Source of the DNA: Bacteroidota bacterium
Lineage (GTDB): Bacteria > Bacteroidota > Bacteroidia > Chitinophagales > UBA2359
Assembly: GCA_020631155.1 (NCBI GenBank)
Contig: JAHDHV010000005.1
Coordinates: 1-46,781 of the forward strand
Length of the DNA: 46,781 nt
Reading direction: 5' to 3'
The notes beneath the pieces are model-generated. The model was not told where the DNA came from and did no database searches. It was given only the letters and a program-made list of their open reading frames with translations. This document shows, in pieces, positions 1 to 46,781 of this stretch; within the stretch, counting starts at the first letter, position 1; each line of letters begins with the position of its first letter. A program made the translations under genes and the position numbers.

Positions 1-93
1 CAATTATCGTTTTCGGTGTGAATATACTAAAATTATTGATTTTTTGAAAGATTTTCTTAATTATTCTCAAAAAAGTAGTAAAATAACAAAATT

Positions 94-813
94 ATGAAAA
101 AGCTTTTAAACAATTACAATATTATACATATTAATGATTACAACAAAGTAAGCATAGATTTGCGAGGCTTACTCATCATTGTTGCATTAATTATTTGCAG
201 CAATATTATCACTTATCACCTATTTATTAAAAGTGAATTAACTCCAGTAGAAAAGCATTATGCCAATCGCTTGTATCTATTGAATAAGGCAAATAAGTAT
301 GTGGATGATGTAGATGCTTTTGAACGCAAGGTGCGTATGGTAAGTGAAAACTTAGGAGTAGCTCCCGAATGGTTGATGTCTGTAATGTATTCGGAGTCAA
401 AATTTGATGCTAAAGTAACCAATCATAAAGGTAGTGGTGCAGTGGGTTTGATTCAATGGATGCCTGCTACTGCGAAGGATTTGGGAACTTCCAGCCAAGA
501 GTTAGGGCGTTTATCCCATATCAAACAGCTAGACTATGTTTATAAATATTTGGATAGGGTGAGAAAAAAATATGGTGACTATGAAAGTATTACCGATCTG
601 TACCTAGCAATTTTATATCCTAAAGCTCTTGAAGGGGATTACTGTTATACACTGTATGCTCACCCATCCAAAATGTATACGCAAAACAGCCTCTTGGATG
701 AGAATAAAGATAAGCGAGTGACTGTAAAAGACATAGATTCGCGCATGAAACGCCTCTTTTTGCCTGCCTATCAAGTGGGTAATAAGAATGAAATCGCACT
801 TAGCGGATGGTAG
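94..813 (+). CDS. Membrane-anchored lytic transglycosylase-like protein (SLT domain)
   Basis: The 239-aa product has one predicted N-terminal membrane segment (about residues 24-45) followed by a soluble domain of the Slt/lysozyme-like fold. The family cleaves the glycan strands of peptidoglycan on the periplasmic side. The likely catalytic Glu is E101 in MYSESKFD, followed by the family motif GAVGLIQWMP (residues 115-124); both fit the ExS and GAxGLMQ signatures of lytic transglycosylases. There is no cleavable signal peptide, so the enzyme should stay tethered to the inner membrane. The gene starts 93 bases into the window, and the DNA before it has no recognisable gene. Downstream lie simple repeats and two mobile-element copies. 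The fold assignment is firm; the physiological substrate is inferred. Confidence 0.85.
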   Translation: MKKLLNNYNIIHINDYNKVSIDLRGLLIIVALIICSNIITYHLFIKSELTPVEKHYANRLYLLNKANKYVDDVDAFERKVRMVSENLGVAPEWLMSVMYSESKFDAKVTNHKGSGAVGLIQWMPATAKDLGTSSQELGRLSHIKQLDYVYKYLDRVRKKYGDYESITDLYLAILYPKALEGDYCYTLYAHPSKMYTQNSLLDENKDKRVTVKDIDSRMKRLFLPAYQVGNKNEIALSGW

Positions 814-820
814 GGTTATT

Positions 821-880
821 AATTACGAATTACGAATTACGAATTACGAATTATTAATTACGAATCTATGAATTATTAAT
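821..880. repeat. GAATTAC heptamer tract and diverged TTATTAATTA copies
   Basis: Immediately after the transglycosylase stop, the heptamer GAATTAC repeats about four times (821-850) and then degenerates into TTATTAATTACGAAT-like copies. The last eight bases, TTATTAAT (873-880), are the left target duplication of the element that follows. The tract has no coding potential. Confidence 0.7.
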
Positions 881-1194
881 GGTATGTTTCAAATGCTGCA
901 TTTTTCAATCAAACAATTTGTGCTTACTTTAATGGAGCGTGGATTAGTGATTCGTATTCAAATAATTTTTCTGATGACTGTTTTCTTTTTAGGCTGCTTC
1001 TGTAAGAACGACTTTAGCCATCATAATCTTTATAAATAATTAGCAATCAAGAATTTAAACCTAAAAGGAAGTTCAAAAAAAATTTCCAATTTCTGCTCTC
1101 TAATAGCTAATTTCTAAAATCTAAATATCCAAAAGTCTAAATAGCTAAAAAGTAATATTACAACCAAAGTGTTAGGAAGAGAATGAAACATACC
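881..1194 (+). mobile_element. MITE family 1, copy A (TIR GGTATGTTTCA, 8-bp TSD)
   Basis: This 314-bp non-coding element starts with GGTATGTTTCA and ends with its exact reverse complement TGAAACATACC. It is flanked on both sides by TTATTAAT (873-880 and 1195-1202), which fits an 8-bp target-site duplication. It has no ORF of its own, so it must be moved in trans. The right third carries the 8-bp-periodic NNNCTAAA sequence also found alone elsewhere in the window. Copy B at 1224 appears identical base for base. Families known to make 8-bp duplications include IS66, IS256, IS1, IS1595 and ISAs1; which one would act here is not known. Confidence 0.85.
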
Positions 1195-1223
1195 TTATTA
1201 ATTACGAATTACAAATTATTAAT

Positions 1224-1537
1224 GGTATGTTTCAAATGCTGCATTTTTCAATCAAACAATTTGTGCTTACTTTAATGGAGCGTGGATTAGTGATTCGTAT
1301 TCAAATAATTTTTCTGATGACTGTTTTCTTTTTAGGCTGCTTCTGTAAGAACGACTTTAGCCATCATAATCTTTATAAATAATTAGCAATCAAGAATTTA
1401 AACCTAAAAGGAAGTTCAAAAAAAATTTCCAATTTCTGCTCTCTAATAGCTAATTTCTAAAATCTAAATATCCAAAAGTCTAAATAGCTAAAAAGTAATA
1501 TTACAACCAAAGTGTTAGGAAGAGAATGAAACATACC
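1224..1537 (+). mobile_element. MITE family 1, copy B (tandem duplicate of copy A)
   Basis: This copy is 314 bp and appears identical to copy A. It is separated from A by 29 bases, and both lie in the same orientation, so the start-to-start distance is 343 bp. TTATTAAT again flanks both ends. Identical copies with the same flank suggest a recent local tandem duplication of element plus flank rather than two separate insertions. Confidence 0.85.
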
Positions 1538-1569
1538 TTATTAATTACAAATCTATGAATTAACAAATT

Positions 1570-2301
1570 CTATACATCATACTTATGTAACTGCTTAATG
1601 GTCACGGCTAAATCTTTAGGGATTGGAGCAGTAAAATGTACCCTTTCTTGGGTACTTGGATGGATAAAAGACAATTGGTGAGCATGTAAGGAAACGCGAC
1701 TAATGAGGGGACGTTCTTCTTCAAATTTTCCGAGTTTGTAGTGTTTTTTTACTTCTGATAAATAAAAAGCTTTTCGCTGTCCATAGATTCTATCAACTGC
1801 CAAAGGGTGGCCAATGGCTTGGAAATGAACGCGTATTTGATGGGTTCTTCCCGTCTGAATTTGCACTTCGGCAAGCGCGAAATGGCGAAATTGATCTGTT
1901 ATAGTATAAGTAGTTATAGCTGCTTTACCTTTTCGCTTATCTACGCGCATTTGCCCTCGTCTTGAAGGGACTTCGGCAATAGGCAGGTTAATGGTGCCTT
2001 CTGTATCCATTGGTTTGCCACTGATTAGTACGTTGTAAATTTTGCGGACACTTCGCTCTTGAAATTGCTTGGATAAATGCCGATGGGCTGCTTCATTTTT
2101 GGCAAAACAAATAATGCCACTGGTTTCGCCATCCAAACGGTGAACAATGAAAACAGTTTCCTGCTGCCGTTTGAGGTAGTGGTATAAATTGGGAATGTTT
2201 ACATCATAGCGGTCTGGCACACTCAATACATGAGCAGGCTTGTTGAGAAGAATTATATCATCATCCTCAAAAATAGTGGTTATTTTATTGCTTTTGCTCA
2301 T
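1570..2301 (-). CDS. RluA-family pseudouridine synthase
   Basis: The 243-aa product should isomerise specific uridines of rRNA or tRNA to pseudouridine in the cytoplasm. The catalytic motif HRLDGETSG places the nucleophilic Asp at D57. GRTHQIRVH (about 151-159) and a C-terminal LHAHQL segment (about 205-210) complete the RluA signature. There is no N-terminal S4 RNA-binding domain, so it resembles the short RluA/RluC-like enzymes rather than S4-bearing RluD. The exact target base cannot be read from sequence. The codirectional yebC gene lies 430 bp upstream, but a mobile element sits between them (2381-2692), so the two are probably not one transcript. Confidence 0.9.
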   Translation of the reverse strand: MSKSNKITTIFEDDDIILLNKPAHVLSVPDRYDVNIPNLYHYLKRQQETVFIVHRLDGETSGIICFAKNEAAHRHLSKQFQERSVRKIYNVLISGKPMDTEGTINLPIAEVPSRRGQMRVDKRKGKAAITTYTITDQFRHFALAEVQIQTGRTHQIRVHFQAIGHPLAVDRIYGQRKAFYLSEVKKHYKLGKFEEERPLISRVSLHAHQLSFIHPSTQERVHFTAPIPKDLAVTIKQLHKYDV

Positions 2302-2380
2302 GGTATCATTGCTTTTTGGCTGTTTGGAAATTAAAAATTAGCGTACAGTAGAGATAATTCATATAAATACAATTCATGTA

Positions 2381-2692
2381 GGTATGTTTCATTTTTATCC
2401 TAACACTTTGTTTCTAAAATTGCTATTTGGCTATTTAGACTTTTAGCTCTTTAGCTGTTAGAAATTAGCGATCAGAAATTAGTTAAAATAAATCACTTTT
2501 TAATTTCCCTAATGGATATAAGCTTTTGATTTTTATAGTATTATGACGGCTAAAGCCTTCGTTACAGAAAACATCCAAAAAGAAATCAATCAGTAAAAAA
2601 CGTCCAAAAACGAATCTACTAATCACGAATCCACGAACTGTCAAAGTAAGCACAAACTGCTAGGTGGAAAAACTCGGTATTTGAAACATACC
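2381..2692 (-). mobile_element. MITE family 1, copy C (inverted orientation, perfect TSD)
   Basis: This 312-bp copy is inverted relative to copies A, B, E and F. Its ends are GGTATGTTTCA and TGAAACATACC. It is flanked by a perfect 8-bp direct repeat, TTCATGTA (2373-2380 and 2693-2700). It is similar to A along its whole length but diverged by substitutions and small indels. It lies between yebC and the pseudouridine synthase gene, about 80 bp upstream of the latter's start codon. Confidence 0.88.
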
Positions 2693-2731
2693 TTCATGTA
2701 AAGGCAATTCATGAATTGTCTCTACACCAAA

Positions 2732-3487
2732 TTATCCCTCTTCTTCCAATGCTGCCACAATATCCTCTGTTAATTCAAGATTATGGAAAACAGCTTGTAC
2801 ATCATCATCATCCTCAAACTTATCTATCAAACGCATGGCTGTTTTAGCAGCTTCTACCTCTAATTTGGTGGTAGTTTGTGGGATGCGTTGTAGGGATGCA
2901 CTTTTCGTTTCGATTTTAAGTTCTTCTAGCTTTTTTTGCATATTGCCAAAGTCTGCCATATCCGTTGTTACCGTAACCTCCCCATCTTCTACCTCAATAT
3001 CTTCTGCACCACCATCTATCAATTCCAGTTCTAATTCTTCGGCATCCCACTCGCCTTGTGGAAATTCAAAAATGCCTTTTCTATCAAATAAAAAAGCAAC
3101 AGAACCACTGGTAGCAAGATTGCCATTATTTTTTCGGAAAATAGCGCGCACATTGGCAATAGTGCGATTGGTATTATCGGTTAGACATTCCACAAATATG
3201 GCAACCCCTCCGGGAGCATAGCCCTCATAGTTGAGTTCTGAAAAGCCCGCCGTTGTAGACTCGGAAGCCTTTTTGATGGCTCTTTGTACATTTTCTTTGG
3301 GCATATTCGCACCCTTCGCATTAGCAATTGCCAAACGTAGCCGCGGATTAAAATTAGGGTCATTGCTCCCTCCTTCTTTAACAGCTACAGTTATTTCTTT
3401 AATGATTCTGCCAAAAATCTTCCCTCTTTTGGCATCATTGGCTCCTTTTTTACGCTTAATTTTCGACCATTTACTATGACCTGCCAT
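2732..3487 (-). CDS. yebC: YebC/PmpR/TACO1 family protein
   Basis: The 251-aa product begins MAGHSKWSKIKRKKGANDAK, the hallmark N-terminus of the YebC family, and matches the usual length of about 240-250 residues with three domains. Some members are described as DNA-binding regulators (PmpR); others help translation of difficult proline-rich stretches (TACO1, YebC). Which role applies here cannot be decided from sequence. The acidic C-terminal region (KFEDDDDVQ, then LEEEG at the end) is typical. The ATG at 3487 is fixed by the conserved N-terminus. A tRNA gene lies upstream on the opposite strand, and no partner gene such as ruvC is adjacent. Confidence 0.95.
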   Translation of the reverse strand: MAGHSKWSKIKRKKGANDAKRGKIFGRIIKEITVAVKEGGSNDPNFNPRLRLAIANAKGANMPKENVQRAIKKASESTTAGFSELNYEGYAPGGVAIFVECLTDNTNRTIANVRAIFRKNNGNLATSGSVAFLFDRKGIFEFPQGEWDAEELELELIDGGAEDIEVEDGEVTVTTDMADFGNMQKKLEELKIETKSASLQRIPQTTTKLEVEAAKTAMRLIDKFEDDDDVQAVFHNLELTEDIVAALEEEG

Positions 3488-3520
3488 ATATACTTATATT
3501 TTTTTAATCTGAAAGTGGCA

Positions 3521-3528
3521 CAAAAATA
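3521..3528 (-). promoter_or_regulatory. Candidate -7 box for yebC
   Basis: Read on the minus strand this is TATTTTTG, which fits the Bacteroidota -7 consensus TAnnTTTG. It lies about 34 bp before the yebC start codon. No convincing TTTG -33 box is present at the usual distance, only a T-rich stretch. The call is tentative. Confidence 0.3.
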
Positions 3529-3654
3529 CAAAATTGAACGAAGGTAAAAAAGAGACTAGCGTATATTTCCAAGTACATTTAATAATTACATTACAAAAAT
3601 AAGCCATTTAAAATGTTAACGTCATCTATTTTTTGATGATTCTTTACGCTCAAA

Positions 3655-3686
3655 GTTGTAAAAACGGCAAATATGTATTAATTTTG
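3655..3686 (+). promoter_or_regulatory. Candidate Bacteroidota promoter for tRNA-Val
   Basis: GTTG at 3655-3658 and TAATTTTG at 3679-3686 are separated by 20 bases. This matches the Bacteroidota sigma-A-type layout (TTG/TTTG at -33, TAnnTTTG at -7). Transcription would begin near 3693, about 60 bases before the tRNA. It is based on motif and spacing only. Confidence 0.45.
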
Positions 3687-3753
3687 TGTCGGACGAACTT
3701 TTTACACCCCTCATTTGTCTTTTTATTAAAAATATAATTGGACAGAGATATGG

Positions 3754-3828
3754 GGGTTATTAGCTCAGTTGGTTTAGAGCGCTGCCTTGACAGGGCAGAG
3801 GTCACTGGTTCGAATCCAGTATAACCCA
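3754..3828 (+). tRNA. tRNA-Val: tRNA-Val (anticodon GAC)
   Basis: The 75-nt cloverleaf is fully readable. The acceptor stem pairs GGGTTAT with ATAACCC, the D stem pairs GCTC with GAGC, the anticodon stem pairs CTGCC with GGCAG around loop TTGACAG, and the T stem pairs ACTGG with CCAGT around TTCGAAT. The anticodon GAC decodes valine GUC/GUU. The discriminator base is A. The bases after it are CA, so the full CCA end is not encoded. A terminator hairpin follows 32 bases later. Confidence 0.96.
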
Positions 3829-3860
3829 CAAAAGGTTTCTTCCTTCTACTCCACATTATC

Positions 3861-3913
3861 AGCGATACCGTCATCATTGCTCTCCTCTTTATGATGGTGT
3901 CGCTTTTTTTTTT
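3861..3913 (+). terminator. Rho-independent terminator after tRNA-Val
   Basis: A 14-bp stem (3861-3874 with 3891-3904, two G-U pairs) with a 16-nt loop is followed directly by a run of ten T residues. Its position just downstream of the tRNA makes it the tRNA terminator. It may also limit read-through into the convergent rhomboid gene. Confidence 0.85.
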
Positions 3914-3941
3914 AAAACTTAGCCATCAACAATTAGATAAT

Positions 3942-4691
3942 TCATGAATTATCTTTACCTTTCTTTTTTTCAATAAAATTATATTTTACTTCCCAGTCGT
4001 GAATATTGTCTGAATCTCCAATAGGAATGTCTTTGCTTTTATCCTTCTTTGGCACCCAAAATGGGTCTTCTACAATATTTTTTTCGTCTTCTTCTTCCTC
4101 ATCCCCCCAACTAAAAATAGGAGGTGCATCTATGCCTCTAAAGTAGTAGGCACAAACAACGCCTGCAAACGCGCCTGCTATATGCCCTTCAAAGGACATG
4201 CCTTCTTTGATGGGCAATAAACCCCATACCATACCGCCATATAAAAATACCACTAATAAAGCCAAGGCCATGGACTTCAAATCTTTGCGAAATACACCAC
4301 TAAAAAAGATGAAAAAGGCAAAGCCATACACCACACCACTTGCACCAATATGATAGGACGGTCGCCCAATAACCCAGGTGCCGATGCCACTGATAAGGAA
4401 AATCCAGAAAATGAGTTCGTAGGAAATTTTTCGGTAAGAATGCATGATGATGAAACCTAACATCACCAATGGCCAGGAGTTGGAAAATAGATGTGTGAAA
4501 CTGCCATGTATAAATGGCGAAAGAACAATGCCAATTAAGCCTTCAATTTCTCTAGGGTACACCCCCAATTTGCCAAAGGAAAGTCCAGCAGCCGTTTCAA
4601 CTATTTTAATTAACCACAATAAGGCAACAAAACTAAGTGGCAATAAAAAGCTACGTTTAACGCGCGCTTTTTCCGCTTTTAGTGAGAACAT
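3942..4691 (-). CDS. Rhomboid-family intramembrane serine protease
   Basis: The 249-aa membrane protein has about six hydrophobic segments and both elements of the rhomboid Ser-His dyad: S118 in HIGASGVVYG and H170 in GHIAGAFAG. The conserved HGSFTHLFSN segment (62-71) supplies the oxyanion-site His/Asn pattern. The family cleaves transmembrane segments of client proteins within the inner membrane. The last 65 or so residues form a charged cytoplasmic tail (EEEEDEKN, KKDKSKD) with no recognised fold. The clients are unknown. The ATG at 4691 is the only start upstream of the first membrane segment. Confidence 0.9.
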   Translation of the reverse strand: MFSLKAEKARVKRSFLLPLSFVALLWLIKIVETAAGLSFGKLGVYPREIEGLIGIVLSPFIHGSFTHLFSNSWPLVMLGFIIMHSYRKISYELIFWIFLISGIGTWVIGRPSYHIGASGVVYGFAFFIFFSGVFRKDLKSMALALLVVFLYGGMVWGLLPIKEGMSFEGHIAGAFAGVVCAYYFRGIDAPPIFSWGDEEEEDEKNIVEDPFWVPKKDKSKDIPIGDSDNIHDWEVKYNFIEKKKGKDNS

Positions 4692-4894
4692 ATATTTTTA
4701 TTAATTGATTTATTAAACATTGCATTTAGCGTTTGGCAACACTGCACAAACTCTAAATGTTATATACATTCAATCGTTTACAGTCAAAAATAGTTCAAAA
4801 TTAGCTTAGGTTTAGTCAGGGAGCATTTGTTGAATAATTTAAAAATCTACAAATTCTCATATCTCAAGTCTAATGTCTCCCGTCTTACACAATC

Positions 4895-5395
4895 CTAAAA
4901 TTTCACTTTATCTTCGGGATTGCTTTTGCTTAATAAGAGGCTTTTCTGGCGGCCATTTGATTTTACATGCACAATATTTGTCTGATTATCATAGATTTCC
5001 ATCAAAATATGGTTTCTCACCTGTAAGGTTTTCACTTTGGAGCTATACGGAATTTCTATATAACACCAAGTTGCTTCAATTTCCACCTCCTTGCCCAAAT
5101 ATTCCATCGCAACGGTGTCTCCATTCAAAATAAGGCGGAAGTTTTTTTGCAAATAAGCCGAAATATAGTCATCTGCTTCTTCAGGTTCTTTGTCGGTGCC
5201 TAGATGTAGTGTACCTGTGCCTTGCGTTTCAAGGGCTTTTTCTAAGTCATCCGTAAATATTTTAAGGGTAATTTCTAGGGATTCCGTCTTAGGGTTGTAA
5301 TCTATCTGGCAAATGCTGACGTAAAAATCGTGGCTAAAAGCTGCTAAACAGCTAATAATAAATGCAATTAATAAAACATGCTTGAAATGACGCAT
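4895..5395 (-). CDS. Secreted DUF6702-like protein
   Basis: The 166-aa product has an N-terminal signal peptide (about residues 1-21) followed by HDFYVSICQIDYN and then LKIFTDDLEKAL (45-56). These match the pattern HxFYxSxxxIxY ... RIFTDDLExAL that I associate with the Bacteroidota DUF6702 family, whose function is unknown. The mature protein is predicted to be mostly beta strand and periplasmic or surface exposed. The rhomboid gene lies about 200 bp downstream on the same strand. A 55-bp hairpin element sits 28 bp upstream of the start codon, probably inside the 5' untranslated region. The family call is from memory of the motif. Confidence 0.7.
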   Translation of the reverse strand: MRHFKHVLLIAFIISCLAAFSHDFYVSICQIDYNPKTESLEITLKIFTDDLEKALETQGTGTLHLGTDKEPEEADDYISAYLQKNFRLILNGDTVAMEYLGKEVEIEATWCYIEIPYSSKVKTLQVRNHILMEIYDNQTNIVHVKSNGRQKSLLLSKSNPEDKVKF

Positions 5396-5423
5396 AAAAA
5401 AGTTTTGTTGTTTTGATACACTT

Positions 5424-5478
5424 AGAGGTTGTTTGGATTTAATTTTTTAAGCCAAAGGATAAAATCCAGACAGCCTCT
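5424..5478. repeat. GAGG-family palindromic element, short form
   Basis: A 17-bp stem (AGAGGTTGTTTGGATTT against AAATCCAGACAGCCTCT, two wobble pairs) encloses a loop containing TTTAAGCCAAAGGAT. If the ends are read as GAGG...CCTC, the element is flanked by TTA on both sides, a possible 3-bp duplication. Related sequences lie at 9168-9210 and 29594-29756. It may fold in the leader of the downstream minus-strand gene. Confidence 0.65.
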
Positions 5479-5816
5479 TAGACATAAGATAGGGGACTTG
5501 AGATGCAAGATAACTCCCTTACTATCAACAACTTACAGCAAGTCCAACCATCACTTTTTTTGTCTAAAATTTAACTTAAAAAATTGTAAGTAAAATTTCT
5601 ACACATTCATTTATTTTGTCTAATAAAATATTTTTTCAAAAAAAGCTAAAAGTCTAAATATCTTGGAGTTTGGAAGGTTGAAAAGTTGCAAGGTTTTTGA
5701 TTTAACAAAGTCAAAAATAAATATCTTTCGCACTATCAATCAATCTTATACAAAATAAAAATAACACACTATTACTTTTATTAATAAGATGAAAAGCCAA
5801 TTTAGCTCCAAACTCT

Positions 5817-5885
5817 AAAAATATCCAAATATCTAAAAGTCCAAAAAGCCAAATAGCCAAATAGCCAAAAGTCCAAAAAGCACAA
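5817..5885 (+). repeat. Octamer-periodic NNNCYAAA tract in 5396-5937 gap
   Basis: From 5817 to 5885, CCAAA or CTAAA recurs every eight bases (tatCCAAA, agtCCAAA, tagCCAAA and so on) about seven times. A shorter stretch of the same kind occurs near 5644-5666. Apart from this tract and the hairpin at 5424, nothing is seen in the 540-bp gap between the DUF6702 gene and lptD. Confidence 0.7.
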
Positions 5886-5937
5886 ACCTAAGAATAAGCA
5901 AACGCTCAATTGTTTAAGAACTTGTTCTGATTTTACA

Positions 5938-8601
5938 CTACAAATCACGCCAATAACGTTTTCGAGTGAGTTTTAAGTCTTGTAAGACCGAAGATTTGAC
6001 ACGTAAAGTATATTCATAACGTTTGAATTGCCCAAAAGGAGAGATAAAAAAGCTCATTTCCCAACAATGTAGGTCTCGATAGATGTTAATGGTGGTACGT
6101 GCAAATTCTTTATTGGTAAAATCATAGCCTGAATTATAGCTCACTTTCCATTTGGGTGTAAGGCTAAAATCACCACCAAAATTGATCGTTTGCGTAACCG
6201 TATTCACATTTTCCCCCTCGCTACGCGTCCGATTGAGGCGCAAAGTATAGTCGAAGCGAAGATTCCAAGGCAGATTAAAATCCATAAACGCATCGGGATT
6301 TCGGCGCACTTCTTCCCGTTCCTGCTCACTCCCACGCGCTCTAGAAAGACGATTACGCAGATTCGGTTGCTTTTTCTTTCCCCCAAAATCCGTAGATTTT
6401 AAAGTTGTATTAAAGTTCAAATTCATACTTCGCAAGCGCAATAAACGCCTATTGACATCCCATTCAAAATCATCCAAAGCAACGCCATTTGCATCAATGG
6501 CATAAGGGTCTAATGTACCTGATATATCGAAATTTAGTTTGTTAAAAATGTTAGTGCCTGCACTAAATTGGAATGGAGCTAACTTTCGCCTTTCGGCAGC
6601 AAAATTGTAGGAACTGCCAATACGGAGGCGATCCAGTAATTTGATTTTCTTCTCTTTAGATTCTGTAGTATCCTTAGAAGAATGAATTTTAGCTTGCAAT
6701 ACATTGTTCAATGAAAAACTAATGGATGCCTGCTCGCTACTCGAAGGACCGCCATAAATACCATTACTAAATACAGAGTAAAGCGTATCACTCCCTATCT
6801 CACTGCGAAGGCTTGGGTCAGTGATGACATTGCCTGATGCATCGGTTATTTCTTGATAGTAATTCCAACCTGACTTGCTAAAATCAGGGCGATAGTTAAA
6901 GCTAAGACTTGGCGTAATCTCATGTCGAAGGGCTTTTAAACGTCCTTTTTTAAAATTAAAAATCCCAAAAAAGCGCGTGGACATACTCACACTACTGCTA
7001 AATTCTGCACCTGCCTTGAAGCCTCCCCTTGAAATAGTAGACACATGCGGCGCAATGGTATCTGTTTCAGTATAAGTAGTATCCCCTATCCATTGTTTAC
7101 GAGTCGTTTCAAAATACCCTACCCCCGTATACCTAATGCTGGGATTCACTTTTATATATTTAAATAAATTTAAGTCTGTTGATAAATTAGCGGTATGTTG
7201 AATCCCATGCTGAATTTCGTCTATGGCTTCTTTGGTAAAAAGCAACGAATCAGCAATAGATAATTCAGCTCTACTGCTAAGGGCAGAGTTGATGCCAATG
7301 CGCTCATACCATTTTTGCCCACCTATGGAAACTTTTCGCTTAAACGGAAATTGTCGTGCCATTGTGAGGGTCAGGTCAGGCAGGGTCAAACGTACAATAT
7401 TGGTGTTCAACTGCTGGTTGTGGCGCGCCGAAATGTTGAGGCTAAAAGGCGTACCCGGGAATCGCTGCCCGTAGGAGATACTAGAGGTTAAGGTATTGGT
7501 TAATACATCAGGGTTGGTTGCTTCAAATTCGCGGTTAAAGGTGCTGGTACCAAAGGTTACATTGGAAGAAAAATTGCTATTTGGTCGGGCTTTCCCGTCT
7601 TGAGCATGTCGCCATTCTACCTGAAAATTTTTGGTGATACCTGAGCCTCTTACCAAAGGATCGCCGACTTGTAGGTGTCCATAATTTACTGAAAAACGGC
7701 CGTCAAATTTATAGCGTTTGGCATAGCGTATTCCTGCTTCAGTGCGCCAACTACCATTGGTAAAAATATCACCTGTGAGGGCTAAATCAAAGTAATCACT
7801 AAAGCCGAAATAGTAGCCCCCGCCGCGTAAGTAATAGCCTTGATTGGGAGAAAATCCATAGGTTGGCAACACAATTCCCGATGTTTGCCCTTTTTGAATG
7901 GGAAAAATGCCGAAGGGTAATATCAAAGGTGTTGGCACATCTTGAATGACTAGATGTGCTGGACCTGAAACAATTAATTTGTTGGGAATAACCTTAACTT
8001 TGTTGACTTTTATTTTAAAATGTGGATGTTCTAAATTGCAGGTGGTGTAATAAGCATTTTTGGCAAATAATTCATCGTGTTCATTTTTTTTCACCTTTTC
8101 GCCACGCAAAAACCCCTCTCCTTCTTTGGTTACCAATTCAGAAATTTTTCCTTTTTTACTTTCAAAATTATAGGTCAATTGATTGGCTCTAAATTCTTGC
8201 GTTTTATCCGTAAAAACAGGTCGCCCGATTAATTGCCCTGTAGAATCCGTGCTGCCTTGAGCATCTACTATTTTGGCATTTTGGTCAAATATTAGGCGGT
8301 TGGCACGCAAAGCTATGTCATTTTGTTCTATTTTTGCGCCGCCATATAAAAATACTTTGCCATTCGTTACATCGTAAATAATAGAATCCTTTGCACTGTA
8401 AGTAACAGGTGCATCAAGAGTATCGGCAGCAAATTTCATCGTTTCGCCCTGCTTTGCCTCTTTTTTCACTGTAATAGTGTCTTGTTTTGGCAAGGTATCG
8501 CTCGGCTCAGTGGATTTGCTACTTGGTTGTGCATAGATTTCATTGTTACTCATAACAATACAACACAACAGTACGCCTAATATGAGGTTGGTAAATTTCA
8601 A
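5938..8601 (-). CDS. lptD: LPS assembly outer-membrane protein LptD
   Basis: The 887-aa product has a signal peptide (1-24), then an OstA/LptA-like jellyroll domain (about 65-220, with the pattern ADTLDAPVTYSAKDSIIYD ... KVFLYGGAKI), then a long beta-barrel with alternating strands and many aromatic girdle residues to the C-terminus. It is the outer-membrane translocon that, with LptE, inserts lipopolysaccharide into the outer leaflet. The length and the conserved LILPFGIFPIQKG-type segment fit Bacteroidota LptD. It is transcribed away from the amidase-MCE-OstA genes across a 1.1-kb gap invaded by two mobile-element copies. A TATTTTTG box (minus strand, 8663-8670) lies about 65 bp upstream and could be a -7 element. 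Confidence 0.9.
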   Translation of the reverse strand: MKFTNLILGVLLCCIVMSNNEIYAQPSSKSTEPSDTLPKQDTITVKKEAKQGETMKFAADTLDAPVTYSAKDSIIYDVTNGKVFLYGGAKIEQNDIALRANRLIFDQNAKIVDAQGSTDSTGQLIGRPVFTDKTQEFRANQLTYNFESKKGKISELVTKEGEGFLRGEKVKKNEHDELFAKNAYYTTCNLEHPHFKIKVNKVKVIPNKLIVSGPAHLVIQDVPTPLILPFGIFPIQKGQTSGIVLPTYGFSPNQGYYLRGGGYYFGFSDYFDLALTGDIFTNGSWRTEAGIRYAKRYKFDGRFSVNYGHLQVGDPLVRGSGITKNFQVEWRHAQDGKARPNSNFSSNVTFGTSTFNREFEATNPDVLTNTLTSSISYGQRFPGTPFSLNISARHNQQLNTNIVRLTLPDLTLTMARQFPFKRKVSIGGQKWYERIGINSALSSRAELSIADSLLFTKEAIDEIQHGIQHTANLSTDLNLFKYIKVNPSIRYTGVGYFETTRKQWIGDTTYTETDTIAPHVSTISRGGFKAGAEFSSSVSMSTRFFGIFNFKKGRLKALRHEITPSLSFNYRPDFSKSGWNYYQEITDASGNVITDPSLRSEIGSDTLYSVFSNGIYGGPSSSEQASISFSLNNVLQAKIHSSKDTTESKEKKIKLLDRLRIGSSYNFAAERRKLAPFQFSAGTNIFNKLNFDISGTLDPYAIDANGVALDDFEWDVNRRLLRLRSMNLNFNTTLKSTDFGGKKKQPNLRNRLSRARGSEQEREEVRRNPDAFMDFNLPWNLRFDYTLRLNRTRSEGENVNTVTQTINFGGDFSLTPKWKVSYNSGYDFTNKEFARTTINIYRDLHCWEMSFFISPFGQFKRYEYTLRVKSSVLQDLKLTRKRYWRDL

Positions 8602-8816
8602 ATTTATATTTTGGTAATCGTCTATTGGTTAATGTAAAGGTGACTTTTAGGCTGTTTTTTATCAAAAATAATCAAGCTCTATAACTTTTGTTATCCTCCT
8701 TATCTTTTTATGACTTTTGTTTTTTATATTAGATGTAAGACAATTGAAGTTGGAAGGTTTCAAAGTTTTTTAAAAAAAACTTTAAGCTTAAGGAACATTA
8801 CACCAATATAAAAATT

Positions 8817-9014
8817 AGTGCGTTTCATTTTCTTCCTAACACTTTGATTATGAAATTGCCTTTAGGCTCTTAACTACTAGTGACTAGGAATCAGCCAGCA
8901 GAAACTGGTAATTATTAATTGCTTTACAAACTTCTTTAACAAGTATTATTTTTTGATTGTCAAGTATTTACAAATAATTACAATGACTAAAGCCGTCATT
9001 ACAGAAATCATCTA
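8817..9014 (-). mobile_element. MITE family 1, copy D (degenerate, truncated)
   Basis: About 198 bp resemble the inverted right half of family 1. The end is decayed to AGTGCGTTTCA, followed by the conserved TTCCTAACACTTTG and, further in, GACTAAAGCCGTCATTACAGAAA. The other terminal repeat is missing and no duplication is visible. It is an old remnant in the lptD-amidase divergent region. Confidence 0.7.
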
Positions 9015-9167
9015 AAATACATCTTATGTCTTAAATTTTACATCTTATGCCTTAACTCCACCTACTTAAATACTGTTTTTTTAAACAAAGTATAAAGGTA
9101 GTACTTTATTTTTTGTATAATAACGCCTTTTGAAAAAGAACGTTGCTTTTTTATGCTATTAAATATC

Positions 9168-9210
9168 AGAGGCGGTCTTGATCCTTTGGCTTAAAAAACA
9201 AAATCAAGAC
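9168..9210. repeat. GAGG-family palindromic element, 3'-truncated
   Basis: The sequence AGAGGCGGTCTTGATCC...TTTGGCTTAAAAAAC...AAATCAAGAC matches the element at 5424-5478 (reverse) and both ends of 29594-29756. It stops before the terminal AGCCTCT. It lies in the lptD-amidase divergent region, which otherwise shows only AT-rich sequence and a TCTTATGTCTTAA-type simple repeat (9024-9060). Confidence 0.6.
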
Positions 9211-9276
9211 AAAAAATATAGACCTTTGTGCGGTCAATTAGTCAAATGATTGGTTTATTGAATTATTTGACAAAAG

Positions 9277-9658
9277 GGTATGTCTCAAATACAGTGTTTT
9301 TCTACCTAACAGTTTGTGGCTACTTTGACAGTTCGTAGATTCGTGATTCGTTTTTGGGCTTTTTAGTTTCTTTTTGAATGAGTTCTGTAACGATAGTTTT
9401 AACCGTTATTAAGAGCCAAGCACTATTTAATTGTGCACAATTTTGTGCTAAAGTATTAGAAATAAGTAGTTTAGTCTTTTACTATTGTAACATTAATTTT
9501 GTCTAGGTACTTATTCTTATAAACAATTAATAATCAAAAATTGATAGCTATAAGAAAGTTCAAAAAATAATTTCCAATTTCTGAACACTAATCGCTAGTT
9601 TCTAACAGCTAAAAAGCCAACTCACAACCAAAGTGTTGGGATGATAGTGAAACATACC
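9277..9658 (+). mobile_element. MITE family 1, copy E (382 bp, perfect TSD)
   Basis: The ends are GGTATGTCTCA (one mismatch) and TGAAACATACC, flanked by a perfect 8-bp duplication GACAAAAG (9269-9276 and 9659-9666). The copy is about 70-90 bp longer than the others because of an extra internal segment (about 9416-9512, beginning near AAGCACTATTTAATTGTGC). Similar sequence recurs at about 20480-20580 outside any family 1 copy. The insertion ends 42 bp before the amidase start codon. A TAATTTTG box at 9494-9501 within the extra segment could act as a -7 element for that gene. Confidence 0.88.
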
Positions 9659-9700
9659 GACAAAAGACGTTTAAACACAATCCAAAATACAACATTTTTC

Positions 9701-10558
9701 ATGAAACGACATTTATTGTACACCCTAATTTTCACCCTTTGTTATTTATACCCAACCCTATCTGAACAAAAAACATTGAATTACAGCATCAAAAAAGTGG
9801 TGATTGATGCAGGCCATGGTGGTAAAGATCATGGCTGTTCGGGCAAAAAAAGTAGGGAGAAAAAAATTACCCTTGACATTGCCTTGAAATTAGGACAGCG
9901 CATCAAAAAATACACCAAAGGCGTGAAGGTCATCTATACACGTAGCAGGGATGTATTTGTTCCACTACATAAACGTGCCGCCATTGCCAACCGCAATAAT
10001 GCCGATTTATTTATCTCTATCCACTGTAATGCCTCCCCAACGCATCCACGCGCCTATGGTACGGAAACTTATGTGATGGGGGTAGACAAATCAGCGGAAA
10101 ATCTGGCAGTAGCAAGACGCGAAAACTCCGTTATTTTGCTAGAAGGCAGCAACTACCAAAAGCATTACGATGGTTATGATGTCAATTCTACAGAAAGTAA
10201 CATCGTTTTTTCCTTATATCAAAATGCTTATTTGGAGCAGAGTATACAATTGGCAAATCTTATTGAAAAGCAATTTAAGTATAAAAGTAAACGCAAAAGC
10301 AGAGGCGTGAAACAAGAAAGCTTTTTGGTACTGTACAAAACGGCGATGCCTAGTGTATTGATAGAAGCAGGTTTTTTGAGCAATAGAAAAGACGAAAAAT
10401 ATTTGCTCTCGGATATGGGACAGCGCATTACGGCTTCTGCTATTTTTCAGGCATTTAGAAAGTATAAGGAAATGCTAGAAGGCCGAGCTTTTTGGATGCC
10501 TCAACATTTGGAACAAGAAATGTTTGAAGAGGCAGGCATAGAAACAGCTTGTCATTAG
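9701..10558 (+). CDS. N-acetylmuramoyl-L-alanine amidase (Amidase_3)
   Basis: The 285-aa periplasmic zinc amidase cuts the MurNAc-L-Ala bond of peptidoglycan. Signature residues are H39 in VIDAGHGGKD, E53 in SREKKITLDIA and H108 in ISIHCNA as zinc ligands, and E232 in PSVLIEAGFLSN as catalytic Glu. I chose ATG 9701 because MKRHLLYTLIFTLCYLYPTL is a proper signal peptide. The longer frame from 9641 would take its first codons from the inverted repeat of mobile element E. The gene heads a plus-strand series with the MCE protein, the usual Bacteroidota order beside lptD. The element insertion has replaced the natural upstream region. Confidence 0.9.
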   Translation: MKRHLLYTLIFTLCYLYPTLSEQKTLNYSIKKVVIDAGHGGKDHGCSGKKSREKKITLDIALKLGQRIKKYTKGVKVIYTRSRDVFVPLHKRAAIANRNNADLFISIHCNASPTHPRAYGTETYVMGVDKSAENLAVARRENSVILLEGSNYQKHYDGYDVNSTESNIVFSLYQNAYLEQSIQLANLIEKQFKYKSKRKSRGVKQESFLVLYKTAMPSVLIEAGFLSNRKDEKYLLSDMGQRITASAIFQAFRKYKEMLEGRAFWMPQHLEQEMFEEAGIETACH

Positions 10559-10642
10559 GCTTTTGGATATTTAGACTTTTAGATATTTGGATATTTAGAC
10601 TTTTGGATATTTGGATATTTGGATATTTAGACTTTTGGAGAT
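10557..10642 (-). repeat. Octamer-periodic tract (reverse orientation)
   Basis: After the amidase stop the sequence repeats every eight bases as TTTGGATA or TTTAGACT, about ten times. This is the reverse complement of the NNNCYAAA pattern seen elsewhere. The 8-bp period gives spurious open frames rich in Lys-Ser-Leu-Asn-Ile-Gln on the minus strand. Confidence 0.75.
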
Positions 10643-10813
10643 CAGAAATAGATAATATCTGGAGTTTGCCATTCAAATACACCACCATTAACCTATTATT
10701 TGCGTTGATATATTATTGTATTTGAAAGTACATTTTTTGTGCAAAATATTATGCACCACTAACATTTAAACACAGCAAAGGAACAAGTTTATATTGTTCA
10801 TTGTTTAATCTTT

Positions 10814-10975
10814 AGACTTGTTCGGTGAGGGCAGGTTGGAAATAAAATGGAGCTATTTTCAACCCCTTGAAGGCTTTTTGAAGGCGCATAGCCTAAGCTA
10901 CGCAACTGAAAAAAGGCATAAAGGGGGCAGAAAAGAGACCATTTTAGCCCAAGATGATACCCGCCGAACAAGTCT
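10814..10975. repeat. Structured, relatively GC-rich island with 12-bp inverted ends
   Basis: AGACTTGTTCGG (10814-10825) is matched by its exact complement CCGAACAAGTCT (10964-10975). The interior is less AT-rich than its surroundings and contains GCATAGCCTAAGCTACG, close to a reverse-strand motif at about 23069-23089. Short open frames on both strands here look fortuitous. It sits in the 680-bp gap between the amidase and the MCE gene. The rest of that gap is AT-rich and holds nothing else recognisable. Confidence 0.5.
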
Positions 10976-11237
10976 TTCATCCATACACTCCTCTCCCCCA
11001 ATTATAGAAATTGGTATATAGCTTAATTCATTTAGAGTTTGGACTAAATTGTTTTTTGGCCTTTTAGCTCATTAGCCATCAAAAAAACAATGATTTTTTA
11101 AGTTTTGTATATTCTTGGTTACAAAATCATTAAGCATTTTTTTAAAAAAATAACTTTAAAATCTTGTAACTTTATAACTTTCAAAACTTTACAAGCTTCC
11201 AACCTCCAAAATTCATTTACTTCTAAAAACAACGACA

Positions 11238-12947
11238 GTGAAACTATCTAACGAAGCTAAGGTCGGCATTTTGGCAGCATTGGCCATTGCCATACTCATT
11301 ATAGGATATAATTTTCTGAAAGGGCAAAAGGTATTTGCTACTCAAAATACCTACTATAGTTATTATGATAAAATAGATGGGCTTTTGGAAGCCAATCCTG
11401 TGCAGATCAATGGCTTCTCTGTAGGGATTGTAAAAGGCATTGAATTAGAAGATAATTCTGAAAAAATAAAAGTCACGTTCTTGATTGATAAAAACATTAA
11501 AATTCCAGAAGGCACTGAAGCCGAAATTGTTAGCGTAGGCTTGTTGGGAGATAAAGCCATCAAATTGCATCGCCCTATTGCTAGTACAGCAACTGAATTG
11601 AAACAGGTAAAATATTTGCCGCCTGAAAGTTTTATTAGCGGAAAGTCTGAGGTCAATATGATAGATATGGCAATGTCACAAGTCGGCCCTATCAAGGAGC
11701 AGGGAGAGCGTCTGATTGTTTCTTTGGATTCTACGCTAAAAACGCTTCAGGCAATGGTGAAGTCGGGCGAGATGGATGAAATTATAGCCAATGTGGACAA
11801 AAGCATGAAAAATATAGAGGGTGTGTTGCGAAATGTGGATAAGGTAACAACTGATTTAAGCCAATTTACAGGTAATAATCTGGACAAAATTAGCAATCAG
11901 TTAACTAGTTCTTTCAATAGCGTAGAGGATTTGACCAATGGCGCGAAGGGTGTAATGGGCAATATTAATGGCATTACCCAAAATCTACAAAGTAGCCTCA
12001 ATAAAGTGGATGGCATCCTTAGTAGTGCCGATCGTGCGGCGGTAGGTGCAGCGCAAGCCGCTACTGGTGTAACAGAGGTTGTGAATAATGTTAAACAGTT
12101 ATCTAGTGGGCTGAATAAGGATATTTCCAAAATGACCAGCAATTTATCAGACGTAACCAATACGGTAAAGAATGCAACTGCAAAATTGCCTAATATTACA
12201 GATAATTTGGCGAAAGTTACCAATCAAGCCTCCAATTTATCCCAAGATTTAGGAAAAGTTACTGGTCAAGCAGCTTTATTTACTAAAGATTTGAGTAAAG
12301 TAACGGGTAAAGTCAATACCATTACAGATAACATGAGTAGCATGACGACCAATCTGAATAGCATGACTAAGGGCTTGTCTAAAGACATTACGAAAGCAAC
12401 CGCAGATATTACCAAAGCTACCTCAAATATTACCCAAACAACTGCCAATGCGGTGAAGATGTCAGAGAAATTTTCTAAGCTAGATATTCAAAAAACACTA
12501 GATGCCACCAATAGCACTATTGAGGCGGCTAAAACAAGCATTTCGGGAACGGGACAGCTTATTGCTCAGGCAAATACTATGGTTGGTAAAGCCACCAATA
12601 TTACGGATAATCTAAGCAAGATGACGGCTAAGATGGATACCATCACTGGCAAAATGAATGGCATTACAAATACTGTTGGCGAAATGACCCAAAATACCAA
12701 CGATATTATGGCTAAAATCAATAATGGAGAGGGTTCTGCTGGCTTGTTGATTAATGATAAAGCGTTGTACAATAATATTTCAGAAACTACAGGAAAAATC
12801 AATACCTTAGTCGGTAATTTACCAGATAACCCTAGAAAACTGCTCCATTTTTCTATTTTTGGCAGAAAAAAGAATAAAAAGAAAAAGAAAAAAGAGGAGG
12901 AAGAAAACAAACAAGCTTTAACTACACCTGCGCCAAAATTGAATTAA
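11238..12947 (+). CDS. MCE/MlaD-family lipid-transport protein with long helical tail
   Basis: The 569-aa product has an N-terminal membrane anchor (about 8-28) and one MCE domain (about 38-115, including VQINGFSVGIVKGIEL and GLLGDKAIKL). A very long periplasmic tail (about 140-530) is rich in Asn, Thr, Ser, Lys and Met, with repeated NLSKVT/TDNL-like helical units. The last 25 or so residues are strongly basic then acidic (KKNKKKKKKEEEE). MCE proteins form hexameric rings that bind phospholipids for transport between the membranes. In needle-type MCE proteins the helical tail builds a tube, which could apply here. The start is GTG. No MlaE or MlaF gene is adjacent. Confidence 0.88.
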   Translation: MKLSNEAKVGILAALAIAILIIGYNFLKGQKVFATQNTYYSYYDKIDGLLEANPVQINGFSVGIVKGIELEDNSEKIKVTFLIDKNIKIPEGTEAEIVSVGLLGDKAIKLHRPIASTATELKQVKYLPPESFISGKSEVNMIDMAMSQVGPIKEQGERLIVSLDSTLKTLQAMVKSGEMDEIIANVDKSMKNIEGVLRNVDKVTTDLSQFTGNNLDKISNQLTSSFNSVEDLTNGAKGVMGNINGITQNLQSSLNKVDGILSSADRAAVGAAQAATGVTEVVNNVKQLSSGLNKDISKMTSNLSDVTNTVKNATAKLPNITDNLAKVTNQASNLSQDLGKVTGQAALFTKDLSKVTGKVNTITDNMSSMTTNLNSMTKGLSKDITKATADITKATSNITQTTANAVKMSEKFSKLDIQKTLDATNSTIEAAKTSISGTGQLIAQANTMVGKATNITDNLSKMTAKMDTITGKMNGITNTVGEMTQNTNDIMAKINNGEGSAGLLINDKALYNNISETTGKINTLVGNLPDNPRKLLHFSIFGRKKNKKKKKKEEEENKQALTTPAPKLN

Positions 12948-12970
12948 CGATTGGCAAAAAAAATCAACCT

Positions 12971-13807
12971 ATGTTAGCAAATTTAGATAATGAAGTCATC
13001 TTTAAAAAGGCATTTACTGATAAAATTGTATTCACTGCCTTTGTTAAAGATATTGTCGGTATTGACATTGAAGTAGACGAAATTCAAACCGAAAAGAAAT
13101 TTGAACCGAAAGTCGGGCATATTGATTTTTCACTCAATATTTTTGCAGAAAGCAAAGATGAACGAATCATTACTGAAATTCAACTACTAGAATACGATCA
13201 CTACTTAGACGATTTTTCGCACTACATTTCTAAACAACAACATAGGTCTAGTGTATATTTTAATAAACAAATCTATACCATTGTCATACTCACTGCCCCC
13301 TATGAGTTCACAAGTAAATTACGTGAGCCCTTCAAAAATGAAGCCTTTATTTCAAGGCTTGATCCTAGAAGTGTAATGTGCAGTGAAGTGTTGACTTCTA
13401 AGCATCGCTTAATTTTTCTAAATCCTTATTATAAAAACAGTTTTAGAGATGCTCAATATAAAGATTGGCTAGATTTGATGTGCAAATCCAATCAAACCCG
13501 TAGCAACATCAAAATTAACTACAACAAAGCAACTATAAAGCGAGTGGCAGATTTAATCAACACATACAACCTAACACCAGAAGATCAAGCTGAACGAAAA
13601 AAGCGAGAAGCCACTAAAATTACAAGGAAACTCAATAAACACCATGCAAGAGAGGAAGGTATTCAAATAGGGGTTGAGAGAGTGAAAAAGCAAACTATCA
13701 TCAATGGACATAAAGAGGGCTTACCGCCAGCTTTATTGAGCAAAATCACTGGATTATCTGTTGATATTATACAAAAAATCATTAGTGATTGGCAAAAAGA
13801 ACAATAG
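12971..13807 (+). CDS. Rpn-family PD-(D/E)XK nuclease / transposase-like protein
   Basis: The 278-aa product begins DNEVIFKKAFTDK, then shows HIDFSLNIF (D52) and IITEIQLLE (E69, Q71). This is the PD-(D/E)XK core of the Rpn/PDDEXK_2 family, in which Q commonly replaces the final Lys. Family members are recombination-promoting nucleases, often annotated as putative transposases. The C-terminus is a basic, helical region ending in a SKITGLSVDIIQKIISDW motif typical of the family. It starts 23 bp after the MCE gene and ends 57 bp before the OstA-like gene, so it may be cotranscribed. No terminal repeats flank it. Its presence inside an envelope cluster suggests insertion. Confidence 0.82.
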   Translation: MLANLDNEVIFKKAFTDKIVFTAFVKDIVGIDIEVDEIQTEKKFEPKVGHIDFSLNIFAESKDERIITEIQLLEYDHYLDDFSHYISKQQHRSSVYFNKQIYTIVILTAPYEFTSKLREPFKNEAFISRLDPRSVMCSEVLTSKHRLIFLNPYYKNSFRDAQYKDWLDLMCKSNQTRSNIKINYNKATIKRVADLINTYNLTPEDQAERKKREATKITRKLNKHHAREEGIQIGVERVKKQTIINGHKEGLPPALLSKITGLSVDIIQKIISDWQKEQ

Positions 13808-13864
13808 CCTAACAAATCTCAAGTCTTATATCTTACATCTTATGTCTAAATCATAACCAACCAT

Positions 13865-16800
13865 ATGCATCTTTTTTTTTTGGAAAAAAATAACAAGCAC
13901 TATTGGCAGTTACTTTTGTGTATTGCTTGGCTTTTGCTAATGCCCTTACAATGCTTATATGCACAAGATGGAGATGAAAATGATAAGGTCATTGAAATCA
14001 AACAGGCTGATTTATTTGAATTTTCTAAAAAAAAGAATAAAGAAATTCGCAAACTCATTGGTGATGTTATCTTGCAGCAGGAAAATGTGGTCATGCAATG
14101 TGATAGTGCCTATTTTTTCTTTGAGGAAAATAATGTGGAAGCCTACCAAAACATTCACATCAAACAAGATTCTGTAGACATTTTCGCTGATTATCTTTTT
14201 TACAAAGGCAATACCAAAAAAGCTTACCTCTACAAAAATGTCAGCCTTAGCGATGGACAGTCCGACATCAAAGCGGACTCCCTTGTTTATGACATGAATC
14301 TCAAAAAAGCGGATTTAAATGGAAATGTTTATTTAACCGACAAAAAAACAGACGTTTATGCCGATAAATTAATTTATTTTGTCAATACCAAACAAGCCAA
14401 ACTGTCCAGCAATGTGCAGTTAGTCGATAAAAAAGTGGAGGTAACCTCCGATTTTTTAGACTATTCTGTACTAAGCAAAGATGCTTTGCTGAAAGGCAAT
14501 GTAAAAATGGATGATGGCAAAATTAAGGCAACTTCCGACTCCCTTGCCTATTCTGTTTTAACCCAAAAAGCAGAATTATTTGGTAATATCAATATGCAAG
14601 ATGGCGAAACGAATGTCACTGCTGATCGGGTGAAATACAACCCCAATTCGCAAAAGGCACGCATGTACGGGAATGTGAATATTGCGGATGGACAAACAAA
14701 GGCCAGTTCCGATTCTTTGATTTATTCTTCTCGAAAAAAAGAAGCTCGTTTGTATGGAAATGTGAAAATGAATGAGCAAGAAACCAATGCTACTGCCGAT
14801 TCCCTTGTCTACTCCACCGCTACCAAAAGCACCGAATTATTTGGTCAGGTAAACATGCAGGAAGGCACAACCAATGCCACCGCCGACCGCCTACAATACG
14901 ATTCAGCGACTAAAACTACCCAACTGATCGGCAATGTAAATATGAAAGACGGTAATACAACCGCCACTGCCGACCGCCTCGACTATGACCCCGCCACGAA
15001 AAACGCCATTCTAAAGGGCAATGTCCGTATGAAAGATGGCAATACAACTGCTACCGCCAACCGCCTCGACTACGATTCGGCGACTAAAAATGCGGTGCTG
15101 AAAGGTAATGTCAAAATGGATGATGGGACGACCAAAGCATCTGCTGATGAACTGGACTATGACTCGGCAACGAAAAATGCGGTACTGAAAGGTAATGTCA
15201 AAATGAATGATGGGACAACCAAAGCTTCCGCCAACCAACTTGATTATGATTCGGCGACTAAAAATGCGGTGCTGAAAGGCAATGTCAAAATGGATGATGG
15301 AACGACTAAAGCATCCGCTGATGAGCTAGACTACGATTCTGCCACAAAAAATGCGGTGCTGAAAGGTAATGTCAAAATGGACGATGGAAAAACGAAGGCT
15401 TCGGCTGATTTTTTAGACTATGATTCAGCGACTAAAAATGCAGTACTGAAAGGCAATGTCAAAATGGATGACGGCACGACCAAAGCCTCTGCCGATGAGC
15501 TAGATTATGATTCTAGCACAAAAAATGCGGTGCTGAAAGGCAATGTAAAAATGGATGATGGAAAAACAAAGGCTTCATCCGACTATTTAGATTATGATTC
15601 GGCGACTAAAAATGCGCGCTTGTATGGAAATGTACAAATGCAGGAAGATAAAACGACTGCTACTGCTGATACTTTGCTTTATTTTTCCCAAACAAAAGAT
15701 GCTCATCTATTTGGCAATGTAAAAATGGTGCAGGATAGCACAACCGCCACCGCCGATAAATTGATTTATTATTCTGCCACCAAAGAAGCGCGCTTATTTG
15801 GTGATGTGGAAATGCAAGACGGTGATACCAAAGCTACTGCCGATACTTTGATGTATATGCCTGAAAATAAAAAGGCGTATTTGTATGGCAATGTAAATAT
15901 GCAGGATAAACAAACCAATGCCAATTCGGATATGCTGGTTTACCATACAGAAACAAAGGCTGCGCGCATGTATGGGGATGTGAATATGAAAGCAGACAGC
16001 ACCAATGCGCGCGCTGATTCGCTGATTTATTCTCCCGAAACAAAAAACGCTTATTTATACGGCAATGTCGTTTTACAAGACAGCAGCACCAATGCTACCG
16101 CCGACTCGTTGCATTATTTTACCGAAACAAAAAACGCCCATCTCTACGGCAAGGTGCATATGAAAGATGACAAAGCCGATGTCCGTTCTGATTCGCTCAT
16201 TTACGATTCTCAAACAAAAGCTGCCCGTTTGTATGGAAATGTGCAAATGGATGATGGCAAAACCAAAGCTCTGTCCGATTCGCTCATTTATTCGCCCGAA
16301 AATAAAACGGCGCGTTTGTATGGCAATGTGCAAATGAATGATCAGGATACGAAAGCAACTGCCGACTCCCTCCTCTACTCTACCGAATCCCAAGAAGCAC
16401 AATTATTTGGCAAGGTCAATTTAAAGGATAAAAATGTGGATGCTACCGCCGATTCGGTGATTTACGACCCACAGACCAAAAATTTACAACTCTACAAAAA
16501 TGTAGTGCTCAAAGATAGTACAACTACTGCCACCTCTGATTCGCTCATTTATTCTGCCGATCAAGAAAAAGCATGGCTCTATGGCAATGTTCATATGAAA
16601 GATGATAAAGTCACTGCCACCGCCGATTCCGTTATTTATCACAGCCCAACAAAAGACGCTACTTTTTATGGAAATGTGGAATTGACGGATGGAAAAACCA
16701 ATGCAACGGCCACCGATTCCTTGATTTACTCCTCTGAAACCCGAAAGGCGCGAATGTATGGAAATGCTCATATCGTAGACGAAAAAGCGGATGCTACCGC

Positions 16801-18622
16801 CGATTCGGTGCGCTACGATATGGAAACAAAGGATGCGGTATTGTTTGGAAATGTGGAATTAACCGATGGAAAAACACTCGCTACCTCCGATTCACTGATT
16901 TATGCTTCTGAATCGGAAAAAGCGCGAATGTACGGCAATGCCAAACTCAAAGATGAACAAGTAGATGCGACTGCTGATTCGGTGATGTATGATATGGCAA
17001 CTAAAAGTGCGATTTTGTACCAAAATGTGGAATTGAAAGATAGCACGACTACCGCAAATGCCGACTCGCTCATTTACTCACCTGATACGGAGCAGGCACG
17101 CATGTTTGGAAATATTCAAATTAGCGATGAAAAGGTGAAGGCTACCGCCGATTCGTTGACTTATTTAATGAAAACAAAAGATGCCAAGCTCTACAGCAAT
17201 GTGCATGTGTATGATGAAAAAACAAATGCCTATGCCGACTCTTTGATCTACGCTGCTGAAGGTGAGGTGTTACGCATGTTTGGCAATGTTAAAATAGCTG
17301 ATGACAAAATAAATGCTGCCGCCGATTCTGCGCGTTATAACCGAGCGAGTAATGACATTGCTTTGTACAATAATGTCAAATTGATTGATGGCGATAAAAC
17401 TCTGGAAACCAACAAATTAGACTATAATACAGAAACCGAAAAGGGAGTTTACACCAATGGCGGTACGCTTACGGATAAGGACACTAAATTGCGAAGTAAG
17501 AAAGGATATTTGGATAGAAAAGCGGATAAGGTATTGTTTGAAGACAGCGTTTATTTAAAATCGCCAGAATACGAATTGCTCACCGAAAAACTCGACTATG
17601 ACCTAAAAACCGAAAAAGCGGACTTTAAAGGAAAAACCACGATTAAAAATAAAGACGGTTATAGTATTATTGGAGAAGAAGGTACTTATGAACCTGATAA
17701 AGAGGATATTGTGCTCACCAAACGCGCAACCCTCGCCCGTCCTCCGCAAATGTTAACGGCGGATAAATTCCACTATGATAAACTGCTTGGCTTTGGCACA
17801 GCAGAAGGGGATGTGGAATGGATAGATACGGCACAACATTTGATAATCAATAGTCAACAATTGCATTTTTATGACAAAAACGACCGAGTAGATGCTTTTG
17901 AGGAGGTATTGTTGCGAAATATTATAGACAAAGACACCCTTTTTCTAACAGCTGATACCCTTAAAACATTTACTGATACGACTAGCATTGTTCAAACTAA
18001 CAAGGAAGATACAACAGCGATGGCATCTACAAAAAAAGATACTTTGAAAACCTTTTATGCCTATCGAAATGTTAAGATATTAAAGCGTGATATTCAAGGC
18101 GTTTGCGATTCTTTGGTTTATTCTTTCACCGATTCCATGTTTCGTATGTATGTGCAGCCTGTTTTGTGGAGTAAAGACTACCAATTATATGCAGATACTA
18201 TTTTTTTACAGACCCAAAATAATCAACCTTATAAGATAGATTTGTTAAAATCTGCATTTATTGGCAACAAATTACAAGAAAATGTGTATAATCAGGTAAC
18301 AGGTAAAGACATCACTGCTTATTTTTTGACCAATTCTTTAGATAGAATTTTGGTGGAAGGCAATGCGGAAAGTATTTTTTATGGTCAAAATGAAAAAGAA
18401 GAATACTTAGGCGTGAATCGCTCTATTTGTAGTCGTATGTGGGTTCATTTTGCCAAAAGGAAAGTAGATAAAATTCGCTTTTTAGAAAAACCAGATGCTA
18501 CTTTTCACCCCATTCAACAAGTTAAACCCAAGCAATTTATACTGAAAGGTTTTGATTGGAAAGAGCAACGCCGCCCAAAATCATTGAAAGATTTGCTAGG
18601 TAAAGATTTGGCGAGGAATTAA
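13865..18622 (+). CDS. Giant OstA/LptA-like protein with about 39 tandem 29-aa repeats
   Basis: The 1585-aa product has a signal peptide (about 14-33). From about residue 64 to 1195 it carries some 39 tandem repeats of 29 residues with consensus ADSLIYdsxTKnArLyGNVkMxDgkT. This is the OstA/LptA jellyroll repeat seen in LPS-transport bridge proteins. A non-repetitive C-terminal region (about 1200-1585) ends in GFDWKEQRRPKSLKDLLG, as in ordinary Bacteroidota OstA-like proteins, which I recall as roughly 500-600 aa. The repeats thus account for most of the extra length. Seven central repeats (residues 402-605) are almost identical in protein and DNA. The location next to the MCE and amidase genes and near lptD supports a role in carrying LPS or another lipid across the periplasm; that role is inferred. 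A run of ten T residues lies in codons 3-6. Confidence 0.85.
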   Translation: MHLFFLEKNNKHYWQLLLCIAWLLLMPLQCLYAQDGDENDKVIEIKQADLFEFSKKKNKEIRKLIGDVILQQENVVMQCDSAYFFFEENNVEAYQNIHIKQDSVDIFADYLFYKGNTKKAYLYKNVSLSDGQSDIKADSLVYDMNLKKADLNGNVYLTDKKTDVYADKLIYFVNTKQAKLSSNVQLVDKKVEVTSDFLDYSVLSKDALLKGNVKMDDGKIKATSDSLAYSVLTQKAELFGNINMQDGETNVTADRVKYNPNSQKARMYGNVNIADGQTKASSDSLIYSSRKKEARLYGNVKMNEQETNATADSLVYSTATKSTELFGQVNMQEGTTNATADRLQYDSATKTTQLIGNVNMKDGNTTATADRLDYDPATKNAILKGNVRMKDGNTTATANRLDYDSATKNAVLKGNVKMDDGTTKASADELDYDSATKNAVLKGNVKMNDGTTKASANQLDYDSATKNAVLKGNVKMDDGTTKASADELDYDSATKNAVLKGNVKMDDGKTKASADFLDYDSATKNAVLKGNVKMDDGTTKASADELDYDSSTKNAVLKGNVKMDDGKTKASSDYLDYDSATKNARLYGNVQMQEDKTTATADTLLYFSQTKDAHLFGNVKMVQDSTTATADKLIYYSATKEARLFGDVEMQDGDTKATADTLMYMPENKKAYLYGNVNMQDKQTNANSDMLVYHTETKAARMYGDVNMKADSTNARADSLIYSPETKNAYLYGNVVLQDSSTNATADSLHYFTETKNAHLYGKVHMKDDKADVRSDSLIYDSQTKAARLYGNVQMDDGKTKALSDSLIYSPENKTARLYGNVQMNDQDTKATADSLLYSTESQEAQLFGKVNLKDKNVDATADSVIYDPQTKNLQLYKNVVLKDSTTTATSDSLIYSADQEKAWLYGNVHMKDDKVTATADSVIYHSPTKDATFYGNVELTDGKTNATATDSLIYSSETRKARMYGNAHIVDEKADATADSVRYDMETKDAVLFGNVELTDGKTLATSDSLIYASESEKARMYGNAKLKDEQVDATADSVMYDMATKSAILYQNVELKDSTTTANADSLIYSPDTEQARMFGNIQISDEKVKATADSLTYLMKTKDAKLYSNVHVYDEKTNAYADSLIYAAEGEVLRMFGNVKIADDKINAAADSARYNRASNDIALYNNVKLIDGDKTLETNKLDYNTETEKGVYTNGGTLTDKDTKLRSKKGYLDRKADKVLFEDSVYLKSPEYELLTEKLDYDLKTEKADFKGKTTIKNKDGYSIIGEEGTYEPDKEDIVLTKRATLARPPQMLTADKFHYDKLLGFGTAEGDVEWIDTAQHLIINSQQLHFYDKNDRVDAFEEVLLRNIIDKDTLFLTADTLKTFTDTTSIVQTNKEDTTAMASTKKDTLKTFYAYRNVKILKRDIQGVCDSLVYSFTDSMFRMYVQPVLWSKDYQLYADTIFLQTQNNQPYKIDLLKSAFIGNKLQENVYNQVTGKDITAYFLTNSLDRILVEGNAESIFYGQNEKEEYLGVNRSICSRMWVHFAKRKVDKIRFLEKPDATFHPIQQVKPKQFILKGFDWKEQRRPKSLKDLLGKDLARN
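14894..15676 (+). repeat. 87-bp coding tandem repeats inside the OstA-like gene
   Basis: Units start every 87 bp without gaps at 14894, 14981, 15068, 15155, 15242, 15329, 15416, 15503 and 15590. The last seven encode DYDSATKNAVLKGNVKMDDG almost without change. Third-base differences remain between units (for example GAC/GAT and TCG/TCA). The array therefore expanded recently relative to the flanking diverged repeats, and copy number could still vary in frame. Confidence 0.85.
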
Positions 18623-18675
18623 GTAATTGTGAGTTTCTAGTTTGGAGTTTTTAGTAACAAGAGCTCCTCAATAAC

Positions 18676-18745
18676 TTAAAGTCTAAAAATCCAAAAGTCT
18701 AAAAATCCAAAAGTCTAATATCTAATCACTAATTTCTAACATCAA
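18676..18745 (+). repeat. Octamer-periodic NNNCYAAA tract
   Basis: In the 184-bp gap before the first histidine kinase, agtCTAAA and aatCCAAA alternate every eight bases, then decay into CTAATCACTAATTTCTAAC. Similar short tracts precede the second kinase (20582-20612) and follow the Rpn gene (13812-13855, TCTTATA-type units). Confidence 0.65.
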
Positions 18746-18806
18746 CCCATTACCACCTACTGCTATTATTGTTTTTTGATAATAAAGAAGAATTTGAACC
18801 CGAAAT

Positions 18807-20459
18807 ATGTGTCCTATGAGTCAATTATCAACCAATAATGGTGGTTTTTTAGCCCATACATTCGTTTTTTTTATTCGTATAGCAGTGCTATTAAGCATTG
18901 TCATTAGTTTCCTATGCCTATTTTTATCCCCTCCCCTAACTTGGTATCTATTATCATTAGTCATTCTTGTTAACCTCTCATTAGTAGGCATCTATCTATT
19001 AAAACACCGTACACCAAGTAGTTTATTACCAACGATGAGTGCTCCCGATATAAGCTTAGAATACCTATTAGAGCCTACTTGTATTTATAATATAGAAAAA
19101 GAACAAATTGTAGCTAATAATACTGCAATCAACACTTTATTTGAATTAGACTCAAATGGCATAGATAGTGCAACTTTAAATAATTATTTAAAAGAAATAT
19201 GGGAACGTTCTGAGTATGCATTATCCAATAACCAATTTCAACAAATTACCGCACATACTTTAACCTTAACAACTCTACAAGGATTAGAAAAGAATTTACA
19301 AGTATCCATCAAAAATATTTCTACTAAAAGCAATCAATATTTAATTCAACTGAGGGATATTACTGCACAAAGAAAAAGGCTTAAAGCGCAGGAAAAAAGT
19401 ACGGAGTACATTAAATTTATTGTCAATAGTTTGCCTGTAACTATCTTTACCTTAAATTTGAAGGGTAAATTTGTATTGGCACAAGGCGAGGGAATAGAGC
19501 CATGGCAATTGAATGGTCAACCGTTACAGGGTCAATCTTTTTTTCGGCTTTATAGAGATAATGCAGATGCGGTACAAACATTAGAAAAAGCCTTGACAGG
19601 AGAACAGTTTGAAACAGACCTAGCTATTGGTAAAGCTATTTTTAATGTACGATTTTCTCCGCTACACAGCATTAATAAAACACGAATAGGCGTGATTGTA
19701 GTGGCAATAGATGTGACTAAAGCCAAACAAGCAGCTCAACAACTAAAGCAGTATAATTTTCAATTAGAACAAAGAAATAAAGAATTACAAACGTTCACAA
19801 AAATTGCTGCCCATGATTTGAAAGAACCTTTAAGACTGGTTTCCAACTATTTACAGTTATTAGAAATGCGCTATAAGCATCTTTTAGATGAAAACGGCAT
19901 TGAATACATTGATTTTGCAGTGGGTGGTGCCAAACGTTTACACGCACTTATCACCGACTTGATGTTGTACAATAGTTTGGAGTTAAATAAAAAGTTATTT
20001 AAAGAAGTAGACTGTGCTAAAATTATTGCTTTTGTTAAACACAACCTAAAAATACCTTTACAAGAAAATAATGCACAAATAGCAACCAACAATCTATCCA
20101 CTGTTTTTGGTAATGAAAATCACCTTTTACAACTTTTTCAAAACTTGATAAGCAATGCCTTGAAATATCGTTCTGAGGCATCTCCCATCATAAACATCAA
20201 TGTGATAGAAAAAAATAATCACTATTTGTTTGAGGTTGCAGATAATGGCATTGGTATTGATAAAGAATACAAGGAGCGAATATTTGATATTTTTCAGCGT
20301 TTGGAAAACATTAATGTCAAAGCGCAAAATGGAACAGGTATTGGCTTGTCCATTTGCAAAAAAATTGTGCAACTACACGATGGAAAAATCTGGGTAGAAT
20401 CGGAAGGAAGTGGTAAAGGCAGTCGTTTTTATTTCACCATTGCCAAAAGGCAACACTAA
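18807..20459 (+). CDS. PAS-domain sensor histidine kinase (2 TM)
   Basis: The 550-aa product has two membrane segments (about 18-40 and 44-65) with almost no periplasmic loop. Two PAS-like regions follow (about 85-185 and 200-305), then a HisKA domain with phosphoacceptor H336 in AAHDLKEPLR. The ATPase domain has N box residues N446/N450, G1 motif DNGIGID (479-485) and G2 motif GTGIGL (509-514). It should autophosphorylate and pass phosphate to a response regulator in the cytoplasm. No regulator is adjacent, and the next gene is a related kinase. The start could also be the ATG three codons later (18816). The signal sensed is unknown. Confidence 0.92.
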   Translation: MCPMSQLSTNNGGFLAHTFVFFIRIAVLLSIVISFLCLFLSPPLTWYLLSLVILVNLSLVGIYLLKHRTPSSLLPTMSAPDISLEYLLEPTCIYNIEKEQIVANNTAINTLFELDSNGIDSATLNNYLKEIWERSEYALSNNQFQQITAHTLTLTTLQGLEKNLQVSIKNISTKSNQYLIQLRDITAQRKRLKAQEKSTEYIKFIVNSLPVTIFTLNLKGKFVLAQGEGIEPWQLNGQPLQGQSFFRLYRDNADAVQTLEKALTGEQFETDLAIGKAIFNVRFSPLHSINKTRIGVIVVAIDVTKAKQAAQQLKQYNFQLEQRNKELQTFTKIAAHDLKEPLRLVSNYLQLLEMRYKHLLDENGIEYIDFAVGGAKRLHALITDLMLYNSLELNKKLFKEVDCAKIIAFVKHNLKIPLQENNAQIATNNLSTVFGNENHLLQLFQNLISNALKYRSEASPIININVIEKNNHYLFEVADNGIGIDKEYKERIFDIFQRLENINVKAQNGTGIGLSICKKIVQLHDGKIWVESEGSGKGSRFYFTIAKRQH

Positions 20460-20650
20460 AGTTTTAAACTTTTTTAAGTGGTAAGCACTAATCAATTGTG
20501 CAAAAAATCATTCTAAAACATTTATTTCCAATGATTTAATCAAACAAATTGTACTGTTTAATTATTGTATAGTACTTAATAATATCCCAAAAGCCAAAAG
20601 TCCAAATAGCACACTGCAAAACATTAGCTTATTTATTTTTAATACTGAAT

Positions 20651-22999
20651 ATGTATATAAATTTTTCAAAAAATAAAAGCAATTATATATCAAGATTGAG
20701 TGAAGCAGAAATTAATACACTTAGAACTGTTGCCTTTCTAGTACCTATAACTTTGTTGTCCTACAGTTATTTTAATCAAGGCAATACCACCTTAATTGCC
20801 GAGACGTGGACTGCTCGTATAGGAATAGCCTTCCTCTACATAGTAGGTTTAATAGCAACTTTTTTTTCCAATCATATTAAATATAATTTTCCAACAGTTT
20901 TACTATTACTAGGATTTCCACTATTTATTTCCTTAAATACTTTTGTTTCTTGGACTAATTTTGAAGTAACCAAAGCCTTTGGAGTCACTGTGGTCTGCGT
21001 TGCTTATGCAGCCGTATTTAATAGGCGGCTTCACTTAACCTTACATATATTCACACATTTGCTATTTTCCCTATTTTTACTCTATCAAAATACACATGCC
21101 ACTATAGACCGAGCAGCATACACATTCATAAACATATTCATATACATATTTTTTTATATTATTTTTTATGGAAAAATACATCTAGTCAATGAATTAAAAA
21201 CCAAAAAAGCATTGATGAGCAAGGTATTTGAAGATGCTACAGATGCCTTACTTCTATTTGACACAGATCGCCAAAGCTTTACAGGTTGTAATACACAGGT
21301 TTTACGATTATTTGGCAAAAGAAAAAAAGAAGCCTTTTTGAATGAAAAATGGGAATTGCTCAGTTTTTTTCAACAGCAAAGTTCGGCCATTAAAAGCAAT
21401 TTAGCCATCACCCCCACTTGGCGAAAAGAAAGATTAATTGAAGAACCTAAGCCGATCTGGATAGAACTCACTGTGAGCAAAATAAGTGAAATAGATAACT
21501 TATTATTAGTCAGAATAACAGACATTACAGAACGTAGAGCGACAAAATACGCTTGGGAAATGACCCAATTTACAATGGATCAAATATCTGACATTTTATT
21601 TTGGACAACCAAGGAAGGTCTTATTTTGTATGCAAATGAAGCTGCAAGTAAAACTTTAGGCTATTCTAAGGAAGAGCTAAAGCACATATCCATTCACCAA
21701 ATACAAATACCCAAAACCAAATATCCCAAAAAAGAAATTAGCGCATTCTGGGAACATTTAAAGGCAGAAAAAGAACTCAACACTAAAGCACGATATAAAA
21801 TAAAATCTGGCAATATTATACCTGTAGAAATTACCGCTAACTACCTCAACTTTCGCGGAAATGAGTACATTTGCACCTTTGTAAGAAATATGTCTGCAAC
21901 TACTTCCATGCTTACTAGAATTAAAGCGAGTGAAGAGCGATTTAGAAGCTTATTTGAAGAAGGCCCCTTGGGTATGGTATTATTAGATATGAACCATAAA
22001 ATAACCAATGTTAATGATACTTTTTGCCAAATGTTTGGCTATCAAAGAGAGGATGTTATTGACAAACCGCTAAATGATATTACTCATACAGATGACCAAG
22101 TTCCTGTAGAAACAACCCTAGATTATTATCAACAAAAAGAAACAAAACGGGGAAAGAGAACTAAAGTGGAAAAAAGGTACATCAAAAAAGATGGCACAAC
22201 CTTATGGGTCATGCTTACCTCTACGATTATCAAAGGCTCTTATATTTTAGCTATGTTAGAGGATATTAACAGCCGCAAAAAAGCCCAAGAAGCATTAAAT
22301 ATATATGCCAATAAACTAGAAAGCAGCAATAAGGAGCTTGAACAATTTGCCTATGTAGTCTCCCATGATTTACAAGAACCCCTCCGCATGGTATCTAGCT
22401 ATTTACAACTCTTAGAAAGACGTTATAAAGACAAACTTGATAACTCAGGTCTTGACTTTATCAACTATGCAGTAGACGGCGCGCAGCGAATGAGTGGTTT
22501 AATTCAAGATTTATTGCAATACTCCAGAGTAAACACCAGAGGTAAAGCCTTTGAACCCAGTAATTGCAATGAAATTATGATAGAAGTTTTAACCAACTTA
22601 CAAACAACCATTACAGAAAGCGGTGCAAAAATTCTTTATGATCCGCAGTCTATGCCTACCATCAAGGTAGACCGTTCACAATTGTCTCAACTACTGCAAA
22701 ACTTGATTGGCAATGCTATTAAATACCGCTCTGATGCTGGCCCTATCATTCGCATCGAAGTTAAGGAACAGGAATACACTTGGCTTTTTTCTATACAAGA
22801 TAATGGCATTGGTATTGAAAACGACTACCTAAAACAAATTTTTGGTGTATTTCAACGTCTACACACTCGTAATGAATACGAAGGCTCAGGCATCGGTTTG
22901 GCCATCTGTCAACGAATTGTACACCGTCATAATGGCGAAATATGGGCAGAATCAGAAGTTGGCAAAGGCTCTACTTTTTACTTTACCATCCCTAAGTAG
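20651..22999 (+). CDS. Multi-PAS sensor histidine kinase with N-terminal membrane domain
   Basis: The 782-aa product has about six hydrophobic segments (about 26-175) and three PAS domains (about 188-297, 303-415, 428-542; the third starts FRSLFEEGPLGMVLLD). HisKA follows with H572 in VVSHDLQEPLR, then an ATPase domain (QDNGIGIEND and GSGIGLAICQRIVHRH). The kinase core closely resembles the preceding kinase, including the SYLQLLExRYKxxLDxxG dimerisation helix, so the two probably arose by duplication. No receiver domain or regulator is fused or adjacent; a receiver-only protein lies 6.8 kb away at 29771. The last codons are part of an inverted repeat with the downstream foldback. Confidence 0.92.
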   Translation: MYINFSKNKSNYISRLSEAEINTLRTVAFLVPITLLSYSYFNQGNTTLIAETWTARIGIAFLYIVGLIATFFSNHIKYNFPTVLLLLGFPLFISLNTFVSWTNFEVTKAFGVTVVCVAYAAVFNRRLHLTLHIFTHLLFSLFLLYQNTHATIDRAAYTFINIFIYIFFYIIFYGKIHLVNELKTKKALMSKVFEDATDALLLFDTDRQSFTGCNTQVLRLFGKRKKEAFLNEKWELLSFFQQQSSAIKSNLAITPTWRKERLIEEPKPIWIELTVSKISEIDNLLLVRITDITERRATKYAWEMTQFTMDQISDILFWTTKEGLILYANEAASKTLGYSKEELKHISIHQIQIPKTKYPKKEISAFWEHLKAEKELNTKARYKIKSGNIIPVEITANYLNFRGNEYICTFVRNMSATTSMLTRIKASEERFRSLFEEGPLGMVLLDMNHKITNVNDTFCQMFGYQREDVIDKPLNDITHTDDQVPVETTLDYYQQKETKRGKRTKVEKRYIKKDGTTLWVMLTSTIIKGSYILAMLEDINSRKKAQEALNIYANKLESSNKELEQFAYVVSHDLQEPLRMVSSYLQLLERRYKDKLDNSGLDFINYAVDGAQRMSGLIQDLLQYSRVNTRGKAFEPSNCNEIMIEVLTNLQTTITESGAKILYDPQSMPTIKVDRSQLSQLLQNLIGNAIKYRSDAGPIIRIEVKEQEYTWLFSIQDNGIGIENDYLKQIFGVFQRLHTRNEYEGSGIGLAICQRIVHRHNGEIWAESEVGKGSTFYFTIPK

Positions 23000-23160
23000 T
23001 CAGTCAAGATAAAATTGACGATTGCTTTTGGCGTTTTTTGCTCCCTAGCTGTGTTACAAAGCCTCGCCGTAGCTTTGGCTATGCCTACGTTTTGCGCCTT
23101 GCTAGGGAACAAAAATCACTCAACAGCAACCCGTCATTTTAACGTTGACTAACTACTAAG
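22992..23160. repeat. Large imperfect foldback (about 58-nt arms)
   Basis: The arms 22992-23049 and 23101-23160 are complementary over most of their length. Clear blocks are CTAAGTAGTCAGTCAA with its mirror at the far end, TAAAATTGACG with CGTCATTTTAA, and TTTTTGCTCCCTAGC with GCTAGGGAACAAAAA. The 51-nt loop contains a smaller hairpin (CGTAG...CTACG). It starts in the last codons of the kinase gene and should form a very stable RNA hairpin, so it could end transcription. Its size suggests a foldback element or structured RNA. Confidence 0.7.
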
Positions 23161-23218
23161 TAAAATTACGAACATATTTAATTACGAATTGTTTTTTTGT
23201 GACTGGTGAATTATTGAA

Positions 23219-23282
23219 GGTATGTTACAAATTCACGAATCACGAATCCACGAATCACAAATCTACTAATCACTAATCCACA
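23219..23282. repeat. Solo GGTATGTT end and CACGAATC simple repeat before folD
   Basis: GGTATGTTACA at 23219-23229 resembles a single family 1 end without a partner. It is followed by CACGAATC, CACAAATC and CACTAATC units spaced seven to eight bases apart up to the folD start. No convincing promoter box is visible. Confidence 0.45.
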
Positions 23283-23285
23283 AAC

Positions 23286-24167
23286 ATGCAATTACTAGAC
23301 GGAAAAGCACTCTCTAAAACCATACAAAAAGAAATCAAAACAGCAGTTGAAAAACGACTTGAAGAAGGAAAAAAACGTCCACATTTAGCTGCTATCCTCG
23401 TTGGTACAGACGGTGCCAGCCAGACCTATGTAGGCCATAAAGTGAAGATGTGTAAAGCGGTTGGTTTTCAATCCACTTTAATACAATTAGCAAATAATAC
23501 TTCTCAGACAGAACTATTGGAACACATCCAAAAACTGAATGAGAATACCGATATTGACGGTTTTATTGTTCAGCTCCCCCTGCCCAAACACATTGATGTG
23601 CCGACCATTACTGAAGCCATTGATTATCAAAAAGATGTAGACGGTTTTCATCCGCAAAATATAGGGCGAATGGCACAGAACTTGCCCTGTTTTTTACCCG
23701 CAACACCAGCAGGTATTTTAGAATTACTAGCACGCCATCAAGTACCTACAAGTGGAAAAGAATGTGTCGTTATTGGGCGTAGCAATATTGTAGGCCGCCC
23801 AATGAGCATCCTACTTTCACGCAATGCTTCCCCCGGCAACTGTACCGTTACCCTTTGCCATAGCCGTACCCAAAACCTCGCCGATTATACTCGACGTGCC
23901 GATATTTTAGTGGTTGCACTTGGCAAAGCCGAATTCATTACCGCCGATATGGTAAAGGAAGGAGCAGTTGTGGTGGATGTTGGCATTACGCGCGTTCCTG
24001 ATGCTAGTCGAAAGCGAGGTTACCGTTTAGCAGGGGATGTTAAATTTGATGAAGTAGCTCCAAAATGTAGTTTTATAACTCCTGTTCCGGGGGGGGTAGG
24101 TCCTATGACAGTTACCTCCTTACTGCTTAATACACTTAGGGCAGCAGAAAACAGAACTCAAAAATAA
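23286..24167 (+). CDS. folD: Bifunctional methylenetetrahydrofolate dehydrogenase/cyclohydrolase
   Basis: The 293-aa cytosolic enzyme converts 5,10-methylene-THF to 5,10-methenyl-THF (NADP+) and then to 10-formyl-THF for purine and formyl-Met synthesis. Signature segments are TYVGHKVKMCKAVG with catalytic K52, QLPLPKHID, VDGFHPQNIGRM, PATPAGILELL, VVIGRSNIVGRP (the nucleotide-binding loop) and ITPVPGGVGPMT near the C-terminus. Length and motifs fit the whole family with nothing missing. It is convergent with the STAS gene, with only 12 bp between the stops, and no terminator is visible in that gap. Confidence 0.97.
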   Translation: MQLLDGKALSKTIQKEIKTAVEKRLEEGKKRPHLAAILVGTDGASQTYVGHKVKMCKAVGFQSTLIQLANNTSQTELLEHIQKLNENTDIDGFIVQLPLPKHIDVPTITEAIDYQKDVDGFHPQNIGRMAQNLPCFLPATPAGILELLARHQVPTSGKECVVIGRSNIVGRPMSILLSRNASPGNCTVTLCHSRTQNLADYTRRADILVVALGKAEFITADMVKEGAVVVDVGITRVPDASRKRGYRLAGDVKFDEVAPKCSFITPVPGGVGPMTVTSLLLNTLRAAENRTQK

Positions 24168-24179
24168 TATATCATTATC

Positions 24180-24521
24180 TTATGCGTGTACAGCAGCTAC
24201 GGCAGCTTCTACATCATCTTTTATCACAAAAATAGAATTTAATTTTGTAATAATTAATAAATTGTTTAGTTGTCGAGAAATATTGGCGAGAACCACATCG
24301 CCGCCTGCGTTGCGCGATTTTGTGAGTATGGTTAACAGTACCGTTAAGCCTGTGCTATTGATGGAGGTCAATTCGGATAATTCAACTACAAAATGCGTTT
24401 TCCCTGCTTCAATATAATTTTCCAATGGGTCTATAATTTTAGGTAATTGATACCCACCTACCAAAGCACCTTTGATTTTTAACAAAACCGTTTCTTCTTT
24501 TTCTTCAAAATAAAATTCCAT
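24180..24521 (-). CDS. STAS-domain protein (anti-sigma factor antagonist-like)
   Basis: The 113-aa single-domain protein has the STAS fold. The phosphorylatable serine is S56 in LTSINSTGLTVLL, as in SpoIIAA/RsbV-type antagonists that release a partner-switching regulator when unphosphorylated. The C-terminal part (VLANISRQLNNLL ... DDVEAAVAAV) is standard. No RsbW-like kinase or PP2C phosphatase is encoded nearby, so its partner lies elsewhere. It is transcribed toward folD. Confidence 0.88.
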   Translation of the reverse strand: MEFYFEEKEETVLLKIKGALVGGYQLPKIIDPLENYIEAGKTHFVVELSELTSINSTGLTVLLTILTKSRNAGGDVVLANISRQLNNLLIITKLNSIFVIKDDVEAAVAAVHA

Positions 24522-24935
24522 AATAATGATCTATTGAGTAGTTGTTTATGCAATAATAGAAGCGTAAAAAGCACCTCCATTTTATTTTTCATAATCCAAG
24601 ATAAGCAATTTTAAAGAGTTTCTTGTCAAAGAAAGGAAAAAATACCCTTTTTATCGTGAATTAATGTATTCAAATCGCATAGATCGCCGAACATTTGTTA
24701 TTTTTGCTCGGTTTTACTTGTAAGTAGCAAATAAAAAAAAATTTCCAAAGCGTATTCTAGCTGTTTTTTTAAAAAAAATATGGAAATAATTTCATTTGTT
24801 CAACAACTAATTTGGCAAGTTTCAAAAGGAAGTTTATTTATTTCAAAATCAACTATTTAAGTCTAACAGCTAAAAAGCTAAAAAGCTAAAAAGCCAAATA
24901 TCTAATTTCAACTTTATCAATAACAATACAATTAT
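24522..24935. other. Divergent intergenic region (STAS / acyl-CoA dehydrogenase)
   Basis: This 414-bp AT-rich gap contains both gene starts. TATTTTTG at 24699-24706 fits a -7 box on the plus strand but is far from the dehydrogenase start and lacks a clear -33 partner. A short octamer tract (CTAAAAAG and CCAAATAT units, about 24861-24905) ends about 30 bp before the dehydrogenase start. No gene is seen. Confidence 0.5.
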
Positions 24936-26102
24936 ATGGAAGCAGTTGTAGATACCCAAGGAATCAGTTTTAGTGCGACCGAACAGCAAAACATGATTGC
25001 AGATATGGTGCGCGATTTTGCCGAAAAAAACATCCGTCCGAATGTGATGAAGTGGGACGAAAGCCAAGAATTTCCGATTGAATTATTTCGGGAAATGGGT
25101 AAGCTCGGATTACTCGGCGTATTGGTACCAGAAGAATACAGTGGGGCAGGTTTAGGGTATTTTGAATATGTAACGGTAATCTCTGAGATCGCTAGAGTCT
25201 GTGGTTCCATTGGCTTATCGGTGGCAGCCCATAACTCCCTTTGCACAGGCCATATCCTGCAATTTGGCAATGAGGAACAAAAGCAAAAATGGCTGCCTAA
25301 GCTGGCTACAGGCGAATGGATTGGCGCATGGGGATTGACAGAACCCAACACTGGCTCGGATGCTGGCAATATGAAAACCGTAGCTGTTCAGGATGGCGAC
25401 TACTGGGTAATTAATGGTACTAAGTGCTGGATTACACATGGAAAATCTTCTGATATTATAGTGGTAATTGTACGAACAGGCGAGCCGCGCGACAGTCATG
25501 GAATGACGGCCTTTGCTATTGAAAAAAGCACACCGGGCGTAAGTGCAGGAAAAAAAGAAAACAAATTGGGGATGCGTGCTTCCGAAACAACTGAAGTGAT
25601 TTTCGACAATTGCCGAGTTCATAAAAGTTGTATGTTGGGCAAAGAAGGCGAAGGTTTTATACAAGCCATGAAGGTATTAGATGGTGGGCGAATTTCTATT
25701 GCTGCGCTTGCATTAGGCATTGCTAAAGGTGCTTATGATGCTTCCGTACAATATGCTAAGGAGCGCGAGCAGTTCGGAAAACCAATTGCGAAATTCCAAG
25801 CGATTTCCTTTAAATTGGCGGATATGGCCACCAAAATTGAGGCAGCAGAATTACTCACAATGCAGGCAGCCGATATGAAAAACAAAGGTCAAAAGGTAAC
25901 CAAAGAATCGGCGATGGCAAAATATTATGCTTCGGAAATTTGCGTAGAAAACTCAACAGATGCAGTGCAAATTTTTGGCGGTTATGGCTATACCAAAGAT
26001 TTTCCCGTTGAAAAATTCTATCGAGATTCTAAATTATGTACCATCGGCGAAGGAACTTCTGAAATTCAAAAACTGGTAATTTCTAGGGAAATTTTGAAAT
26101 AG
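24936..26102 (+). CDS. Acyl-CoA dehydrogenase (short-chain type)
   Basis: The 388-aa FAD flavoenzyme oxidises acyl-CoA to trans-2-enoyl-CoA, passing electrons to ETF. Diagnostic segments are [14 protein letters not shown] (flavin and substrate site), [46 protein letters not shown], and [20 protein letters not shown]. The catalytic base is E372 in [10 protein letters not shown], in the position used by short/medium-chain and butyryl-CoA enzymes. It stands alone, without ETF or enoyl-CoA hydratase genes alongside, so the exact substrate chain length is not deducible. Confidence 0.95.
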
Positions 26103-26178
26103 CTATATATTTTCAGTTTATAAAATACACTTTAACACAAATAAATATAAACAAAATTTATACGCAGTAAAAAAAACA

Positions 26179-26468
26179 GCTATGTTTCAAATACAGTGTT
26201 TTTCTACCTAACAGTTTGTAGCTACTTTGACAGTTCGTAGATTCGTTTTTTGGCTTTTTAGTTTCTTTTTGAATGAGTTCTGTAACGACGGCTTTAGTCA
26301 TTAAAGCTCTTATATATAATTAACAATCAAAAATTAATAGCTACAAGAAGGTTCAAAAAATAATTTCTAATAGCTAATCGCTAATTTCTAACTGCTAAAA
26401 ATCCAAAAGTCTAAATAGCTAAATATCAATTTTAGAGGCAAAGTATTAGGATGATAATGAAACATACC
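26179..26468 (+). mobile_element. MITE family 1, copy F
   Basis: This 290-bp copy has ends GCTATGTTTCA (one mismatch) and TGAAACATACC. The flanks are AAAAAACA (left) and AAAAACAC (right), which match as an 8-bp duplication if one A was lost from the homopolymer. The internal sequence is close to copy E but lacks E's extra segment. It lies downstream of the acyl-CoA dehydrogenase. Confidence 0.82.
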
Positions 26469-26476
26469 AAAAACAC

Positions 26477-26525
26477 AAATACCTATGTTATTGACAAAAA
26501 GTATTTGCCAATAACATAGGTATTT
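26477..26525. terminator. Perfect 17-bp palindrome between convergent genes
   Basis: The arms 26477-26493 (AAATACCTATGTTATTG) and 26509-26525 are exactly complementary around a 15-nt loop. The stem is flanked by A-rich and T-rich sequence. It lies between the stops of the acyl-CoA dehydrogenase and the AAA/DUF1703 gene, so it could serve as a terminator for both. The stem is AT-rich and not followed by a long T run, so this function is probable rather than certain. Confidence 0.6.
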
Positions 26526-26592
26526 ATTTCTGTAGCATAAACAAAAACACCTATTATTTATAATTCTCTATAAAATCCCCTTTTGAACATTA

Positions 26593-28344
26593 TCATACAG
26601 AAATAGACAACAAATCAACCTCCACAATCTCCCCAACATTGCCCACAAACACCACCACATAAGCCTTTAAATCGCCGCCTTTGACGAGCTCTTGCAAATA
26701 AGCATCATTTTCAAGATAAGCTTGGAGTTGTTCAATAGCTCCTGCTTTGACGGCAGTAGTCCTTGCAGTATCCGACTTTTTGACATATTTAAATTCTATA
26801 ACAAATTGATAAGTCGGTTTGTAAGGCGGTCGCCGAATGAGGAGAATGTCTACATAACCTTTTTCTGTCGCTGATTTTTTTACTTCCTTTTCGTTGTGAA
26901 TGGTGTAAATGCCTGAGGTATAAAAAGCAGAGGTAAATATTACTTTCACATATTTTTCATCAAAGCGCATTTTGTCGCGGTTGGAGAGTTCCGTTAAAAT
27001 CGCTTCGGTATAGGCAACCAAAGGGCGGATGTCATTTTGCTGGGCAAGGGTTTTTATTTTCTGTTGAACATCAATTTCGCTGCCTGACAGTTCGCTTTGT
27101 TCTAAAATAATTTGGTGAAAATATTGATAATACAGTTGCTCAATGACGTAGTTCGGCATCCGAAAGATTAAGTCCTCTAAATCTTCCTTTACAATGGTCA
27201 AAATACCCATATAGTACAAGAGACTGACAAAATCATGGCTGCCAAAACGCCGCTCTAAATCAAATTGACGGATTAATTTGGCAGTGAGTGTCCCTGTTTC
27301 AAGGAGTTTGTTTAAATGTGCTAAATGTGCTTTTTCCTTGCCCTTGATTTTAAATAAACGGCGGATTTTTGTAAAGTCACTTGCTATATTGGGGTCTAAT
27401 AATTCTTCTGGTGGATATCTATCATCATTGTAATAGGAAGTAAAATACAATACCATATCAGAATTATAAATGCGCTCTGTCATTTTTGTATTAAATACAT
27501 AGCCATCATACCATGCTTTTAAATCTTTTTTCACCTTTACTAACTCATTATCAGGTATTTTTATAATGTCCAATATTTTATTAACTTCCGCTTCTGTAAA
27601 ACCCATCATAGCGTTAAATCGCTCATACAAACTAATATTGGTTGAAATATTAAAGCCACTTGTAAGGCTGTCTAGTGTAATGGGGGAAACTCCTGTTACA
27701 AATATTCTATCCACAACTCCATTTCGAGTAGCGGTTTTGATGGCTTCAAAAAATTTGCGAACAAAGCCATTTTGCCCAACCATTCGATTAAAATCATTAA
27801 AGTGAAAGGCTAATATTTCATTGGCAAAATGATCGTATTCGTCTATCAATAAATAGATTTTTTGACTACGGGCTTTCGCTTCAACCTTACGGAATAAATA
27901 TTGAATAACTTTAGCAGGATAATCATATTTTTCTATACCATTTATATCTTCCTGATTAAAAATATCATTGTATTTTGTAAAAAATCGTTCAACACCATCT
28001 TTTACATTTTCTAAAAAAGCATCAAAAGTATTTTCAAAAGAAGAGGTATCCATTTGCGAGAAATCGAATACCAATGTCAAATAGGAATTGGCTAGGCGTG
28101 TTGGATGTTGACCAATGTAATAGTTGCCAAATAAAGTTTGAAAATTAGCTTTATGTTCGATACCATAATAATGTTCTAATAAAGAAATAAACAGACTTTT
28201 CCCAAAGCGACGAGGGCGTAAAAAAAATAAATATCGCTGGCTCATTTCTTCTAATTGCTGCACATAAGCAGTTTTATCTATATATAAATAGCCATCTGTA
28301 ATTAAAGTTCCAAAATGGCTAATGCCGTAGGGTATTTTTGTCAT
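26593..28344 (-). CDS. AAA-ATPase-like / DUF1703 PD-(D/E)XK protein
   Basis: The 583-aa product starts IPYGISHFGTLITDGYLYIDKT and has the P-loop-like RPRRFGKSLF (43-52) and LLIDEYDHFAN Walker B-like segment. These define the AAA-ATPase-like family (PF09820 type). The C-terminal domain holds D499 and E517-x-K519 (VDILL ... FVIEFKY), the PD-(D/E)XK core of DUF1703. Such genes occur in many copies in Bacteroidota and other genomes. Their role is unsettled, with links to mobile elements or defence proposed. The upstream gap to the oxidoreductase gene holds nothing recognisable. A palindrome and mobile element copy F lie downstream. Confidence 0.9.
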   Translation of the reverse strand: MTKIPYGISHFGTLITDGYLYIDKTAYVQQLEEMSQRYLFFLRPRRFGKSLFISLLEHYYGIEHKANFQTLFGNYYIGQHPTRLANSYLTLVFDFSQMDTSSFENTFDAFLENVKDGVERFFTKYNDIFNQEDINGIEKYDYPAKVIQYLFRKVEAKARSQKIYLLIDEYDHFANEILAFHFNDFNRMVGQNGFVRKFFEAIKTATRNGVVDRIFVTGVSPITLDSLTSGFNISTNISLYERFNAMMGFTEAEVNKILDIIKIPDNELVKVKKDLKAWYDGYVFNTKMTERIYNSDMVLYFTSYYNDDRYPPEELLDPNIASDFTKIRRLFKIKGKEKAHLAHLNKLLETGTLTAKLIRQFDLERRFGSHDFVSLLYYMGILTIVKEDLEDLIFRMPNYVIEQLYYQYFHQIILEQSELSGSEIDVQQKIKTLAQQNDIRPLVAYTEAILTELSNRDKMRFDEKYVKVIFTSAFYTSGIYTIHNEKEVKKSATEKGYVDILLIRRPPYKPTYQFVIEFKYVKKSDTARTTAVKAGAIEQLQAYLENDAYLQELVKGGDLKAYVVVFVGNVGEIVEVDLLSISV

Positions 28345-28490
28345 ATTTCTCCTTGAAATTATTAATCTATAATTAATGAAAATTAAATTTTACAAAAAGC
28401 CTTATCTATCTTTAATAATAACATTTTTTTCTCAAAAACGCTAAAAAACATTCATTTTTCTAAAAAATAGAAATAATCAAACTGTAAAGT

Positions 28491-29444
28491 CTACACCCCT
28501 AGTAATTGTGCCATTTCCTGTTGAGCAGTTTTAAATTCTGTAATAATTTCTTGAACAATTTCTGCGGCAGGCTTAATTTGCCGAATTAGGGCTGCAATTT
28601 GACCAAGTTCTAGTTCTCCTTCTTCCAAATCCCCTTCAAACATGCCTTTTTTGGCACGCCCTCGCCCTAGTAAATTAGCGAGTTCTCCAGCATCTGCGCC
28701 TCTCTGCTCGGCTTCGGCAACTTGTTGGTAAAATGGATTTTTAACCAAACGAACCGCTACCAGTTTTTTTAGCGAAAGCATGGTATCCCCTTCATTAAGG
28801 GTCAAAAGTTTTTGTTTAAAATCCTCATGTGCGGAAGACTCCAAACTGGCAACAAAGCGCGTACCTATTTGCACGCCTTCTGCCCCTAATACCATTGTTG
28901 CTAACATTGCGTGACCTGTAGCAATGCCTCCTGCCGCAATAATTGGAATGTCAACCGCTTGTTTTACTAAAGGAATCAAACATAATGTAGTTGTTTCCTC
29001 CCGTCCATTGTGGCCGCCTGCTTCAAAACCCTCCGCCACTATCGCATCAACGCCTGCTGTCTCCGCTTTTTTGGCAAATTTCGCACTTGATACCACATGT
29101 ACGACCTTAATCCCTGCCGATTTAAGGTGGGCTGTCCATTTTTTGGGGTTACCTGCCGAAGTAAAAACAATGGGAACTTTATATTTTAAAATCAGTTCAA
29201 TGTGTTGATCAATGTCGGGATAGAGCAAAGGCAGATTGACCGCAAAAGGATGTTGGGTTGCTTGTTGACATTTTTGTAGATGTTCCTCCAAAATATGAGG
29301 ATACATAGAGCCTGCCCCAATAATACCCAAACCGCCCGCATTGCTAACGGCAGCAGCCAGTCGCCATCCCGAACACCAAACCATACCTGCCTGTATAATC
29401 GGGTACTTGATTTGGAATAATTCTGTGATTCTATTTTTTTGCAT
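28491..29444 (-). CDS. Nitronate monooxygenase / FabK-like flavoprotein
   Basis: The 317-aa TIM-barrel FMN protein has family signatures PIIQAGMVWCSG, AAVSNAGGLGIIGAG, the catalytic-His segment EGFEAGGHNG (138-147), PIIAAGGIATG and GAEGVQIGTRFVAS. The family includes nitronate monooxygenases (2-nitropropane dioxygenases) and the FabK enoyl-ACP reductases. Length and the EAGGHNG motif suit either, so enzyme specificity is left open. It stands alone. The upstream 326-bp gap contains a GAGG-family repeat and the response-regulator gene on the other strand. Confidence 0.88.
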   Translation of the reverse strand: MQKNRITELFQIKYPIIQAGMVWCSGWRLAAAVSNAGGLGIIGAGSMYPHILEEHLQKCQQATQHPFAVNLPLLYPDIDQHIELILKYKVPIVFTSAGNPKKWTAHLKSAGIKVVHVVSSAKFAKKAETAGVDAIVAEGFEAGGHNGREETTTLCLIPLVKQAVDIPIIAAGGIATGHAMLATMVLGAEGVQIGTRFVASLESSAHEDFKQKLLTLNEGDTMLSLKKLVAVRLVKNPFYQQVAEAEQRGADAGELANLLGRGRAKKGMFEGDLEEGELELGQIAALIRQIKPAAEIVQEIITEFKTAQQEMAQLLGV

Positions 29445-29593
29445 ACTGGTTTTTTTTGTTTAAAATGACAAATTGTATCGTAAAATATTAGCAAATAGGT
29501 AAATTTTATTTTATATTTGTTATAAGTAACAAATAGACTAAGTGCAGATTTTTCAACTGTTAAAAAAAGCAATTTACAATAGTACCTAACCTT

Positions 29594-29756
29594 AGAGGCT
29601 GTTTTGATTTTATCCTTTGACTTAAAAAATGTGTCTTTTGCCTCCAAATTTCGCCTTTTTATCAACACATAGCACCACTATGTGCCTCAAAAAACGCTAC
29701 ATTTGGTCACAAAATCCATTATTTTCAGCTTCAAAAACAAAATCAAGACAACCTCT
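29594..29756. repeat. GAGG-family element, long form (163 bp)
   Basis: The ends AGAGGCTGTTTTGATTTT and AAAATCAAGACAACCTCT are inverted copies with a few transitions. The left end continues TATCCTTTGACTTAAAAAA, as in the short copy at 5424-5478. A central segment of about 105 bp not present in the other two copies holds a small hairpin CACATAG-CACCA-CTATGTG. The element ends 14 bp before the response-regulator start codon and must lie in or next to its promoter. Confidence 0.65.
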
Positions 29757-29770
29757 CACAATATCAGCAT

Positions 29771-30181
29771 ATGACAAACTATTCTATTCAAGAGCCAAAG
29801 ACTGTTATTTTTGTGGTGGATGATGATCCGATGTTTTTAATGATGCTGCGTGAACATTTGAGGGAGCAAAATACGGATTTTGATGTTCATGCCTTTGATT
29901 CGGGTGAAAAATGTTTGGAGAAATTGGATTTAGACCCACAGGTAATTGTGTTGGACTATTTGCTGGATGCGACCAATCAAGGGGCAGCCAATGGATTGGA
30001 AATTTTACAAGAAATCAAAGCGAAAGATGAGGACATTCAGGTAATTATTTTATCTGGTCAGGGGCGTTTTGGCTTGGCTGCTCAAACCTTAATGAAAGGG
30101 GCATATGATTATGTGATTAAAGATCAGGATGCTTTTGAAAAAATTAATCAAATGATTCAACATATTTTGGAAAATGAATGA
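29771..30181 (+). CDS. Receiver-only response regulator (CheY-like)
   Basis: The 136-aa single receiver domain has the acidic pocket D17-D19, phosphoacceptor D62 in VIVLDYLLD, the conserved Ser in IILSGQG (S95) and K117 in YVIKDQD. There is no output domain, so it likely acts through protein-protein contact or as a phosphorelay intermediate. The two orphan histidine kinases at 18.8-23.0 kb are candidate partners only by presence in the window. The gene is convergent with the DUF7309-like gene. Confidence 0.92.
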   Translation: MTNYSIQEPKTVIFVVDDDPMFLMMLREHLREQNTDFDVHAFDSGEKCLEKLDLDPQVIVLDYLLDATNQGAANGLEILQEIKAKDEDIQVIILSGQGRFGLAAQTLMKGAYDYVIKDQDAFEKINQMIQHILENE

Positions 30182-30255
30182 TCAGTAGTGAGATAGAAAG
30201 TTTAAGGTAATTTAGTCTAATTCCTTATTTGATGTGCAAAAAAAATGGACTGTTT

Positions 30256-31359
30256 TTAGAATGGATTCATCATTTGCTCTCGCTCTCTTGAAATGTTTAT
30301 CAAAAAAGCAATAGCGTCATCTATTTCATCTATATAGTCCACTTTTTCGATAGTAAAGCCTAGTGCCTGACTATAAGGTTGTAATAATTCTTCTGAAAAA
30401 TCATCTGAAACCTGAATGTTATTAGGTGTAAAGCCTATTTGTTCAAAAACGCTAAACAACTGCTCTTCAAATTCAGGATATAAATTATCTCCATCATTCT
30501 GATATATATTCATAGCAATAATAAAACCACTTTTAGGCTTGGCAAACAAAGAAATATACGGATAGATAGGTCGTTTATCTGGTGAGTCGCTAATCCCCAT
30601 AGGAATGCGGCAGATTCTAAAAAGTAATGTATTAGGTTGTAAGGGCGCATTTTGCTTGGCTCTATCAATTTTTTTGGCAGAAATCATTCTCCGAACATTT
30701 GTTTTTTGGGAAACAGGCTGTTCTTTAAAATATTCTTCCAGATTGATAAATTTTGTTGTCCATTCAAGTATATTATCCTCCTTCTTTTCAGCAATACGCA
30801 AAAGGTAATCAAAAGCATCACCATCAGGGGGAAAAATAAAAGGATTTTTTTGAAACTGTTTGGCAACAATAACTGCTTGTTGAAAAGCATGAGTTAATGT
30901 AACAACTTTTTCCTCATTTAAAAACCAAGGAGCAAAACCGGGCGTAAAATCCCTAAAATATATCCACTGATTTTTCCCTTTATAACGCAAGCCTAATGCT
31001 TTGATTTGCTTTAAATCTTGCTCCTCTAATTCCTGACGATTCCCAAAATAAGTAATCAAACATTTCTGGCTTAATACAGCATGTCGGCTTCGTGTTTGTT
31101 CACTGAACATATCTTCTTTTGCCTCCTTTAAAAGTTGCTGATAACTCTCAATGCCTTCTTTGCCCATATAAAGTGCGAAGCCCTCCATAAATCCGCCATT
31201 GCCCATAATACAGGCAAAGCCGATTTCATCTGTACTTGGGGCTTTAATGGCAAACAAATCGGCATCTGTCATCCACTGCCAAGGCTTTAAATCCCTAAAT
31301 TCCATAGCTGCTTGATGCAAAGCCAGCCAAATTGCTCTATTTTCATTTGTAATTTTCAT
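30256..31359 (-). CDS. DUF7309/DUF6930-like hypothetical protein
   Basis: The 367-aa product has no signal peptide or membrane segment. The N-terminal region (WLALHQAAMEFRDLKPWQWM ... DLFAIKAPSTDEIGFACIMGNGGFMEGFALYMGKEGIESY) matches a pattern I associate with DUF7309, found in cytosolic proteins sometimes fused to SEC-C or pRiA4b-type domains. The C-terminal half (about 230-340) may be the DUF6930-type partner domain. No catalytic motif is evident and function is unknown. The family names are from memory and should be treated as likely, not certain. The gene stands alone, 74 bp from the convergent response regulator. Confidence 0.6.
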   Translation of the reverse strand: MKITNENRAIWLALHQAAMEFRDLKPWQWMTDADLFAIKAPSTDEIGFACIMGNGGFMEGFALYMGKEGIESYQQLLKEAKEDMFSEQTRSRHAVLSQKCLITYFGNRQELEEQDLKQIKALGLRYKGKNQWIYFRDFTPGFAPWFLNEEKVVTLTHAFQQAVIVAKQFQKNPFIFPPDGDAFDYLLRIAEKKEDNILEWTTKFINLEEYFKEQPVSQKTNVRRMISAKKIDRAKQNAPLQPNTLLFRICRIPMGISDSPDKRPIYPYISLFAKPKSGFIIAMNIYQNDGDNLYPEFEEQLFSVFEQIGFTPNNIQVSDDFSEELLQPYSQALGFTIEKVDYIDEIDDAIAFLINISREREQMMNPF

Positions 31360-31428
31360 AGGTGAGCAAGATACTGTTTTACTAGAAAATATAAGAGGGA
31401 AAAGTGAGTTTTTTTTAAGGGAAATAAA

Positions 31429-31464
31429 AAAGCAACACCTCTCTTAAAAGAAAAGCGTTGCTTT
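31429..31464 (-). terminator. Terminator hairpin after the small T9SS gene
   Basis: On the minus strand AAAGCAAC pairs with GTTGCTTT and the stem runs into TTTTTTATTT. It begins 70 nt after the stop of the 31534-32340 gene. The hairpin plus about 25 adjacent bases (TAATTTATAGGAATGAACTT) is repeated at 43272-43332 downstream of the other T9SS gene. Confidence 0.7.
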
Positions 31465-31533
31465 GACTAGGTAATTTATAGGAATGAACTTTTTTAAGAA
31501 AAAAGCTTTTTCATTTTTTCAAAAATAAAAAAT

Positions 31534-32340
31534 TTATAATTTCAAAAACTTAAAGCTTTTTTTAGTATTACCTTTTATTATTTGTAAAAAGTAATAGCCT
31601 TCTGGAAGGTCTTTAACAAATAGTTTTTGAGTATGAGCTCCAGCCAATTTTGTTAAATTATTAGTCCCCCACTGTTTGCCTGTTTGATCATAAATATTCA
31701 TTTGTACTGTTTCTGCTGTAGATAACAAATATTGAATATCAAGAAACTCTGTGGTAATGGTAGGGGAAATAGTAACTTTAAAATTGCTGGAATTTGCTGA
31801 ATTATTTATACTAGTAACTCCTGAAAAATCATCTAATACTCCAAATGTGCCATTTTCATGTTGCTGGCCAGCGTTTTCGTAAGTATTGAAGGCAGTATAT
31901 TTGCTATTGAAACTGAGTTGTGGGCTTTCATTTTGTTCTACAATCTTAAATTGCAGTTGAAAAACATCTACCCAATCTGTGGTTACGTTTGGACAAGCCT
32001 TGTAAGCTTCTTTAAGTAAAATGGCGTAGTTTCCCTCTCCTTTATTATGCTCTAGTGTAGTAAAACTATGGTCATAGCGGTCTTCGCCTGAAATTGGACA
32101 AGGAGTACTCGTACCAAATTGTAAGGCTTTAACTGTTGGCTGCTGAATTGCCATTGTATTATATTCAAAAAAAATGGTGGCATTGCCCAACTTAAAATCA
32201 ACATCTTGACTTTTCATTTGAACAACTATGGTATAGGTGTCATTACTCTTATTGGACTTTGCAAATCGTAGGTCAACGATTCCTGCGGAACTATTCAAAG
32301 CAATCAACAAAAAAGCGATCAGACATATTATATTTTTCAT
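31534..32340 (-). CDS. Small secreted protein with T9SS type A sorting domain
   Basis: The 268-aa product has a signal peptide (1-19). A beta-rich domain (about 20-165, with KLGNATIFFEYNTMAI and WVDVFQLQFKIVE) has the look of a cohesin-like surface module. A C-terminal domain of about 80 residues (ISPTITTEFLDIQYLLSTAE ... LPEGYYFLQIIKGNTKKSFKFLKL) fits the T9SS type A sorting signal. It should be exported across the outer membrane and attached to the cell surface. Its upstream neighbour is the giant dockerin-tailed gene on the same strand; a foldback separates them. The cohesin-like call is only from strand pattern. Confidence 0.75.
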   Translation of the reverse strand: MKNIICLIAFLLIALNSSAGIVDLRFAKSNKSNDTYTIVVQMKSQDVDFKLGNATIFFEYNTMAIQQPTVKALQFGTSTPCPISGEDRYDHSFTTLEHNKGEGNYAILLKEAYKACPNVTTDWVDVFQLQFKIVEQNESPQLSFNSKYTAFNTYENAGQQHENGTFGVLDDFSGVTSINNSANSSNFKVTISPTITTEFLDIQYLLSTAETVQMNIYDQTGKQWGTNNLTKLAGAHTQKLFVKDLPEGYYFLQIIKGNTKKSFKFLKL

Positions 32341-32365
32341 TTTTTATTTTTTTAAGATTAAATTA

Positions 32366-32449
32366 CTCTGATAGGCTAAGAGTCTATCTGGCTTCCTTCT
32401 TTTGCCAGAAAAATGAAAACAGACAGTCTCTAAAGGAAGCCTATCAGAG
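32366..32449. repeat. 84-bp foldback between two secreted-protein genes
   Basis: CTCTGATAGGCT (32366-32377) is the exact complement of 32438-32449. Inner blocks (AGAGTCTATCT against AGACAGTCTCT, CTGGC against GCCAG) extend the fold. It lies after the giant surface-protein stop and 25 bp before the start codon of the small T9SS gene. It may be a terminator for the former or a leader structure for the latter. Confidence 0.6.
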
Positions 32450-32567
32450 CTAAAATTTATTTTTACCTCAACTATAAAGAAACAATGTTTTAAGTAATTA
32501 GATATAAGACTTGAGACTTGAGACTTGAGATAATAGATTTATTAATAATGATTGATGACAAGTCTAG

Positions 32568-35500
32568 TTAATATCTCAACTGACGGATACCAATTTTACT
32601 TGCATTAACACGATATTTATTAAAATCTCCAGTACTTACTGTGCCATCTAAGTTCAAATCTCCATCATAGTTGCTTCCAATTGAAGAAAGTTGATCATTA
32701 TATAAATTAAAGTCAGCAACATTGATGACTCCATCACTATTTATATCTCCTGCATAAAGGGCGTATATGCCATTACTTAATGCGGTTAATTGCTGAGTGC
32801 CTAGAGCTTGGGTAGCGGCAGTAGTAAAGTCATAGTTGGCGGTAAATCCACTAAGGGCTATGGTTGTATTACTCATTACTGCAAGGTGACTGCGATGGCG
32901 AACAGCGAGATAGAAAGGCTGATTGTTGGCTAAGGTGTAGAAGGTGACTCCCATTGTACCGTCTATATCCATAACAGAACCATCGTTTAGTAAAATAGCT
33001 GCTCTTGTTTCTAAGACAATGTTGTTATCTGTCGCATCGCGTGCTTCTAGCATTATCCAATCTACAGCATTTGCTGGAAGGTTATTTATACATTCTGCAT
33101 TAGTACCTAGATATTTCCAAGGCAATCTATCGTAGTTATCACATAAGGTAAGTAGACCTGTAGTAGCTAAATCGGTAGACATTTGACCTGTAGCCGCATC
33201 AAAAGCCCCCTCTAGGTATAGTTTAGGATGAACTTTGGCTGGCGGTGTATAACGAAAGACAATTTCTGCCTCAAAACCATTCAATTGCCCAATAACATCT
33301 CCAAAATCACTAGGTTGAATATTGTTGGTATTACTGGCAATAGACAGGTAATATATTGGATTAGGGTCAGGGTGCGTTAGACCATTAAGATCAAAAACAG
33401 CAGAACTTAAACGCACTTTATCCCCAGCATGATTTTTCCAACTCATATATAGTGGAGAGGAGCTCAATGCCGGATCGGTGGTGATATTGCCAATTTGTAG
33501 CACCCTTTCATCGTGATCCATCAGAAAATCCATAGAGGTTAATACATTTCCTGCAATGCTATAGGAAACAGGCACAATAAAACTACCCGAACTTGTAGTA
33601 ATGGCTTCTGTAAGATCAAAGATAATGCTATCTGGTACAGCAAGGCGAGCAATATTAGCATCATCTGGTGTCCAACTTCCATTTACATCTCCCATTAAAA
33701 TACCATGGAAGGTCTCTGCTTGACAAACAGTACAACCATTGACATCCGTTGTAACAGTTAAAGGAAAACATTCTGGAAAAACAGTTGGTACATTATCGTC
33801 ATCTGCATTACCAGAAGGACTATCTGTTGTAGTTATAAAATTGGGATCTGTCAAAGTAGCTGCATTTAAAAACCGCCAATCTGGTATTGGATTTCCCGAA
33901 TCATCTAAAAATTGTGGTCTATTACCAGCTCCCCTTTCAACAATTTCAGGATAGTCATTAGGCCCTACAAAGCCATCATTGGTTACATCAGCAGCTATTA
34001 GTTGCCATATTGAAGGAATTAGTTGCCCCGCATTAATCATTTGTGCAGTGAAGGCATCTGATCCATTTATATACAAAGGATGCTCTGGCTCAAAAGGGTC
34101 GATAACAGTTGATAGATCATTAGCATTTGAAATATCTCTTCTTATTTTTATATATCCACAACTTACATTCATTTCCATTTCAAAACATCCTAAAGTATCA
34201 ACTGCTTCTGTTAATAAACTTGGTGGAGTATCAGGATTGCAATTTGCATCTACTTCCCAAATTTCTGTTCTGGGAATAGTAATACTTGGTGTATTCGAAA
34301 CATTAATAATAGGTCTGTTCGTTTCCCAATAAATTAGTTTTCCATCAAAAGAATTATCTTCTATCACAACTAGATTTCCAGGTTCAACAGGTACATATTG
34401 ATTAGGGCCTGAATAATAATCTTCTTCTAGTTCGCTGTCACACTCAACAATAGGATAGACACCCTCAGATAAACCAGATTGCAATACGAATTTATGGCAA
34501 ATAATTCTTCCACTTCCTGTAAGTTCACTTGTTGCAGGACTTCCTGTGTAAGAAACTGTTGAAATTAAAGTACCACCTGGAAGTGGAATTGGAGAGACAA
34601 AAGGACTATCTGAGCCTACTAAGCCATTAGTAACAACAGGTCCTAGTTCCCATTGATTTGTTGCCGTTAGTATATTAGGATCAAAAGTAAGGCAATAATC
34701 AATACCTGCGATACCTGAGGGCAGAACATCAAGGGTTGAAATCCATATGCAAATGGTATCTGTAGAGCCACAAACAATGGTATCTGACTCTATTATATAT
34801 TGAGGTTCTACTTCTATTATTTGGCAGAGGGTGTCTGTGGTACAAGCATTTTGAGCAACTAAACAAACATTATAAGTACCAAAATTGGCATAGGTATGTG
34901 TTGGATTTTTTTGTGTGGAGGTATTGGTATCCCCGAAATCCCAGCTATAGGTTGTTGCATTGGTACTGCCTGAATAGGTAAAGTCTACTACCTTTCCCTC
35001 GCCATCGTAGGTAAAGTTTGCTGTTACCACTTCACTACTTTCTACTAATTCATATTTTAGTACTGCTTTAAAACCATCGTCAGCACTCATGGCATCGGCA
35101 AGGGCTAAGTCTAAGCCATCTGGTATATTTGTATCGCAGTTGGGTGCGCCGCCTGACTGATATAAAGGCTCATTAAAGGTAAGGGTACCTCCACCGACTG
35201 TAGGTTGTGCAGGTTTGATGCGAACTATTGGCTCAATAAGGTTATTGTTAATATTTTGTCCATTGTGAATCTCTAAGGAAGCGGAACCTGGGAGATAATC
35301 ATAACCCGCAGGTATATTAATTGTTTTATTGACATCTGTTCGCCATGCTCTGTACTCCTTTTCAAAAGCATCGTATTCGTAATAAGGGCGGCCTACATAA
35401 AATTCTTGGCTGCAACAGTGTAATTCTCCGCAGTTTGTTATACTTACTTGCGTTTCCCAAGCCGTGGTATCTGTACCCATCAATTCGGTATTACATAAGT

Positions 35501-37691
35501 TATCTGTAAAGCAAAAATATCTATCATTAGTAGGAGGATTGGCAGAATTACCTACATAGTGAAGGGGAACTCCTGTTAAATCTATCGTTGTTGCGCCAAT
35601 ATTTGAGGTAATGTCATAAGTTGTGGTAATGGTAATTTGATCCCCATCTGTATATACAAAATTAGGAGGCAAGCCCAATAAATTGCCTACTGGACTTCCT
35701 GCACTAATATCATATTCTATTAGTTTGTAGTAGTCATCTGGTCCTGTTAAATTTGTCTCTGCAATATTATTTGCAGAAAAAGTAGCTGCTGGAATAGTTG
35801 TTACATAAGCACCACCATTAATATCTATTTGTATTTGTTGTGTTGTTATAAGATTTCCATTATCTATAAAAGTAGAGATATAGGCAAATGGTACAGTGTT
35901 CAAAGTAGGTAAATTAACCGTACCTTCATATACCCCCTCCATCATATCTCCTTCCATTACTTTATTGGGATTAGCTGGTGGGAATGTAGCAGTTCCATTA
36001 CCATCAGCACAGCGATCCTCATCATTATCTGCTTCGCCTATATCACTGATGCGTGTAAACTGATAACTATCTGTTCGAATACCATTACAGGCTCCACCTG
36101 TACAAGTGCCACTTGGACAACTACAAGGCGCATGAAACACATTTCTCTTAAAGCCATTGGTACTAGCAATAGGGCAGCCTGCACCACAAGCAGAGGCTGT
36201 GGTCGTATTAACACTTGCAGTAGCCCCCACTTCATTTTTCACAAACCCAAATAGGCTAGGGCAGTTATTGGTACAATGAACAGCAGTAAATTTAGGTGCA
36301 ATAGCTATTATATCTCCATTAATGGGTAGTGTATAAGTAACTTTTAGTGTTTCAGGTGTATTATTATCAATATTTGTTGGCGAAATTACTGCTCCATTTT
36401 CATCTATATAATCTAAACTTACCGCATCCGTTGCTAAATTAAAATCTAGTGCACAGCCGTAGTCGATAACAATTTCTAGCTCACTATCTGCTTTTTCTAA
36501 GGCATTACCAACAACTTCTATTCCCATACAATAGGTATCTCCATCATTAAGGTAATCAGGTAAATGTTCAAAAACTTTATCTAAGAACAAATTTTCATCA
36601 GCAATGGTATATACTTCTGTTGTATCACCACCTTGATAAGTGCAACTATCTACTTTAAATTCTACATGATGTTGATGTTCTAAAGTCCCTGTTCCACCTG
36701 TACCACAACTGATAAAGGCATCATAAGTTAAAGTAGTTGTACCATTGGGCGAAATATCAGGTATAGTAAAAATGGGGGCTGTGGTTGTTAAACTAGCATC
36801 ATCCATGGCACCAGTTACCGAATTAGCTATATAGCTTACACCAGCTGGTAGAACGACATCCATAGTTACATTTGTAAAAGTTTCGTTGGCAGTATTGTTG
36901 ATGATCTCCACAGTAAAAGTATTAGTACCACATTGATAAACCTCAGCAGGTTCATTAGAAATTACACTAACTGGGTCTGTTAATGCTGGTGGAGTAATCA
37001 CAACAACAGGAGTACCATAGAGTGTTAAACCTGATAGTTGAGGATTGGTAGCATTTACTGTATAAGTACCTGCATCTGTTACATCAATAGAGCCTGTAGG
37101 ATTTGAAACACTTGTGCTAGTTGTTCGATAAAATGCTCCATCTTTATACCAATTATAAGTATTAACAGGTGAAATATTTGGGTCAATGCCCATATCAATG
37201 GTATGATAACCTGAGCATAAATAAACTGTATCAGGTGTTATAGTTATAGAATCTTGTAGGGCGTAAGTAAAGCCAAGTCCCATAAATGTAAAAGGTTGTA
37301 AGTCTTCAAAAGTTAATTTATTACCTAAACATAAAAAATCAGTTAATAAAGCACTTGGAACTAATGACACATCTTCAATGCAATTATTTTGTATATATAG
37401 TTGTTCTAATCCTGTAAAAACATCTATACCTGTCAAATCTTGAATTTCACCATTGATATCTCCTGGACAGTTAATGTAATCAACTGTTGCTGCTATTATT
37501 ACATCCACATTATTACCTGCATCAATTAGTCCTGGATAAGAACCATTTAAGGTTTGAAGACAGTCTGCCAATTCACTATCAGGAATATAAACAGTTTGGG
37601 CTTGAGTATAAGAAATATTAAAACATAGTAGACTAAAAAATGTTACTACCCAATAAATGGCAGTGTGAGAAGTTTTGTGTTTTTCTATCAT
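32568..37691 (-). CDS. Giant surface protein with PKD, cohesin-like and dockerin-like modules
   Basis: I start at ATG 37691 because MIEKHKTSHTAIYWVVTFFSLLCFNISYTQ is a signal peptide; an earlier ATG at 37784 adds an unlikely extra hydrophobic leader. The 1707-aa product has a short leucine-rich-like start (about 25-110), an Ig-like domain (150-235), a DUF11-like domain (240-345), a PKD domain (885-957, SWDFGDTNTSTQKNPTHTYANFGTYNV), two cohesin-like stretches (about 970-1113 and 1350-1480) and a module PWKYLG ... VDWIMLEAR ... RHRSHLAVM. It ends with paired Ca-binding AGDINSDGVINVADFN and GDLNLDGTVSTGDFN motifs (1645-1707). No T9SS sorting domain is visible. It is probably an adhesin or structural surface protein. 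Confidence 0.8.
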   Translation of the reverse strand: MIEKHKTSHTAIYWVVTFFSLLCFNISYTQAQTVYIPDSELADCLQTLNGSYPGLIDAGNNVDVIIAATVDYINCPGDINGEIQDLTGIDVFTGLEQLYIQNNCIEDVSLVPSALLTDFLCLGNKLTFEDLQPFTFMGLGFTYALQDSITITPDTVYLCSGYHTIDMGIDPNISPVNTYNWYKDGAFYRTTSTSVSNPTGSIDVTDAGTYTVNATNPQLSGLTLYGTPVVVITPPALTDPVSVISNEPAEVYQCGTNTFTVEIINNTANETFTNVTMDVVLPAGVSYIANSVTGAMDDASLTTTAPIFTIPDISPNGTTTLTYDAFISCGTGGTGTLEHQHHVEFKVDSCTYQGGDTTEVYTIADENLFLDKVFEHLPDYLNDGDTYCMGIEVVGNALEKADSELEIVIDYGCALDFNLATDAVSLDYIDENGAVISPTNIDNNTPETLKVTYTLPINGDIIAIAPKFTAVHCTNNCPSLFGFVKNEVGATASVNTTTASACGAGCPIASTNGFKRNVFHAPCSCPSGTCTGGACNGIRTDSYQFTRISDIGEADNDEDRCADGNGTATFPPANPNKVMEGDMMEGVYEGTVNLPTLNTVPFAYISTFIDNGNLITTQQIQIDINGGAYVTTIPAATFSANNIAETNLTGPDDYYKLIEYDISAGSPVGNLLGLPPNFVYTDGDQITITTTYDITSNIGATTIDLTGVPLHYVGNSANPPTNDRYFCFTDNLCNTELMGTDTTAWETQVSITNCGELHCCSQEFYVGRPYYEYDAFEKEYRAWRTDVNKTINIPAGYDYLPGSASLEIHNGQNINNNLIEPIVRIKPAQPTVGGGTLTFNEPLYQSGGAPNCDTNIPDGLDLALADAMSADDGFKAVLKYELVESSEVVTANFTYDGEGKVVDFTYSGSTNATTYSWDFGDTNTSTQKNPTHTYANFGTYNVCLVAQNACTTDTLCQIIEVEPQYIIESDTIVCGSTDTICIWISTLDVLPSGIAGIDYCLTFDPNILTATNQWELGPVVTNGLVGSDSPFVSPIPLPGGTLISTVSYTGSPATSELTGSGRIICHKFVLQSGLSEGVYPIVECDSELEEDYYSGPNQYVPVEPGNLVVIEDNSFDGKLIYWETNRPIINVSNTPSITIPRTEIWEVDANCNPDTPPSLLTEAVDTLGCFEMEMNVSCGYIKIRRDISNANDLSTVIDPFEPEHPLYINGSDAFTAQMINAGQLIPSIWQLIAADVTNDGFVGPNDYPEIVERGAGNRPQFLDDSGNPIPDWRFLNAATLTDPNFITTTDSPSGNADDDNVPTVFPECFPLTVTTDVNGCTVCQAETFHGILMGDVNGSWTPDDANIARLAVPDSIIFDLTEAITTSSGSFIVPVSYSIAGNVLTSMDFLMDHDERVLQIGNITTDPALSSSPLYMSWKNHAGDKVRLSSAVFDLNGLTHPDPNPIYYLSIASNTNNIQPSDFGDVIGQLNGFEAEIVFRYTPPAKVHPKLYLEGAFDAATGQMSTDLATTGLLTLCDNYDRLPWKYLGTNAECINNLPANAVDWIMLEARDATDNNIVLETRAAILLNDGSVMDIDGTMGVTFYTLANNQPFYLAVRHRSHLAVMSNTTIALSGFTANYDFTTAATQALGTQQLTALSNGIYALYAGDINSDGVINVADFNLYNDQLSSIGSNYDGDLNLDGTVSTGDFNKYRVNASKIGIRQLRY

Positions 37692-37977
37692 AATTAATTG
37701 TTTAGTGAGGTGATTAATAAAAATAAATTTTAAAAAAAGCAAAAGTGAAAAAGACATACGTATTCCATCTACTCTATTATTCATTCAATAGAATATTATT
37801 TTTCAACAAATAATGTACAGTTAGTCTAAAGTCTAAAAATTACTGGAAAAAAACCATGGTTTTAATTTGCTATAAGAGGGAAATGATGAATAATTTACAT
37901 AGTTAGTTTTTTTAAACATTATTATTCAGTAGAGACACGACTAATTGCATTTCTACTATTTAGGATTAATCCCATTT

Positions 37978-38246
37978 GAGTGTGTCAAGAAAAGAGGGAC
38001 TTCCTATAAGAGCTATTTATCTTAATCTTTAGAGGGCATTGCTTTACCTACGTTTTTTCCTTTTTTTCTTGATAAAAAAAGAAAGAAAAAAATCAAGACG
38101 GTGAAACTTTTTCGCGCTTAACGCAAAAACTTTCAAGGTCGCTCTTCCAAGCCAATCCAAAAAGGGTGTTTTGTTTTTGGAAAAAGTAAATATTCGCCTT
38201 TCATCTTAGAATATATTTGGTCTTTCCCTAAATTTCTGACACACTC
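37978..38246. mobile_element. Non-autonomous element with GAGTGTGTCA ends and 9-bp TSD
   Basis: GAGTGTGTCA (37978-37987) has its exact complement at 38237-38246. The flanks ATCCCATTT (37969-37977) and ATCCCACTT (38247-38255) match at eight of nine bases. Inside lie a CTTGAT...ATCAAG AT-rich palindrome (about 38070-38098) and no ORF. The ends resemble those of IS256-type elements, which make 8-9-bp duplications, but that is a memory-based comparison. The element occupies most of the 570-bp gap between the two giant surface-protein genes and ends 17 bp past the stop of the second. Confidence 0.7.
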
Positions 38247-38263
38247 ATCCCACTTATACGAAT

Positions 38264-41200
38264 TCAATACCTAATACAATGCGCGCCTATTAAACTTGTA
38301 TTCACTGTATAGATGTTAAAATCAGCAATATTTATTACTCCATCCAAATTTACATCTGTTGGCAAATACTGAGCTATATTGCCCATATCGTCATTTAAAC
38401 GCTGATAGTCATTTACATTAACAATGCCATCACTGTTAAAATCGCCTGCACAGAGCGCGTAAACTGAAGTTGTTGAGTTCACCAATTTTAGTTGTTTTGC
38501 ACCGCCCATTGCCTGTGTATTCGAGCTTGTAAAATCATATACTATTTGATTATTGGCGACTTGTAGAGGAGTTGCTGTCATCACAGCTATATGATTTCTG
38601 GCTCTTAGTGTGATGTGATAATTTTGGTTGCTGGATAGATTATAAAATTGTATGTCTTGGTAATTCGTATTGACAATTGTGCCATCCTCCAGTAACAAAA
38701 CTGCTTGTTGTGCTATCGTTTGATAAGGGTCTGCGGGCGTTCTTAATTCGAGCAGTAACCAATCTACCATATCTGTTTGGTTGGTATTTAGGATTTCCGT
38801 ACCATCATAATGCCAAGGTGCTACATTGAATGGTTGCGCTTGTGGTAGTAATCCGTTGTTTACCAAATCAGTATTCATGGTGTTACTAACACTATCATAG
38901 GCTGCTTCCAAAAAAGCATTTAATTTTAGGGTGGTTAGTGGAGCAATATTAACGAAATAATCTTCTACTTCGCCGTTTGTGAACTGCTCACATGCACTGT
39001 TAGGTGCAGTATCTCTTTTCATAGCTATACGCAGTCTTGTTTGTCCATTGCTCACTATATTTGGGATGCTTATATTGTTAATAATCGGAGTGTTGCGAGC
39101 TGTACTTGTAAACAAAATTTCGTTACTTGTAAATTCATCATCTTCATTAATATCCAGCCAAATTTGCCAAACCTCCCCTTGTGGCGCACTCGCAAATCTG
39201 GGGGTCAAATGAATGGGCAAAGTCTCTCCTGAACCGAATTGTAAGATGGTATCTGTAAAAACTTGATAGCCATTATTATTGCCTGATATTTGTGTAAAGT
39301 TTCCAATGCTTATTGCTTCTATCCATTCATCACTGCTGCTATTTAGTTTTGGCTTACAATAGTTATTAGGCACTATCCAAACTGTATCTTGACCACCACT
39401 GATTGCTTGTGAAACACCATTTTCATCTACTAAGCGCAAATCTTCAGCTTTCAAAATAAAAGTTTCATAATCACTAGCTGTAAAAGGAGTACGTGTATTA
39501 CCATTTGTAGTATTGGGGTTTTCTGTCCTTAAATTGAGTAGGTCTACTTGCAAAATACAACCAACCTCACATAAAATTCCATGTCCTGTTGTATCTTGTT
39601 GAGTAATACGTGTAACGCCCACATACATAATGCTATCACTAATAAAATTTTTATACAAACCTTTTAGGCTAACATCTTCCACTCCTAACCAAGAATCATC
39701 AAAATAAGCTTCTACGGCTTCAAGTGCGTTTCCATTTTGAAAAGGTCGATAAGCCATACTAAAGCGAAGTCCATAGACATTATCTACCGAATTATTAGTA
39801 TTACTATTATTTTCTAAGTGAAGATTAAAAAATACCGTATCCATCTGTCCATCTCCTGTATTAACTAAATTATCTGTGTTTGCCCTTGGAATTAGTTCAG
39901 CCCCTTGCATTTTAGCACTAACTTTAGCATTATTGCCATTATGTTCAGCATGAAAATTATCTAAAATAGGCGCGACATCTGCGAGTTCTATTACACCATT
40001 GCCATCACAATCGCTGTGTTTTACGTCCTTATTGCTATTAGGGTGAGTAAGTGACCAATCCTGACAAGCTTGCCCTTCCCAAGTTGTACCCACATTATTT
40101 CGACTATAGCCATTTGTACCAATAGCAATGTGTCCCCATTCCAGTAAATCATCCATATTTACCACATCATTACAGTCCACATCTCCAGGCCAAACACTAT
40201 CATCATCTAAATAAAGATGCAATTCTGTTGTAGCCGTATTTCCACATATATCTGTTACAGTAACACCATATGTACCACTTGTACTGGTGTATGTCCCACC
40301 AATACTTTGCTGATTTCCTCCTATTATATTTCCATCTAAACTCCAAACATAGTTTGTCATTCCACTGGGTAAAGCATTAAAAGTAGGATAATTAAGTGTA
40401 TCTACTATCCACAAAGTATCTAGCACTGGCAGAATTACATTATTGTTCATTGTAGTTTCAAGTGTGAGTGTATTGGCATTACAGAAAACGTTAATACTTT
40501 TGCTATACAAGTCCAATTGAGTAGCAATTGAATTAGCGACTTTTACATAGTACGTTCCTGATTGGGTAATGGTCAGGGCATCTGCTCCCACAATAGTTTG
40601 CATAGGACTACCATTATGATACCATTCAAAAGTATTGTTGCTCAATGTCCCCCCAGCATTTACAGATAATACATCTCCTGTTTGTATAATGGGAATACTA
40701 TCTTGTAAATGATAGGTAAATGTGCAGCTAGTTAAAGGAAATGTTGAAGCATTGACCTCTAAGCCATCAAAAGTTAGCTGATTCTCAAATAAATCTAGCG
40801 AACATAATAATGGAAGATTACTTAAATCTGCAACACTACTCAACTGATTTTTTGCTATATCTAAAATTGTTAAATTGGGACAATTGGCAAAATCAGGGAT
40901 ATGCCCTGTTAAATTATTACAGTAAAGACTTAGATGCTCTAGATTAGCTAAACTAAAATCAGGAATATTGCCTTCCAATTGATTTGTATACAACAATAAT
41001 ATTTCTAAATTAGGGCATCCACTTAAACTAGGAAGAGTTCCTACAAAAGCATTATCAAAAAGTTGCAAATTCTCCAACATAGGCAAACTCAAATCAGGAA
41101 TATTGCCACTAATTTGATTGGTTTGTAGTTGCAAAACTTCTAATTTAGGTAGACTGATATTGGGCAGGTTTCCAGTTAATCCATTACTAGATAAAACGAT

Positions 41201-41434
41201 TTCACGAACATTTTGTCCATCTGATGTTAACACAATCCCCTTCCAAGTATCTAGTGAAGTAGATTTCCAATCTGAATTATCTGTCCATTGGTCTCCATTT
41301 GTTGCATCATATAATTGAATTAAAGCTAAGGAATCTAAATATCTGCTTGTACTATATTTGGCAAATGTAGTGCAGTGTTGCCCTAAGCATATAATTAATA
41401 CAATAAATAATATTTTGGTGCTATATATTTTCAT
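38264..41434 (-). CDS. Leucine-rich repeat surface protein with GEVED and dockerin-like modules
   Basis: I start at ATG 41434 (MKIYSTKILFIVLIICLG, signal peptide) rather than the ATG five codons earlier. The 1057-aa product carries plant-type LRRs (about 75-225, LENLQLFDNAFVGTLP-like units), an Ig-like domain (248-311) and a central EF-hand/dockerin-like pair (413-493, GDVDCNDVVNMDDLLEW and DCDGNGVIELADV). A GEVED domain follows (about 745-830, FTNGEVEDYFVNI). A C-terminal module (836-1057) is homologous to that of the 32568 protein and ends in GDFNSDGIVNVNDYQ, DVNLDGVINIADFN and IRY. No T9SS sorting domain is recognised. It is divergent from the helical protein at 41727. Confidence 0.82.
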   Translation of the reverse strand: MKIYSTKILFIVLIICLGQHCTTFAKYSTSRYLDSLALIQLYDATNGDQWTDNSDWKSTSLDTWKGIVLTSDGQNVREIVLSSNGLTGNLPNISLPKLEVLQLQTNQISGNIPDLSLPMLENLQLFDNAFVGTLPSLSGCPNLEILLLYTNQLEGNIPDFSLANLEHLSLYCNNLTGHIPDFANCPNLTILDIAKNQLSSVADLSNLPLLCSLDLFENQLTFDGLEVNASTFPLTSCTFTYHLQDSIPIIQTGDVLSVNAGGTLSNNTFEWYHNGSPMQTIVGADALTITQSGTYYVKVANSIATQLDLYSKSINVFCNANTLTLETTMNNNVILPVLDTLWIVDTLNYPTFNALPSGMTNYVWSLDGNIIGGNQQSIGGTYTSTSGTYGVTVTDICGNTATTELHLYLDDDSVWPGDVDCNDVVNMDDLLEWGHIAIGTNGYSRNNVGTTWEGQACQDWSLTHPNSNKDVKHSDCDGNGVIELADVAPILDNFHAEHNGNNAKVSAKMQGAELIPRANTDNLVNTGDGQMDTVFFNLHLENNSNTNNSVDNVYGLRFSMAYRPFQNGNALEAVEAYFDDSWLGVEDVSLKGLYKNFISDSIMYVGVTRITQQDTTGHGILCEVGCILQVDLLNLRTENPNTTNGNTRTPFTASDYETFILKAEDLRLVDENGVSQAISGGQDTVWIVPNNYCKPKLNSSSDEWIEAISIGNFTQISGNNNGYQVFTDTILQFGSGETLPIHLTPRFASAPQGEVWQIWLDINEDDEFTSNEILFTSTARNTPIINNISIPNIVSNGQTRLRIAMKRDTAPNSACEQFTNGEVEDYFVNIAPLTTLKLNAFLEAAYDSVSNTMNTDLVNNGLLPQAQPFNVAPWHYDGTEILNTNQTDMVDWLLLELRTPADPYQTIAQQAVLLLEDGTIVNTNYQDIQFYNLSSNQNYHITLRARNHIAVMTATPLQVANNQIVYDFTSSNTQAMGGAKQLKLVNSTTSVYALCAGDFNSDGIVNVNDYQRLNDDMGNIAQYLPTDVNLDGVINIADFNIYTVNTSLIGAHCIRY

Positions 41435-41726
41435 AATTATAAATAACATTTAAGATAGCTTCATCTTTACTTTTTTAAGTACATTCTCAAAGTCAGCAGT
41501 GTCTAGAGCTATTAACCAACATCAGACAGGTCAAATATAGAACTTCTATTTTTCACAAAAAAAAAGATTTTTTAGCCTTTGTGAGCTTTTTTAAAAAACA
41601 CTTATCAGATTAACTCACCTCTAAATCATTGAAAATCAATGACAAAATTAATTGTTTTTAAAAAAATAATTGAGTATTTTGTGAGCTAAAACCTACTCAT
41701 TTACACGCTAAAATTCACACTAAATT

Positions 41727-43166
41727 ATGCAAAAAAGTAAATTATTGGACTTATTTAAATTGTTAAACACACAAGAGGTCAATAAATTAGGCATATATTT
41801 ACAATCTAAAGCTATTAAAAAGACAGACATCATATTCAAATTATATAAAATAATTCAAAAAAATGCACCTGACTATGCTCATCCTAGTTTAAATAAGCAA
41901 AAAGTATTTAAAAAATTATATGGGAGGCAAGCTTATAATGATGTGAATATGCGCCGTCAAATGTCTACTTTGACAAAACTGTTAGAAGATTTTTTAACTT
42001 TTATTCATATTGAGGAAAGTGATTTTAAAAAAGATTTTTTTCTTTTAGAAGAATATGCAAAAAGATATTCAAAAAAACATTTTAAATTACAGTTAGAAAA
42101 AATAGCTAAAAAACTAGACAAGCAAGTTGAAAAGGATTTAGCTTTTCACTACCATCAATACATTTTGCATGAGCAAGCTTATCAATTTGATAATACCCTG
42201 GATAAACCATTATTTTCTAATGGTTTGCCAACAGTTGTAGATAAGTTAAATATCTATTATTTAGCCAATGTTTTACGGTATCACTGTGCCATTTTAGTAG
42301 AAAAAAATATGTTTATTCAAGATTATCAAGCTTTTCTATTGAATGAAATATTAGCAGCTCTTTCTACTGATAGTTATCCCAAAACGCCCACAATAGAAGG
42401 ATATTATAAGTTGATTTTGTTGTATTTAAAAAGTGATGAAAATGACTTTTTATCGCTAAAAAAAATATTGATGCAAAAAAATGCTTCAACATCTAATTTT
42501 GATTTAAGACAACTCTATGTTGGCGCACTCAACTATTGCACTTGGCAAATACAAAAAGGACTACTCAACTACTATCAACATTCATTTGAGTTATATCAAA
42601 CAATGATAGAGCAAAAACTGATATTTATTGGTGAGTATGTATCAGAGAGAAGCTATACCGCTATTGTTAATATTGCCTTAGTTTTAAAAAAGTATGACTG
42701 GACAAAAGAATTTATACATGATTATGGAAAAAGACTCCCCCCTAATCAGAAAAACTGGTATAATTTTAGCCTTGCAGTCTGGTTTTTTCATCAAAAAGAT
42801 TATCAGAATGTACAGCTAAACCTACATAATGTTACCTATGCCATTCCCATGGTACATATTTTATGTAAAAGACTGCTTTTAAAAACCTATTACGAATCCA
42901 GACAAACAGATTTGTTTATTTCACTAATCAATGCTTTTAACGACTTACTAAGGCGAAGTAAAATTGCTCCAAATTCTAAACAGGCGTATAAAAATTTCAT
43001 ACGTTATACCAATAAACTGTATAAAATAAGTTCAGAAAAAATAGATAGGACGCAAAATTTACTACTCATTGAACAGGAAATAAAATCGCTAAATAGCATT
43101 GTTGACCAACAATGGTTGTTAGAAAAAGTAGAAGGGGTTAGAGATTTTCAAAAATCATCTAAATAA
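41727..43166 (+). CDS. Alpha-helical protein of unknown function, paralog 1
   Basis: The 479-aa, strongly helical, basic cytosolic protein has no signal peptide or catalytic motif. It begins KLLDLFKLLNTQEVNKLGIYL and contains RRQMSTLTKLLEDFLTFIHIEE, then helical-hairpin-like segments resembling TPR/HEAT architecture, and ends VDQQWLLEKVEG. The gene at 44883 encodes a clear relative with the same beginning (KLLKLCKTFSENQWQECFLFIQSPFF), length class and ending (VERNWLLELLDK). I recall similar proteins in large numbers in Saprospiria-like genomes, without known function. It is divergent from the LRR/dockerin protein, with 292 bp between start codons. Confidence 0.75.
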   Translation: MQKSKLLDLFKLLNTQEVNKLGIYLQSKAIKKTDIIFKLYKIIQKNAPDYAHPSLNKQKVFKKLYGRQAYNDVNMRRQMSTLTKLLEDFLTFIHIEESDFKKDFFLLEEYAKRYSKKHFKLQLEKIAKKLDKQVEKDLAFHYHQYILHEQAYQFDNTLDKPLFSNGLPTVVDKLNIYYLANVLRYHCAILVEKNMFIQDYQAFLLNEILAALSTDSYPKTPTIEGYYKLILLYLKSDENDFLSLKKILMQKNASTSNFDLRQLYVGALNYCTWQIQKGLLNYYQHSFELYQTMIEQKLIFIGEYVSERSYTAIVNIALVLKKYDWTKEFIHDYGKRLPPNQKNWYNFSLAVWFFHQKDYQNVQLNLHNVTYAIPMVHILCKRLLLKTYYESRQTDLFISLINAFNDLLRRSKIAPNSKQAYKNFIRYTNKLYKISSEKIDRTQNLLLIEQEIKSLNSIVDQQWLLEKVEGVRDFQKSSK

Positions 43167-43271
43167 ACTTACTAAGTCCTTAAATTTGAGACTTGAGATA
43201 ATCAACTTACTATTAATAATGATTTATGAAAGCTATAATAGTTATTTAATTTTGTATGGATACTTAATATG

Positions 43272-43305
43272 AAGCAACACCTTTCTCTAAAGAAAAGTGC
43301 TGCTT
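43272..43305 (-). terminator. Hairpin homologous to the 31429 terminator
   Basis: AAGCAACAC (43272-43280) pairs with GTGCTGCTT (43297-43305), extended by CTTTCT with AGAAAAG. Together with TAATTTATAGGAATGAACTT next to it, this repeats the sequence at 31429-31490. The T run is weaker here. It belongs to the T9SS gene at 43612 but is now about 300 nt from its stop because an element lies between. Confidence 0.55.
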
Positions 43306-43358
43306 TGCCTAGATAATTTATAGGAATGAACTTAATTTTCAGGATTTAAAATTTTTTT

Positions 43359-43547
43359 GTAACTATTCAGCCTGCTACAGCATTTATAATCAATGCATTA
43401 TATTTTTTATGTAAAATTTGCATTTTAATTAAAAATTCGTAAAAAACTAAATATCAATTACATAAAATAAGTATTAAATTGTTTTTGATTTTTTCAAAAT
43501 CACATAATTTATTGGTTATCAATTAGTTGAGGTAGCTGAATAGTTAC
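43359..43547. mobile_element. IS66-like non-autonomous element (189 bp, perfect 8-bp TSD)
   Basis: GTAACTATTCAGC at the left end is matched by GCTGAATAGTTAC at the right end (13-bp perfect TIR). Both sides are flanked by ATTTTTTT (43351-43358 and 43548-43555). GTAA-type ends and 8-bp duplications are typical of the IS66 family, so an IS66-type transposase elsewhere could have moved it. There is no ORF inside. It lies between the T9SS gene stop and a terminator-like hairpin. Confidence 0.8.
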
Positions 43548-43611
43548 ATTTTTTTTATAAAAAAACATCTAAGTAATAAAAACTTCATAACTTTGAGTTA
43601 AATTTGTTCCG

Positions 43612-44691
43612 CTAAGGCAATTTCACCATTTTTCCACTCCATTCTTGTGTAGAAGTGTGTAGGCGATAGAAATACACTCCCTCTGACAAGGCATAAGCAT
43701 CAAATGTATATTGATATTGTCCAGCATTTTGTGCTTCGCTGTTTACTAGCGAGGCTATTTGTTGCCCTTTTGTATTGAAAATGGACAATGTAACCTCCTC
43801 GTTTTCATGGAGTTGGTATTGAATGGTAGTAGCTTGCTGAAAAGGATTAGGATAATTGCTAACTGAAAGTTCTAATGGTATATTTGCAGTTGTTTTATTA
43901 GTAGCTTGTTGTGCCGAGAAGTAATTGGCAATACAAGTTTGAGTCACATCTCCATTACAGTATGCTTCTATCCCATCTAAACATTCCATATAAGCCAATA
44001 CTGTTGAGGCAGCTGTTTGAGAACTTCCTTCTATAAAGGCAAAAGGATGTCCTGTAATACCAATGCCACACACAGGCTCAATGACCCAAATTCCATTCAT
44101 TTGACCATTACAGGAACTATTCGGCCCATAATTGATCGTATAATTACATAAATCGTTGATGGTTGTCGTTGTCCACACATATCCACAAATACCTCCTGTA
44201 TTAGTAAGGTAGCCATAGTGAATGTTGAAACTTTGGAAGGGGCTGCCTAATTTTAGTGGTCTTATTGGTGTTGAAGCTGTACAAGCTATGTCAAATAAGT
44301 TTTGAATGTTAGGGGTAATATTAGGTACTGTATATTGTTGTACTATATTTGACTGTATAGAAGTTGCTAGTGATAGTGCTTCGGTACAAGTCTGAGAATT
44401 TTGTAAAGGAAAATCGTCTACTGTCCCTGGTGGAGGTGGACAATCAGAACAAGGAGGGCAGTCAGGAAAGCAGTCAATACATGGAGGACAGTCATCGTCA
44501 CAAGGACAATAAGTAGGATCAGGAGTTGGGCAAGAGCATACAACAAAGTCAACATCCAATACAGGTAAATCTGTCTCATCAGAAGTTAGTGGGTCTTGCA
44601 CTTGTGCCTCCGCTTCTAAAAAATGTCCTAAACACAGAAAAACACAAAAAATAAATGCCTTTGAAATACATAATGTGCATGTTTGGTTCAT
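43612..44691 (-). CDS. Secreted Cys-rich protein with T9SS type A sorting domain
   Basis: The 359-aa product has a signal peptide (about 1-29) and a short, compact Cys-Pro-Asp-rich segment (about 50-90) with ten cysteines in CxC, CPxC and CPPC spacings. A middle domain (100-270) contains further cysteines and Trp/Tyr-rich strands (YGYLTNTGGICGYVWTTTTINDLC). The T9SS type A sorting domain (about 280-359) contains VSNYPNPFQQATTIQYQL, LSIFNTKGQQIASLV and SEGVYFYRLHT. It should be displayed on the cell surface or released by the type IX system. It is divergent from the helical paralog at 44883. The ligand or function is unknown. Confidence 0.85.
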   Translation of the reverse strand: MNQTCTLCISKAFIFCVFLCLGHFLEAEAQVQDPLTSDETDLPVLDVDFVVCSCPTPDPTYCPCDDDCPPCIDCFPDCPPCSDCPPPPGTVDDFPLQNSQTCTEALSLATSIQSNIVQQYTVPNITPNIQNLFDIACTASTPIRPLKLGSPFQSFNIHYGYLTNTGGICGYVWTTTTINDLCNYTINYGPNSSCNGQMNGIWVIEPVCGIGITGHPFAFIEGSSQTAASTVLAYMECLDGIEAYCNGDVTQTCIANYFSAQQATNKTTANIPLELSVSNYPNPFQQATTIQYQLHENEEVTLSIFNTKGQQIASLVNSEAQNAGQYQYTFDAYALSEGVYFYRLHTSTQEWSGKMVKLP

Positions 44692-44882
44692 CTTAATTTT
44701 CTTTTAGTTTTTAAAAATTTATCAAATTAGTTGAAAAATCGTGTATCAAAAGTCGTCCATTGTGTTTATGCAAAAATGAGTTGAAAGACTTTATTATCCA
44801 TCCACAAATTTAGCTCAAAATTTATAGTTCATTGCCCTTTTTATGTGCTAACTAATTGACTATCAAAACTAAATTATTAAAA

Positions 44883-46394
44883 ATGAACAATACTAAATTG
44901 CTGAAATTATGTAAAACTTTTTCAGAAAATCAATGGCAAGAATGTTTTTTGTTTATCCAATCTCCTTTTTTTATCAAATGGCGCAAAGATATTGTAACGC
45001 GCCGCATCCTTTTTCTACAATATATTAAAACTTGCTTGCAAGCAAACAAAGAAGATAATTCACTTTTATATAAGGCAGTTGTTTGGCGAAAAATTTTCCC
45101 TAAGAAAAAAAGGTATGTTGCAGCTACCATGAGCATAGAAATAAGTACCTTAACAACTGCTGTGGAAAGGTATATCACTAGCAATAAATTAACGCAACAT
45201 CCCACACAACACTATTTGGCTTTACTTGAATATTATGAAGAAAACAGAAGCTTACATTCATTTTTCCCAAAAAAACATCAAGAAACAGTTCAATATTTAG
45301 CTAAAGCCCCTTATCAAGATAGTGAATGGTTTTTGCAACAGGCACTTTTATCTATGACAGAGGCTGCTTATTTAAGCAAATCCTCACAACCGAAACAGAA
45401 CACAAAACTTGAAGAGTTATTTAATTCTTTTAGTTTATATACTATTTATCGGCAACTTGAAATTGCTTGTCTAATTAAAAGTCATCCCACTTTGGCACAT
45501 AAGCATTTTCCTTTTTTGGGAAAAATAATAAAATATTTGCTAGATAATCCCCAAGTTTACCAACAATTCCCAACGCTTCAAATGTATATCTATGCTTTTC
45601 AAATTTTAAACGAAACAGTGACTAATAAACAGCTCATAGAATATATTGATTTATTAAACAAACATATTCAACTCGCCTCTCCTGCTTCCCAAACCAACTT
45701 TTATCGTTATGTAGTGGTCTACCTTATCCGAAAAATCAAAAACAGTCCAGATATAGAGGAGGAAAATGACTATCGAAAAATGCTTTATGAAGTAAATCAA
45801 AAGGTAGGTATTGAGCGGCAGATATTGTATATTAATGGAAAAATTATGCCTCGCGACTTTCGGAATTTCATTACTAATATATTTTCTATCAATGACCCAA
45901 ATAAGGCCAAATTAAAAGAATGGCAAATAAAAACGGTAGAAAGATTTATAGGTGTACATAAAAATAAAATTCATGGAGAACATGCCCTTAGCATCTATCA
46001 GTTTAGTTGTGCATTGCTCCATTTTCATAAAAAAAATTATATTAATTGCTTAGAATCATTATATCAACTTAGTTTACCGCCTATAATTGGCTATGTTCTA
46101 GAAAGCAAAAGATTAATTATAAAATGTTATGTAGATTTAGAAAATATTGACGAGGAGGAACGAGCAATTGGAGCATTTTCTATGGCTTTATATAGGGCAC
46201 AAATCAATGGATTGCCTATTCCCTCAACACTTAAAGCAAGTAATTTACAATTCATTAACTTACTCAAACGAATTCAAGAATGTAGCACTTACAAAAATAC
46301 CCCTCGAATTCAAAGCTTGCGAAAAGCTATTTTAGCATCCAAAAATTTGGTGGAACGCAATTGGCTGTTAGAGTTATTAGATAAACAACAGTAA
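44883..46394 (+). CDS. Alpha-helical protein of unknown function, paralog 2
   Basis: The 503-aa product starts at ATG 44883 (MNNTKLLKLCKTFSENQWQ). A TTG nine codons earlier is open but unneeded, since the family homology begins with KLL. It is helical throughout and without signal peptide, membrane segment or catalytic motif. The start, overall size and C-terminal WLLELLDK match the paralog at 41727, though the middle has diverged strongly. It is divergently transcribed from the T9SS Cys-rich gene with 191 bp between start codons. This repeats the arrangement at 41434/41727, which hints at a functional pairing with secreted proteins. Confidence 0.75.
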   Translation: MNNTKLLKLCKTFSENQWQECFLFIQSPFFIKWRKDIVTRRILFLQYIKTCLQANKEDNSLLYKAVVWRKIFPKKKRYVAATMSIEISTLTTAVERYITSNKLTQHPTQHYLALLEYYEENRSLHSFFPKKHQETVQYLAKAPYQDSEWFLQQALLSMTEAAYLSKSSQPKQNTKLEELFNSFSLYTIYRQLEIACLIKSHPTLAHKHFPFLGKIIKYLLDNPQVYQQFPTLQMYIYAFQILNETVTNKQLIEYIDLLNKHIQLASPASQTNFYRYVVVYLIRKIKNSPDIEEENDYRKMLYEVNQKVGIERQILYINGKIMPRDFRNFITNIFSINDPNKAKLKEWQIKTVERFIGVHKNKIHGEHALSIYQFSCALLHFHKKNYINCLESLYQLSLPPIIGYVLESKRLIIKCYVDLENIDEEERAIGAFSMALYRAQINGLPIPSTLKASNLQFINLLKRIQECSTYKNTPRIQSLRKAILASKNLVERNWLLELLDKQQ

Positions 46395-46427
46395 AAAACG
46401 CAGGTTAAGTGATACAAATCCCTCTTT

Positions 46428-46781
46428 TTACTCCTCCTCTGGCAATGGATTCGCTTCAAAGTCGCGCAATTCTTTCAACAAAGTATTAGGAACAGTTATT
46501 GGTTCACTTTTTTCCTTTTCTGTAGGCTTTTTTTCTGAAGGTTTAGTTTCTTTTGTTTGCTCTATTTCTGATCGTTTTTGTTCAAGGCTATCCTCTGGCA
46601 ACACCTTTTCCGCTTTTTGTTCAGTGCTGTCTACAACTGCTTTTGCGGTTTTCTTAGGTGTTTCTTTCCCTTGTTTTGCGTCCGTTTTTGTGGCAGTTTT
46701 CGCTTTTTTGGTAGCCACATCAACCGCCTTTTCCGCTTTTTGTTCAGTGCTGTCTACAACTGCTTTTGCGGTTTTCTTAGG
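46428..46781 (-). CDS. Lys/Ala-rich repeat protein (5' end beyond window)
   Basis: The frame is open from the stop at 46428 to the right edge of the window, so at least 117 C-terminal codons are present and the start lies outside. The visible part contains 41-residue repeats (TPKKTAKAVVDSTEQKAEK ... DVATKKAKTATKTDAKQ) rich in Lys, Ala and Thr. An acidic, proline-bearing tail follows, ending LLKELRDFEANPLPEEE. The composition resembles histone H1-like or AlgP-like DNA-associated proteins, but this is a composition match only. A GTG at 46718 lies within a repeat and is unlikely to be the true start. Confidence 0.7.
   Translation of the reverse strand, partial: PKKTAKAVVDSTEQKAEKAVDVATKKAKTATKTDAKQGKETPKKTAKAVVDSTEQKAEKVLPEDSLEQKRSEIEQTKETKPSEKKPTEKEKSEPITVPNTLLKELRDFEANPLPEEE
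46604..46781 (-). repeat. 123-bp coding tandem repeat
   Basis: The 55 or so bases beginning at 46604 recur at 46727 after exactly 123 bp (41 codons) and appear identical up to the window edge. The reading frame is kept, so the array can change length without breaking the protein. The number of units is unknown because the window ends inside the second. Confidence 0.75.

Follow-up and report, generated by a model that had tools for sequence, protein, structure and literature searches.

The window analyzed here, a stretch of 46,781 nucleotides, encodes a single-chain OstA/LptA-type protein of 1585 aa, here named P0001. P0001 is probably an Lpt bridge that grew together with the periplasm, which would be about 30 nm wider than in its relatives; the chain would run straight from membrane to membrane and carry LPS. 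Beyond this protein, sequence comparison makes it probable that in two or more lineages within one Chitinophagales family the periplasm is wider by about 13-19 and about 31-34 nm, respectively, and that the Lpt bridge, MCE, TamB, GldM and RND adaptors were re-tooled via their spacers only, so that the genome alone would report the periplasm width. New in P0001 are its length, about two and a half times that of its relatives, and the parallel stretching of other machines. The genome carrying P0001 is referred to as G000; the other stretched genomes are G010, G015 and G007.

Organization of the P0001 locus

The gene order within the window is lptD (-), amidase (+), MCE (+), an Rpn-like ORF (+) and OstA (+). 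P0001 had originally been placed between lptD and MCE, but it follows the MCE gene and the Rpn-like ORF. The features are:

5938..8601, minus strand: lptD (LptD_2; PF19838, E 9e-162), syntenic and of ordinary length (length ratio 0.97), a control
9641..10558, plus strand: N-acetylmuramoyl-L-alanine amidase (PF01520), syntenic and of ordinary length (length ratio 0.95), a control
11238..12947, plus strand: MCE/MlaD protein (PF02470) of 569 aa with a lengthened, mostly helical tail; 312-378 aa in relatives (length survey)
12971..13807, plus strand: Rpn/PD-(D/E)XK-nuclease-like ORF (transposase-related family; weak TIGR01784 match), between MCE and OstA
13865..18622, plus strand: P0001, putative OstA/LptA-type single-chain bridge protein of 1585 aa (ORF and translation; Pfam PF13100, PF03968, PF06835; NCBIfam TIGR03002, TIGR04409)
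13865..13966, plus strand: probable signal peptide, aa 1-34; hydrophobic stretch ending in LYA before QDG, recognized by eye
13967..14488, plus strand: N-terminal conserved part, aa 35-208, aligning with every short relative (relatives match aa 35-214)
14489..17362, plus strand: expanded spacer array, aa 209-1166, with 33 tandem 29-aa repeats of two predicted antiparallel strands each (inter-repeat similarity, TRF, AlphaFold2 strand pairs); not in short relatives
17363..18619, plus strand: C-terminal conserved part, aa 1167-1585, putative docking end common to all relatives (closer relatives share 33-51% identity across about 410 aa)

The cassette of lptD (-), amidase, MCE and OstA was found in this arrangement in many Chitinophagales loci whose flanks were long enough, and the window has one extra ORF. 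This Rpn-like ORF was absent from the searched loci of relatives and does not belong to the conserved cassette. The host genome carries lptC, lptF/G and lptD as well as lpxC (lipid A synthesis). Elsewhere in the window (26593-28344) an AAA-ATPase_like and PDDEXK_9 ORF is present, a common selfish or defence-like element of Bacteroidota.

The 29-residue repeat array

A repeat HMM built from P0001 itself detected 40 repeats, of which 38 are nearly complete. Between aa 94 and aa 1195 they follow one another at exactly 29 residues, apart from one interval of 30 residues near aa 934, and TRF gave a tandem-repeat period of 87 nt. In Pfam, 14 stretches matched OstA_2, 15 LptD_N/LptA and 5 LptC, with whole-protein E-values of 4e-130, 6e-107 and 3e-52, respectively. 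The score against PF13100 was 429.9 bits at a curated cut-off of 21.2, which makes P0001 a member of OstA_2. Repeat HMM and Pfam thereby bore out the original prediction of about 39 continuous OstA/LptA-type repeats of 29 residues in the 1585-aa protein, which begins with a hydrophobic, signal-like segment (probable signal peptide).

Both ends are orthologous to those of the relatives, whose N-terminal part aligned to aa 35-214 and whose C-terminal part aligned to aa 1167-1580. Because short relatives match these two ends only, the middle must have grown by about 950 aa. Of the repeats, here numbered by residue, 122, 151 and 1167 were closest to repeats of relatives and repeat 180 to those of the G015 group; repeats 209 to 1138 were mostly most similar to one another. 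The growth of P0001 is, judging by these similarities, a tandem expansion inside a conserved frame. The most recent, nearly identical units are located at aa 412-585.

All lengths were taken from MAGs, and the source MAG of P0001 consists of 666 contigs (6.5 Mb) with 3.5% contamination, which could speak for an assembly or binning artefact as the explanation of the long protein. However, no exact repeat within the gene is longer than 35 nt, and even in its most uniform block 12-33% of bases differ between paired repeats; most of these differences are synonymous, with dN far below dS. The stretching pattern recurs in four genomes. Furthermore, two relatives from separate MAGs (L066 and L067) carry versions of P0001 of 1137-1152 aa with 25-26 repeats, which aligned without gaps over 1137 residues at 89% identity (dN 0.064, dS 2.4). 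An assembly artefact, against which the original prediction had itself cautioned, is hardly conceivable and was rejected on exact-repeat length and synonymous divergence between the repeats.

In the comparison of L066 and L067 the constraint on the repeat region equalled that on the ends (dN/dS about 0.027 in both), and P0001 is under purifying selection. The repeats at aa 412-440 (15098-15184) and aa 470-498 (15272-15358) encode the same protein sequence, while 14% of their bases differ, all synonymously (dN 0, dS 1.2). This pair may reflect either strong constraint at the protein level or selection against DNA identity between copies.

Single-chain OstA proteins in Bacteroidota

The OstA family was present in 378 of 392 Bacteroidota genomes. 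A survey of orthologue lengths, proposed beforehand as a check, set P0001 with its 1585 aa against ORFs of 395-934 aa among the matches listed; members of the order without stretching measured 499-773 aa among those listed. A one-chain OstA_2 of usually 500-700 aa, beside lptD, amidase and MCE, is the norm in Bacteroidota. Covalent fusion was consequently rejected as the novelty of P0001. With the OstA_2 family (PF13100) the orthologous P0001 shares the cassette, the conserved N- and C-terminal parts and the 29-residue unit, but it differs from the listed members in length and in its about 39 regular repeats, the expansion being confined to the middle.

Class-mates (family code f23; loci L038, L040, L042 and L044) carried OstA ORFs of 740-934 aa with few recognizable repeats in the partial sequences, together with an ordinary TamB. 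The extra length of OstA in f23 is of another kind. OstA length alone was rejected as a ruler, since in f23 it is long while TamB is ordinary. Additionally, a 3355-aa ORF at G004:C102:19523-20131 weakly matched OstA repeats.

Predicted structure and similarity to LptA

A phmmer search of P0001 against PDB sequences gave no match, and structures were therefore compared. The AlphaFold2 model of aa 1051-1585 had a pLDDT of 91.7. For aa 36-1235 (pLDDT 84.7) 86 consecutive antiparallel strands were predicted, two of 10-12 residues per repeat, with a pTM of 0.42, so that the overall straightness of this long model is without confident prediction. VIA-align matched the model to LptA (2r1a_C; Z 17.3, 2.0 Å over 119 residues), LptH (4uu4; Z 16.1) and LptC (3my2; Z 15.1), and stretches of the long model also matched LptH, LptA and LptC at about 2 Å. 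The predicted models have the LptA beta-jellyroll fold. One LptA corresponds to about four repeats, and the array to about ten LptA equivalents. Repeat positions 1, 5, 7, 14, 19 and 21 are hydrophobic in 36 of 36 repeats and most positions between them are polar, an alternation as a lipid groove would need. Structure prediction of the array, which had been suggested as a check, yielded a continuous strand series with these fixed hydrophobic positions at low confidence in its straightness.

Proteobacterial LptA (YhbN; 2r1a) resembles P0001 in the predicted fold (2.0 Å over 119 aa) and in the Lpt partners encoded in the genome. In contrast to P0001 as one 1585-aa chain, it is small (about 185 aa) and stacks end to end. 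P0001 would work like LptA but, not being a small polymerising monomer, is no member of the short LptA type. From the single-chain conduit originally proposed, the uninterrupted covalent LptA-type beta-structure was recovered in the prediction; its covalency is not new, and P0001 may bind and conduct LPS and contact LptC and LptD.

Stretching of other trans-envelope machines

All trans-envelope machines tested in G000 were stretched, in each case in spacers and with the docking ends kept. MCE reached 569-589 aa (569 aa in G000) and 473 aa in G015 versus 312-378 aa in nearly all relatives. The long neighbouring MCE led to the prediction that a wider gap needs the other spanning machines to be longer as well, which was set before the lengths of TamB, GldM and the adaptors were examined.

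TamB reached 2723-2732 aa (2732 aa in G000), 2391-2392 aa in G015/G010 and 2283 aa in G007, compared with 1555-1771 aa in full-length relatives and 1416-1792 aa for the majority of ORFs from various other Bacteroidota. The growth was located after its N-terminal end. RND adaptors had 841 and 921 aa in G000, 695 and 717 aa in G010 and 586 and 629 aa in G007, most relatives having 350-490 aa. In a one-to-one orthologue set the N-terminal (102-109 aa) and C-terminal parts (234-249 aa) of the adaptor were constant and the alpha-hairpin alone grew, from 100-128 aa in ordinary adaptors to 282 aa in G007, 366 aa in G010 and 562 aa in G000, free of proline. No short copy of TamB or of the RND adaptor was found in G000; G007 also has adaptor-like ORFs of ordinary length (393 aa).

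The two GldM proteins of G000 have 818 and 726 aa versus 512-560 aa elsewhere. Domains 2 and 3 are separated, exactly at their junction, by coiled-coil inserts that contain prolines; these measure 306 and 214 aa in G000 and 112 aa in G007. The G000 copies are located at L215 3120-5573 (contig C581; insert 306 aa) and L216 2814-4991 (contig C163; insert 214 aa), and adjacent gldK, gldL and gldN were unmatched. In G015 a similar coiled-coil insert is broken by an assembly gap; because this run of N falls within the ORF, the seemingly short GldM there (522 aa) was left aside as a measure of length.

Agreement of distances and controls

Lengths were converted to distances with beta-strands 4.8 Å apart, the textbook spacing, and straight helices of 1.5 Å per residue. 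The whole P0001 chain would measure roughly 45-50 nm, if straight, more than the width of an ordinary periplasm. Over the family medians, the gains in G000 were 31.4 nm for OstA, 33.3 nm for MCE and 33.6 nm for the adaptor. The corresponding gains in G015/G010 were 17.6, 16.8 and 18.9 nm, respectively, and G007 gained 12.9 nm in MCE and 12.6 nm in the adaptor. Across 32 genomes the slope was 0.231±0.013 MCE residues per OstA residue (0.205±0.042 without the two extremes), against 0.221 expected for a stack of beta-strands and an alpha-helix that bridge one and the same gap. The gain of TamB was non-linear (+1100, +760 and +651 aa for about 33, 18 and 13 nm), and as one straight helix the 306-aa GldM insert, the longer of the two in G000, would be too long.

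Strict length ratios of the controls were 0.97/1.01 for LptD, 0.95/1.01 for the amidase and 1.00 for one other ORF, and the TolC partners were of ordinary length (471 and 459 aa). P0001 length covaries with the other spanning proteins and not with the controls, the spanning families being a chosen set and the non-spanning controls few. LptD length did not serve as a ruler (rho 0.01) and was kept as a control; since in loci without lptD some of the LptD entries behind this correlation were OstA matching itself, the strict ratios are preferred.

A proposed wider periplasm and alternative explanations

We propose that all membrane-to-membrane machines were lengthened because the gap between the membranes grew. 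P0001 would be the LptA-equivalent of the Lpt system, one covalent LptA-type beta-structure whose conserved ends dock at the inner-membrane side (LptC/F/G) and at the outer-membrane side (LptD), and between the two ends LPS would travel along a hydrophobic groove. Only the middle would have been lengthened, through tandem duplication of the two-strand unit of 29 residues, by about 33 units or 31 nm relative to close relatives. The distance between the membranes would have grown by about 30 nm in the G000 lineage, and Lpt bridge, MCE tube, TamB, GldM shaft and RND adaptor would have been lengthened by a matching distance.

A continuous conduit over an ordinary periplasm, new through its covalency, as originally suggested, would account for the LptA-like predicted fold and the Lpt partner genes. 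However, the one-chain OstA of relatives (500-700 aa, about 0.33 Å per residue) would already cover roughly 17-20 nm, and the extra 31 nm are too long for a normal gap, for which 210 Å has been cited in E. coli (PMC5575297). As this reading also leaves MCE, TamB, GldM and the adaptors unexplained, we consider it very unlikely. Neutral inflation, with genomes tolerating slippage and the extra OstA repeats looping out or being dispensable, would fit the recent, nearly identical array units (aa 412-585), the repetitive nature of TamB and OstA and the large genome (6.5 Mb). Against this, five unrelated folds gained matching distances, only spacers grew while both ends were kept, and the repeats are constrained like the ends, the 412/470 pair differing synonymously only. 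The MCE tail and the adaptor hairpin are moreover not tandem beta-repeats, and non-spanning proteins are ordinary, which renders neutral inflation quite unlikely.

The spacing could also be wide only locally or against another structure, such as a thicker layer of cell wall, invaginated membranes or a special compartment. Protein lengths, which are what the genome data provide, are silent on where the gap is wide, and TamB and GldM depart from strict proportionality. However, stretching was seen in all of the Lpt, efflux and gliding/T9SS machines, which normally occur all over the cell surface, and short TamB or RND adaptor copies were absent from G000. A merely local widening is thus unlikely, and a generally wider periplasm remains the preferred explanation.

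Comparison with known systems

Single-protein trans-envelope bridges are also represented by the elongated MlaD of Veillonella parvula, whose modelled length of 23.5 nm fits the measured periplasm of 24.2 nm (PMC10665443). There, one protein (419 aa) is concerned at ordinary width, whereas several machines are stretched in G000, with an MCE of 569 aa and a presumably greater width. In E. coli Lpp+21, lengthening of Lpp by 21 residues made the periplasm 3-4 nm wider and stressed trans-envelope machines including Lpt; the authors mention that Geobacter may have a longer Lpp naturally (PMC8824477). Here too, a changed inter-membrane distance would affect trans-envelope machines including Lpt. That change was engineered and small with unaltered machines, while the natural genomes analyzed here appear adapted to a change about ten times larger. 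A literature search, with many journals outside its coverage, returned no report of coordinated scaling of several trans-envelope machines.

It is an open question whether the Lpt, MCE and TamB proteins are fixed bridges, and so are the required number of LptA units and the control of periplasm width; these lengths bear on each. For E. coli the number of LptA across the periplasm has been described as undetermined (PMC5575297). Beta-structure, helix tube and alpha-hairpin appear to grow by the same nm with the gap, which supports the bridge model for each at once. If true, periplasm width would be predictable from genomes.

Origin of the stretching

In the tree of the TamB C-terminus, G000 was placed apart from (G007,(G010,G015)), and the unstretched G005 was sister of the latter group. 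The stretched taxa as one clade were rejected (AU p = 0.0067) in this tree, in which long branches are present; a single origin is disfavoured notwithstanding these branches. Given the rejection of a single clade by the AU test, at least two gains of the stretching, or else repeated losses, are probable. The OstA repeats of the stretched taxa clustered by genome. Mildly longer proteins were seen at locus L262 (G003:C331), a mild intermediate with an OstA ORF of 773 aa and an MCE of 419 aa but a TamB of ordinary length (1635 aa).
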